Positions 1-45,439 of a stretch of DNA of 45,439 nt are shown piece by piece. The notes beneath the pieces are model-generated. The model was not told where the DNA came from, searched no databases, and saw nothing but the letters and a program-made list of their open reading frames with translations. How positions within the stretch are numbered: position 1 is the first letter of the stretch; each line of letters begins with the position of its first letter. The DNA comes from a virus. The stretch spans positions 1 to 45,439 of IMG/VR virus record IMGVR_UViG_3300042369_000167, one strand, 5' to 3'. Position numbers and translations under genes: made by a program.

Positions 1-1
1 C

Positions 2-514
2 AAGAGTCACACTAGGGGGAATGATAAACGAACGTGGCGCAGACCGCGTGGGGCATACCTAGCCGTTGACCCTGATATGTATCAGCCTAGCCCATACTCG
101 ACGACAGTACCACGCATACTAATATGTGGTGACACGTCTGGCTCGATAGGTGGAGCAGAGTTAAATAAGTTCTTAGGCTTCATGCAACAGCTATGTGATG
201 AGGTCAAGCCTAACGGGGCGGATATAGCGTGGTGGGATATGAAGGTGTGTGGGGTAGACAAGTTCGAGGGGGGCAAGATCAACCTGTTAGGTGCGGTTAA
301 GCCTAAGGGTGGGGGTGGCACTGACCCATCATGTCTGCCAGAGTGGATACGGAAAGAAGGTGTGAATTATTGCTGTGCGGTAGTCATCACTGATGGTGAG
401 TTCTATGGTGAGCGTGTAGGACAGTGGGATATACCTGTCATGTGGCTGGTAGTAGGTGGGTATAAGGCATCAATACCTGTAGGACAGGTGGTGCACGTGG
501 GGGAGGAGATGTGA
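2..514 (+). CDS. VWA/MIDAS-domain protein (CobT/DUF2201-like), 5' partial
   Basis: The reading frame is open from base 2 with no upstream stop, so the gene starts outside the window; the first internal ATG is at 77. A complete MIDAS metal site is visible: DTSGSIGG, then GGGGTDP, then VITDGEF. The preceding RRPRGAYLAVDP resembles the linker before the C-terminal VWA-like domain of DUF2201 metallopeptidase-type proteins. Such VWA proteins usually partner a MoxR/CobS AAA+ ATPase, which could lie just upstream and cannot be seen here. By analogy the pair would remodel a protein complex or insert a metal; the target is unknown. The stop overlaps the next start by 4 nt. Confidence 0.75.
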   Translation, partial: KSHTRGNDKRTWRRPRGAYLAVDPDMYQPSPYSTTVPRILICGDTSGSIGGAELNKFLGFMQQLCDEVKPNGADIAWWDMKVCGVDKFEGGKINLLGAVKPKGGGGTDPSCLPEWIRKEGVNYCCAVVITDGEFYGERVGQWDIPVMWLVVGGYKASIPVGQVVHVGEEM

Positions 515-729
515 AAACCATAATCCATGTGAACCAGCACATCATCAAGAAGAATAGGCGGGATGGGACTAATGACCCTGTGTTAACCGTCAAGACGTAC
601 AAGAGCAACGTGTATGCAAGTGAAGTAGTAATAGAGGGAGCATCGCGGGTGGTGTATAGACCAGATCAACCGCTATCATGTGGTGCTCATGTGTGGATCG
701 AAACGGACGCTAATGTAATAACAACCTAA
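511..729 (+). CDS. Small phage protein, GTG start
   Basis: This 72-aa protein starts with GTG inside the stop of the VWA gene (GTGA overlap), with a GGGAGGAG ribosome site just upstream, so it is translationally coupled. No family is recognised. It has alternating polar and hydrophobic stretches suggesting a small beta-rich fold (YKSNVYASEVVIEGASRVVY) and no membrane segment. Lying between the VWA gene and a 283-aa gene, it may belong to the same functional module; that is inference from position only. Confidence 0.7.
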   Translation: MKTIIHVNQHIIKKNRRDGTNDPVLTVKTYKSNVYASEVVIEGASRVVYRPDQPLSCGAHVWIETDANVITT

Positions 730-740
730 GGAGAAATACC

Positions 741-1592
741 ATGACACAAGCAAATATCAATGCAGTTATATGTGAACTATCAATCGGTGTATGGACTGCG
801 CGTAAGCTAGACAAGGCAGCAAGCCGTGAAGTTAAGCATAGTAAGGGTGCTAACAGCGATGATGCGGCACGGGTTAACAAGAACCTTATGGCAGGGATGG
901 ACAACCTTAAGAAGGTGACTGAGTTTGTGGGTTCAATACGTACCGACTTCTATGCCATGACCCTACCGTGGTCTGATAGTGGGCAACGTCTTGTACCAAT
1001 GGCGCAGTTCTTTGAGTTAAAGCAGTGGCTTAATGATAAGGACAATGAGTATCGGGCACTGGTGGATAACTTTCTGTATGAGTACCCCAACCTTATATCA
1101 GCGCAGGCGTTTCAGTTAGGGGATCTGTTTAACAGGAACGAGTACCCAACAGCCGATGAGATTCGCGGCAAGTTCAGGTTCAGCACGTGCTTCCTACCAT
1201 TACCGACCGCTGGTGACTTCCGTGTGGATTGTGTACAGGAGGTTAAAGATGAAATGGCAAATGAGTATGAGCAGATATTGATGAACCGTATTAACTCAGT
1301 GAGTACCGACCTATGGGATCGACTCCATACCACACTCAAACATATGAGTGAGCGATTAGGGTATGACGAGCTTGGCAAGGCTAAGGTGTTTAGGGATACG
1401 TTAGTGGATAACGCGGTGGATCTGTGTGACCTACTAAAGAAGCTGAATATCACCAATGACCCCAAGCTAGAGTCAGCCCGTAAAGAGCTAGAGTCTACGT
1501 TACTAGGGGTAGATGCAGGGGAGTTACGTAGGACAGGGGCGCGAGAAGAAGTTAAGGCGCGTATCGACCGCACACTAGATGCTTGGTTCTAA
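741..1592 (+). CDS. Conserved phage protein, possible DUF3150-type partner of the VWA module
   Basis: This 283-aa soluble protein follows a clear AAGGAG ribosome site. It is mostly charged and probably helical, with a central aromatic-rich segment (FYAMTLPWSD) and a basic, acid-rich C-terminal half suggesting coiled helices. Proteins of this size that open with a short activity-like segment (ICELSIGVWTARKLDK) and sit beside MoxR/VWA genes in phages are often placed in DUF3150. That assignment is a suggestion from context and general look, not a motif match. No catalytic residues are identifiable. Confidence 0.6.
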   Translation: MTQANINAVICELSIGVWTARKLDKAASREVKHSKGANSDDAARVNKNLMAGMDNLKKVTEFVGSIRTDFYAMTLPWSDSGQRLVPMAQFFELKQWLNDKDNEYRALVDNFLYEYPNLISAQAFQLGDLFNRNEYPTADEIRGKFRFSTCFLPLPTAGDFRVDCVQEVKDEMANEYEQILMNRINSVSTDLWDRLHTTLKHMSERLGYDELGKAKVFRDTLVDNAVDLCDLLKKLNITNDPKLESARKELESTLLGVDAGELRRTGAREEVKARIDRTLDAWF

Positions 1593-1603
1593 GGAGAGAT
1601 GAG

Positions 1604-1756
1604 ATGATATATGAATTTAGGCAGGTCGTGGCACAGTACACCCATGTTGAAGCTGGTGATGTGGAGGAAGCATGGATACTGTTCACTAGCGGGGATATAG
1701 ACCCGAGCATTACTGACTATTTTGGAGAACCATCAATACAGGAGATAACAAAATGA
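1604..1756 (+). CDS. Small protein, paralogue of the next gene
   Basis: This 50-aa ORF starts at an ATG seven bases after a good AAGGAGAG site, and its stop overlaps the next ATG (ATGA). It contains YEFRQVVAQYTHVEAGD and EEAWILF, which line up with YIFRQEVIEYQYVMANSE and REAWTAL in the following gene. The FRQ-V-Y-V-A-EAW pattern marks the two as tandem paralogues. Such short EAW-type proteins are common in phages, with no known function. Confidence 0.7.
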   Translation: MIYEFRQVVAQYTHVEAGDVEEAWILFTSGDIDPSITDYFGEPSIQEITK

Positions 1757-1941
1757 AAAAATATATATTTAGGCAGGAAGTTATTGAGTACCAGTATGTA
1801 ATGGCGAATAGCGAGAGAGAAGCATGGACAGCCTTGTCACAAGGGAACTCGAAGCGTATGGACAGTATGTATGAGTCCGAGGAGATCGAGTCGGTCGATG
1901 ACGTACCTTATGATGAGATTGATGAGGAGGATGAGTCATGA
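1753..1941 (+). CDS. Small acidic protein, paralogue of the preceding gene
   Basis: This 62-aa protein shares the FRQ-x-V-x5-Y-V-x-A-x4-EAW core of the upstream 50-aa gene and adds a strongly acidic tail (ESVDDVPYDEIDEEDES). It overlaps the upstream stop by 4 nt and the downstream start by 4 nt, so three genes are translationally coupled. An acidic tail on a small early phage protein can indicate DNA mimicry or protein binding, but nothing here proves it. Confidence 0.75.
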   Translation: MKKYIFRQEVIEYQYVMANSEREAWTALSQGNSKRMDSMYESEEIESVDDVPYDEIDEEDES

Positions 1942-2639
1942 AACCGCTAAACTATGAAAGAGAAGCAGAGAAGTCAGGAAGTAAGTCCCGATACGGTGGT
2001 CAACAGGATTGGTCGTGCACCCCCCTATCAGGCACAAGCCTAACAGAGAAAGGTGAGTTCCATATAAATAATACGGGGGCGCATGCTCCTGAGTGGAGGG
2101 AGGCAATGGATAGGGAGTTTGGTCTATTGATATGCAAGCCTAAAGATATGCCAAGACGCATAGTTACAGACACAGGTGAGCATATTAAGAATGCTTGGTT
2201 CAGTGCAGAGCATTGGTTTATGTATGACAAGGAGTACAACAGAGTGGTGTCTACGTATGGGGGGATACGATACAAATATACGACAGAGCACCCCATTCCA
2301 CGTAAGAAGATTGTGACACTTAGACCCGACCGTGGTGCATTTAAGGCGAGGTGGAATAGTGAGCCAATAGCAGAGCTACGGGAGATGTGCAATACCTTGA
2401 TGTTGTTAGAGCCAGAGGCATACACCAACGAGACTACGGGGTTTAGGTGGAGCAAAGGTGTGGGTGAACCAAGAAGCGAAGTAATGTTGACACTGCTGGC
2501 TCACCCCGACCTACTAGATACTACGAAACCAGCACATCGGGCGGTGGTAGCATATGTGAGCAGTGCTAAGTTCGAGGCGTATGTTAGGAGGACATCAATG
2601 GACGAACGGCAGTATAACTACTTACGATTGGAGGTGTAA
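1938..2639 (+). CDS. Phage protein of unknown function
   Basis: This 233-aa protein starts at an ATGA overlap behind GATGAGGAGGATG, a strong ribosome site. No family is recognised. Visible features are a Trp/Tyr-rich centre (AWFSAEHWFMYDKEYNRVV) and a basic Arg/Lys-rich middle, so nucleic-acid binding is possible. It appears soluble, without signal peptide or membrane segment. The next gene starts 1 nt after its stop. Confidence 0.7.
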   Translation: MKPLNYEREAEKSGSKSRYGGQQDWSCTPLSGTSLTEKGEFHINNTGAHAPEWREAMDREFGLLICKPKDMPRRIVTDTGEHIKNAWFSAEHWFMYDKEYNRVVSTYGGIRYKYTTEHPIPRKKIVTLRPDRGAFKARWNSEPIAELREMCNTLMLLEPEAYTNETTGFRWSKGVGEPRSEVMLTLLAHPDLLDTTKPAHRAVVAYVSSAKFEAYVRRTSMDERQYNYLRLEV

Positions 2640-2640
2640 C

Positions 2641-3465
2641 ATGTCAAGCCATGCAAAGATAGCAAGGAGATGGGTAGAGGGTGGCAGACACCTTAAGAAC
2701 CACAACCTCGTCATGAGGGGCGACCTGATAGATTCCTACCAGCAAGGGTACTCTATAGCTAGGATAGATAGGGAAAAGAATGTGGCGTATGTCACCACGA
2801 GGGGGTATAGCATGTCAACGCAGAGGCACATAGCCCATGTAGAGGATGCACTACGTGCGGCTAGGGTAAATGTTATACATTTATATAACCCTGCGGATTC
2901 GCTAGAAGCTAACTTAGCTACAATGCACGCCCTCTACCTAGGGGCAAGACTGAATTCCGCTGTTAGGTGGGGTAGGGATAGAGTGTGGGCACTGAGGTCT
3001 ACCTATACTAACTACGAGAACCTTGCCGCGCATATGGGTGTGTCTATAGTAGATGAGCTAGATTACATACATGCAGTAGAGGATCGTAGGGCTGAGAAGG
3101 TAGCGAAACGTGAGGAGAACACTGCCGAGAATATACGCAGGGCATTAAGTACGTGGCAGAATTGCAAGGGTGAGTGGCAGCGTAGGTTTGCGGGTAGCTA
3201 TGTTCGTGCTGTTGATCGGTTGGTGAGGGTAGTAACGCATGACCCCTTGCGGATACAGGTGAGCGATCAACACCCCGAGAAAACTAAGGGGTGGCATCAC
3301 AGTAGTCAGGTATACATACAAACCAATAACTTTGGGATTGAGCATCTGATAGCACATGACCATACACTTACACAAGATGAACTTAATTACATTACTACGG
3401 AGGTAAATGATTATGAGCAACAACAACAACAACAACAACAACAACGACCATCACAAGAATTGTAA
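2641..3465 (+). CDS. Phage protein with C-terminal poly-Gln tract
   Basis: The frame is open from 2563, but the ATG at 2641 is chosen because GGAGGTG lies just before it and the preceding gene ends at 2639. The 274-aa product is basic and Arg-rich, with an alpha-helical centre (VEDRRAEKVAKREENTAENI) and no recognised domain. Its C-terminus has an uninterrupted run of about nine glutamines encoded by CAA repeats, just before the stop. The same repeat is read in another frame by the next gene, which overlaps it by 53 nt. Confidence 0.7.
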   Translation: MSSHAKIARRWVEGGRHLKNHNLVMRGDLIDSYQQGYSIARIDREKNVAYVTTRGYSMSTQRHIAHVEDALRAARVNVIHLYNPADSLEANLATMHALYLGARLNSAVRWGRDRVWALRSTYTNYENLAAHMGVSIVDELDYIHAVEDRRAEKVAKREENTAENIRRALSTWQNCKGEWQRRFAGSYVRAVDRLVRVVTHDPLRIQVSDQHPEKTKGWHHSSQVYIQTNNFGIEHLIAHDHTLTQDELNYITTEVNDYEQQQQQQQQQRPSQEL

Positions 3466-3622
3466 CCCATACCTAAACGCCCCTAGAGGACGTAATCTAG
3501 GCTATAAGACATGCAGGTGGAATAGGGAGGATGCGATGTTTGTTAAGTGTGTAGCACTAGGCATTATAGGGACTATATTTATTTTGGCTACCTACTTGAC
3601 TCTGTGGATCATAGGCGGATAA
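3413..3622 (+). CDS. Small membrane protein with N-terminal poly-Asn tract
   Basis: The start is placed at the ATG at 3413, nine bases after GGAGG; an ATG at 3407 is in frame but too close to that site. The 69-aa product begins MSNNNN with about nine Asn (AAC repeats), followed by DHH and a basic region. It ends in one hydrophobic segment (VALGIIGTIFILATYLTLW), so it is probably a single-pass membrane protein with its N-terminus inside. The Asn tract comes from the CAA repeat that encodes Gln in the upstream gene. Confidence 0.65.
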   Translation: MSNNNNNNNNNDHHKNCNPYLNAPRGRNLGYKTCRWNREDAMFVKCVALGIIGTIFILATYLTLWIIGG

Positions 3623-3655
3623 TGGAGGATCGAACTAAGGAACGAGTGAATAGCG

Positions 3656-3865
3656 ATGAATGAGGACTTCGGTGGGCAAGAAGCATTGACGGCATCTGAG
3701 ACACATTGGCGGTACGGTGCGCCAGTTAACACACGGTCGAAGTGTCTACTACTGACAAGCCAAAAGATAGCCATAGTAGGTGAGTGGGGTTCGGGACTAG
3801 GTGTCATCGCATGGTGTCCGTTACCCAAACGAGATAAGAACCACGAGAATATTGTAGGCTTGTAG
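3656..3865 (+). CDS. Small protein, DUF551-like C-terminal pattern
   Basis: This 69-aa ORF has an in-frame stop immediately upstream, so the ATG at 3656 is the only good start. It is preceded by a weak AAGGAACGAG site and a possible 13-codon leader ORF at 3623. The segment KIAIVGEWGSGLGVIAWCPL resembles the Gly-x-Trp ... Val-x-x-Trp-x-Pro-Leu-Pro ending of DUF551-type phage proteins. The function of that family is not known. Confidence 0.5.
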   Translation: MNEDFGGQEALTASETHWRYGAPVNTRSKCLLLTSQKIAIVGEWGSGLGVIAWCPLPKRDKNHENIVGL

Positions 3866-3867
3866 AC

Positions 3868-3902
3868 TGTAAAGTTAAGTAGGTACGATTGTAAAGTTAA
3901 GT
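3868..3902 (+). repeat. Two 13-bp direct repeats, 22 bp apart
   Basis: TGTAAAGTTAAGT occurs at 3868-3880 and again at 3890-3902 without a mismatch. The centre-to-centre distance of 22 bp is about two DNA turns, so both copies face the same side of the helix. They begin right after a gene stop and lie at the head of the largest noncoding gap. This arrangement fits paired binding sites for a regulator or a duplicated phage promoter element; which one is not decided by the sequence. Confidence 0.6.
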
Positions 3903-3967
3903 TGCTGTAGGAATCCCCAGCGTGAGGTGGGATGGTTATTGGGCCGAAAACACACGCAGCTTATGAT

Positions 3968-4041
3968 AGGCCAAAACTTGACGGATCTATATCCGTGGGC
4001 CTCCAGCTTATGTGTAAGCCGACCTACCCCCGTAAGGGGTA
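3968..4041 (+). ncRNA. Noncoding region with three consecutive stem-loops
   Basis: Three predicted hairpins follow one another. AGGCC (3968-3972) pairs with GGCCT (3998-4002), enclosing ACGGAT (3981-3986) paired with ATCCGT (3991-3996). GCTTA (4006-4010) pairs with TAAGC (4015-4019). TACCCC (4025-4030) pairs with GGGGTA (4036-4041). The last hairpin is not followed by a clear T-run, so it is a weak terminator at best. The element may be a small structured RNA or a structured leader of the gene at 4062. No known RNA family is recognised and it does not fold as a tRNA. Confidence 0.4.
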
Positions 4042-4061
4042 ACTTTAAGGATTGATAAAAA

Positions 4062-4430
4062 ATGAGTTGGAGACAGTCTAAAGCAGGGTGTGATGATTAT
4101 CATAAATGGATTAATAACTCCATAGGCTATGCAGAGTTTATGGAGGGAGAGTATGGGTATATGACTTTATATACACATGATTTTGACTCAAAGGCTGACA
4201 TAGAAGCACTTAAACAAAGTATAGATCAAAGAACAAACACGTCATTATGGAGTTTAATAGACGCTCATTACCCGTTGTGGGCTAATAAATCAAACGATAT
4301 AGTTATAGAAGCGCCGATAATAAAGTGGTACTACGAACACGGATTCAAAGGCGATAAAAGAATATATTACGAACAGGAGGTAGCAAATGGAATCATTACT
4401 GCTATGGTTAAGTCTGGTAGTGTACTTTGA
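4062..4430 (+). CDS. AT-rich orphan gene
   Basis: This 122-aa protein of no recognised family begins 20 nt after the structured noncoding element, with AAGGATT as a weak ribosome site. It is rich in Tyr, Trp, Asp and Lys and appears soluble. Its codons are clearly more A/T-rich than those of its neighbours (aat, ata, aaa, tat favoured). Its 3' end overlaps the SleB gene by 44 nt. Composition plus its own leader suggests a recently acquired accessory gene. Function unknown; host-defence or superinfection roles are only possibilities. Confidence 0.65.
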   Translation: MSWRQSKAGCDDYHKWINNSIGYAEFMEGEYGYMTLYTHDFDSKADIEALKQSIDQRTNTSLWSLIDAHYPLWANKSNDIVIEAPIIKWYYEHGFKGDKRIYYEQEVANGIITAMVKSGSVL

Positions 4431-4770
4431 GTCAAGGGGTGAGCCTGAGGCGTGCCAACGTGCAGTAGCGCATGTAGTGTTGAATCGGACTAAGGATGGG
4501 GATGTAGCCAAGACAGTGTTAGCACCTTACCAATTCTCATGGGTTCCTGAGAAGATGCATAACGGTGTGCTACGCCCTGAGCACCGCCCCAATAAAGAAT
4601 CCCCTGCATGGAAGCAGTCAGTTGCATCGGCAATGAAGGCCATATATACGGTAGACTTCTACGAGGCTACGCACTTCCACGCAACGTATATACCCAAGCC
4701 TAAGAGCTGGTCAAACCTTAAGCTGGTACATACATGTGGGCAACATCATTTCTATAAGGAGATAGCATGA
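4387..4770 (+). CDS. SleB-type cell-wall hydrolase
   Basis: This 127-aa protein matches the Hydrolase_2/SleB fold, which cleaves peptidoglycan glycan strands. The N-terminal YFESRGEPEACQRAVAHVVL carries the expected catalytic Glu (E15), followed by the conserved QFSW (about residue 50), an ATHFHA segment near 96, and the C-terminal H-FYK. A hydrophobic N-terminus (LLLWLSLVVYF) runs into the active-site helix. Start chosen for the ACAGGAGGT site at 4374-4382. It overlaps both neighbours and is followed at once by a small membrane protein. Standing far from the late lysis genes, it may act at entry, in early remodelling or as an auxiliary lysin. Confidence 0.85.
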   Translation: MESLLLWLSLVVYFESRGEPEACQRAVAHVVLNRTKDGDVAKTVLAPYQFSWVPEKMHNGVLRPEHRPNKESPAWKQSVASAMKAIYTVDFYEATHFHATYIPKPKSWSNLKLVHTCGQHHFYKEIA

Positions 4771-4898
4771 AAAGATCTTGGGGTAAGAACAGTGAGTACA
4801 GCACAACGGTTATATACGTGATGACGATAGGTGGGTCAGTTATTGCATTATTAGCTGTGCTAGGGGTAGTGCACGTACTTGAGTGGATGGGGGGTTGA
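4767..4898 (+). CDS. 43-aa single-pass membrane protein
   Basis: The ATG overlaps the SleB stop (ATGA), behind AAGGAGATAGC. The product has a basic N-terminus (MKRSWGKN) and one hydrophobic segment (VIALLAVLGVVHVLEW), then a short tail. Coupling to a peptidoglycan hydrolase suggests a holin-like or lysin-escort role, but small membrane proteins are common in phages and there is no family match. Confidence 0.65.
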   Translation: MKRSWGKNSEYSTTVIYVMTIGGSVIALLAVLGVVHVLEWMGG

Positions 4899-4899
4899 T

Positions 4900-5169
4900 A
4901 TGAACCAAGAATGGGAGGCGTACCTCTACGAACAAGGCGAAGTAAACGAGGAAGAACCCATGAATGAGGTGAAGGCATTGCGGTTAGCGGCTGGCCTTAC
5001 TCAGCGTGAACTAAGCGTAGCAACTGGCATCTACCCCGGAAAAATAACAGACGCGGAACGGGACATTAGAGCATTAAACGAAGAGCAGTGGGAGCGCATA
5101 CAGTTGGTGTGCGACGACAGGATAAAGATATTCAAACGAGATGCAGGATTAACGATTAAGTTGGGCTAG
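4900..5169 (+). CDS. XRE-type helix-turn-helix protein
   Basis: The ATG at 4900 directly follows the previous stop and sits behind a GGGG site; an internal ATG at 4960 would give only the DNA-binding domain. The 89-aa product has the pattern ALRLAAGLTQRELSVATGI, then KITDAERD, then a helix, typical of Cro/CI-type (XRE) regulators. An acidic N-terminal extension precedes it. It probably binds DNA as a dimer and regulates phage or host promoters; a structured leader follows its stop. Confidence 0.7.
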   Translation: MNQEWEAYLYEQGEVNEEEPMNEVKALRLAAGLTQRELSVATGIYPGKITDAERDIRALNEEQWERIQLVCDDRIKIFKRDAGLTIKLG

Positions 5170-5193
5170 GCAGACATGCCGAAAATGTCTTGC
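5170..5193 (+). other. Intergenic stem-loop
   Basis: AGACAT (5172-5177) pairs with ATGTCT (5185-5190), extended by GC/GC with one bulge; a small GGG-AAA-CCC hairpin follows near 5207-5215. There is no T-run, so a terminator is unlikely. It could shield or regulate the start at 5264 or bind a protein; unproven. Confidence 0.35.
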
Positions 5194-5263
5194 GGGATTC
5201 TGCGTCGGGAAACCCAGTAATCTCGATAGATAACCGCCTGACTTATTCACTTTGGAGAAACGT

Positions 5264-5623
5264 ATGAACGAAGAAGGACAAAGGAACGCAGATGAAGCTG
5301 CTTGGTCTGAGGGTAGGATTCAGTGCGCTGCCGTTAGAGATGTTAGGCTGGATGAGGCTAGGAATGATATTCGCGCTATAGACGCTGCTTGGTCTGCTTA
5401 TCATGATTCTTGTGTAGCTATTGATGACCGTTGGGATGCGGCTAGGGCTAAGAGAGGGGCGGGGCGTATGACAACTAGAGAAGAACTGGTGAAGGATGTT
5501 GATACGGCGATGACTGCTTGGCATGCTGCTGATGATGGCACAGCCGCTGATTGGCACTTTGCTGCTGTTGCTTGGGACGTTGCTAAGGCTGCTTTGGCTG
5601 ATTACGACGAGGGGAACACATGA
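5264..5623 (+). CDS. Ala/Asp-rich helical protein of unknown function
   Basis: ATG at 5264 is chosen over an in-frame TTG at 5252 because TTTGGAGAAAC places a ribosome site correctly. The 119-aa product is very rich in Ala, Asp and Trp with repeated AAW-type patterns (DEAAWSEG, DAAWSAYHD, MTAWHAADD, AVAWDVAKAA), so it is probably all helical with internal repeats. Codon use (gct, gat, gcg) differs from nearby genes. No family recognised; the strong negative charge could suit a protein or DNA-mimic interaction. Confidence 0.6.
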   Translation: MNEEGQRNADEAAWSEGRIQCAAVRDVRLDEARNDIRAIDAAWSAYHDSCVAIDDRWDAARAKRGAGRMTTREELVKDVDTAMTAWHAADDGTAADWHFAAVAWDVAKAALADYDEGNT

Positions 5624-5799
5624 ACTACAAAGACATAAAAACTTTCTCTGAGAGGTGCGATTCACATCCTGACCATCAGAGCGGGATGGTTACTGAGAGG
5701 GATATTCAGCGTAGGCTGAATGAGGAAGTGGAGGAACTGAGAGAGTACGTCGAGAATGGTCTTGCGGAAGGGTGGATATATGAAGTGGAGAACACATGA
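5620..5799 (+). CDS. Small coiled-coil-like protein
   Basis: This 59-aa ORF overlaps both neighbours by 4 nt (ATGA at each end). The middle (ERDIQRRLNEEVEELREYVE) is a strongly amphipathic helix suited to dimerisation. There is no recognised family. Coupling at both ends and an uninterrupted frame support it as a real gene. Confidence 0.6.
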   Translation: MNYKDIKTFSERCDSHPDHQSGMVTERDIQRRLNEEVEELREYVENGLAEGWIYEVENT

Positions 5800-5978
5800 G
5801 TGATAGCAGAGATGAGTTAGCAGCAATGGCAATGATGGCATTAGTTATTAAGTATGGCTACAAGTGGGGCGAAGGTGAAGAAGAAAGAAGTCACAAAGGT
5901 GCAGTAACGGCATACAAGATAGCAGATGCTATGATTAAATATAAAAAGGAGATGAAGAAAAATGAAAGCAATGATTGA
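5796..5978 (+). CDS. Small phage protein
   Basis: This 60-aa soluble protein has a Met/Ala-rich start (ELAAMAMMALVIKYG) and a Lys-rich helical tail (YKIADAMIKYKKEMKKNE). It begins in an ATGA overlap and its last 17 nt overlap the next gene. The AYKIADAM segment is of a kind seen in short phage proteins of unknown role. Confidence 0.6.
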   Translation: MSDSRDELAAMAMMALVIKYGYKWGEGEEERSHKGAVTAYKIADAMIKYKKEMKKNESND

Positions 5979-6315
5979 GGTAGAGATAGATGACACGGTA
6001 ATAGTTGAGTCGCTACGTAATTCGATTGATCTTAACTGGCCCTTCCGTAAAGAACCCGGGATGGGGGTACTACATACATCACTGCTTAACGTGTTGTCAT
6101 ACCACATGGAAGATAGGGAGTTTACGTTGTACTGCAATGCCAACAAGCATTACCTAAAGAAAGAGCAGACAGTAGAAAAAACAATGAAGAAGGAGCGACA
6201 CAAACGAGCACAAGAAAGATCGGAGTTACTACGTAAAGGGTATGATGTTGGGTATAACCAAGGGATTAAAGAAGCACTAGATGAAGTAGCAGCAGGACGT
6301 ATACACCCAACCTAA
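5962..6315 (+). CDS. Phage protein of unknown function
   Basis: This 117-aa protein has an acidic beta-like start (MIEVEIDDTVIVESLR), a middle with LNVLSYHMEDREFTLY, and a basic helical tail (KKERHKRAQERSELLRKG). It starts 17 nt inside the previous gene behind AAGGAGATG. No domain is recognised; the basic tail would allow nucleic-acid or protein contacts. Confidence 0.65.
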   Translation: MKAMIEVEIDDTVIVESLRNSIDLNWPFRKEPGMGVLHTSLLNVLSYHMEDREFTLYCNANKHYLKKEQTVEKTMKKERHKRAQERSELLRKGYDVGYNQGIKEALDEVAAGRIHPT

Positions 6316-6325
6316 GGAGAATAAA

Positions 6326-6664
6326 ATGGCAGTAAAAGTATATAGATTAGCTACAGGGGAAGATATTATAGGGACAGTACTGAGCACCGTATCTACCTCA
6401 GGACTACTAATGGGTGTAGATGCACCTAACTACACAACAGTAATACTTAAATCCCCAGTAGTAATTACTATGAAAGAAACAGCAACAGGTGTGGGTTTGA
6501 CCTTATCACCTTTAACCTTATACATAACCGGTGACTTAGCTATACCCCGAACCTCAGTAGTATTTGAAGGGTTTGCCGAGAAGCGACTTATGGATGAGTA
6601 CAACATCAGGTTTGGTTCTGGGCTAGTAGTAGCCGATGCAAGCGTAATAACCAACCTAAAATAG
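6326..6664 (+). CDS. Sm-like (LSm-fold) candidate
   Basis: This 112-aa protein follows AAGGAGA. The order RLATGEDIIGTV, then LKSPVVITM, then LTLSPLTLY, then a final beta segment resembles the compact phage proteins with an Sm-like beta-barrel: a LATGE/LxxGE opening loop, a K-x-P-V-x-I strand and a hydrophobic Sm2-like strand. Sm-fold proteins form rings that bind RNA. The fold call is by pattern only, and the RNA-binding residues of Hfq cannot be identified. Confidence 0.45.
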   Translation: MAVKVYRLATGEDIIGTVLSTVSTSGLLMGVDAPNYTTVILKSPVVITMKETATGVGLTLSPLTLYITGDLAIPRTSVVFEGFAEKRLMDEYNIRFGSGLVVADASVITNLK

Positions 6665-6679
6665 ATATAGGGGAAGATA

Positions 6680-6784
6680 ATGCATCTATACAAGGTAGCA
6701 GTGATTATAGCCGTAGGGGTAGTAATACTTGGGGCTGGCATGCTAGGTGGCCTTGCTGTACTGATGTGGGGTAGCTATGGCTGA
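6680..6784 (+). CDS. 34-aa membrane protein
   Basis: ATG at 6680 follows AGGGGAAGATA. Apart from MHLYK, nearly the whole product is one hydrophobic helix (VAVIIAVGVVILGAGMLGGL), and it ends in an 8-nt overlap with the next start. A tiny single-pass inner-membrane protein; the role is unknown. Position, spacing and ribosome site support translation. Confidence 0.55.
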   Translation: MHLYKVAVIIAVGVVILGAGMLGGLAVLMWGSYG

Positions 6785-7211
6785 TAAAGAAGGGAACTTC
6801 ACTGGTGACGGCTTATGGGCTACGTATAAAATGGCTGACATGCTGGCTGCTGTGCAAAACGCATACGGCACACCCCATGAAGAGGTAGGTGTTGGGGGGT
6901 ATACACCTCAAGAGATAAGCGAGATGTATGAGGAAAACAACCGACTACCCGCAGGGCGGTTCAGTTCCGACCAGATATACCATGCAAAGAAAGCGATAGA
7001 CACATACCGCCGAGAGCATGGGCTACCTCCTAGGGTCGAGAGGGTGCAGACACAATCAATACGCAAGTCCAAGCGGATGATAGAGATAGAGAAACTTATG
7101 ACGCTAGGTGTATCACCTGAGGATATAGCTGGACACGTTGACCAAGCAGTAAAGACAGTAAGAAGGGCTATCAATAGGATCAAGGAGAAACAACGTGAAG
7201 CTAGTAGATGA
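6777..7211 (+). CDS. Helix-turn-helix protein
   Basis: This 144-aa protein has an N-terminal part with YTPQEISEMYEENNRLP and a C-terminal HTH-like segment: MTLGVSPEDIAGHVDQAVKTVRRAINRIK. The second half looks like a sigma-region-4 or resolvase-type HTH (TLGVSPEDIA, then a recognition helix VKTVRRAI). It probably binds DNA. It overlaps the next gene by 17 nt. Confidence 0.6.
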   Translation: MADKEGNFTGDGLWATYKMADMLAAVQNAYGTPHEEVGVGGYTPQEISEMYEENNRLPAGRFSSDQIYHAKKAIDTYRREHGLPPRVERVQTQSIRKSKRMIEIEKLMTLGVSPEDIAGHVDQAVKTVRRAINRIKEKQREASR

Positions 7212-7437
7212 TGATGTGGTAAGGGAGTTGGGAGTAATCTCAAAGATAGATGTACCGCCAGAGAAGATGCTAAAGGCTGCATTAGAAGCTGATCTCGAGT
7301 CATGCGTAATCATGGGTTGGGATAAGAAAGATGATCTGTACTTTGCATCATCAATAGCGGAAGGGGGTGATGTCTTGTGGATAATGGAGCAAGTTAAACT
7401 TGCATTGATAAGCGGAGTAAAACATGAGCGAACGTGA
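7195..7437 (+). CDS. Conserved small phage protein, GTG start
   Basis: GTG at 7195 lies inside the previous gene behind AAGGAGAAACAAC. The 80-aa product ends with the pattern YFASSIAEGGDVLWIMEQVK, an arrangement (F-A-S-S-x-A-x-G-G-x-V-L-W) seen in small conserved phage proteins of unknown function. It appears soluble, with mixed alpha/beta content. Confidence 0.65.
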   Translation: MKLVDDDVVRELGVISKIDVPPEKMLKAALEADLESCVIMGWDKKDDLYFASSIAEGGDVLWIMEQVKLALISGVKHERT

Positions 7438-7600
7438 GCTTCAGCAAATGGCAGGGGAACGTAGGTTGGAGAAGCTAAATGGTTTTTCTGGTGAGTTCAA
7501 GGCGCTGGTTAAGAAGTATGTGCCTGAGTACGACCCCATCATCGTAGGACAGTTGATGGAACGAGTGAATATCTACGAGTGCGGGGCGTGGGATGAGTAA
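7424..7600 (+). CDS. Small soluble protein
   Basis: This 58-aa ORF starts 14 nt inside the previous gene, behind AGCGGAGTAA, and ends 8 nt inside the next. The sequence is charged and helical (ELQQMAGERRLEKLN) followed by FKALVKKYVPEYDPIIVGQL. No family recognised. Tight overlaps at both ends support a real gene. Confidence 0.55.
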   Translation: MSERELQQMAGERRLEKLNGFSGEFKALVKKYVPEYDPIIVGQLMERVNIYECGAWDE

Positions 7601-8009
7601 AGCACCAGTGGTAAAGAGCGCAGTTAAGCGCGTAGCTAAGAAGGTAGTAACACCCAAAGTACGGGCAACAACGAAACGGGTAGTACCGGGGTTTGTATTA
7701 ATAGCGGCAAATGATGCGTTTCCTACCACACCTAATAGATATAAGGCAGCACTAAAACCTAAGATGGAGTGGATAGCTAATAACCAGCTATGGATTGATA
7801 TGAAAACCAATCGCGTATTCACCCCCGTACTACTAGGTAGTGGTGTCTACTGGATGGATGCCATAACAGGCAGTGTATACAATGTATATACAGGCCAATG
7901 CCAGAGCAACAGCACCATGTGTATTAACCTACGGCATATGGTATGCAATCAGGAAGTAGGCGGGGAGATACTAATAGCAACCAGTCCAACGGAGGGTGGT
8001 GATGTCTAG
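7593..8009 (+). CDS. Basic-tailed phage protein of unknown function
   Basis: This 138-aa protein has a very basic N-terminus (KSAVKRVAKKVVTPKVR) that would bind nucleic acid or membrane phosphates. A compact domain follows, with Cys residues near the C-terminus (GQCQSNSTMCINLRHMVC). It overlaps its neighbours by 8 nt on each side. The family is not recognised. Confidence 0.6.
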   Translation: MSKAPVVKSAVKRVAKKVVTPKVRATTKRVVPGFVLIAANDAFPTTPNRYKAALKPKMEWIANNQLWIDMKTNRVFTPVLLGSGVYWMDAITGSVYNVYTGQCQSNSTMCINLRHMVCNQEVGGEILIATSPTEGGDV

Positions 8010-8154
8010 CTGGCATATTATATGTGTGGTAGATGGTGTAAAGAGGATGTATATCGAGGTGGCAGGCACGGCAGAAGAAGCTATCAAGCAAGTGCTACTA
8101 GAGGCCCCCACAGGTGAGATACAACAAGTAACAGTACGTAACTTAGAGGATTGA
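8002..8154 (+). CDS. Small alpha/beta protein
   Basis: This 50-aa ORF starts behind GGAGGGTGGTG. It reads MSSWHIICVVDGVKRMY, a short beta hairpin, then the helix AEEAIKQVLLEA and a final strand. This size and pattern recall small phage proteins with a strand-strand-helix-strand fold. Function unknown. Confidence 0.55.
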   Translation: MSSWHIICVVDGVKRMYIEVAGTAEEAIKQVLLEAPTGEIQQVTVRNLED

Positions 8155-8155
8155 G

Positions 8156-8380
8156 ATGAATAAGAAAGAGATAGATAGAACATGGACTACTAAGTCAGAG
8201 CTGACATTCATTAAGGGCTTAGGCACATGGACAGACAAGAAGCAAAGCCGTTTAGGACTGCTTAAGAAGTACCAGAATACCATTCACCTACGTTCTAGGT
8301 GGGGCACCATTGATGATGTGGATGTGCATGAGTACATAGATAAGCTAATCGTACTTGATACTAAGGCGTTATACAAATGA
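8156..8380 (+). CDS. Conserved small phage protein
   Basis: This 74-aa protein opens MNKKEIDRTWTTKSELTFIK and contains GLGTW, a pattern (W-x-x-K-x-E-L-x-F-x-x-G-L-G) I have seen in short phage proteins of unknown function. It is basic and appears soluble. Start supported by TTAGAGGATTGAG; its end overlaps the next gene by 4 nt. Confidence 0.65.
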   Translation: MNKKEIDRTWTTKSELTFIKGLGTWTDKKQSRLGLLKKYQNTIHLRSRWGTIDDVDVHEYIDKLIVLDTKALYK

Positions 8381-8691
8381 GCCAGAACCTTAGGATCGCT
8401 GTGTGCGTAGTTATAATGATGTCCTCAACGACGTATGTGTTTGGGCAAGGCTACAGCTATAGCTACAGCCCCCTAAACTACGAGAACAGTAGCGCAAACT
8501 ATAACAACAGTAGTCTGAACTACAGTAACAGCCCTCAAAACTATGAGAACAGCAGTGCTAACTATAACTCCCCCAACGCGGTGTTTGACAGCAAAGGTAA
8601 TCGTATTGGGTACGAAGTAGTATCTCCAGCGGGCATAGTTAACAGGTTTGATAACGCGGGCAACCGTACAAGCTATAGGAGAACTAAATGA
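8377..8691 (+). CDS. Exported Asn/Tyr-repeat protein
   Basis: This 104-aa protein has a signal-peptide-like N-terminus (LRIAVCVVIMMSSTTYVFGQ) with probable cleavage near residue 24. Then come repeats of the form N-Y-x-N-S-S (NYENSSANYNNSS, NYSNSPQNYENSSANY), and a tail NAVFDSKGNRIGYEVVSPAG. Periplasmic proteins with NSPYNY-type repeats followed by an F/YD-x-x-G-N-R-x-G-Y ending are known in proteobacteria, with no defined function. A phage copy would be delivered to the periplasm of the infected cell. It overlaps neighbours by 4 nt on both sides. Confidence 0.65.
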   Translation: MSQNLRIAVCVVIMMSSTTYVFGQGYSYSYSPLNYENSSANYNNSSLNYSNSPQNYENSSANYNSPNAVFDSKGNRIGYEVVSPAGIVNRFDNAGNRTSYRRTK

Positions 8692-8912
8692 AAGCTACCC
8701 CGTTAGAGTCACAACAAGGTGGTGCGCACTACAAAGAGATGGTGATACAGCCCGTAGAGTTTATCTACAAAAACAATATACCTTACATGGAAGGTAACGT
8801 AATCAAGTACGTATGTAGGTGGAAGAAGAAGAACGGTGTTGAGGACTTACACAAAGCGAAGCACTACCTAGAGTTACTAATCCAGTTTGAGACTGATAAA
8901 GAGGAGAAATGA
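8688..8912 (+). CDS. DUF3310 family protein (T7 gp1.7-like domain)
   Basis: This 74-aa protein matches DUF3310 over its whole length: QQGGAHYKEMVIQPVEFI, then EGNVIKYVCRW, then KNGVEDLHKAKHYLELLI. The same domain is part of T7 gp1.7, a nucleotide-kinase-related protein, but this short form has no separate kinase region. Such proteins sit among early phage genes. It overlaps the exported protein gene by 4 nt. Confidence 0.85.
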   Translation: MKATPLESQQGGAHYKEMVIQPVEFIYKNNIPYMEGNVIKYVCRWKKKNGVEDLHKAKHYLELLIQFETDKEEK

Positions 8913-8913
8913 G

Positions 8914-9339
8914 ATGGGTATGTTTAATAGTATAATCAATGCAATAACACAGCCGTACGGAGCACAAGACCCTGTAAAGATACTAGAAGCTAGGATTGCA
9001 GCATTAGAGAAAAGTATTAAGCAGGAAGTAGTAAAGAAGGAAGTAGTAAAGAAGGAAGTAGTAAAGAAGGAAGTAGTAAAGAAGGAAGTAGTAAAGAAGG
9101 AAGTAGTAAAGAAGGAAGTAGTAAAGAAGGTAGCGGACATAGAACTAGAACTCAAAAGAGCTAAGTCACGAGAAGCCTACGCAGCTAAGAAGAAGCAAGA
9201 GCGTACAAGAGAACTGAAACATGCTTGGTACTTAGCGAACAGAGCTAACAAGCCAAAGAATGTAACGCCTGATGATGTATTTGTACAACAAGAGAAAGCT
9301 GAGAAACTTAAGCATGTTATAGCAAGCTGGCCTGTATAA
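8914..9339 (+). CDS. Protein with seven EVVKK repeats
   Basis: The start at 8914 has GAGGAG seven bases upstream; an in-frame TTG at 8887 is less likely. The 141-aa product has a hydrophobic N-terminal stretch, a helix (ILEARIAALEKSIKQ), seven exact EVVKK units, then a basic helical tail (RAKSREAYAAKKKQERTREL). A five-residue period does not give a canonical coiled coil; it may form an extended charged helix or spacer. Function unknown. Confidence 0.65.
   Translation: MGMFNSIINAITQPYGAQDPVKILEARIAALEKSIKQEVVKKEVVKKEVVKKEVVKKEVVKKEVVKKEVVKKVADIELELKRAKSREAYAAKKKQERTRELKHAWYLANRANKPKNVTPDDVFVQQEKAEKLKHVIASWPV
9025..9129 (+). repeat. Perfect 15-bp tandem repeat, seven copies
   Basis: GAAGTAGTAAAGAAG is repeated seven times without mismatch, in frame, encoding (EVVKK)7. 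Perfect identity at DNA level suggests recent expansion by slippage or unequal recombination, so copy number probably varies between related phages. Confidence 0.95.
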
Positions 9340-9351
9340 AGGAGTAAGGAT

Positions 9352-9654
9352 ATGGCACTAACACCAGAAGCAAAGGTTAAGCAGGATATTAAGAAGCTAC
9401 TAGCCTCGCGGGGGGCGTTGTACTGCATGCCTGCCACAGGGGGGTTCGGTAAGTCTGGTGTTAGTGACTTCCTTATATGCTACAAAGGTAAGTTTATTAG
9501 TGTGGAAGCAAAGGCAGGAGATAACGGCCCGTCAGCATTGCAGTTAAACTGGTTGGCAAGCGTAGCGAAGCATGGGGGCTATGCAGCAGTTATAAATGAA
9601 CTTACCCTATGGAAGCTAGCAGCTATATTTGACAAGGTAGATGAAAATGAGTGA
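9352..9654 (+). CDS. VRR-NUC domain nuclease
   Basis: This 100-aa protein matches the compact viral VRR-NUC (PD-(D/E)XK superfamily) nuclease: a leading helix (EAKVKQDIKKLLASRGAL), GVSDFLICYKGKF with the catalytic Asp, and VEAKAG with the E-x-K pair, then a Q-x-x-W helix. Relatives cut branched DNA such as Holliday junctions or flaps. It would process replication intermediates. Good AAAGGAG ribosome site; the next gene overlaps by 8 nt. Confidence 0.85.
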   Translation: MALTPEAKVKQDIKKLLASRGALYCMPATGGFGKSGVSDFLICYKGKFISVEAKAGDNGPSALQLNWLASVAKHGGYAAVINELTLWKLAAIFDKVDENE

Positions 9655-9841
9655 TGATGCAGATCGTGCACAAGAAATGATGGATCGGGAAGATACAGCA
9701 CGGCGTAAATACGGTAAGCATACCCAGCTAGAGGTAGACCCCACAGGATACTGCCTTAACTGTGAAGAGCCACTACATAAAGTAGGACTACGTTGGTGCG
9801 ATGCTGCTTGTAGGGATGACTGGGAAGAACACCGTGAATGA
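9647..9841 (+). CDS. Small zinc-ribbon protein
   Basis: Start set at the second ATG (9647), which has better spacing from AAGGTAG than the ATG at 9641. The 64-aa product has an acidic helical N-terminus and a C-terminal ribbon, YCLNCEEPL ... RWCDAACRDDWE, with Cys pairs C-x2-C and C-x3-C that would hold one zinc. Such short ribbons are frequent in phages and usually bind nucleic acid or a protein partner. Confidence 0.7.
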   Translation: MSDDADRAQEMMDREDTARRKYGKHTQLEVDPTGYCLNCEEPLHKVGLRWCDAACRDDWEEHRE

Positions 9842-10253
9842 CCACAAATGCACGGCATGTAAGGGATTATACCCACGTGTGTTGTACAGAAAGAAAGGTG
9901 GTGGGATACATCCTAACTGCCCTAAGTGTAGGAAGAAGGTAGTAAATACTAGGCAAGCCATAAAGAAGAAGATCGTATTACTAGCCGATGTTATCAAGGG
10001 GCAGCAAGAGCAGGCAGCACGAGAGAGTCAGCGACGTGCCCTAATGACAGAATATCTGGACATCACACGCAGTAACAGAACCCGTATCGCAGCCCTACTG
10101 AAAGCCAACAGTCAAAGGACTTATGCTAAGACCCGCATCCGTAGCCGTATGGAGATGCAAGATGCATGGGAAGCAGGGCTAGATAGCCTTATGGCAGCGA
10201 TAGACGAAGGGCGAGAAGTAACCACACTGTATGAGTATATGCATGGAGTATAG
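9834..10253 (+). CDS. Basic zinc-finger protein
   Basis: GTG at 9834 (overlapping the previous stop) is preferred; in-frame ATGs at 9801 and 9816 lie inside the upstream gene. The product starts NDHKCTACKGLYPRVLY and continues GGIHPNCPKCRKK, a C-x2-C ... C-x2-C zinc site, followed by a long basic helical region rich in Arg/Lys. This suggests nucleic-acid binding. No named family recognised. Confidence 0.6.
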   Translation: MNDHKCTACKGLYPRVLYRKKGGGIHPNCPKCRKKVVNTRQAIKKKIVLLADVIKGQQEQAARESQRRALMTEYLDITRSNRTRIAALLKANSQRTYAKTRIRSRMEMQDAWEAGLDSLMAAIDEGREVTTLYEYMHGV

Positions 10254-10264
10254 AGGAGACAGGC

Positions 10265-10615
10265 ATGGCAATACCACGTGCGCAGTTACTTAGAGAAATG
10301 AGCACAGAGTTAACAAGTTTGTTTGGTAAGGCGTATACGGAAGAGAAGATTAACAAGAAAAAGAAAACAGAGGAGAAAACAGGCATGTTGTTCAAGTACC
10401 TAGTAACAAGAAATAATGACGGGACTATAGATGTAGATGACATACCTAGCGATACCGCCATATCGAGGATAGACAGCATTAAGTACACAGAAGAAACACT
10501 CCCCAAAGAGATAGGCGATAAGATGAAGATGCTTATGTGGACACCAGAAGAAACAAATAATGGGTTAGATGAGATAGGGATAAGGGTAGGTGAACGTATG
10601 TTCTGGATTGCTTAG
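10265..10615 (+). CDS. Phage protein of unknown function
   Basis: This 116-aa protein has a Lys-rich linker (EEKINKKKKTEEKTG) between a helical start and a compact acidic domain (YLVTRNNDGTIDVDDIPSD). It appears soluble with no known motif. It lies between two zinc-finger genes ahead of the polymerase. Confidence 0.6.
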   Translation: MAIPRAQLLREMSTELTSLFGKAYTEEKINKKKKTEEKTGMLFKYLVTRNNDGTIDVDDIPSDTAISRIDSIKYTEETLPKEIGDKMKMLMWTPEETNNGLDEIGIRVGERMFWIA

Positions 10616-10626
10616 GGAGAGATGAG

Positions 10627-10911
10627 ATGCGCAAAGAAATACTTGAGGGTTTAACCAAGGCACTCGATCTAAAATACGATGGGTACGGTACGGTCGGAAA
10701 GGGCGTGAGATGCGTAGTAAAAGACTGCGTAAACCATACCCATCAAGGGAGATTTGTTGGATCATTGTGCACCCCATGCTATAGATTTATATCTGGCGAA
10801 GGGGAGAGTAGGTACTCGCAGGCATACAGGAATGCGCAGGATATGGCAATACTAATGATACTAAGCGGAACAACCAAGGGTAAAGATGAAACTTATAACA
10901 CTGGACTTTGA
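10627..10911 (+). CDS. Small zinc-finger protein upstream of DNA polymerase
   Basis: This 94-aa protein has the pattern RCVVKDCVNHTHQGRFVG followed by SLCTPCYRFI: Cys pairs C-x4-C and C-x2-C with a GRFVG-x-L-C core, a common arrangement in short phage proteins. It probably binds one zinc. Its last 26 nt overlap the polymerase gene, so the two are translated together. Confidence 0.7.
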   Translation: MRKEILEGLTKALDLKYDGYGTVGKGVRCVVKDCVNHTHQGRFVGSLCTPCYRFISGEGESRYSQAYRNAQDMAILMILSGTTKGKDETYNTGL

Positions 10912-12745
10912 GACTTACTACTCAACCGAGTACAGCCTATCTAAACTCACCACAGAGGAATACATCAGAGGGAAAGAGTTTGAGGTTATAGGGGTAGCTA
11001 CTAAGGTAGATGATGGCCCTATAGTATGGGTAACAGGCAACAAGGTTAAGAAGCACCTAGCCTCACTACCGTGGGGAGATCACCTACTGCTAGCCCAAAA
11101 CACAGCCTTTGATGGAGCTATATTAAACTGGCGTTATGGCATCACCCCCGTGGGCTACCTAGATACTATGAGTATGGCTAATGCCCTGCATGGTGTATCG
11201 GAGTCATCATCACTAGCTAACCTCGCTAAGAAGTACGAAGAAGCAGACAAGGGTGATGCAGTCATTATGGCGAAGGGCAAACACCTAGCTGACTTCACAA
11301 CGGAAGAACTAGAGGTGTATGGGGAGTATTGCATCCACGACACGGAGCTGTGCTATAACATCTTCCACAAGATGCTGCCTGTATTCCCTAAGGGAGAACT
11401 GAAGGTAGTAGACATGACCATACGTATGTTTGCAGAACCTATTATCGAGGTAGACCGCCCCCTGCTGGAAGATGACCTGATTAATATACGGGCCGACAGA
11501 CGTAGTGCACTGCTGATGCTGATGAACCTGATTGGTGTTAAGAGTGAGGAATCACTCAAGAAGCTGCTGATGAGCAACGACAAGTTTGCAGAGCTGTTGC
11601 GGACCCGTGGCATAGATCCCCCTACAAAGATTAGCCCTAAAACAGGCAAGCAGGCATGGGCATTTGCTAAGACAGATGAAGCACTCACATCACTAGGTGA
11701 CAGCGAAGATCCTATCGTCGCAACGCTTGTGGCTACCCGGCTGGATAGTAGGTCAACCATAACTGAAACACGTACTGATTCGTTTATAGGTATATCTGAG
11801 CGTGGTGCGTATCCATTCTCACTGCTCTACTCAGGGGCTAAGGTAACGCATCGGTGGTCAGGCTTTGACACTAACCCACAGAACCTACCTAGGGGATCAA
11901 CCCTACGCAAGGCACTCATGGCAGCAGAAGGCCATACGCTAGTAGTTGCCGACTTGAGTAATATCGAACTGCGTGTGGGTATGTGGCTGGCAGGTCAGGA
12001 TGATGCCGTTAAGCAGCTAAAGGATGGGATAGATCTGTACCGCATGTTTGCTGCTGAAGCGTTTAACATCCCCTATGACAAGATCGCTAAAGATAGTGAG
12101 GAGCGATTCATAGCTAAGGTGTGCTGCTTGTCATTGATCTATGGCACAGGTGCACCCAAGTTACAGGACACGATACGCATCCAGAGTAAGGGCAGGATCA
12201 TAGTTACCCTAGAAGAAGCAGAACGGTTAAAGGACCTGTATAGAACTACAAACATTAATGTAGTAGGCGCATGGCAGGTTGGCTCAGACATACTGGATTG
12301 GATACTCGCTGATAAGGAGCATACAGCATACAAACTACTGCCGGTAAGAGGTGTAAAGGGGATTGAGAAACCTAACGGGTTAATACTATCCTACCCAGAG
12401 CTGGCCCGTAAGGATGGAGACAAGGGTTATGGTTATGATTGGACGTACAAAGTAAAGCGTGGATCTAAGAACACAGAGGATAGAGTATACGGCGCAAAGG
12501 TGTACCAACGTATTGTACAGAGTTTATCTAGGGACATCATGGCAGCTAATGCTGTGGATATAGATGCTAAGTATCTCATCGCAGGGTTAGTACACGATGA
12601 AATTATATGCCCTGTACTTGATGAGTCAGTAGAGGATGCTAAGAAGTTTATCAAGAAGGTAATGCGTAAGCCACCTAAGTGGGCAGCAGGCTTGCCCCTA
12701 GACTGCGAAGTAGGTGCAGGTAAACGATACGGCGATGCTAAATAG
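10886..12745 (+). CDS. Family A DNA polymerase with 3'-5' exonuclease
   Basis: This 619-aa enzyme copies the phage genome. The exonuclease domain has ExoI LDFETYY (D7, E9), ExoII QNTAFDGAILNW (about residue 70) and ExoIII YCIHDTELCY (about 147). The polymerase domain has motif A VVADLSNIELRV (about 352-364), motif B SEERFIAKVCCLSLIYGTG (about 404-422) and motif C LVHDEIICPV (about 567-576). It lacks a 5' nuclease domain and is shorter than bacterial Pol I, as is usual in phages. It is transcribed with nuclease and helicase genes downstream. Confidence 0.95.
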   Translation: MKLITLDFETYYSTEYSLSKLTTEEYIRGKEFEVIGVATKVDDGPIVWVTGNKVKKHLASLPWGDHLLLAQNTAFDGAILNWRYGITPVGYLDTMSMANALHGVSESSSLANLAKKYEEADKGDAVIMAKGKHLADFTTEELEVYGEYCIHDTELCYNIFHKMLPVFPKGELKVVDMTIRMFAEPIIEVDRPLLEDDLINIRADRRSALLMLMNLIGVKSEESLKKLLMSNDKFAELLRTRGIDPPTKISPKTGKQAWAFAKTDEALTSLGDSEDPIVATLVATRLDSRSTITETRTDSFIGISERGAYPFSLLYSGAKVTHRWSGFDTNPQNLPRGSTLRKALMAAEGHTLVVADLSNIELRVGMWLAGQDDAVKQLKDGIDLYRMFAAEAFNIPYDKIAKDSEERFIAKVCCLSLIYGTGAPKLQDTIRIQSKGRIIVTLEEAERLKDLYRTTNINVVGAWQVGSDILDWILADKEHTAYKLLPVRGVKGIEKPNGLILSYPELARKDGDKGYGYDWTYKVKRGSKNTEDRVYGAKVYQRIVQSLSRDIMAANAVDIDAKYLIAGLVHDEIICPVLDESVEDAKKFIKKVMRKPPKWAAGLPLDCEVGAGKRYGDAK

Positions 12746-12783
12746 GAGTACAATAGCCGGGATTACTTTCGTAAAGGAAATAT

Positions 12784-13434
12784 ATGGCTTACAGCTACTC
12801 GGCGATCAAGGAGTTCCAGCAGTGCCCAAGGAAGTATTATGAGTGCAGGATACTTAAGAAGTGGCCTAGTCCTAAGTCAGAACAGATCCGGTATGGGGAG
12901 GAAGTGCATAAGGCACTGGAGGATGGTGTAAAAAGCGGTGTTCCTCTTGGCCCCCATAGTAGGTTTGATTATGTAGTAGATACAATAAATGCACTACCGG
13001 GAACTAAGATAACTGAGTGTCGGATGGCTTTGAATGATTCCCTAGAGCCATGTGAATTCTTTGCCTCCGATGTATTCATGCGAGGTGTTGCTGATATTAC
13101 TGTACTTAATGGTACGAAGGCATATGTGGGGGACTATAAGACGGGGAAGGCATCATACCCCGACCCCAAGCAGCTAGAGCTTATGGCCTTGATGCTGTTC
13201 AGCCACCATAAAGAAATCGAGACTATTGGCGCATCCCTGTTATTCCTGTTGTACGATAAGGTTGTGTCAGAGACATACAAGAGAGAGGAAGAAAGAGAAC
13301 GGTGGGTGCACTGGATTAGCGAGACAGCAAAGATTGAAGCAGCAGTTGCAAATGGAGTGTTTAATGAAATACCTACCCCCCTGTGTGGCTGGTGCCCCGT
13401 AAAGACCTGCCCACATAACATAGAGAGGATATAG
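12784..13434 (+). CDS. PD-(D/E)XK exonuclease, RecB/Cas4-like, Fe-S
   Basis: This 216-aa protein matches the RecB/Cas4-type nuclease fold: YSYSAIKEFQQCPRKYY at the start, YGEEVHKALEDG (motif His), RGVADITV (Asp) and VGDYKTGK (D-x-K), then a Q-x-x-x-Y/L-like helix. One Cys near the N-terminus (C14) and three at the C-terminus (C201, C204, C209) fit a 4Fe-4S clamp as in AddB and Cas4. It probably degrades or resects DNA ends for recombination-dependent replication. Start 13 bases after a TAAAGGAAA site. Confidence 0.88.
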   Translation: MAYSYSAIKEFQQCPRKYYECRILKKWPSPKSEQIRYGEEVHKALEDGVKSGVPLGPHSRFDYVVDTINALPGTKITECRMALNDSLEPCEFFASDVFMRGVADITVLNGTKAYVGDYKTGKASYPDPKQLELMALMLFSHHKEIETIGASLLFLLYDKVVSETYKREEERERWVHWISETAKIEAAVANGVFNEIPTPLCGWCPVKTCPHNIERI

Positions 13435-13436
13435 TC

Positions 13437-13718
13437 ATGCCACGTAAACCAAACTTACCTAAGGGTGATCCAGAATGGAAGCGCGAGTGGGAGTACCAGA
13501 AAGCCAATGGTGAGGATAAGAAGCAGAAGGTTCGAGCCAAAGCCAGAGCAATGTATGACAAGGCAGGGATTGCTAGACCCGATGGAATGCAGATAGATCA
13601 TGTAAAGCCGGTAGAGAAAGGGGGTGCTTCCAAGATGAGCAACCTCAAACTGATCCCAACCAATGCAAACGAGAAGAAGAACCTGCATCACAAAGGCGAG
13701 ACTAAAGGGAAAAAGTAA
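13437..13718 (+). CDS. HNH endonuclease-like protein
   Basis: This 93-aa basic protein has an HNH-type core: GMQIDHVKPVEKGGASKMSN, then NLKLIPTNANEKKN (D-H, N-L, and terminal N-x3-K/N). Highly charged regions flank it. Such small HNH proteins nick or cut DNA; those near terminases aid packaging, but this one lies among replication genes, so a recombination role or a compact homing-type nuclease is more likely. It overlaps the helicase gene by 1 nt. Confidence 0.78.
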   Translation: MPRKPNLPKGDPEWKREWEYQKANGEDKKQKVRAKARAMYDKAGIARPDGMQIDHVKPVEKGGASKMSNLKLIPTNANEKKNLHHKGETKGKK

Positions 13719-15274
13719 TGGAAGTAGTAGGAGGACGCGGAATATTAGTGCGGGTTCGTAACCCGGAAAGATACACATCAGTACTAAATGACTGCATCTA
13801 TATAGGTGATGTTGGTGAGGGTGTACATGAACTCATGGTCAGGTGGAATCGTGAGAACGTGGACATCCTTACTAGGCTAGGGCTTAAGAACGTACCTTCT
13901 ACCATCAAGAAGGACTACAAGTGGCCCGGGGCGTTCACCCCTATGAGTCATCAGAAGGACACCGCATCATTCATCGTCAACAACCAAAAGTGTTTTGTGT
14001 TCAATGAGGCAGGGGTAGGCAAGACGGCAAGTGCTGCATGGGCATCAGACTACCTAATGAGTCTGGGGCTTGTGAAGCGTGTCCTTATTGTCTGTCCGTT
14101 GTCTATTGTGCATGCTGCATGGCGTAGAGACTTGTTTAACGTAGTACCGCACCGGCGAGTAGGGGTGGCGCATGGGTCAGTCAAGACCAGACGGGAGATA
14201 ATTACTGGGGACTATGAGTACGTCATCATAAACTTCGATGGTGTAGAGATTGTGCTGGATGAGTTAGTAGCTAGTAACTTCGATATGATTATCGTGGATG
14301 AGGCCAACCACCTAAAGAACGTACAGACACGGCGTTGGAGGACATTCAAGAAGCTAGTCAAGCCTGATACACGGTTGATAATGATGACGGGTACACCAGC
14401 AGCGCAGTCTCCTGAAGATGCATACGGCCTTGCCAAGCTAGTAAATCCCACGAAGGTACCCGCCTTCTTTGGTGCGTGGAAGGCTGCTGTCATGCAGAAG
14501 ATGTCTATGTTTAAGTGGATGCCTAAGTCTAACGCTAAGGATATGGTGTTTAAGGTACTGCAGCCAGCGATACGGTTTACCAAGCAGGAGTGCCTAGACC
14601 TACCCGACATGATGTATGAAGTGCGGGAAGTACCCCTAACATCGCAGCAGAAGAAATATTACGACAAGCTGAAGAAGCAGATGCTTATAGAGGCGGCAGG
14701 GGAGGAGATCAGCGCGGTTAATGCAGCGGCTAAACTTACTAAGCTGTTACAGATTTCGTGTGGTAGCGTGTATTCAGATGATGGTAATACGGTTCACTTC
14801 GATGTGTCTAGCCGGATGAATGAGTTAGAGGCTATCATTGATGAGTGCTTGCATAAGGTCATTGTGTTTGCGCCATTCACTCATACCATCGAAATGATAG
14901 AGGAGTTCCTTACCCGCAAGAAGCATACATGCGCTGTTATTAATGGGGCAGTATCCCTGTCTAAGCGCAGTGCCATTATTGAGAAGTTCCAGAATGACCC
15001 TATGCTGCGAGTAATCATTATCCAGCCACAGGCAGCAGCGCATGGCATCACGTTAACCGCAGCAGACACGGTAGTTTGGTTTGGCCCTACCACTAGCGTA
15101 GAGACATTCATACAAGCTAACTCCCGTGCTCATCGTAAGGGGCAACACAACAAGGTAACGGTATACATGATTCAGGGTAGCCCTGCTGAGTCTAAGATAT
15201 ACGCATCCTTGAACAAGAAAATCGACGAACATGAACATCTAATAGCGTTATACAACGATATAATAAACAGTTGA
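13718..15274 (+). CDS. SNF2-type superfamily 2 DNA helicase/translocase
   Basis: This 518-aa ATPase has the ordered SF2 motifs: Q-like region TPMSHQKDTASF, Walker A NEAGVGKTAS (about residues 96-105), motif Ia CPLSIVHAAW, Walker B VDEANHLKN (about 193-201), motif III MMTGTPA, and motif VI QANSRAHRKGQ (about 465-475). The RAHRKGQ form marks the SNF2 group. It is smaller than bacterial Swi2/Snf2 proteins and typical of phages. It likely remodels DNA-protein complexes or drives branch migration at replication forks. The next promoter begins in its stop codon. Confidence 0.92.
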   Translation: MEVVGGRGILVRVRNPERYTSVLNDCIYIGDVGEGVHELMVRWNRENVDILTRLGLKNVPSTIKKDYKWPGAFTPMSHQKDTASFIVNNQKCFVFNEAGVGKTASAAWASDYLMSLGLVKRVLIVCPLSIVHAAWRRDLFNVVPHRRVGVAHGSVKTRREIITGDYEYVIINFDGVEIVLDELVASNFDMIIVDEANHLKNVQTRRWRTFKKLVKPDTRLIMMTGTPAAQSPEDAYGLAKLVNPTKVPAFFGAWKAAVMQKMSMFKWMPKSNAKDMVFKVLQPAIRFTKQECLDLPDMMYEVREVPLTSQQKKYYDKLKKQMLIEAAGEEISAVNAAAKLTKLLQISCGSVYSDDGNTVHFDVSSRMNELEAIIDECLHKVIVFAPFTHTIEMIEEFLTRKKHTCAVINGAVSLSKRSAIIEKFQNDPMLRVIIIQPQAAAHGITLTAADTVVWFGPTTSVETFIQANSRAHRKGQHNKVTVYMIQGSPAESKIYASLNKKIDEHEHLIALYNDIINS

Positions 15275-15299
15275 CATCTGTACTACTCTCGCGTACACT
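15271..15299 (+). promoter_or_regulatory. Consensus sigma70-like promoter
   Basis: TTGACA (15271-15276) and TACACT (15294-15299) are separated by exactly 17 bases. The -35 box is a perfect consensus and overlaps the stop of the SNF2 gene. It would drive the gene at 15333 and those after it up to the terminator at 20063-20089. Confidence 0.75.
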
Positions 15300-15332
15300 A
15301 CATAACGTAGTCTAATGATAAGGAGAAATACG

Positions 15333-15728
15333 ATGTCGTTTAGCGCAGGTCGATTAGTACATGTCCGCCAAAAGATGCGTGAGAAGATAGCTTCCCTAGA
15401 AGTTCAGATCAAGGCCATTAACACTGAGATGGCGGTAATTGATGATGAGCTGATGGAGATATGCAGGGAGCAGAATGTAAACTCATTCGCTACTGATTAC
15501 GGAACAGTATCTAGGGTTATAAAGGAACGGTATTGGGCAAGTGATTGGGACCCCCTACATCGTTTTGTGCTGGAGAATGGTGCGGTTGATTTACTAGAAC
15601 GCCGTATCCACCAGACAAACATGAAGGAGTGGATGCGGGAGCATAAAGATGACCATCCCCCGGGAGTTAGTTTGATGCGGGAGTATGCAATATCGGTACA
15701 TAAACCGCGAAAGAAGGAGGAAGCATGA
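15333..15728 (+). CDS. Coiled-coil phage protein
   Basis: Start at 15333, placed by AAGGAG at 15320-15325; an ATG at 15315 precedes that site. The 131-aa product has an N-terminal helix (KMREKIASLEVQIKAINTEM) likely to form a coiled coil, then TDYGTVSRVIKERYWASDWD, a W-rich core, and a Lys/Arg tail. The layout of coiled coil followed by a GTVSR-type beta segment recalls Gp157-like phage proteins, but I cannot confirm it. It is the first gene behind the promoter at 15271. Confidence 0.6.
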   Translation: MSFSAGRLVHVRQKMREKIASLEVQIKAINTEMAVIDDELMEICREQNVNSFATDYGTVSRVIKERYWASDWDPLHRFVLENGAVDLLERRIHQTNMKEWMREHKDDHPPGVSLMREYAISVHKPRKKEEA

Positions 15729-15913
15729 TAGTGAACAACGACCCCCTGCTGACACTAGTAGAAGCAGCAAAGTATCTAAGGGTGAGTAAAAGCATGATGT
15801 ATCTGCTGTATAAAGAGCACCGTGGCCCTGCACGGGTAATGATAGGTAACAGGGCAATGTATCTACAAAGCGATTTAGAGCGTTTCATTAATGATAATAG
15901 GAGCATGACATGA
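15725..15913 (+). CDS. Excisionase-family helix-turn-helix protein
   Basis: This 62-aa protein matches the HTH_17/excisionase (MerR-like winged helix) pattern: LTLVEAAKYLRVSKSMMYLL, then a wing (GPARVMIGNRAMYLQSDLER). Such proteins are either Xis factors or small regulators. No integrase or attachment site is visible here, so a regulatory role in replication genes is as likely. It overlaps both neighbours by 4 nt. Confidence 0.8.
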   Translation: MIVNNDPLLTLVEAAKYLRVSKSMMYLLYKEHRGPARVMIGNRAMYLQSDLERFINDNRSMT

Positions 15914-16836
15914 GCACAGAACTAACCCCATTTGACTTTAGCACCATACCTGCAAACCTGAAGAAGAAAGAACTCAGCGCAACCACACGGTCATTAATAC
16001 AAGGTGCTTCGCAGAATCCCATAAAGAACATCCGACTGCATGGTAAGGACTTTGTTCTGGTTGTTGATGGTAAAGAAGTACAGAAGAATAAGTCTGGATC
16101 TATGGATGTAGTTATTGTTCGCGCTGCACTAAGTAACAGCCGTGTGCATTTCGACCCATCAAAGCCATTTAAACAAGGTCAACCCGCAAGCCCACCTAAC
16201 TGCACGTCTGAGAATGGTGTTACCCCAGATGCCCGTTCTACAGAGCCACAAGCAGATACATGTGCATCTTGCCTACGCAACGTCAAGGGATCAGGCCCGA
16301 ACGGAACCCGTGCTTGCGCCTACAAACGTAAGATCGCTATTGCATTGGGTGGGGACTTAGAAGGCGATGTATATCAGTTGGTTCTCCCTGCCATGTCAAT
16401 CTTTAGTGATAATGGCACCAAGAGTAAAGCACTGATGGGGTACGCAACCTTACTGGCAGCTAATAACCTAGACGTGCATGATATGGTTACTAGAATGAGC
16501 TTTGACGAGGACTCCTCCGTACCTAAGCTGCAGTTCTCTCCGGTCAGACACCTAACTGCCGATGAAGCACGTATTGTAGCCCGTCAAGGCAGTACACCTG
16601 CAGCCCTGTTTGCAGTTGGTGAGAAGGCTACTAAACTCCCAGCTATTGGTGTGTCAGAGGTAACAGACGTAGTAGAAGTAGTTGAGGAAGATGATGAAGT
16701 AATAGTAGCACCAGTAGCTAAGAAGGCTAAGAAGGCAGTGGTTGAGGATGACAGTGAGCCTGTGGTAGTCACTAAAGCCGCCCCTGAAGATCGTGCATCT
16801 AAGATTAAGAACTCCCTTGCTGCATGGGGTGACTGA
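15910..16836 (+). CDS. Probable single-stranded DNA-binding protein
   Basis: This 308-aa protein lies between SNF2/polymerase genes and the primase-helicase, where phages place their ssDNA-binding protein. The core begins with a beta-rich region (KNIRLHGKDFVLVVDGKEV), then a Cys cluster CASCLRNVKGS ... RACAYKR that could bind zinc or a metal, then QLVLPAMSIFSD. The last quarter is a long acidic linker (VVEVVEEDDEVIVAP) and the tail ends SLAAWGD, like the acidic tips with which SSBs recruit partners. No direct family motif is certain; function is inferred from architecture and location. Confidence 0.6.
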   Translation: MSTELTPFDFSTIPANLKKKELSATTRSLIQGASQNPIKNIRLHGKDFVLVVDGKEVQKNKSGSMDVVIVRAALSNSRVHFDPSKPFKQGQPASPPNCTSENGVTPDARSTEPQADTCASCLRNVKGSGPNGTRACAYKRKIAIALGGDLEGDVYQLVLPAMSIFSDNGTKSKALMGYATLLAANNLDVHDMVTRMSFDEDSSVPKLQFSPVRHLTADEARIVARQGSTPAALFAVGEKATKLPAIGVSEVTDVVEVVEEDDEVIVAPVAKKAKKAVVEDDSEPVVVTKAAPEDRASKIKNSLAAWGD

Positions 16837-16847
16837 TGTAGGATCAA

Positions 16848-16871
16848 CACCCGTGACGCTCGTCACGGGTG
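16848..16871 (+). other. Perfect 10-bp stem-loop between genes
   Basis: CACCCGTGAC (16848-16857) and GTCACGGGTG (16862-16871) form a perfect stem with loop GCTC. It starts 11 nt after the SSB-like gene and ends before the ribosome site of the next. There is no T-run, so it is more likely an RNA stabiliser, processing site or pause than a terminator. Confidence 0.65.
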
Positions 16872-16888
16872 CATAAATGGAGAATAAA

Positions 16889-17068
16889 ATGCACACCAAA
16901 TATAATCACTTTAGTGATAGCGAATTAGTGGGTATCATAGACAGTCAGCTGTGGACTAGCGGTAGGTTGTCGGATCTGATCCCCTTACTACAAGAAGCAA
17001 GTAGCCGAATCTCAAAAGCCGGCTCCTGCGAATTAGATAATACCCCCCAGCTAAACTTATTTAAGTAA
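16889..17068 (+). CDS. Small protein upstream of primase-helicase
   Basis: ATG at 16889 lies six bases after GGAG; an ATG at 16877 is upstream of that site. The 59-aa product contains NHFSDSELVGIIDSQLWTSG and ends in PQLNLFK, a short QLNLF-type tail similar in style to sliding-clamp-binding peptides (Q-x-x-L/M-x-x-F/L-F). This is only a resemblance. No family is recognised. Confidence 0.6.
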   Translation: MHTKYNHFSDSELVGIIDSQLWTSGRLSDLIPLLQEASSRISKAGSCELDNTPQLNLFK

Positions 17069-17081
17069 TACAGGATCTTAC

Positions 17082-20030
17082 ATGGACGCACTTATTGAAG
17101 GTGTCGTACCTTCTACGGGGTTTTGTTGCCTCACCACAATCAAGAAGGGCCGGCCCGTACAGGTCTTTTTTGAATCCCGTGAGGAGATGGTTGCTGCGGG
17201 TATAGCTGCATCTACTATTGATGGGACCAATGCGTACTATGCGATGGCTTCGTTTCGAGAGCCGGGAGCTAGAACGCAGGATAACGTATTGGCACTGAAG
17301 TCATTTTGGTTAGATGTAGACTGCAAGGATAAGAACCCGACTATGGACTATGCTAGTCCAGATGAAGGTCTTGATGCTATTGGGGAGTTCTGTAAGTATC
17401 ACTCGTTCCCTAGGCCCTCTATAGTTAACTCTGGGTTTGGGTGGCATGTGTACTGGACCCTTGATGAGTCTATTACTAAAGATGTATGGCAACCCGTAGC
17501 CAATAAGCTAAAGACCCTATGCTTGACTAAAGGGGACGGGGCACTACGTATTGACCCAGCTTGTACGGCAGATAGTGCACGGGTACTACGCATCCCTAAT
17601 ACATTTAACTATCGGTCTAACCCCCCTGTACAAGTAGAGTCTGTGCTAGTTGGTAAGCCCATGTCGCTAGGGGCCTTTAAGACACTCCTTGATTTTGCCT
17701 GTAAGCAGCCTGAAACACCCGCATTAGTGCTTGTACCTCCTGTAGCTAAGAAAGAACTCAGTGCCACCACCAAGGCCCTACTAAGCAACAGCACCACATC
17801 ATTCGGTAAGATAGTTACTAAGTGCGTAGCAGGCACAGGGTGTGACCAGATCTTGCATGGCATCCAGAACCAAGCAGATGTATCTGAGCCTATGTGGAGA
17901 GGGTTATTATCCATAGCCGAGTGCTGTACAGATAGGGTGCAGGCCATAGACTACATATCCAGAGAGCACCCTGCGTATGATAGCGATGAAGCCCTTACAA
18001 AGGCTAGCAAGACTAGAGATAGAACAACAGGCAAGGGGCAACCCTATACCTGTGCTAGATTTAACACTGAGCGTTCTGGGGTATGTACTGCATGCGCTCA
18101 TTGGGGTAAGATCAAGAGTCCCGTAGTACTAGGGCATGAGATAGATGCTATCAGTGAACCTGTTCAGGTTGATACAACACCGCCTGACGCGCCTAAGATA
18201 GTTGAGCATGTAATTAAGCTACCTGAGTCACCTACTGTAACCCCCATACAGGACATACTGACAAATGAGGACTACGTACAGGTCAATCTACAGGCAACAC
18301 AGATCGCGCTTGATAAATTTAATGCAGCGCAGAAGATCGCCACCATACCCGTACCACCTAGTCCGTATCTCAGGGGGACGAATGGGGGTATATACAAGCG
18401 GATGAAGGTTGATGATGACGGTACGTATGACAACGTGCTTATATATGAGAATGACTTGTACATCCACAGTAGGTTGTTTGACCCAGAAGCAGGGCAAGTA
18501 TTAGCGTGTAGGTTACATCTTCCTATGGATGGGATAAGGAGCTTCAACATACCACTAGGGTCAGTGGGTTCTAGGGATGAGCTACGCAAGTCATTGGCAA
18601 AACAAGGTGTAGCCGCAGAAGATAAGGCAATGACATTAATCGGTTCGTACTTAATAACATCAGCTAGGGAGATGCAGAGAGTGACCAAAGAAGAAACATC
18701 ACGAGTACAGATGGGTTGGCAAGAGGATGGTGCATTCATTGTGGGTAATAGAGAATATACCAAGTCAGGTATACGCCACTGCCCCCCATCAACCGCTACT
18801 GCATTGTACCAATCAAAGTTCACAATAGAAGGGAGCATAGCGGAATGGCGTAAGATAATTGACTTTTACAACGCCCCGGGTTTTGAGCCGCATCAGTTCA
18901 TCATATTGGCTATGATGAGTTCACCCCTTGTTAAATTCTCAAGTAATTTTGGGATGTTAATCTCTATGAACAGTGATGAGTCAGGGTTAGGTAAGACTAC
19001 ACTACAACGTGTGTGTAATAGTATATGGGGCCACCCAGCAGATCTAATGACCATGCCTAAGGATACAGAGAAAACCATAGCGCACCGCATGGGGGTGTAC
19101 CGCAGCATGGGCATATGTGTCGATGAGTTTACAGCCAAGACCTCTAAGCAATGTAGTGATATTGCCTACCTACTATCTAATGGACGTGGTAATGCTAGGA
19201 TGTATGGACATATCAATGCGGAACGCGAGAACAATACTACATGGGCGCTCAATATGCTTGTGTCTGCTAATGCCTCCATACTAGATCGTATTTCAGCTGA
19301 TAAGGCAGCACCCGAAGCAGAGCGTATGCGCCTGATGGAGTTTGATATGAGGGGAACACCCGCGCTAGATAAGGATAAGGCTGATGATGTGTTTAATACA
19401 TTACCTAAGAACTACGGTATGGCAGGTCATATACTAGCGGCATGGTTGGCAGAGCATAGTGAGTCCATTCCAGCATTGATTACTGCTACCCAGAAGCAGT
19501 TAGATAAGCAATTTAAGTTTACTAGTAAGGAGCGTATCTGGTCGTCTACTATAGCTCAAACACTGACTATGTGGCGGATAGCACACAAGCTAGGACTACA
19601 TGACTTTGATATGCCTACCATGATTACGTACTTAATGAAGTTTATAGCTAATAGCCGGACAGCAGTTAAGAGCGAGAGCAGTACGCATGGAGAGTTGCTT
19701 GGAGAGTTCTTAGCATCTAACCACGGCAATGTGCTAGTTATAAATGGGTTGAGGGATGCGCAGGGCTTACTATCACCCCAAAGCAACAGGAATATAAATA
19801 GGATTGTTGCTCGGTACGAACCCGATACAAAACGCTTGATTGTTGTGATTAGCGACCTAAAGAAATACTGTGTTGAGAAGCAGCTATCCTATGAAGGTCT
19901 AAAAGTATTGGCAGTAAAGTGTGGATCTATGCGCCTCACTACAGGTACAGGGGTCGTAGCTGGGGGGATCAAGTGCCTTGAGTTTGATGCTAAGGCATTA
20001 GAGATGGATGATGCTGCGGTAGTCGCATGA
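17082..20030 (+). CDS. Primase-helicase (AEP primase plus SF3/DUF927-type ATPase)
   Basis: This 982-aa replication protein has an N-terminal archaeo-eukaryotic-type primase region with FWLDVDCKD (about residues 75-84), VNSGFGWHVYW (about 115-126) and DPACTADSARVLRIPNTF (about 160-178). A Cys cluster follows (YTCARF ... GVCTACAHW, about 322-340), typical of a zinc site in phage primases. A DUF927-like region with MGWQEDGAFIVG leads to an ATPase with Walker A SDESGLGKTTL (about 630-640), Walker B GICVDEF (about 675) and sensor SANASILDR (about 725). It would unwind DNA and make primers for the family A polymerase. The rho-independent terminator follows within 35 nt. Confidence 0.9.
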   Translation: MDALIEGVVPSTGFCCLTTIKKGRPVQVFFESREEMVAAGIAASTIDGTNAYYAMASFREPGARTQDNVLALKSFWLDVDCKDKNPTMDYASPDEGLDAIGEFCKYHSFPRPSIVNSGFGWHVYWTLDESITKDVWQPVANKLKTLCLTKGDGALRIDPACTADSARVLRIPNTFNYRSNPPVQVESVLVGKPMSLGAFKTLLDFACKQPETPALVLVPPVAKKELSATTKALLSNSTTSFGKIVTKCVAGTGCDQILHGIQNQADVSEPMWRGLLSIAECCTDRVQAIDYISREHPAYDSDEALTKASKTRDRTTGKGQPYTCARFNTERSGVCTACAHWGKIKSPVVLGHEIDAISEPVQVDTTPPDAPKIVEHVIKLPESPTVTPIQDILTNEDYVQVNLQATQIALDKFNAAQKIATIPVPPSPYLRGTNGGIYKRMKVDDDGTYDNVLIYENDLYIHSRLFDPEAGQVLACRLHLPMDGIRSFNIPLGSVGSRDELRKSLAKQGVAAEDKAMTLIGSYLITSAREMQRVTKEETSRVQMGWQEDGAFIVGNREYTKSGIRHCPPSTATALYQSKFTIEGSIAEWRKIIDFYNAPGFEPHQFIILAMMSSPLVKFSSNFGMLISMNSDESGLGKTTLQRVCNSIWGHPADLMTMPKDTEKTIAHRMGVYRSMGICVDEFTAKTSKQCSDIAYLLSNGRGNARMYGHINAERENNTTWALNMLVSANASILDRISADKAAPEAERMRLMEFDMRGTPALDKDKADDVFNTLPKNYGMAGHILAAWLAEHSESIPALITATQKQLDKQFKFTSKERIWSSTIAQTLTMWRIAHKLGLHDFDMPTMITYLMKFIANSRTAVKSESSTHGELLGEFLASNHGNVLVINGLRDAQGLLSPQSNRNINRIVARYEPDTKRLIVVISDLKKYCVEKQLSYEGLKVLAVKCGSMRLTTGTGVVAGGIKCLEFDAKALEMDDAAVVA

Positions 20031-20062
20031 TATAATTAGGTTGTTGTTCTCCAGAAGTCTTA

Positions 20063-20089
20063 ACCCCGGTCTAGGCCGGGGTCTTTTTT
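20063..20089 (+). terminator. Rho-independent terminator at convergence point
   Basis: ACCCCGG (20063-20069) pairs with CCGGGGT (20076-20082), with a six-base loop, followed by C and six T. It is a textbook intrinsic terminator for the plus-strand arm. The minus-strand late arm ends at 20100, so its transcripts also run into this hairpin, but in that direction it is not followed by a U-tract. Confidence 0.95.
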
Positions 20090-20099
20090 ACAGCTAGTT

Positions 20100-23000
20100 T
20101 TAATCTTCTTCATCCTCGTCATACCCACTATGCTTCATTATTGTAGCCCGTAGCTTAGGGGGTATATACACGCCATCCACACTGTTATGCAGGTTGTTGA
20201 CTCGGGTTTTATGTGACTGCGTTAGTGTTTTCCCGCTTATCTCCATTACAGGGAACGCCTTGTTGAACGATGCTATGTTATCAAGGATCTTAGCTTTCAT
20301 CTCATCATCACCGTTGGTATTAGCTAGGTAGAATGCATCCAGCAGGGATTGTTTACGAGTATACATGTGCTGCTCTATCTTCTTTCTAACCCCAGCCCTA
20401 GCATAAGCCTCAGACAGCTCGGCATCAGTGAACCCTAGTATCTGGTTGAACACCTGCAGGCCATCTACATCATCTACAATCTTAGCGCCCTTACGGTTTA
20501 GTGCACCCTCATTAGCGAAGCGGTATGCCTTCAGAGGATTCCGTATGAATGATGGGGATAGTGTTTCTAGTGCACGGTCCGTATGCCCTTGGTTGAATAG
20601 CTCAAGTGCTCTCTGTGGGTTGACAAACAGAGTCGAGTAAGAAGGGCCAAAGAAGTGCTCCATAAAGTATGCAGCCCCTCCAACCTCCGCTAACCGTCGT
20701 TCATCCTCACGCCATACCAACCCGTTGAACCCAGTCCTCGAGGCTATGTCCAGACCTAGTAGTTGGTTTACAGGCCCCTTGAAGTGTAGGTCGCCCACAG
20801 CAAGTTTAACTTGTTCATCAGGATCAAGCGGTTCCTCGTCATCACCAAACATAGCCTGTGCTGTAGAAGCCAGTAAGGAAGCAGCGCCATACAACGGCAT
20901 CCCCTGCACCCCTGCAAATGCGTAGGTCGTACCATATATACCTAACATCTGCTTGAGTGCTAGATCCCTGACTTCCTTAGTCTCGCCCTTGAAGGTGTTA
21001 TAAAACAACTTAGCCATTAGTGCTATCTGTGCTTGGGCAAAGCGTTTGAACGTAAAGGCAACCTTACCAATGTTGTTCTGGAATAGTTGTGGGCCAGCTT
21101 CAGGTAAGGCATGGCTGTGTGCATCTACCGTAGTATTAATAGCAAACGCCCTAGCATCTGCGGGGGACATCTTAGCTCTAGCCAAGTCATATGCAGCTAT
21201 AAGGGTGATCTCACGGTTCATACGCTCTGAGTTCTGGAATAACCAACCTAACCCAGTCTCTACCTTAGACCGCATGCCTGTGTAGTCCTCTGCTGATGTA
21301 CGACGTAGTTCAGTTAGCTCATATCCTACACCACGACGGATTGTGGAGTGATCCAAGGCAGCTTCATACAGATCCTTATACTCTTGGCTTATCTTGGGGT
21401 TCTTACCGAAGGTAAAGTCAGGCATAAACTCCCGGTTGTCATCGAACTTGCCGTTAGCGTACATCTTGAAGGCTCTGTTAAATGCCGCTGTAGTTGCACC
21501 AAGACCATACTTACCAGACAACATAGGTAGTACGATTACAGGCAACTGCGTCAAGTTAACAAATGCAGAAGATGCATTACCTGCGATATGCCAGAAGTAA
21601 CTAAGCCAGCTAAGACGGGAAGGTACTGTGTTAGCTACTGGGTTCTCTACAAACGACTTACCAGTCATCAGAGCTTCATACACATCCTTAATCTCAGTAG
21701 AAGCATCTTCAGCAGCTTCTCGGTTGATGCCAGCATATGCGTTGTCTAGGTCAGGACGGTGCTTCATTGCGGATAACTGATGGGCCATCTTGCTACCTAC
21801 ATCAGCAAACCCTTGAACTACATCCTCGATATAACCCTGCTCACCAGTACGCGCTTGCATTTGCTGACGTAGTGACTGGGATGGCAATAGTGACAGATAC
21901 ATCTGGTATGTGTTGTTTATTACTTCCTTCTTAACTCCACCACGCTGCATCTGTGCAAGAACGTCAGCAATGAAACCGGAAGGAGGTGCCTTACTGTCGT
22001 ACTCAATTTGGGATAACCTAGCAAACTGCTTAAGCCCAGTAGCACCCTTGATACGTGCTAGCTTCATCTCTCTTTCTATGGCTCTAGGGCTTTCACGAGA
22101 TATAGTTACTGACTCACCATCTTTGTCTGTGTAAGTTAACCAGTAATCCCCTTGGCGACGTAATGGGTGATACCAAGCTAGGCTCTTAGACTCAAAGTCA
22201 TTACGCATTGCCTCTACCTTTGAGAGATACTCTCTACCCATCTTTTCTGGAGCCATCTCGGTCAGGATGCTTATGTACTCATCAAAGTGCTTCTTGTACT
22301 CGGCAGCATACTCATTACCTAGGTCTTGCAAAGGCTTAGGCAGGGATTGGTATATCTTAACTAGCTCATGATCCTTGTTCTCATCTTTAGTTGGATCAAT
22401 GTTTGCGATTGATAGCTCAAATGCTACCTTATTAAACTTGCGTACTATCTGTTTAGGGTACTTCTTCAGCAGAGATACACCCTTGTGAGTTAGCTTATCT
22501 ACTATCGACCGTCTATGGTCTGAGTCATTAGCCCTCTGCTCTATGGTGTGCAGTAACTTCTTTAGTGAAGGGAGTATGCCTCCATACTGCGCAATCATAT
22601 TAGGTATGCTGTAGAACCGTAAAGCAGCTTTACGCACAGTGCTAGGTACGGTAGAGAGCGCATCACGAGCATCTTCCATTAGCTTAGGTGAAGAAGATGG
22701 CATGCTGTTTAGTGACTCCCCTACGGAGTTCAGGATAGCTTCCGGGGTGCTAGTTGCTTGTGATTGCTTTACCCCTGTGTTTGATATACGTGCAGCACCA
22801 TACACTAGGTCTACAATATCAGCAGACTTCAACTTGTTTGGGGACATATGAAGTTTAGACAGTGTAGCTACGATGCCAGCCCATAACTCCTTCAACCATC
22901 CAGCAACCTTACCATACTCCTTAGGCTGACCTTTGAGGGGATCAATCTTATACTTGTTAACAGCAATCTCAGTAAAGTATGCAATTACTTCTTGGTTGTA

Positions 23001-26000
23001 CCTGTCGCCCTTCTCCCCTGACAGATCTGCTTTCTCTATAGCTTCTTTAGCAATCAAATGCTCGTTGGTAGCTTTGGCTTTACCTGTAGGCGTTTGCGCT
23101 GCCCATGCAGTTACCTGATTGGCTAGTTTTGCAACTCTGTCTTTACCTATTAGCTTCTCAAGCCCTAAGTGCGCACCTATCTCATGCAGGATAGTCCCAC
23201 GTTCAGCACCCTTACGCATTGCACTAGCTATAAAGTATGCCTTACCTTCATGCACAAATGCCTTAGAGTTAGACTTCTTAGCAGCTTCTTGTAGATGCGC
23301 TGGTAGTTCTGCATGGGTGTTTACAACAACAGGGGGGTTATCCTTAAGCTGTTGTGGTGTGAATAGCGTACTGACCTGTTTATTTATTTCATCGGTAGTA
23401 GTTGCTTCTTCCTTCTTTGTTGTATCCCCTTCTTGTGATGATTGGGGTTCGGGTTCGGGTTCTGGTTTAGTAATAGTTACCTTCCCGGGTTTTTGGGACT
23501 CAGGCTTTGCGGTATATTTTCTTTTAGTCTTAGTAGTTGTACCAAACACATCCCCTGCTAAGTCCTCAGCTTCTTCCTCGACCTTTACTTTGCTGCGTTT
23601 GTTAGCTATTTTATTACGTCTATCTAAGCCTTCTAGCTGTTTAATAGTTTCTGCGCTTAGGTTGTTATCTTCATGTGCTTCTTTTACTCGTGTCTGAGTA
23701 TCCTTCTCAAGCGAAGCAAATGGTACATCTGATTCTTCATTCCATATCTTGGCTGCTGCCCCTAATGCATTTGGTTTCTTCCCTGCTTTTGCAGCTACCT
23801 TTTCCTTTTGTTTGGCCCCCTCATACCAAGCAAGTCCTTGTGGTGTGAGCACATTAGATTTCCAGTTGTGTTTGGGGTACGACTCAGAGATGAGTTCGTG
23901 TAAGGCCGTAGTAATACCAGCTCGTCGATGCCCCTTATCTACCCCCATGTCAGCAGTCTGTGTTGGTATGGCTGGGTCTAGCGTGTACCCTTTTAGCGAG
24001 GCTATATCAGCATGCCCAACTTCAGTACCTGACTCATCAAAGGCTTTTGCCTCACCTTCCATAGGGTCAAATGTTAGGTGGTATTTCTTGCCGTTAGTAC
24101 CAACAAAGTCTTTGGTCAGTGCACTTGGTTTTTTTCCTGTGCTTGGGACAGCTCCTGTAGCTCTGACGTTAGTAGCTCCGCGAGGAACACCCACTGCCTT
24201 TTTGTTAGGCACAACAACTTTTTTAGGCGTGGTTGCCGTTGGAAGTACAGGCTTTTCCACGCGCTTGACAGCTCGTGGTTTGTTAGAACTAAGTTTGCGT
24301 TGATCCTTAGTAGCGGTTTGTTGTCCCTCAGATTCATTTATAACCTCCGGCTTACCGTACTCCGCTTCATGCTCCGCATACATATCATCTATTTCTTCTT
24401 GCATGGGCTGGCGCTTCTCAGCATCAGTAAAGTCTTGTATCTTTTGACGTACCTGTTCAGCCTTTTGCTGGAAGGCTTCTTGCGTTGGTTTCCCCTGCCC
24501 TTGCAGTTGTTTTGATCTGGTGTCAGTAGCTTGTTGGTCATCCTGCTGTGCTTGCTCTTGCTGTGCTTGCAGCTTCTTATGTTCAGCATCTACTGCATCT
24601 AGGTGAGCAAGCAATTGCTCTACATTACCTTTTCCGGCGTAGCCCTCTAGTATGCTCTTAGCTTCTGCTACATTCTCTGGGTCAGTTAGATCACCATACT
24701 TAGTCAGGTCAGCTCTTACCTTCTTGCCTGCTATGCCATATGTATCAAGCATATCCTCATTAATAACCAGCGGATCAACCTGCATAGCTCCTACAGCGGG
24801 TTTACCCTTTTCAGTAAATAGCTCCCCTTGACCTTCGGTTGATACATCTGGTACTTCCTCTTCTTGCGTGGGTAGTTGACCTCTAGGTCCAGCAAACATC
24901 TCTTCCTGTACACCTACCCCAGTTGCCTGATCGGTCATCTGCTTCTTCATCGCTACTACATCCTTTATCGTCTTTCCGGGAAGGTAGAATGCGATGTTAT
25001 CCTTCAGGTGCTGGGTTCCTTGATCTGTTTGTAGCAACATTTCAACTTGCTTGGCCTTAGTATCTTGCTCTGCCATCTCATTCTTAGCAGCCCCAAAGCC
25101 AGCCATGTCAGCCTTAGTTTGATCCTCGTAACTCTTAGCTCTTTCTATCTCGTCTGCTGCCTTAGCTTTAGCTGCTTCTACCTGTGCAGCCTTTTCTGCT
25201 TCAGCAAAGTCCTTTTCTTCTTGCTTGCTAATAGCTGAACTGCGTTCTGCCAACCTACTAGCACCACCAACAGGACCCATCAGTGCAGTCTGGTATGCAG
25301 TATCCGTGTACTCTTTAATAGCATCAGGGGTAGTAAGGGGTAGACCTGCTTGGTAGCGTTCTAGCGCTTGCTGTATAACTTCGCCGGGGACTTCTAGCGT
25401 AGCCATCTTAGCTGTACCCTTAGCAAATGCCATCTTCTTTGATTCTTGTGCTAGCTTCTGTACAGCTAGTGCTTCTGCTTGTGGTGTACCAAGTAGACGG
25501 GAGTCAATACCCAGCATCTTTCCAAAGCCCTTACCCAAAGCAAGAGCCGCTGTAGCTACATCAATACCCGCCTGTGGTACTGCTGTGCCATATGCAGAAG
25601 CTAGGTCTACTTGCTTGCCTTCTTGGGCTTGACGCTCAATGTTAGCACCGGCTTGTGGGCCAAATGATGTACCGAATGCACCTGCAGCACCACCAAGTAA
25701 CCCAGCAATAGCTCTGCCTTGTGGGGGTAGTGGTAGTCTAGCACCTGCCATAGCACCTGCCTTAGCACCAGCACCCATAGCGGCTAGGTTTGGCACTTGT
25801 TCAGCAATTGCTCTAGGGGTTTGTGCGGCTAGTTCTTTTGCTGCGGCTAAAGGACCTTGGGTTTCGTGTATATACTTTAGGTAGTCTAGGCTAGCACCGG
25901 GCTTCTCTTCTATTTCTTTTTGTCTTTCGAGTCCAGCCAACCCTGCTTCTTGCCCACCGTCAAAAGGAGCTGATATTGCAGTACGGATAGAGGATAACCC

Positions 26001-26165
26001 GCGCTTTGCCCCGCCAACAAGTGACTCTCGCATAGACTCAGCGGGTTTAATACGGGCTTCATGTTGCGGGATGATGTCATTTTCTATAGCCCCAATGATT
26101 GCTTGCTGGGACATTGTATCGGGAAATCGTACCTGCCCAATCCCCTTGATGTTGACAATAGGCAT
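20100..26165 (-). CDS. Giant polyvalent internal virion/ejection protein
   Basis: This 2021-aa protein is last in the late arm. It begins IKGIGQVRFPDTMSQQ, then a Gly/Ala-zipper region (about 85-210). A charged helical part follows, then a GNAT-like region (about 690-800, with GVDKGHRRAGITTALHELI and LTPQGLAWYEG). A possible zincin-type peptidase lies near 990-1005 (TILHEIGAHLGLEKLIG, an HExxxH form). A long helical C-terminal part has ASSAFVNLTQLPVIVLPML (about 1525-1550), characteristic of the LPD38-type region of large polyvalent phage proteins. Such proteins are packed in the virion and injected with DNA to modify the host. ORF size and order support ejection; enzyme activities are inferred. 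Confidence 0.8.
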   Translation of the reverse strand: MPIVNIKGIGQVRFPDTMSQQAIIGAIENDIIPQHEARIKPAESMRESLVGGAKRGLSSIRTAISAPFDGGQEAGLAGLERQKEIEEKPGASLDYLKYIHETQGPLAAAKELAAQTPRAIAEQVPNLAAMGAGAKAGAMAGARLPLPPQGRAIAGLLGGAAGAFGTSFGPQAGANIERQAQEGKQVDLASAYGTAVPQAGIDVATAALALGKGFGKMLGIDSRLLGTPQAEALAVQKLAQESKKMAFAKGTAKMATLEVPGEVIQQALERYQAGLPLTTPDAIKEYTDTAYQTALMGPVGGASRLAERSSAISKQEEKDFAEAEKAAQVEAAKAKAADEIERAKSYEDQTKADMAGFGAAKNEMAEQDTKAKQVEMLLQTDQGTQHLKDNIAFYLPGKTIKDVVAMKKQMTDQATGVGVQEEMFAGPRGQLPTQEEEVPDVSTEGQGELFTEKGKPAVGAMQVDPLVINEDMLDTYGIAGKKVRADLTKYGDLTDPENVAEAKSILEGYAGKGNVEQLLAHLDAVDAEHKKLQAQQEQAQQDDQQATDTRSKQLQGQGKPTQEAFQQKAEQVRQKIQDFTDAEKRQPMQEEIDDMYAEHEAEYGKPEVINESEGQQTATKDQRKLSSNKPRAVKRVEKPVLPTATTPKKVVVPNKKAVGVPRGATNVRATGAVPSTGKKPSALTKDFVGTNGKKYHLTFDPMEGEAKAFDESGTEVGHADIASLKGYTLDPAIPTQTADMGVDKGHRRAGITTALHELISESYPKHNWKSNVLTPQGLAWYEGAKQKEKVAAKAGKKPNALGAAAKIWNEESDVPFASLEKDTQTRVKEAHEDNNLSAETIKQLEGLDRRNKIANKRSKVKVEEEAEDLAGDVFGTTTKTKRKYTAKPESQKPGKVTITKPEPEPEPQSSQEGDTTKKEEATTTDEINKQVSTLFTPQQLKDNPPVVVNTHAELPAHLQEAAKKSNSKAFVHEGKAYFIASAMRKGAERGTILHEIGAHLGLEKLIGKDRVAKLANQVTAWAAQTPTGKAKATNEHLIAKEAIEKADLSGEKGDRYNQEVIAYFTEIAVNKYKIDPLKGQPKEYGKVAGWLKELWAGIVATLSKLHMSPNKLKSADIVDLVYGAARISNTGVKQSQATSTPEAILNSVGESLNSMPSSSPKLMEDARDALSTVPSTVRKAALRFYSIPNMIAQYGGILPSLKKLLHTIEQRANDSDHRRSIVDKLTHKGVSLLKKYPKQIVRKFNKVAFELSIANIDPTKDENKDHELVKIYQSLPKPLQDLGNEYAAEYKKHFDEYISILTEMAPEKMGREYLSKVEAMRNDFESKSLAWYHPLRRQGDYWLTYTDKDGESVTISRESPRAIEREMKLARIKGATGLKQFARLSQIEYDSKAPPSGFIADVLAQMQRGGVKKEVINNTYQMYLSLLPSQSLRQQMQARTGEQGYIEDVVQGFADVGSKMAHQLSAMKHRPDLDNAYAGINREAAEDASTEIKDVYEALMTGKSFVENPVANTVPSRLSWLSYFWHIAGNASSAFVNLTQLPVIVLPMLSGKYGLGATTAAFNRAFKMYANGKFDDNREFMPDFTFGKNPKISQEYKDLYEAALDHSTIRRGVGYELTELRRTSAEDYTGMRSKVETGLGWLFQNSERMNREITLIAAYDLARAKMSPADARAFAINTTVDAHSHALPEAGPQLFQNNIGKVAFTFKRFAQAQIALMAKLFYNTFKGETKEVRDLALKQMLGIYGTTYAFAGVQGMPLYGAASLLASTAQAMFGDDEEPLDPDEQVKLAVGDLHFKGPVNQLLGLDIASRTGFNGLVWREDERRLAEVGGAAYFMEHFFGPSYSTLFVNPQRALELFNQGHTDRALETLSPSFIRNPLKAYRFANEGALNRKGAKIVDDVDGLQVFNQILGFTDAELSEAYARAGVRKKIEQHMYTRKQSLLDAFYLANTNGDDEMKAKILDNIASFNKAFPVMEISGKTLTQSHKTRVNNLHNSVDGVYIPPKLRATIMKHSGYDEDEED

Positions 26166-26179
26166 GCGTACTCCTTAGA

Positions 26180-28084
26180 TTAACTTGCAGGGGTGTAATT
26201 CATCATTCCCGATTTGTCGGCTACAAGCGAACCACCTACAGGTGCACCCGCCTGCATATCACCCATACCTAAGTACTGATTCATCTGAGTAGTTAGACTT
26301 GCTATACGAGCCTTAATTGCATCTTTTTCTTTCTTGGTAGTAGCAAGCATCAGTTCATTATTTGCCGCAACAAGTGCTTTATCTAGGCCACGCAGCATAA
26401 TTCCTGTTTCCTGCGCACCTATTCTACTTTGCATACCTGCAGCAGTTATACCTGCAACTCTCTCACGGCTTGCTATATCTCTAGCAAACTGCGATTCATC
26501 CTGCGCTGCTTTCTTAGATGCTGCTTCTGTAGTCATACCCAACTCAGCACCCTTAGCCCGTCTAGCGTAGTCTCTTTCACCAATAGCATCTTGCATTGCA
26601 GCGTGACGTTCTTGGGCTCTAGCCATATCTTTCTGCTGTTCTGTTAGGGAGGCAAGACCTTGTTGAGCACCTGCACCTATGTTCTGCATTGCGTACTGCG
26701 ATGGGCCAGCCATCATACCAAACCCTGCATTAGCTAGTGCCATCCAAGGGGCTTTGCGTTTCTCTTCTGCATTACTTAACCCTAGTGCTTCCATCCGTGC
26801 CTTTCTATCAACAGCATCAGGATCTTCACCTACCATCTTATGGTAACGGGCTGCAGTTTCAGCAGCTATATCTTTCTCTGCTTGTGGAACGTTTGTTTTC
26901 AGCGCAGTGATGCCTTTATCAGCACCTTTTTTGTCATCTTTTTTGACTTCTGTCGCAGGTTTTTCTCTGTTTATTTTCCCTACCGCCGCTGGTTTCCTTC
27001 GGTTCTCTACTCCTTCAGCAGCTAACTTGTTGTACTCAGCCATTGTTATAGCTGGTTTCTTACCGCTGGTGCTAGCGTCAGGAGCTTCATCAGACGAGGC
27101 TTTTGCACTTGCAGCTTTTGCACTATCCATTGCAAGTTTTGGACGTTTATCACCAAAGAATCCATGCTCTAATCCATGCTTTAGCTTTTGCATCTTCCGT
27201 TCCCGTACTTCTTTGGGAGCAGGGGGGACACCTTTAATCCGAGACATTGACTGTGCGAAGTTCCCATAGGCTGCAGCTGCATCGCTGTTGTCTGGTGAAG
27301 TTGGGGCTTTATCTGGGCCAACAGCATTTCTATAATGCTCTGCACCTCCTATTACCCTACCACGACCTGCCGCAGGTAAGTCTACAATGCCTTCCGATGC
27401 TGGCGGGGCTACATTATACATAGACCTTGTACGGGCAACTGCCGCTGCATTAGGATCTACCCCTTGTGATTGACCCAATGCTTGCATCTGCTCTGGAGAA
27501 AACGCAGCAGGTGCTTGGGGGTTTTGCCTCCTACTAGCATCGTCAATCATGGCATTCATTTCTGGTGACGATATTCCATCCCCTGCTGGAGAAACATATT
27601 CGCTAGGGAAGTTATACCCAGTTTGTGATGCACCAAACTCAGCTAATGCTCTTGCTTTTGCCTCGGCAGCTTTCTTTACTAACTTTTTGTGTTCGGCAGA
27701 GTCATGCATATCACCCCTACCAGACATATCTCCACCGCGAGCAAACGACACCATCCCACCACCAGCAGCATGGAACGTATCAGAGCTTATAGGTAGTGAA
27801 GCCATCCCTTGCTCATTTGGTGGGGCTGCTTGGGCTATGACATTCTCAGCTACTGTAGGCTGTGGACCTTGCGCACCTTGCATTTGTTGTGCCTGACCTT
27901 TAGCAGCAGTTCGAGCTTGTATAGCCATGATAGCGTATACCTGTGGGTAGTTAGGATCACCCCCCATTGCAGCCTTTTTCAGCACTTCATCTACACGTGG
28001 ATCATGAAGCGTACTAAGGTCAGTGTACTTCTTGTACATTACCTCAGGAGAAGGGGTGCTAATAGGTGTCATTGATGATTGCAT
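26180..28084 (-). CDS. Internal virion protein, Ala/Gln/Lys-rich
   Basis: This 634-aa protein lies between the Gln-rich protein and the giant ejection protein. The N-terminus has an oligo-helical start (EVLKKAAMGGDPNYPQVYAI) and GGGMVSFARGGDMSGRG, a glycine-rich motif common in phage ejection proteins. The centre is disordered and Lys/Ala-rich. The C-terminal third is helical (MTTEAASKKAAQDESQFARD) and resembles internal core proteins. It probably assembles inside the capsid or ejection channel. No enzymatic motif was seen. Confidence 0.7.
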   Translation of the reverse strand: MQSSMTPISTPSPEVMYKKYTDLSTLHDPRVDEVLKKAAMGGDPNYPQVYAIMAIQARTAAKGQAQQMQGAQGPQPTVAENVIAQAAPPNEQGMASLPISSDTFHAAGGGMVSFARGGDMSGRGDMHDSAEHKKLVKKAAEAKARALAEFGASQTGYNFPSEYVSPAGDGISSPEMNAMIDDASRRQNPQAPAAFSPEQMQALGQSQGVDPNAAAVARTRSMYNVAPPASEGIVDLPAAGRGRVIGGAEHYRNAVGPDKAPTSPDNSDAAAAYGNFAQSMSRIKGVPPAPKEVRERKMQKLKHGLEHGFFGDKRPKLAMDSAKAASAKASSDEAPDASTSGKKPAITMAEYNKLAAEGVENRRKPAAVGKINREKPATEVKKDDKKGADKGITALKTNVPQAEKDIAAETAARYHKMVGEDPDAVDRKARMEALGLSNAEEKRKAPWMALANAGFGMMAGPSQYAMQNIGAGAQQGLASLTEQQKDMARAQERHAAMQDAIGERDYARRAKGAELGMTTEAASKKAAQDESQFARDIASRERVAGITAAGMQSRIGAQETGIMLRGLDKALVAANNELMLATTKKEKDAIKARIASLTTQMNQYLGMGDMQAGAPVGGSLVADKSGMMNYTPAS

Positions 28085-28092
28085 AATTGCTC

Positions 28093-29106
28093 CTAGGAGG
28101 ATTTACCAAGCGCCTGCGCTACACCCAAACCTGCTAACCCCAAACCTGCTGCTTGACTTGTCAGGCTTGGTGCTGCGCCATACTCAGTAGTTGCTGTCTG
28201 GGATAAAGGACCGCCATGCAGTAAGTCAGACATAAACCCGATCTGCTTATAGGGGTAGTTTTGCTGATTTTGGTAATTTTCATATCCAATGTTCTTCAGT
28301 TCTTGATCTCTAGCTGCTTTTGTAGCACCTGCAGTTTGCATGGCTTGATTGATACCCATCTGCTGTCCGTATTGTGTCTGCCCTAACTGCCCTAAGGTAT
28401 TAGCTGCACCAATGGCTTGTTGGTATCCTTGTAGGTTTGCAGTAGTACCAAACTGTTGTGCCTGACGAGCGGCATCATAAGCAGCCTGTGAACCTTGTGC
28501 GGCTGTCTGTGCTTGGGTAAACCCAAGATTTCTAGTGCCTTCTGATTGAGCTAGCGCCTGCCTGTTTCCACCAAATGCACGTTGTCCTGTAGCTTGTGCT
28601 TGCTGTGCTTGTAGTTGAATACCGTAGTTTCTAGCATTCTGATCTTGCTGGAACTGAACTACATTCTTCATGTAGGGGTTCATGTATGCAGCCATTGAAT
28701 TAGGGTCAGTTGCCATATTTTGATAGTTCTGCCCTGCCATCAATGACCCAACACCACCAGCAGTAGCCATGTTAGTCCCTGCGCCTAGCTGGGATGAAGG
28801 TGTCATACCACTAATATTACTAAATGCTTGTGTCTGCATTGGATCAAACTCAGCTACTCTAGCATTAGGGTCCCCTTCTTTGTACATCTTGTAGGGGTTT
28901 TTGCTTATGTCAGTTAGTGCTTCAGTCGTGCCAAGCAGTCGCTCCATGTACGGTCTAGCGTATTCAGGAATAGTAGTCTGCGATGTAGATGTGCTAGTAG
29001 GCGCAGGTGCTTGGCTTGGACCCCCATAAAGTCGCATCTTGCCACCCTCTTTCTTAAAAGCATCTAGAGGTAGCAGTCCATCAAAATCTAAGTTGTTATT
29101 GCTCAT
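28093..29106 (-). CDS. Gln/Ala-rich internal virion protein
   Basis: This 337-aa protein has an N-terminal YARPYMERLLGTTEALTD, a centre rich in Gln, Ala and Asn (MNPYMKNVVQFQQDQNAR; QAQQAQATGQRAFGG) and a small hydrophobic end (GLGLAGLGVAQALG). MNPYMxxVVxxQ and RAFGGxRQAL patterns occur in a widespread set of podovirus-type internal proteins. A channel-forming or DNA-ejection role is likely. Confidence 0.7.
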   Translation of the reverse strand: MSNNNLDFDGLLPLDAFKKEGGKMRLYGGPSQAPAPTSTSTSQTTIPEYARPYMERLLGTTEALTDISKNPYKMYKEGDPNARVAEFDPMQTQAFSNISGMTPSSQLGAGTNMATAGGVGSLMAGQNYQNMATDPNSMAAYMNPYMKNVVQFQQDQNARNYGIQLQAQQAQATGQRAFGGNRQALAQSEGTRNLGFTQAQTAAQGSQAAYDAARQAQQFGTTANLQGYQQAIGAANTLGQLGQTQYGQQMGINQAMQTAGATKAARDQELKNIGYENYQNQQNYPYKQIGFMSDLLHGGPLSQTATTEYGAAPSLTSQAAGLGLAGLGVAQALGKSS

Positions 29107-29109
29107 ATA

Positions 29110-29529
29110 TCACTCCACAGGAATATCAAAACAGATGGAACGTGTCTTTAACCCATCGCTTTCAAATATCTTCTTCCACCCAGTACGCCCTTGTGCTTCT
29201 AATAGCTTGCAGTCATTATCTCTAGCAAACCTCTGCAGTACCACTAGCATGGGGGCTTTCCATGTCAACCCTTCATCCCCACCTATAAAATGCATAAACA
29301 ACGTGCGCATCCTAGGGTATGTCACAACATGTGTACCAACTACACCATATATAACAGCACCATCAAAGGCTAGCCACAACTGTCGTGGCTCTGTTAGTAA
29401 ACCTATCTTTATATCTTCCACCGTGTATCTGCCGGGGTAGTAAGATAATGCATCTGCTATATATCGCTCTACTGAATGCCATACACTTTCTATATGCTCT
29501 ACAGGAACGAGTGAAATCTGCATTGACAT
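29110..29529 (-). CDS. GNAT-type acetyltransferase (internal virion protein A-like)
   Basis: This 139-aa protein has a GNAT layout: an N-terminal helix region (IESVWHSVERYIADAL), beta strands (LWLAFDGAVIYGVVGTHVV), TLFMHFIGGDEG and a final GRTGWKKIFESDG, the usual C-terminal arm. Acetyl-CoA loop residues are not clear. Similar proteins occur beside ejection proteins in T7-group phages (T7 gp13 is a comparable small internal protein). It may be packaged in the virion or act during assembly. Its start overlaps the 572-aa gene by 1 nt. Confidence 0.7.
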   Translation of the reverse strand: MSMQISLVPVEHIESVWHSVERYIADALSYYPGRYTVEDIKIGLLTEPRQLWLAFDGAVIYGVVGTHVVTYPRMRTLFMHFIGGDEGLTWKAPMLVVLQRFARDNDCKLLEAQGRTGWKKIFESDGLKTRSICFDIPVE

Positions 29530-31247
29530 TAGGCTGGCATAAACCTTTCAGCACGAGTATTAGCTGCAATATCCTTAGTCTTTCTCCGGGCTTTCTGTAT
29601 ACGGTCCATCATAGCATATAGCTTCTTAGCCCCTGCCTTAGTTGATCCATTACCTATCTCTGACACTATCCTAGCGGGTATTACAAATTCACCATCTGCT
29701 AATCTAGCTGGTTGCTTACCGCCTATAGATGCAGGGATAGAATCAGATACACCATCCCCGGGACCTTGCGTTAATCTACCACCATCAGAGTATCCACCTA
29801 GTGTAGCAATACCACCAGCAGCCATACCTTCTGCCCCTGTGAATGGGTTAACAACAGCATCCTGCGCTCCTACAACCTCACGAGGGACTGGAACAGCTGA
29901 CCTATTACCATATTGACCTACGGCACCTGTGGGTAGCTGGCTTTGTGGGTACATAACATTATTTACTTCATTACCTACACTACCACCATCAGCATAATGG
30001 GTTACTGTTGGGGTTCCGTAGTCATAGTTAAAGTATTGCTGCCCTGATGCCCCACCTGTAGGGTCATACCCTTGAGTAAATCCGGGGTAGCTATAGTAAT
30101 CGCCATGCGCTGTAGCAGGTTTAATCTGTTGACGGTCCGATGACATACTACCAATAGCTCCTGCACCTAGCCCAGCTAAAGCTAATTTATTGTTTCCTGC
30201 AAACTTACTAAATTCTCCGGGCTCAAACAGCTTATTAACCCCTCTTCCTTGTGCAGAGAGTGCATCGCTTACACCGCTCATATAACTTTGTGGAGCAGGT
30301 GGTGTAATAGAAGGAGGTGGCATGATAGAAGAAGGTGGAGCGCCATAGCTTGCAGGGCCAATATTTGCTGGTAGGGGCTGACCCATAGGCGCTGTGTATC
30401 CGGGTTTCATTCCTTGGAAGCTAGGCATCTGGCTATAGCTAGGGTTTGCCATTGCCTGCGCGTTTGTTAGTGGCTCAAATGGACCCTTACCCCCTGCCTG
30501 AAACCTATTTACCTGTGTGGGATCTATCGTTTTTCCAAATTGATTAACCATCGGCCTTCTTGCATTGTCTGCTGCTATCTTACCTGCTTCTTGAAATGAC
30601 TTTTGCGTTGCATTTTGTGCTATTTGTTGTGCTTCTGTTCTCATCAATGCTTGTGCTTCTTGTGCTCCAAACCTACCAGCACCGGAAGCTAGATTAGCTC
30701 CTTGTGTTGAGGCAAACCCACCCAACCCGCCAGCAGCAGCTTCAGTAGCCCCTGCACTTATCCCCTTTGTCAGCGCTTGTGATGCTATTCCTCGCCCTGC
30801 CGCGCCAAATACACCCGGAGCTGCCTCTGCTGCTACTGTCCCTATTGTTGTCCCTACTCCCCCCGCCGCCGCTCCCCCCGCTGCCCCTAATCCAGCACCT
30901 AATGCACCGCCAGCACCAGCCATCAGACCAGTAAACAGTGATTTCTTAAAGCTGTTACCTACCGCCATACTGGTACCAAAGGCACTTAAAGCACCCGCAC
31001 CAATCATGAAAGGAGCTGCCATCCCCCCTGTAGCAATAGTAGCTAGACCACCAACAATTACAGGTAGCCAGTCTTTCATGAAGTTAGCTTCGGGGAGTCC
31101 CGTTACTGGGTTTATAGTCATCTTAGTACCATGCATCAGAGCTAACTGATGAAGCCCTTGAACCTCATCGGGGGTGACATGCAAAAGCATCGAGTCACCA
31201 TTACGCCCTTGGGCAGCTAGGTTTTGTACGTCTGGATGTAAACTCAT
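29529..31247 (-). CDS. Gly/Ala-rich internal virion protein
   Basis: This 572-aa protein starts with LHPDVQNLAAQGRNGDS and a conserved MTINPVTGLPEANFMKD, followed by long hydrophobic Gly/Ala stretches (WLPVIVGGLATIATGGMA; LMAGAGGALGAGLGAAGG) suited to crossing a membrane. The C-terminal part has RLTQGPGDGVSDSIPASI and ARLADGEFVIPARIV, an ending common to phage ejection or tape-like proteins. It probably forms part of the DNA-ejection conduit. The start follows AGGGAGTTTTT. Confidence 0.8.
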   Translation of the reverse strand: MSLHPDVQNLAAQGRNGDSMLLHVTPDEVQGLHQLALMHGTKMTINPVTGLPEANFMKDWLPVIVGGLATIATGGMAAPFMIGAGALSAFGTSMAVGNSFKKSLFTGLMAGAGGALGAGLGAAGGAAAGGVGTTIGTVAAEAAPGVFGAAGRGIASQALTKGISAGATEAAAGGLGGFASTQGANLASGAGRFGAQEAQALMRTEAQQIAQNATQKSFQEAGKIAADNARRPMVNQFGKTIDPTQVNRFQAGGKGPFEPLTNAQAMANPSYSQMPSFQGMKPGYTAPMGQPLPANIGPASYGAPPSSIMPPPSITPPAPQSYMSGVSDALSAQGRGVNKLFEPGEFSKFAGNNKLALAGLGAGAIGSMSSDRQQIKPATAHGDYYSYPGFTQGYDPTGGASGQQYFNYDYGTPTVTHYADGGSVGNEVNNVMYPQSQLPTGAVGQYGNRSAVPVPREVVGAQDAVVNPFTGAEGMAAGGIATLGGYSDGGRLTQGPGDGVSDSIPASIGGKQPARLADGEFVIPARIVSEIGNGSTKAGAKKLYAMMDRIQKARRKTKDIAANTRAERFMPA

Positions 31248-31272
31248 AAAAACTCCCTATTAATTCCGTATA

Positions 31273-31608
31273 TTATACGGCTATTCCACCACTAATGGTA
31301 ACAGTTAGGTTTGCAGCTGAGGCTTTAACTTGTATCGTGCCACCAACGTCCATCAGCTGAGTACCGGTCCACTGTAAGTTATCATTTGCAGCGATAGATG
31401 AACCATAAAATAATGCATTTGCTACGAGCGCTGTACTACCGTTTGCCACTAAGTGCATGGTAAATGTAGTAGCAGCCCCACTTGTATTGCACACATCTAT
31501 GCATTTTATATATAGCCGTTGAGCTGCAATTACAGTGTATATAGTTGTGTACCCCGTAGTAACTTCGGCTTGGGCTATCTGTATACCTGTAATGTCTTGG
31601 TAGGCCAT
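31273..31608 (-). CDS. Small beta-rich structural protein
   Basis: This 111-aa protein is rich in Ala, Thr and Val with alternating beta pattern (TTIYTVIAAQRLYIKCIDVC; LTVTISGGIAV). It looks like a small beta-barrel or jelly-roll virion component of the kind found near adhesin or tail genes. It begins in a 1-nt stop/start overlap with the 67-aa gene. Precise location in the virion is unknown. Confidence 0.65.
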   Translation of the reverse strand: MAYQDITGIQIAQAEVTTGYTTIYTVIAAQRLYIKCIDVCNTSGAATTFTMHLVANGSTALVANALFYGSSIAANDNLQWTGTQLMDVGGTIQVKASAANLTVTISGGIAV

Positions 31609-31811
31609 TAATTACACCCCCAAGTTATCCAAAATAAAGAAGCAGAAACACCACCGGTACCACTACCACCACTACTACTACCACCACTAGCATTGCCTAC
31701 AGTATTCATATACAACCTCAGTTGTTTTGATAGTTGATCTACTTGCCTAGGATCGTATTCTGCCGAAGCTAGCTGCAAGTTTGGTCCTACTGGTGGGATA
31801 GACGATGCCAT
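31608..31811 (-). CDS. Small virion protein with Ser/Gly linker
   Basis: The ATG at 31811 is chosen because AGGAGATAAT lies just before it; a longer frame from 31841 overlaps the 964-aa gene. The 67-aa product has a helical middle (DPRQVDQLSKQLRLYMNTV), a flexible Ser/Gly linker (SGGSSSGGSGTGG) and a hydrophobic end (SLFWITWGCN). The layout suggests a small anchor or bridging peptide in the tail. Confidence 0.65.
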   Translation of the reverse strand: MASSIPPVGPNLQLASAEYDPRQVDQLSKQLRLYMNTVGNASGGSSSGGSGTGGVSASLFWITWGCN

Positions 31812-31812
31812 A

Positions 31813-34707
31813 TTATCTCCTGCCGTCAGTACGAATATCAATTCTAACAGAACCCAACTGCCATCTAGTTCCTAACCTTTCTGATTCTATACGCATGAGC
31901 ATCTGTCTACCACGGATTCTTGTGTACACCTGCCCTGTAAATTCTTCAATAGGGTATGAGGCAATTCTAGTAACTGTAGGTTTAGCCCATAACTTACCTA
32001 GTACAGCAATTTCATTTACATAACCTTTAGGAGTAGTAATTGTCACAACAGAGCTAGAAGTCTTAGCTGTTATGTTCCATGTGCCCATTGGGGTTTGTAA
32101 GGCATACAGTAAAGGCTGAGTAGTAGTTGCATCAATTGTCACAGAGTTAAACATTGTACTAACTGATGTAGCTGTTCGATTTACACCTGTTCCTGTTATT
32201 GTTACATCCGATGTAATCAGGGGAGCACCTGCAGGGCCATAGTCTGTACCTGAGTTACGACGTTGTTCTAAAGATAATATAACTTGAGGTGGTACACCCT
32301 CTGGTGGCGTAGACCCTACAAAAGATACATCCGGCAGCATACGCCAGACAAAAGCTATAGCCTGCCCGTCACTAATATCAAAGTCAGACGACTCTATATA
32401 TGCACTAATAGCCACTGGGGTAGTACCTGATTCATCATCAGAAGAAGATTCATGATATAAAATACGGTTGTTATAGTCAGTTGCCATAGGATAAGGCCGT
32501 AGTGAACTATCTAACCACGCAGTTCTATCTAGTGTTCCATAATACCAAATACGCTCTAGGTGGTTGTATATTACATACCGATCAATTGTAGTAGAAGCCG
32601 CCGAGCAGTAGTACCACCAGATCTCGTTATAACCCTCATTACCCCCGGAAAATACTTGGTATGACTGATCTCTATTTATATCGTTAAATATGTATTGTTT
32701 TAGGGTGCACGGCAGTGTCTCTACCCGTCCTGAATAGGAATAAAACTTATCCGTACCCATCCAGTAAGTAACATTATTAACAGTAAACATAGCTCTAGGG
32801 GACATAATAGAGCTCTCCCCAGACATCAAATTAATACCAAATACGTATGGTGGTCCTAGATACTGCAGGGAGTACAAAGCATTACTGGTCCATATAAGTG
32901 TTTCCTGCCTAGTTGTCTGACCGCAGACTATATAAGAACCACTAGATAGCCGATACTCACCACACTGATTAGTAACTGCTGGCACCCACTGGTATGGATT
33001 TTCTTGGTCTGACCACCGAACTAGCATTGGATCAAAGTCAGTATTTGAATCAGTAGGATCGTATGAGTTAGCTCCTAGACATAATACAAAACGCGAATCC
33101 CCAGACATAATAACTTGGTTAGTAATCTTAGGTACAAAGTTACCATCATAAGCAGGTACTACAGCCTGCGCTGTAGCTAGGGTACTTAATGCTATCCCTC
33201 TAGCCGATACCCCTCCAGTAGAAGCCCAGTAGTATATAGCCCCACCCCTAGGTGCAAATATCAAATCCTCACCATAGTTATCATGGGTCCATAACCTAAG
33301 CTGCTGTCCTAGTCCTGTAGTGCCCTCACTACCCCAAGTACTACGCCCCCATACATTAGCTCCCCAACCTAGACCCACTGTATATATGTCTAGCCCCGCA
33401 GTTACTTGATAGGCTGCTGTTAGTGTGTCCCCTCCACTTGCCCCAAACAAAGGACCCCCCGATGTTGAAGGTGTGGGTGTACCCGCCGTAGTTGTAATAG
33501 CAGCGCCACCGGGAGTAGCAGATAAGGTAAATGTTGTAGTCCCGTTAGTAGCTATTATGTAGTACGTTGATGGGCTAGTGTATCCTGATATAGACCCTGT
33601 ACCTGAATACGTTCCTGAAACTCCCACTGCCATACCAACCGCTAATGGCGTACTAGCGCAAGTAAATGCACCTGTTATGCCTGTAATCACTACAGACGAT
33701 AATATTTTTCCAGCTTCAGCAGCAGTAGAAAATCCTTCTGAAGTAGCAGTGTATGTAAGCCCTATAGGTGTACCCGCAGCGGAATCAATAGGTAGGCCGT
33801 TCTGTGTTGCTGATAAAGTAAAGGTTGTACCACCAGCATTAGCAGCAGTTATGTAGTACTTTGTTGGATTCACATATCCTGTAATAGACCCACCGCCACT
33901 ATTAACACCAGAAATAACTACACTATTACCAAATACTGCTTTTATTGGTGAGCTTGCGGCACATGAAAACTGACCGTTTATACCTGTAATTGCTACATTT
34001 GATAGAGTTCCTAACGCTGTTTCTGCTACAGTAAGGTAATAATAAGAGTCAATTGTTTTTGTTATTTGATGCTCTATGTTTAATGCTGAATTTGATATAC
34101 CACCAAACCCTGTAGCATCTGTAAATGTAACAAAGCTATTATTTTGACCAGTATTAGTAATATCATTAAATGTAATAGTTGATGTACCTACTCCAGCGCC
34201 TGTTGTATGAGATGCCGCAGTTGTACTGTTATACCCACGAGATAATAAAGACAGTGCTGCGCCTGATATAGAACCATAATATATCTGCTCTGAGTCAATC
34301 TTGATAACCCCGGAAGGTGCAAACCCCGTTGTGCTGGTTAGTGTTAATGAAGTTACTTCCGCTGTTATAGTCCCATCTAGCGTTGTATAAGGTACAGACA
34401 TCTTACTGGAGTACACAATGGTATCTAGGATAGGAGTTACATCACTATAGACTCCACCAAGTTCAATGTAGTATTTAAGATTAGTACCTACACCTACATA
34501 GTTACTACCAGTCAATGAAGCCCAGTTAACTAATGCACGGCATGTACCTAGGAAGGTGGTGTTTGATAGGCGTGTCCAGCCACCTATTTTCTCTGGGAAC
34601 CCAGAACGAAAACGAATTTTGTCGCCAGAATAGTACCCACCTTCATTAGAGTAGGTAGTAGATTCACGATTGATTCCCGGGCGCAGCTCTATTTTCTGTA
34701 AAGGCAT
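31813..34707 (-). CDS. Large tail/stabilisation-type structural protein
   Basis: This 964-aa protein starts MPLQKIELRPGINRESTTYS, then GDKIRFRSGFPEKIGGW, an opening found in phage tail or stabilisation proteins encoded near lysis and ejection genes. After about 235 residues come two homologous beta domains (ITGINGQFSCAA..., ITGITGAFTCAS..., each about 100 aa, with YYITAANAGG/YYIIATNG and TTFTLSAT). The rest contains several Trp-rich beta segments (WVPAVTNQCGEYRLSSGSY, NEIWWYYC). A tail-hub, nozzle or needle-like role is likely; I do not assign a specific homologue. Confidence 0.7.
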   Translation of the reverse strand: MPLQKIELRPGINRESTTYSNEGGYYSGDKIRFRSGFPEKIGGWTRLSNTTFLGTCRALVNWASLTGSNYVGVGTNLKYYIELGGVYSDVTPILDTIVYSSKMSVPYTTLDGTITAEVTSLTLTSTTGFAPSGVIKIDSEQIYYGSISGAALSLLSRGYNSTTAASHTTGAGVGTSTITFNDITNTGQNNSFVTFTDATGFGGISNSALNIEHQITKTIDSYYYLTVAETALGTLSNVAITGINGQFSCAASSPIKAVFGNSVVISGVNSGGGSITGYVNPTKYYITAANAGGTTFTLSATQNGLPIDSAAGTPIGLTYTATSEGFSTAAEAGKILSSVVITGITGAFTCASTPLAVGMAVGVSGTYSGTGSISGYTSPSTYYIIATNGTTTFTLSATPGGAAITTTAGTPTPSTSGGPLFGASGGDTLTAAYQVTAGLDIYTVGLGWGANVWGRSTWGSEGTTGLGQQLRLWTHDNYGEDLIFAPRGGAIYYWASTGGVSARGIALSTLATAQAVVPAYDGNFVPKITNQVIMSGDSRFVLCLGANSYDPTDSNTDFDPMLVRWSDQENPYQWVPAVTNQCGEYRLSSGSYIVCGQTTRQETLIWTSNALYSLQYLGPPYVFGINLMSGESSIMSPRAMFTVNNVTYWMGTDKFYSYSGRVETLPCTLKQYIFNDINRDQSYQVFSGGNEGYNEIWWYYCSAASTTIDRYVIYNHLERIWYYGTLDRTAWLDSSLRPYPMATDYNNRILYHESSSDDESGTTPVAISAYIESSDFDISDGQAIAFVWRMLPDVSFVGSTPPEGVPPQVILSLEQRRNSGTDYGPAGAPLITSDVTITGTGVNRTATSVSTMFNSVTIDATTTQPLLYALQTPMGTWNITAKTSSSVVTITTPKGYVNEIAVLGKLWAKPTVTRIASYPIEEFTGQVYTRIRGRQMLMRIESERLGTRWQLGSVRIDIRTDGRR

Positions 34708-34711
34708 TTAC

Positions 34712-35314
34712 TTACCACCTATATTCTGCGCCAACACCAATAAAGAATCTTGTAGGAACCGACCCATTGCTATTGTTACTAGCAGCACCATAAGGTTGAT
34801 CTACTGAAGCTATGCCACCAAAGTCTACGGCTTTCACGCTAAAGAACGTCTGCCGTGCCTGTATCCTAGCTGCTTCACCTACATCCGATATACCTGTGTA
34901 TACACCTACAGCACCATCAGTCTTAAACTGAAACCACGGAAGTGGTAGTGTCTCTACAAAGGTTTCTGTCTTACCTGTTACTGTGTTTAGTACTGGAGTT
35001 ACTTTATGCCTATGTCCATCTTCTGGGACTACAACTGAGTCTAATACTTTCTTACTATCATTATTCTGTACTTCTTTAGGCAGGTTTAACTTCTCCTTTA
35101 GTACCCTACCGCCTTTAACTGTTATAACTGGCATCGTCATTACAACACCTTCAGTCCCTGCACTAGCTACCTCAGATGCTGTAACTCCTAAGACTGACTT
35201 CCCAACTACTACAGGAGCTTTGTTATACCAATTCCAAACCCAACCAATAACTAGTAATACAGCAGCCAGCTCAAGCCCTAGACGTATCTTCCCGATTAAG
35301 CTGAACCCCGGCAT
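34712..35314 (-). CDS. Bitopic membrane protein, spanin-like candidate
   Basis: This 200-aa protein has one N-terminal membrane helix (LGLELAAVLLVIGWVWNW) and then a long periplasmic part rich in Val/Thr. It directly follows the endolysin (19-nt overlap, GAGGAG site), where Rz-type spanins are expected. It lacks the coiled coil of an inner-membrane spanin. Its last residues FFIGVGAEYRW resemble the aromatic-ending C-terminal strand of an outer-membrane beta-barrel. A bridge from inner to outer membrane would suit lysis; this is inference. Confidence 0.55.
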   Translation of the reverse strand: MPGFSLIGKIRLGLELAAVLLVIGWVWNWYNKAPVVVGKSVLGVTASEVASAGTEGVVMTMPVITVKGGRVLKEKLNLPKEVQNNDSKKVLDSVVVPEDGHRHKVTPVLNTVTGKTETFVETLPLPWFQFKTDGAVGVYTGISDVGEAARIQARQTFFSVKAVDFGGIASVDQPYGAASNNSNGSVPTRFFIGVGAEYRW

Positions 35315-35766
35315 GTTTTGTACTCCTCACTGCGCCTATTAGTCAGCCCTTTCAATGGCTTACCTTTAAACTTATCCCAGATCATTATCTGTTCACAGGC
35401 TCCTGCGTAGTCTCCAGCGTTTAACTTCTTCACTAAAGTACTGTTACAGAAAGCATTTATTCCTATATTATACGCAAGACTTACAAAAGCATCTAGCTCA
35501 TATTGGTATAGAGGCACATTAATACAGGCTTTAATGCCATTACCGTACTTATCTAGGTTCTTTAACAGCATCATCATCTCCCGCACGGGTTCAGTCTTAT
35601 CCCCCATGTGTACCCCTTCAGTCCTACCAACTCCTATGGTGGGTACATCCCCCGGCACGGGTATTACTGCTTTATCTGTATAACCTTCATGCACCATTAC
35701 AGAAACTAGCAGTGCTGCACCAATCCCTAACCCACCTACTGACTGTCTTGTGCTAGGCTTAATCAC
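35296..35766 (-). CDS. GH24 endolysin with signal-anchor N-terminus
   Basis: The start is taken as GTG at 35766, overlapping the holin stop as GTGA; a longer frame to 35802 runs back inside the holin gene. The 156-aa product has a weakly hydrophobic Gly/Ala-rich N-terminus (VGGLGIGAALLVSVMV, residues 10-25), fitting a signal-anchor-release segment. The GH24 muramidase core follows: HEGY with catalytic Glu (E27), PGDVPTIGVGRTEGV, PLYQYELDAFVSLAYNIG, and GLTNRRSEEY. It cleaves peptidoglycan during lysis, paired with the holin just upstream. Confidence 0.9.
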   Translation of the reverse strand: MIKPSTRQSVGGLGIGAALLVSVMVHEGYTDKAVIPVPGDVPTIGVGRTEGVHMGDKTEPVREMMMLLKNLDKYGNGIKACINVPLYQYELDAFVSLAYNIGINAFCNSTLVKKLNAGDYAGACEQIMIWDKFKGKPLKGLTNRRSEEYKTCRGSA

Positions 35767-35969
35767 TTTACAGGGCCATCTGTCTGCGTACGTAACCACC
35801 AATTAGCAGCGTTGTTGATAGCACAAATACCTAGTAATAACGTAGCTACCCATGCCGGTGCAACTTCTCTAATAAAGTCTGTAAAGAACTCTGCCCCTAC
35901 TAACACAATAGATACTGACCCCATGACGCCATTAAACCACAGAGTCCTAGAGTGTTTCTTTAACTTCAT
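35763..35969 (-). CDS. Holin (two-helix)
   Basis: This 68-aa protein has two hydrophobic helices (VMGSVSIVLVGAEFF and APAWVATLLLGICAINNA), a basic N-terminus (KLKKHSRTLWFN) and a charged tail ending TDGPVK. It precedes the endolysin with a 4-nt overlap, the standard class II holin position. With a signal-anchor endolysin it may act as a pinholin. It overlaps the preceding gene by 4 nt. Confidence 0.8.
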   Translation of the reverse strand: MKLKKHSRTLWFNGVMGSVSIVLVGAEFFTDFIREVAPAWVATLLLGICAINNAANWWLRTQTDGPVK

Positions 35970-36196
35970 CTATGGGCGCTCACACCAATTAAGGCTAGTG
36001 CTAGGCCACCTATAACGGCAAGACCTATGAATGCCTTCCAGAATATGTTCTTAGCTGATTTATAGTCTGCAATCAAACTAGCTATATCCCTATGGTCATT
36101 ATAGTGTTGCTCAGGCTCTACAAAAAAATCCTTGCGGTTCTCTTTTAGTAGTACACAGAGTCGTTGGGCTACGGCATCTACTTCCTGTTCGTTCAT
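35966..36196 (-). CDS. Small tail-anchored membrane protein
   Basis: This 76-aa protein has a charged soluble N-terminal part (EQEVDAVAQRLCVLLKENR; HYNDHRDIASLI) and one C-terminal membrane helix (AFIGLAVIGGLALALIGV). Short proteins of this form next to holins occur in many phages and may modulate the holin; a second holin subunit or an antiholin are both possible. It is coupled to both neighbours by 4-nt overlaps. Confidence 0.7.
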   Translation of the reverse strand: MNEQEVDAVAQRLCVLLKENRKDFFVEPEQHYNDHRDIASLIADYKSAKNIFWKAFIGLAVIGGLALALIGVSAHR

Positions 36197-36510
36197 GTCA
36201 TAGGTCCTATCATTCGAGTGGATGTTTCAATCAGGGCTTTAGTTGTAGACTCATTAGCTTTTACCATCTCATTTCTAAATGATTCTACTGCTGCACCCGT
36301 CTGTCTTTGTTGCTGGGAGTTTTCGATCAGCAGCATGGGGGTCCAAGCTATTGCACAATCTCCATTAGAGACTGTCTCCCCCGTCTGAGGATTCATACCT
36401 TGTACATGCACCCAGAACCGGCACTTGACCAGCTCACCATCTTTGATAGCACCATCCTCAATGCACTCAGAACCCATCAAAGGACATAAAATCTTAGCAT
36501 CTTTAGCCAT
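36193..36510 (-). CDS. Small Cys-containing phage protein
   Basis: This 105-aa protein has Cys residues at CPLMGSECIEDG, KCRFWVHVQGMNPQTGE and GDCAIAWTP, with a helical C-terminus (VESFRNEMVKANESTTKAL). The pattern C-x6-C ... C-x-F-W ... C-A-x-A-W is found in small phage proteins between tail and lysis genes; metal binding is possible. Function unknown. It overlaps the fibre gene stop by 1 nt. Confidence 0.65.
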   Translation of the reverse strand: MAKDAKILCPLMGSECIEDGAIKDGELVKCRFWVHVQGMNPQTGETVSNGDCAIAWTPMLLIENSQQQRQTGAAVESFRNEMVKANESTTKALIETSTRMIGPMT

Positions 36511-37520
36511 TAGTCTTTACTCGCAATAATGAAGTCGTAGAATTTTAACCCTTGTGTTAAGGAGTGAGAATGAGAGCCACTACCTCCTGTTGACTGCGTT
36601 TGAACTGTAACAAAATTTGAAACAGGGCGACCTGATGATGCCCCTGCAGCGCCTGATGTAGTTGTTTCAGGGTATCCGTGCGTATGTGCTGGAATATCTG
36701 CAATCTGTAATGTGTATCCCCCAGTAGCAGTCTGCGCAGCCCATGTACTAAAGGCAACTGAACCCCCGCTTGGGGTAACTGACCCAGTAACAAACCTAAG
36801 AATAGAATCATTAATAGCTGCTGTTGTATCTTTAGTCCAGCCCGTAGGAGCCGCTGTTTGCTGAAACCCGATACGTGTTCCTGAAGCAAAAGCTGGTGCA
36901 TTAGCAGTTGAAGCCCATGCAGTACCGGTAGACGATAGTATATTACCCGCTGTGCCGGGAGCTACGGCACTTACAACCCCTGCAGTTCCTACTAATGCAC
37001 CTGTAAGGGTTGTAGCTAGTGTTGTAGCTCCTAATGCTGTTAGGTTGTTACCTGCAATGAAGTTGCCTGTAGTAGCGGCGTTACCGTTTATTACTCCACC
37101 TGCTCCAAACCCCGTTAGTATAAAAAAATCTAACCCATCACAGTACACTACATATTTACCAAAAGGGACTGTAGCTACAGCTCCGGTAGCAGTTCTCATG
37201 ATTATGTTCTTATTACCTAGTGGCTCATCAGTGAAGTTATCAATAATGTAGGTCTTTGCCACTGCCGGGGCTGTTACATAGCAGTCAGCAGAACGAAGCC
37301 CTGTAAACCGTAGAACCGCTGATCTAGCTTCATCGGTAGTGCCTGCGTTAGCAGTTAAGATATAACTACCAGAACCGGTAATAGATATTGTGGTTACTGT
37401 AGTTATAGAATCAACTAGTAATGAGCATATGTTCTTGTTGGTTGTATCACCCCAAGACCCTGATTGCTCACCGTTGGCTATGTTCTCAAGTCGTAGGTTA
37501 TTTGCATAAGTTGATGGCAT
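36510..37520 (-). CDS. Tail fibre with C-terminal tail-collar domain (fibre 1)
   Basis: This 336-aa protein starts MPSTYANNLRLENIANGEQS, a virion-attachment opening nearly identical to that of the next-upstream gene. It continues with a beta-rich shaft (LTGALVGTAGVVSAVAPGT) and a tail-collar domain: FQQTAAPTGWTKDTTA, FSTWAAQ, IPAHTHGY, GSHSHSLTQ, ending FIIASKD. The collar domain forms trimeric tips that bind receptors. The tip insert GRPVSNFVTVQTQSTGGSG is unlike that of the paralogue. It begins at a TAATG junction with the paralogue. Confidence 0.85.
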   Translation of the reverse strand: MPSTYANNLRLENIANGEQSGSWGDTTNKNICSLLVDSITTVTTISITGSGSYILTANAGTTDEARSAVLRFTGLRSADCYVTAPAVAKTYIIDNFTDEPLGNKNIIMRTATGAVATVPFGKYVVYCDGLDFFILTGFGAGGVINGNAATTGNFIAGNNLTALGATTLATTLTGALVGTAGVVSAVAPGTAGNILSSTGTAWASTANAPAFASGTRIGFQQTAAPTGWTKDTTAAINDSILRFVTGSVTPSGGSVAFSTWAAQTATGGYTLQIADIPAHTHGYPETTTSGAAGASSGRPVSNFVTVQTQSTGGSGSHSHSLTQGLKFYDFIIASKD

Positions 37521-38554
37521 TAGTCTTTACTCGCAATAATAGAGTCATAGTACTTAATGGCTTGGGTAAGTGGGTGAGTATGGCTTGTACCACCCCCTGC
37601 TGGATAGTTAGTTGCAGCTAGTAGATCATGGTCATCGGGGTTAACAGTTCTGGAGCCATCTATCGAACCATCATGACTATAGCCCTGAGAAACAAAATAT
37701 GGAGTAGTGTTACCTGACCCGCCTGTATGGGTATGGATTGGCATTTGAGCAGTTGTTAGCGTGTGCGCCCCAGTATCAGTCTGTGCAGCCCATGTACTAA
37801 CCCCCACAGATCCGCCAGAACCCCCACCAGTCCCAGTAACAAACCTAAGAATAGAATCATTAATGGCAGCAGTCGTGTCCTTAGTCCAGCCCGTAGGAGC
37901 AGTTGCCTGTGGAAATATGAGCTTAGTACCTGCTGTAAATGGAGGAGTGTTCGATGCTGAAGCCCAAGCCGTACCATTAGAAGTCAATACATTACCAGAA
38001 GTGCCGGGGGCTACAGCACTTACAACTCCTGCTGTTCCTACTAATGCACCTGTAAGGGTTGTAGCTAGTGTTGTGACTCCTGTAACCCCTAAGGTCCCTG
38101 TAATACCTACATTACCCGTAACAGTTCCACCAGCAGCAAATCCCGTCTGTACAAATGTATCAATACCATCACAGTACACGGTGTATATACCAAAAGGGAT
38201 TGTAGCAGCTACAGCACCCGCATCAGTGCGGATAATTAGGTTTTGTTTAGCTAGTGCAAGATTGGTGTAGTTATCAATGAGGTAGGTCTTAGCAACGGTA
38301 GGGATGTATATAGTACAAGCAGCAGCGATATCGCCGGTAAACTTTAGAACTGCATTCCTAGACTCATCAGTTACCCCATTAAATGAAGTAAGTGTATAGG
38401 TAGCTAACCCTGTAATGCTTGTTGTAGCTAACCCTGCAATAGAGTCAACTAACAAAGAGCATATGTTCTTGTTGGTTGTTTCACCCCAACTCCCAGACTG
38501 TTCGCCGTTGGCTATGTTCTCAAGTCGTAGGTTATTTGCGTAAGTTGATGGCAT
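37520..38554 (-). CDS. Tail fibre with C-terminal tail-collar domain (fibre 2)
   Basis: This 344-aa protein is a paralogue of the 336-aa fibre: the same start, the same central LTGALVGTAGVVSAVAPGT and the same collar core (FPQATAPTGWTKDTTA, FSTWAAQ-like, MPIHTHTG, TSHTHPLTQ, SIIASKD). The middle (CTIYIPTVAKTYLIDNY) and the tip differ; the tip carries QGYSHDGSIDGSRTVNPDDH. It probably forms a trimeric receptor-binding fibre. The pair suggests two receptor specificities or a mixed fibre. Confidence 0.85.
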   Translation of the reverse strand: MPSTYANNLRLENIANGEQSGSWGETTNKNICSLLVDSIAGLATTSITGLATYTLTSFNGVTDESRNAVLKFTGDIAAACTIYIPTVAKTYLIDNYTNLALAKQNLIIRTDAGAVAATIPFGIYTVYCDGIDTFVQTGFAAGGTVTGNVGITGTLGVTGVTTLATTLTGALVGTAGVVSAVAPGTSGNVLTSNGTAWASASNTPPFTAGTKLIFPQATAPTGWTKDTTAAINDSILRFVTGTGGGSGGSVGVSTWAAQTDTGAHTLTTAQMPIHTHTGGSGNTTPYFVSQGYSHDGSIDGSRTVNPDDHDLLAATNYPAGGGTSHTHPLTQAIKYYDSIIASKD

Positions 38555-38591
38555 GATGGGCCCAAGTATGTTCGTGTATTATATATGAATT

Positions 38592-38963
38592 TTATTCTTT
38601 GGGCGTAGTAAATATTATCGACGTGACTGAGGGGATTGTCCTATTACCCGATTCTACAAAGGTCATAGAGGGCTCCAGTATATCCTCCTCCTTTACCCCG
38701 GTTCTTAGCGCATGGATGCAGTAAGCCAGACTATCATCCTCTAATGCTTCTATGAAGTGTAACTTATTTTTAACTACATATACTATCTGCGGGGATACAA
38801 ATGTCTTTTCCCTACCCTCAACAGTTATCCTGAATGACCCCCTTGCTAGCAAAGTTATGTGGTCATATGTGTGCATATGTGGCTTATTTGTGTCTCCCTT
38901 ATGCTCAAAATGCATTTGCCGTGTCCATAAGTTCGATACGCATGCTATTTTATCCTTTACCAT
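38592..38963 (-). CDS. Cupin-domain protein 2
   Basis: This 123-aa protein has a cupin pattern: PHMHTYDHITLLARGSFRIT (H-x-H), then VVKNKLHFIEALEDDSLAYC with the second-motif His. Single-domain cupins bind metals and may act on small molecules or sugars. The IEALED segment is shared with the cupin encoded immediately upstream, so the two are paralogues. Their position inside the tail-fibre block suggests a virion or fibre-related role; function unproven. Confidence 0.75.
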   Translation of the reverse strand: MVKDKIACVSNLWTRQMHFEHKGDTNKPHMHTYDHITLLARGSFRITVEGREKTFVSPQIVYVVKNKLHFIEALEDDSLAYCIHALRTGVKEEDILEPSMTFVESGNRTIPSVTSIIFTTPKE

Positions 38964-38974
38964 AGTTGCCCCCC

Positions 38975-39277
38975 TTATATAGTTGACACAGGAATAATAT
39001 CTTTTAGCGCTGCAAACACATTGACAAACACAGTGCCATCTTCCAGTGCTTCTATTTCATGCCATTCATCAGCAACTAGGTTCACGGGTTGCGTGTTCTT
39101 AGTCATCACTATTTCTTTGCCTTCCTTACGGACTACTATAGAACCTGCGTGGCATACAGACGCATGGCTGAATGTATGGTCATGTTTAGGCAGTCCTTCA
39201 CCCGTATTGACATGGTATATATTCAACTGCGCCCCATCATATGTAAGACTGTGTGCTGGAGCTACAGACATAACCAT
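38975..39277 (-). CDS. Cupin-domain protein 1
   Basis: This 100-aa protein is a single cupin: LPKHDHTFSHASVCHAGSIV (H-x-H first motif) and NLVADEWHEIEALEDGTVFV (second motif His). It shares the H-x-IEALED segment with the next gene. It lies between the small tail protein and the long fibres. Its partner, substrate and metal are unknown. Confidence 0.75.
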   Translation of the reverse strand: MVMSVAPAHSLTYDGAQLNIYHVNTGEGLPKHDHTFSHASVCHAGSIVVRKEGKEIVMTKNTQPVNLVADEWHEIEALEDGTVFVNVFAALKDIIPVSTI

Positions 39278-39615
39278 CAGAATTCCTGCGTCCCAGTAGA
39301 GGTCACATTACCTATAGGCTGTCTATGGGCCTGCATATCCTGTTCCTGCAGTAGGTCTACCGCCTCTTGCGCTGTATGCGCCCCATCCCATAGATTCTGG
39401 CAGTCTACCGCCCATACAGGCAGCTCTGTGATACGCTGATTAGCAGGTTTATGTCCACCAAAGCTAACCTCATTAAACTCTACCCACCCACCATTCGCAT
39501 GGTCCCACTGTAGGGCCGATACCCCCGCCGGTACGTGGTTATCTATGGTAGGTATTACATAGGCCATACCATCTACATATACTGCGCTATCCGCAGCCAC
39601 TATAGTAAGTCTCAT
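39277..39615 (-). CDS. Tail fibre-associated small protein
   Basis: This 112-aa protein opens MRLTIVAADSAVYVDGMAYV and has ALQWDHANGGWVEF, then a helical C-terminus (DGAHTAQEAVDLLQEQDMQA). The opening is typical of small proteins encoded next to phage tail fibres, sometimes called tail-fibre assembly or structural components. The specific role is not established. Confidence 0.65.
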   Translation of the reverse strand: MRLTIVAADSAVYVDGMAYVIPTIDNHVPAGVSALQWDHANGGWVEFNEVSFGGHKPANQRITELPVWAVDCQNLWDGAHTAQEAVDLLQEQDMQAHRQPIGNVTSTGTQEF

Positions 39616-39628
39616 ATTTATCCCATAC

Positions 39629-40129
39629 CTAGTTTTTAGAGGCCATAATTATATCTACATATAACACTGATAGATTAAGCGAAGCGTCCATTGATCCACC
39701 ACTTGCATGCGTGTGCGACTGCCCACCTCCAATAGGCGCAGTACTTCCTGCCGGAGCGCCAGCACCCATCCCCGTATAAAACCCCCCATTAGTGTTGCTA
39801 TTTTTATACGTAACGACCCCCCCTGCCACAAAGTGAGTATGCAGTGGGATCTGCGTTTGATCTAATGTGGTGCTTCCTGCCACTATTGATGTCGCCATTG
39901 TTTGCGCAGTAAGCGCCGTACTAAATGCAGTGATACCCCCCGATCCGGCGGTGCCTGATACCACCCGCAGTGTCTTATTATCATGCGCCGTTAGTTTTGT
40001 CCACCCCGTCGGGGCTGATGTTTGCTGGAATAACATAATAGTACCGGATGCAATGGGCACTTGCGTGGGTACGGGACAGGGCAGTATGTTTATGTATGTC
40101 CCTGTATTTACTCTATTTCTATATAGCAT
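39629..40129 (-). CDS. Short tail-collar protein 3
   Basis: This 166-aa protein has a short N-terminal anchor (MLYRNRVNTGTYINILPC) and one collar domain: IMLFQQTSAPTGWTKLTAHD, RVVSGTAGSGG, TQIPLHTHFV, GGGQSHTHASGG, ending VDIIMASKN. The tip insert (KNSNTNGGFYTGMGAGAP) is specific. It is one of three consecutive homologous genes and probably a short receptor-binding fibre. Confidence 0.82.
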   Translation of the reverse strand: MLYRNRVNTGTYINILPCPVPTQVPIASGTIMLFQQTSAPTGWTKLTAHDNKTLRVVSGTAGSGGITAFSTALTAQTMATSIVAGSTTLDQTQIPLHTHFVAGGVVTYKNSNTNGGFYTGMGAGAPAGSTAPIGGGQSHTHASGGSMDASLNLSVLYVDIIMASKN

Positions 40130-40134
40130 AATAT

Positions 40135-40650
40135 TTAGTTTTTCTGCGCAAGTATTATATCTACATACTGCACCGACAATTGTAGCGTAGGAGACACGGG
40201 GGTCCCTGATGTACTATGCTGGTGACTACCCCCACCGCCAATTAATTGGCTGACTTGCGGTCCAGTGGAACCCGGCTGAACTACTGGCTGGAGGTAAGAC
40301 CCGGAGGCAAAACATTTTCTTTGGGTTATGCCACCTACCAAATGGGTATGGGCGGGAATCTGTGTCAGTGATAATGTAGTAGCTGCCCCCACAAGCGTAT
40401 TTGCTGCAAATGATACTGACTTATCTGTGAATACTGTACTAAAGCCTGTCGTACCTCCCGAACTAACGGTCCCTGCTACTAACCTTAACATCTTATCATT
40501 ATGTGTGGTTATTTTTGTCCATCCAACTGGAGCCGCTGTTTGCTGAAATATAGATATACTCCCTAACGGTATCGTATAACTGAAATTACTAATACTGTAG
40601 GGTAGTGATCCTATATTGCTGGCTGTGTTCTTACTATTTCTATGTATCAT
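40135..40650 (-). CDS. Short tail-collar protein 2
   Basis: This 171-aa protein repeats the layout of its neighbours: anchor MIHRNSKNTASNIGSLPY, collar SIFQQTAAPVGWTKITTHND, LVAGTVSSGG, TQIPAHTHLVGG, GGGGSHQHST, ending VDIILAQKN. The tip insert (QRKCFASGSYLQPVVQPG) is unlike those of the other copies. It is a paralogue in the collar array. Confidence 0.82.
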   Translation of the reverse strand: MIHRNSKNTASNIGSLPYSISNFSYTIPLGSISIFQQTAAPVGWTKITTHNDKMLRLVAGTVSSGGTTGFSTVFTDKSVSFAANTLVGAATTLSLTQIPAHTHLVGGITQRKCFASGSYLQPVVQPGSTGPQVSQLIGGGGSHQHSTSGTPVSPTLQLSVQYVDIILAQKN

Positions 40651-40652
40651 AT

Positions 40653-41183
40653 CTAATTCTTTTGGGCTAGTATGATGTCTACATAGTTAACACCTAGTGG
40701 TACAGCAGCTGATATAGTAGTAGAAGCATGCGTATGTCCTAAGCCACCACCTATACCACTACTGCTCGTAGATAGTACCCCGGGGGGTACATGATTCCAT
40801 GCAGAATAATACACGCAGGGGACCGGATAGCTACATGTATTAAGTGTAGCCCCTTGTACTATATGCGTATGCCCCGGCATTGTAGGTATTGTTATAGTTG
40901 TACTATTTAAAGAAAGCCCAGTTACAGTTGGGGTTTGGCTAGTAAACACTGTAGTAAATGGTAGTGTGCCACCTGCACTAGCCGTTCCTGAGACTATCCG
41001 CAATGCCTTATTATTGTGTGTTGTTAGTTTAGTAAAACCCGTTGGCGCTGTAGATTGACCAAATACAGCTATATCCCCCGGATTAATAGGTGCATCAACA
41101 GGCCATGCATAAGGCAGGGTATTTACCACACCCCCAGCACCATTACTATCTTCGCTGATATTAACCCTGTTACGGTATATCAT
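40653..41183 (-). CDS. Short tail-collar protein 1
   Basis: This 176-aa protein has the anchor MIYRNRVNISEDSNGAG, collar IAVFGQSTAPTGFTKLTTHN, RIVSGTASAGG, PTMPGHTHIVQG, GGGLGHTHAST, ending VDIILAQKN. The tip insert has CSYPVPCVYYSAWNHVPP with two Cys that could form a disulphide. It is the first of the three short collar genes to be transcribed. Confidence 0.82.
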   Translation of the reverse strand: MIYRNRVNISEDSNGAGGVVNTLPYAWPVDAPINPGDIAVFGQSTAPTGFTKLTTHNNKALRIVSGTASAGGTLPFTTVFTSQTPTVTGLSLNSTTITIPTMPGHTHIVQGATLNTCSYPVPCVYYSAWNHVPPGVLSTSSSGIGGGLGHTHASTTISAAVPLGVNYVDIILAQKN

Positions 41184-41184
41184 A

Positions 41185-42330
41185 TTAGGCGGCGATTCTT
41201 TCCCATGTATTAGACTGGTTTACGTTCAGTGTTGTCCATACAGTTTCTCGCCCAATTGTAAAAAATGTACCTTGTACTCCAGTAGGAAATACATAAGAAC
41301 TTAATTGAACATTTACATTTCCAATAGACCCTGTAGCTTGTAATCCTGATGGGTATAATATAACCGCATTTCCTTCCGCTATAACATTGCCTATAGCACC
41401 GGTAGCTTGTAAACCATCATGGATTAATATTATTACATCATTTGCTACTACTATTTCGTCGCCTATAGCACCGGTTGCTTCTACGCCTGTAACGCTAACA
41501 AACCCTAGTCCTGTCTCGTTAGTATCACCTACAGCAGTAGTAGCTTCTACGCCTACAAGTAAGACTTGCCCGGGATTTTGTGTGCGTAGCCGTACATCAT
41601 TTATAGCATCCCCATTTACTACAGAACGGAGGAATACGTCATTGTTGCCAGTAGGTACAATAGGGCCATAGAACCCAGTGTTATCTACTATGAAAGGTTT
41701 AAACCCTCTAGTCTGGTCATTACTTACAGCAATCACAACTGAATTACTTGTTGGTACCGCTGATACAACACCAAACGGAGACATAGCTGGTATCGCACTA
41801 TTAACACCCGGATTAGCTGTATTAGCGTTGAATGTTAATAGCTTACCTCTACCCCCATTAAGCGTACTACTGTTGAACACATATCCCGGGTTCCCCATGT
41901 TAGGGGCAGGTATAAAGTTAAACGGTTTTACTATTAAGTTCTTAGCCCATATAACAGGCCAGTCTTGTGGTATTGACGGGAATGCTATTCCCGGTATGGG
42001 TAGGGGCGCTGCTGCTGCAGGGACTGGAGGGTCAGAAGAAAATGATGATAATAGTGTAGTCCGTGAGGCTGGAACTACCGTGTCTATTGTCGGTGCTAGA
42101 GGTAAAATGTAAGGCGCATAAGCCGCCGCATACCTACCCCCGGGATTGTTTATATTAGCATTCGCACGGGCTATTAACTTGCCCATACCCCCATCAAGCG
42201 TACTTAGAGAGAACCTATAGTTAGGATCCCCCATATTAGGCGCAGGGATACCATCAAAGGTGCTTTGTATTACATTCTTAGCCCATATAGCAGACCGGTC
42301 TTGTAGGGGTGCGGGGAAGGCGATTGGCAT
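41185..42330 (-). CDS. Repeat-module virion protein with ATGAIG repeats
   Basis: This 381-aa protein carries two copies (residues 3-72 and 115-180) of a module of about 65 aa: AFPAPLQDRSAIWAKNVIQ, then IPAPNMGDPNYRFSLSTLDG, then NNPGG. Its C-terminal third has five near-repeats of G-x-x-A-T-G-A-I-G (near residues 260, 282, 306, 329 and 351, the last degenerate), each on a beta strand. This repeat type is found in phage fibre and structural proteins. The N-terminal 72 residues closely match those of the next gene. A tail or head-fibre role is inferred. Confidence 0.75.
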   Translation of the reverse strand: MPIAFPAPLQDRSAIWAKNVIQSTFDGIPAPNMGDPNYRFSLSTLDGGMGKLIARANANINNPGGRYAAAYAPYILPLAPTIDTVVPASRTTLLSSFSSDPPVPAAAAPLPIPGIAFPSIPQDWPVIWAKNLIVKPFNFIPAPNMGNPGYVFNSSTLNGGRGKLLTFNANTANPGVNSAIPAMSPFGVVSAVPTSNSVVIAVSNDQTRGFKPFIVDNTGFYGPIVPTGNNDVFLRSVVNGDAINDVRLRTQNPGQVLLVGVEATTAVGDTNETGLGFVSVTGVEATGAIGDEIVVANDVIILIHDGLQATGAIGNVIAEGNAVILYPSGLQATGSIGNVNVQLSSYVFPTGVQGTFFTIGRETVWTTLNVNQSNTWERIAA

Positions 42331-42339
42331 TGCAGTGCC

Positions 42340-43557
42340 TTACTGTATTAGGGGTGTTGCTACTAGTGTCCTTAACGAAGTGCCAAACAAGTCTGGTTGG
42401 TTTGCTACAGCTTTATATTCTACTAAGAAGAACGGCCCACTGTATGTACCCAGCCCAGCTACTTGCCAGTTTCCTTGGTTGTCCGAAGTAGTTTCTGCTA
42501 CTAATACTTTATCAAATGAGCGGAACACAGAAACTAAACAGTTAGCCAGTGGCACACCATACTGGTCACGACTTACCCCTGTCAACTGCTGGTTATAGGC
42601 AGGTAGCAGTTTAGTAAAGATAATACTTGCATCTACAACTGAATTAACTGTAGGAACAGCTGGGGTAGTAGCACTCTGTTCTCCTATCTGAATTCTATCA
42701 GGTAGACTACCCGGGTTCTGCAAGTTGGCTGTTGATTTTGGCAATAACTTACCCATACCCCCATTAAGCGTGGCTATCGAGAATATATAATTAGGGTTCC
42801 CCAGATTAGGTGCGGGGATACGGCTACCAGCCGGTTTCTGTATTAAGCTCTTAGCAAATATATATGACCAGCCAAGTAGTGCTGGAGGAAAAGGTATTCC
42901 TGTTATAGGAATAGGTAGTGGGAATGGTGTAGCATCAAATGCATACGTCAATATAACTTCTATATTAACTGGCTGCTGCTTTATGACTGGCGGTATAAAT
43001 GGCGTATACGGTATAGCAAAATTACCACCCGGATTATTCAGGTTATTATTTGCTTTAGGTATAGCTTGAATTACACAACCACCCCCAAGAGTATTGTATG
43101 AAAACTTATAGTTGGGGTTCGCCATGTTCGGCGCAGGAACCACATAAAATGGTTTCTGTATTAAATTCTTAGCCCATGTAGCAGACCATCCTTGTATGGG
43201 TGCGGGGAATGCTACCCCCATATCCGCTATAGGTAATATTGTGCCTACAGCCCCAGTGTAATCAAATATTAAGTTAAATAATCTATTGTTAGTTGCGGGT
43301 GCTACTGTATCAACTGTAGGGGATAGGGGGGTAATAATGGGCATATAAGCTGCCGCATACTTACCCCCCGGATTATTTGTATTAGCATTCGACTTAGCTA
43401 ATAACTTCCCCATGCCTCCATCCAGCGTACCTAAAGAAAACCTATAGTTAGGGTTCCCCAAATTAGGAGCAGGAACCCCATTAAAAGTCTTCTGTACTAC
43501 ATTCTTAGCCCATATAGCAGACCAATCTTGTAGAGGTGCTGGGAAGGCAATTGGCAT
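42340..43557 (-). CDS. Repeat-module virion protein with C-terminal Ig-like domain
   Basis: This 405-aa protein has three copies (residues 3-72, 114-184, 219-285) of the module AFPAPLQDWSAIWAKN ... VPAPNLGNPNYRFSLGTL ... NNPGG. After a linker, residues 325-385 form a beta-sandwich-like domain (LTGVSRDQYGVPLANCLVSV, ETTSDNQGNWQVAGLG), similar in style to carboxypeptidase-regulatory or Cna-B folds used for binding. It is a paralogue of the adjacent 381-aa gene with a different C-terminus. No clear ribosome site precedes the start. Confidence 0.75.
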   Translation of the reverse strand: MPIAFPAPLQDWSAIWAKNVVQKTFNGVPAPNLGNPNYRFSLGTLDGGMGKLLAKSNANTNNPGGKYAAAYMPIITPLSPTVDTVAPATNNRLFNLIFDYTGAVGTILPIADMGVAFPAPIQGWSATWAKNLIQKPFYVVPAPNMANPNYKFSYNTLGGGCVIQAIPKANNNLNNPGGNFAIPYTPFIPPVIKQQPVNIEVILTYAFDATPFPLPIPITGIPFPPALLGWSYIFAKSLIQKPAGSRIPAPNLGNPNYIFSIATLNGGMGKLLPKSTANLQNPGSLPDRIQIGEQSATTPAVPTVNSVVDASIIFTKLLPAYNQQLTGVSRDQYGVPLANCLVSVFRSFDKVLVAETTSDNQGNWQVAGLGTYSGPFFLVEYKAVANQPDLFGTSLRTLVATPLIQ

Positions 43558-43562
43558 AAAAC

Positions 43563-44114
43563 TTAGTTACACACATCAACTACATAGTTATGCACTTGGA
43601 ATGAACCAGTAGCTACAGTCTGCGTGAAGAATACATCCAGTGCAGAAGCTGCAGTGTTGTCCATACCAGCACCAACAGCAGGAGTACCGACAGGAACTTG
43701 CAGTATGCCGTTAGAGCCAGCAGCATTTGCTGGAGAGCCTACGACTGCTTCTGACGTGAAGAAACCCATAGGGAAGAAAGTGCTAGAAGCACCAACGCCA
43801 ACCGCACGGCAGATAAGTTCTACTTGGAACATCCAAGGTACTGTGGTTTTTGCTACGACGTTCAAGTTCAACGCACCTGTATCAAACACAATCGTAGTAC
43901 CTGCAGCACCCATACAGATGTCAAGACGCGCTGTACCCGGTGAGGTAACGGCACATGAGATTGCGCCAGACATCGTGTAACGAATACGACGACCAACGTA
44001 GAAAAAGTTATTCGGCAGCACAATGCGGTTAGCTGTCGGAATACACGAGGCTCTGGTACCGGCAGTGTTTGCCACCCCAGAAGTAGAACTAGATACGACT
44101 GTTTCCCATGACAT
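43563..44114 (-). CDS. Beta-rich structural protein
   Basis: This 183-aa protein starts MSWETVVSSSTSGVANTAGT behind AATAAGGAGTAAT. Its sequence alternates beta segments (RIVLPNNFFYVGRRIRYTMS; TTVPWMFQVELICRAVGVG) and ends VHNYVVDVCN. It looks like a jelly-roll virion protein such as a head decoration or minor tail component. Codon choice (aac, ggt, cgt) is more balanced than in nearby genes. No named family is certain. Confidence 0.7.
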   Translation of the reverse strand: MSWETVVSSSTSGVANTAGTRASCIPTANRIVLPNNFFYVGRRIRYTMSGAISCAVTSPGTARLDICMGAAGTTIVFDTGALNLNVVAKTTVPWMFQVELICRAVGVGASSTFFPMGFFTSEAVVGSPANAAGSNGILQVPVGTPAVGAGMDNTAASALDVFFTQTVATGSFQVHNYVVDVCN

Positions 44115-44145
44115 AATATTACTCCTTATTTGAAAAGTATTACCC

Positions 44146-44160
44146 TACCCCGACGGGGTA
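44146..44160 (-). other. Intergenic hairpin between structural genes
   Basis: TACCCC (44146-44151) pairs with GGGGTA (44155-44160) around a 3-nt loop. Reading with transcription (right to left) it lies between the 142-aa and 183-aa genes and is followed by GGGTAATACTTTTC, so it could be a weak or attenuating terminator, or a processing site. The stem is identical to that at 4025-4041. Confidence 0.55.
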
Positions 44161-44162
44161 AT

Positions 44163-44591
44163 CTAAGCAATACGGATTATAGCATTTGCTGCATCTGCAA
44201 CTGGGAATACTATAGTAAAGTCACCCAATGTTGAAGTCTTATCACTACCAAAATCTAATACAGCAATTGCTTTATTTACTGCACTAACATTATATATCAA
44301 TGCGCCTCTGGCTGTCATAGTCACTGCGGGAAATACTGCGTCTGTAAAATCAACTATAGCAGTCGTGCCACTTAATGTAACCGTTGTCCCTAGTAATACC
44401 TGCCCCCCAGCTACATACGGCGTACCACCAGAGCTAATTACTTCATTAGCCGTTGTGTATATTGTAGTAGCTGCACTCAGTGTTGCAGCGCTGGTATACA
44501 AAGCTATATATATCTGGTCGCCAAGTAAGTTATGGACACCCTCTAGTAGCTCTTCTTTAAACGAACTGCACATTCCCTGTGTGATTGCCAT
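44163..44591 (-). CDS. Conserved phage structural protein
   Basis: This 142-aa protein has the common phage layout ITQGMCSSFKEELLEGVHNL, then YIALYTSAATLSAATTIY, TVTLSGTTAIVDFTDAVF, ARGALIYN, and ends ANAIIRIA. Such proteins are widely found among head-tail and tail genes of tailed phages. The precise virion position is not known. It precedes the 183-aa gene. Confidence 0.8.
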   Translation of the reverse strand: MAITQGMCSSFKEELLEGVHNLLGDQIYIALYTSAATLSAATTIYTTANEVISSGGTPYVAGGQVLLGTTVTLSGTTAIVDFTDAVFPAVTMTARGALIYNVSAVNKAIAVLDFGSDKTSTLGDFTIVFPVADAANAIIRIA

Positions 44592-44605
44592 AATATCCCC
44601 TAAAA

Positions 44606-45250
44606 TTAGTTAACTGGAAGCCGTACTTGCCCACTACGGTATGCGTCTCGGCGGTCTTTTCCATCACCCAAGCCCTTCAGTAACTGAAGTGACTCACTAA
44701 AATGCTTGGCATAATACCCAATAATATCAGCCTCGGCTTTCATAAATATAGCTGCTTCTGTTAATGCGCCATATAATAACACAGAGTCAAAATTATTCCC
44801 AAGCCATGTAGTACCTGAGGCTGCAGTTGTTATACTCTCTGGGTACCCATAGTAATGCAATTCTACAGTATACGCCAGATCCGGTGTAGGTCCAATAATA
44901 TAGGTAGTAGCATCAAGCTGCGCATAGTGTCTAGGTATTCCTGTTGCTGATGGATAAGGGTATGCAGTGCGTATAAAATTAACGTCCTTATTCAATAGAA
45001 ATGACTGCGCCAGTGTTGTAGGTGCAACTACAGCTAAAGAGAAAGAAGACAGATAATCTGCGGGCAGTGTAATATACTGCGTCCCTGCTACTAATGCTGA
45101 TGTCTGATTTATTCTTGTTGCTGGTAGCTGTACTGAGTTTATTACTGCCTGTTCTGCTTGCCTTACAAACGTAGGGATAGCCGCTACGAAGTCAGTCTCG
45201 TAGTTCTCACAAAACGATTGTATAGAAGCATTTAGCTCATTATAGTTCAT
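44606..45250 (-). CDS. Head-tail adaptor-like protein
   Basis: This 214-aa protein fits the SU10-type adaptor family: NYNELNASIQSFCENYETDF, FVRQAEQAVINSVQLPA, YITLPADYLSSFSLAV, YIIGPTPDLAYTVELHYYGY, and SVLLYGALTEAAIFMKAE, ending KGLGDGKDRRDAYRSGQ. Such proteins form a ring that joins the portal to the tail. This marks the upstream (right) flank as the portal/capsid region. A small 51-aa gene is encoded upstream. Confidence 0.78.
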   Translation of the reverse strand: MNYNELNASIQSFCENYETDFVAAIPTFVRQAEQAVINSVQLPATRINQTSALVAGTQYITLPADYLSSFSLAVVAPTTLAQSFLLNKDVNFIRTAYPYPSATGIPRHYAQLDATTYIIGPTPDLAYTVELHYYGYPESITTAASGTTWLGNNFDSVLLYGALTEAAIFMKAEADIIGYYAKHFSESLQLLKGLGDGKDRRDAYRSGQVRLPVN

Positions 45251-45258
45251 TGCCTACC

Positions 45259-45414
45259 TTATTGGCTGTTCTTGCTGAAGCCCTTACCCTTAATAGCTGC
45301 ACCAGCACCACGCATTGTCTTGGTATTGGTCTTAGGGATATTGTTAGGATACCCAACATCTTTCTTATCAAGTGCTGCAGCTGGGGCTTCTTTAGGTTGT
45401 CTGTATATTGCCAT
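45259..45414 (-). CDS. Small basic virion-region protein
   Basis: This 51-aa ORF is supported by AAAGGAGGCTAAC before its ATG at 45414. It reads MAIYRQPKEAPAAALDKKDV and ends MRGAGAAIKGKGFSKNSQ. The RGAGAAIKGKGF ending is a common motif of short proteins encoded between capsid and adaptor genes in podovirus-type phages. The gene is complete within the window. Confidence 0.7.
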   Translation of the reverse strand: MAIYRQPKEAPAAALDKKDVGYPNNIPKTNTKTMRGAGAAIKGKGFSKNSQ

Positions 45415-45439
45415 GTTAGCCTCCTTTCTGAGCACGGAT

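Follow-up and report, generated by a model that had tools for sequence, protein, structure and literature searches.

Five putative receptor-binding tip genes with HxH-bounded variable inserts in the late block of a tailed phage

T-even phages reportedly exchange specificity by recombination at conserved motifs. Swapping of adhesin specificity between conserved motifs in these phages is credited to Tetart et al. (1998) in PMC12529663, and metal-binding HxH motifs in a tail-fibre tip have been described for T4 gp37 (PMC11705849). Phages with multiple receptors are also known, including phiKp24 (with 14) (PMC11414711), and mosaicism at the level of domains has been described for the receptor-binding proteins of phages (PMC10684548).

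The DNA analyzed here (the window) is a virus record of 45,439 bases from a tailed phage. Its plus strand carries a replication block (DNA polymerase, helicase and primase/helicase), and the late genes are on the minus strand. The late block contains five ORFs, all on the minus strand and referred to below as collar ORFs, that form a five-slot set of small tips and are a new variant of the known multi-receptor and adhesin-swapping systems. As in the distal tail fibre of T-even phages (gp37), the HxH motif is repeated in the tip and variable segments are bounded by conserved motifs; in contrast to gp37, the window has one domain of ∼150 aa with two HxH motifs, placed on five separate genes with two anchor types, and three of the proteins are very small. 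Several co-encoded putative receptor-binding proteins with conserved N-terminal and variable C-terminal parts, and recombination between them, are features shared with the phages of PMC11414711. Those systems are tailspikes joined by XD/TD domains, whereas the window tips are small HxH domains, and general Pfam and PHROGs scans of the window returned nothing of the XD/TD branching kind. Tip modules are swapped on a conserved N-terminal background, as in the mosaicism of PMC10684548, but the unit exchanged in the window is an insert of 30-50 codons inside the tip domain and not a whole C-terminal domain. By protein similarity the nearest named phages were Roseobacter phage CRP-361 and Synechococcus phage S-SCSM1, and a distant nucleotide search among named phages gave one weak match. 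A 964-aa virion protein had only distant relatives, which were found in metagenome-assembled genomes of Flavobacteriaceae and Alphaproteobacteria.

Gene layout and relationships of the five proteins

The two long fibres are F336 (336 aa, 36510-37520, minus strand) and F344 (344 aa, 37520-38554, minus strand). F336 consists of an N-terminal anchor (MPSTYANNLRLENIANGEQSGSWG...), a linker and a C-terminal HxH tip domain and matched phrog_31104 (E 4e-8); F344 is its duplicate, with the same anchor and a different tip. The three short proteins, S166 (166 aa, 39629-40129), S171 (171 aa, 40135-40650; phrog_5795 tail protein, E 7e-5) and S176 (176 aa, 40653-41183), are likewise encoded on the minus strand and have a short leader followed by the HxH tip domain. 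All five ORFs were found where the sequence-only reading had placed them, and they are homologous far beyond chance: when S166 was used as a query within the record, the other four were recovered at E 2e-35 to 7e-11, and pairwise BLASTP gave E-values of ∼1e-119 for the long pair, 1e-30 to 1e-39 among the short proteins and 1e-7 to 1e-17 between the two groups. The motifs F-x-Q-x-x-A-P-x-G-x-T-K, L-R-x-V-x-G, G-G, P-x-H-T-H, G-G-x-x-x-H-x-H and D-x-I-x-A-x-K were invariant in all five proteins. Compared with the landmarks listed earlier, the second motif reads HSH, HTH or HQH and the 176-aa copy has GFTK.

The variable insert is located between IPxHTH and GGxSHxH, so that two HxH motifs frame it in all five window proteins and in the aligned relatives. 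It is rich in Gly, Ser, Thr and Asn and variable in length. The inserts compared were those of F336 (35 aa, GYPETTTSGAAGASSG..., 36573-36677), F344 (48 aa, 37583-37726), S166 (39 aa, 39716-39832), S171 (39 aa, 40225-40341) and S176 (42 aa, 40737-40862), all on the minus strand. As had been proposed, each copy carries a different insert after IPxHTH.

The genes had been described as an array of five paralogues built by duplication. Their homology is clear, but they fall into two families, one made up of the long pair and the other of the short triplet, with three non-collar genes between them (38592-38963, 38975-39277 and 39277-39615, minus strand). F336 and F344 were 60% identical at the amino acid level and 72% at the nucleotide level over the first ∼800 nt, while S166, S171 and S176 were 40-44% identical and had a common leader of ∼25 residues (M-x-x-R-N-x-x-N...LP). 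A stem of ∼200 aa is thus used twice and a leader of ∼25 aa three times, with one C-terminal domain on both. In a tree of the frame, from which the insert was excluded, the three short proteins and their orthologues formed one clade (support 0.78), the two long ones were placed elsewhere, and the common ancestor of all five spanned 150 of the 176 sequences. This topology rules out a single five-fold duplication series and indicates that the short genes were triplicated and the long one duplicated separately. In L041 every short slot had a counterpart with which it paired in the tree, and in L042 this was also true of S166 and S171, which argues that the short slots are old.

These relationships also bear on a reading without a repertoire, in which each slot has a structural role of its own, for example as fibre tip, as branching adaptor, in the neck or in capsid decoration, and only one or two of the proteins contact the host receptor. 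The two very different anchors among the five would suit this explanation, as would the orthology of slots across lineages (L041; S166 and S171 in L042), which is expected of distinct fixed roles. The short proteins S166, S171 and S176 have no shaft and could act elsewhere, for example in capsid decoration or at the neck. In L034 (3453-4942) a triplet-like short leader (MIYRNRTN...) is found on a different C-terminal domain, which would make this leader class a general attachment piece; a 309-aa protein with repeated DKAIFGYG units comes next in that record. Set against these points is the divergence centred on the insert in all three short and both long slots, described below, for which a part with a structural role alone would have no need. 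We consider this explanation rather unlikely.

The two genes at 38592-39277 (minus strand) encode small proteins related to each other (E 8e-7), of which the 123-aa one is cupin-like (Pfam Cupin_2, E 6e-4, below the cut-off). The third gene between the two families encodes a 112-aa protein (39277-39615, minus strand) directly downstream of the short triplet. No family match was obtained for it, and its homologues come after collar genes in L019, L022, L024, L025 and L027; it is possible that it acts as a partner or chaperone. Ahead of the five genes in transcription order are a conserved gene for a structural protein (44606-45250, phrog_2941), a homologue of phrog_644 and genes of 183, 405 and 381 aa; after them come genes for a small protein that is conserved, for lysozyme and for other virion components. 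Five other assemblies (L006-L009 and L017) carry the array with 99.99-100% identity over 8.6-15.3 kb, the L007 assembly ending inside the last fibre gene. Since these assemblies contain the same array, an assembly artefact was ruled out as its source.

At least one collar ORF was present in 187 non-redundant loci, which were retrieved by similarity to the five window proteins and include many fragments, so that the counts serve as a guide and not as a census: 119 loci had one, 49 two, 10 three, four had four and five had five. The number of collar tips had been called unusual. Five is the maximum among these loci and every five-copy locus belongs to the window's own clade, but multi-copy loci as such are not rare.

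The tip domain and its possible function

The name tail collar did not survive as a Pfam assignment. No Pfam-A family was found for any of the five proteins at E ≤ 0.1, the phage tail collar family PF07484 included, and in PHROGs the proteins matched families of unknown function or generic tail families. A profile built from 26 relatives matched two solved tail fibres, 9qgo (E 3.7e-13, residues 235-415) and 9nxk (E 4e-4), and both alignments took in the two HxH motifs. These were the only solved chains matched at E ≤ 10; in contrast to them, the chains of T4 gp12 and gp37 gave no match to the profile. Both entries were deposited with three identical chains, and no paper on either of them was found in the literature searched. 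AlphaFold2 monomer models of S171 and F344 had low confidence in the tip (pLDDT mostly about 40-60), which a trimeric, intertwined fold would explain. Foldseek gave only a weak match for the F344 model, the phage Solidus tailspike (E 4e-3, probability 1.00). It plausibly arises through the N-terminal beta domain, the sole part of the model predicted with confidence. Matches of F344 to AbmU (E 7e-4) were left aside as likely compositional.

By analogy with the solved tail fibres, we infer that each gene would yield a homotrimeric tip. Its HxH motifs may bind metal along the trimer axis, and its insert would form the receptor-contacting surface. With five different inserts, several binding specificities could be available to a single virion or to the population. 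Homologous recombination, with crossovers in or near the conserved HxH-coding blocks, would be the main source of new ones.

Insert replacement among relatives

Among relatives of the window, it is the insert between the two HxH motifs that changes as a unit. In the F344 slot, L016 and L011 differed at 11 of 846 nt before the insert, 26 of 81 inside it and none of 78 after it (26/81 in the insert against 11/924 outside, P=2.6e-22). The L011 insert was close to that of the diverged L042 (8/81 differences), while the two differed at 229 of 843 nt upstream, and four different inserts were found in this slot across relatives. In the F336 slot, L039 and L045 differed at 17 of 840 nt before the insert, 55 of 90 inside it and 6 of 75 after it (55/90 against 23/915, P=7e-48). 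In both pairs the segment between conserved motifs has been replaced with nearly unchanged flanks, and the borders lie at or near the HxH-coding blocks; in some other pairs, such as L016/L010, they lie within the frame. The S166, S171 and S176 slots showed the same trend, with divergence centred on the insert. For S166, dS was ∼0.01 upstream, 0.23-0.64 in the insert and ∼0.4 after it, and the jump in the insert argues for recombination rather than point mutation alone. That tips are exchanged in close relatives while anchors stay, as the sequence-only reading had envisaged, was borne out by an insert that is swapped and a frame and anchor that are kept.

Single inserts could also be followed across backgrounds. 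The F336 insert of the window was unchanged in L010, L016, L011 and L039, with no synonymous change at an upstream dS of 0.25-0.35. It also recurred, on a different anchor, in the 446-aa fibre of L054, L056 and L058 (81% nucleotide identity over 460 nt), where the L054 insert differed from it at 7 of 90 nt. The slots change separately, since L011 and L016 share the F336 insert and differ in the F344 insert.

Such a concentration of variation in one short segment is also what a dedicated diversification device, a DGR or a site-specific inversion, might produce. Reverse transcriptase (PF00078) was absent from nine records including the window, and the resolvase/invertase serine recombinase (PF00239) from nine records; the records are fragments, and the controls were positive. 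The inverted repeats in the region were weak and imperfect. Moreover, the insert differences are unrelated cassettes of varying length and not substitutions at fixed sites. A device of this kind is highly improbable, and the earlier suggestion of a switchable host range finds no support as far as a switching device is meant. Drift of low-complexity Gly/Ser/Thr loops under weak constraint, with apparent cassettes formed by chance, would allow inserts of the observed composition and variable length. It is hardly credible in view of block replacement with sharp borders in pairs that are otherwise about 98% identical, and of an F336 insert that has no synonymous change in backgrounds as diverged as those above. 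Relaxed constraint could still lie behind part of the variability, although the frames stay open and the inserts move as blocks.

The reading that we consider likely is that the locus provides five slots for receptor-binding tips, which are supplied by the exchange of cassettes with HxH borders. Judged from sequence comparison, the choice of the bacterium to be recognised probably lies with the insert. The specificity-setting segment would then be readable from population data, as 30-50 codons between two HxH motifs, with five slots per genome and several alleles per slot. This bears on how phages without a DGR or an inversion switch change hosts, and on the prediction of receptor specificity from sequence.

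Matched inserts in sister phages

In sister phages two collar proteins are often encoded within a few kb of each other, the typical combination being a protein of 700-1350 aa with a fibre of 335-470 aa. Across 25 such pairs, inserts of the same genome had an identity of 0.61 and those of different genomes one of 0.24 (P 5e-5 in a permutation test, the lowest value that 20,000 shuffles allow). The frames followed the slot, with identities of 0.66 and 0.69 within a slot across genomes and 0.59 between slots within a genome. At least one insert pair with an identity of at least 0.5 occurred in 18 of 50 multi-collar loci (99% level of the null, 0.39). The matched tract was sharply bounded: in fifteen pairs pS rose from 0.19 in the insert to 0.67 and 0.75 in the two flanks. 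The match within one genome stops at the HxH borders, and other genomes have unrelated inserts. Loci with matched inserts were L049/L105, L050, L051/L104, L052, L068, L069, L071/L112, L077, L094, L106, L107, L108, L113, L114, L227, L269 and L209, in the last of which three collar proteins share nearly the same insert. Among the inserts of the window, none of the ten pairs exceeded the null, the identity being at most 0.31 (95% level of the null, 0.32).

Matched inserts on two proteins of one genome contradict chance drift as well, and the pattern agrees with gene conversion of the insert or with its repeated acquisition in pairs. A match restricted to the insert is reasonable if this segment sets the target; under the same assumption, both a matched pair and an unmatched repertoire can be understood. 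The HxH-bounded insert could be a mobile specificity cassette with two modes, an unmatched five-slot repertoire in the window and, in the sisters, cassette-confined gene conversion between two virion proteins that keep the same specificity; we find the case for this two-mode reading evenly balanced. If it is true, the match between tips would require two separate virion structures, formed by different tail proteins, to recognise the same receptor. No paper on paired tail fibres that evolve in concert or undergo gene conversion was found in the literature searched, which is weak evidence of absence, and the matched tips of the sister phages may be new.

Further features were seen around the fibre genes and elsewhere in the late block. 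The adjacent 381- and 405-aa genes (41185-43557) contain internal repeats related to each other. Different proteins replace them in relatives such as L010, where only the C-terminal repeat part of the 381-aa protein is recognisable. The C-terminal third of a 2021-aa late protein (20100-26165) matched a PHROG of DarB-like antirestriction proteins and other giant phage proteins. Small genes of oxygenase type recur among the fibre genes: the window has the cupin-like pair, L010 a 2OG-Fe(II) oxygenase flanked by its two long fibres (8217-8780), and L034 a 2OG-Fe(II) oxygenase of a different family right after the long fibres (7678-8241).
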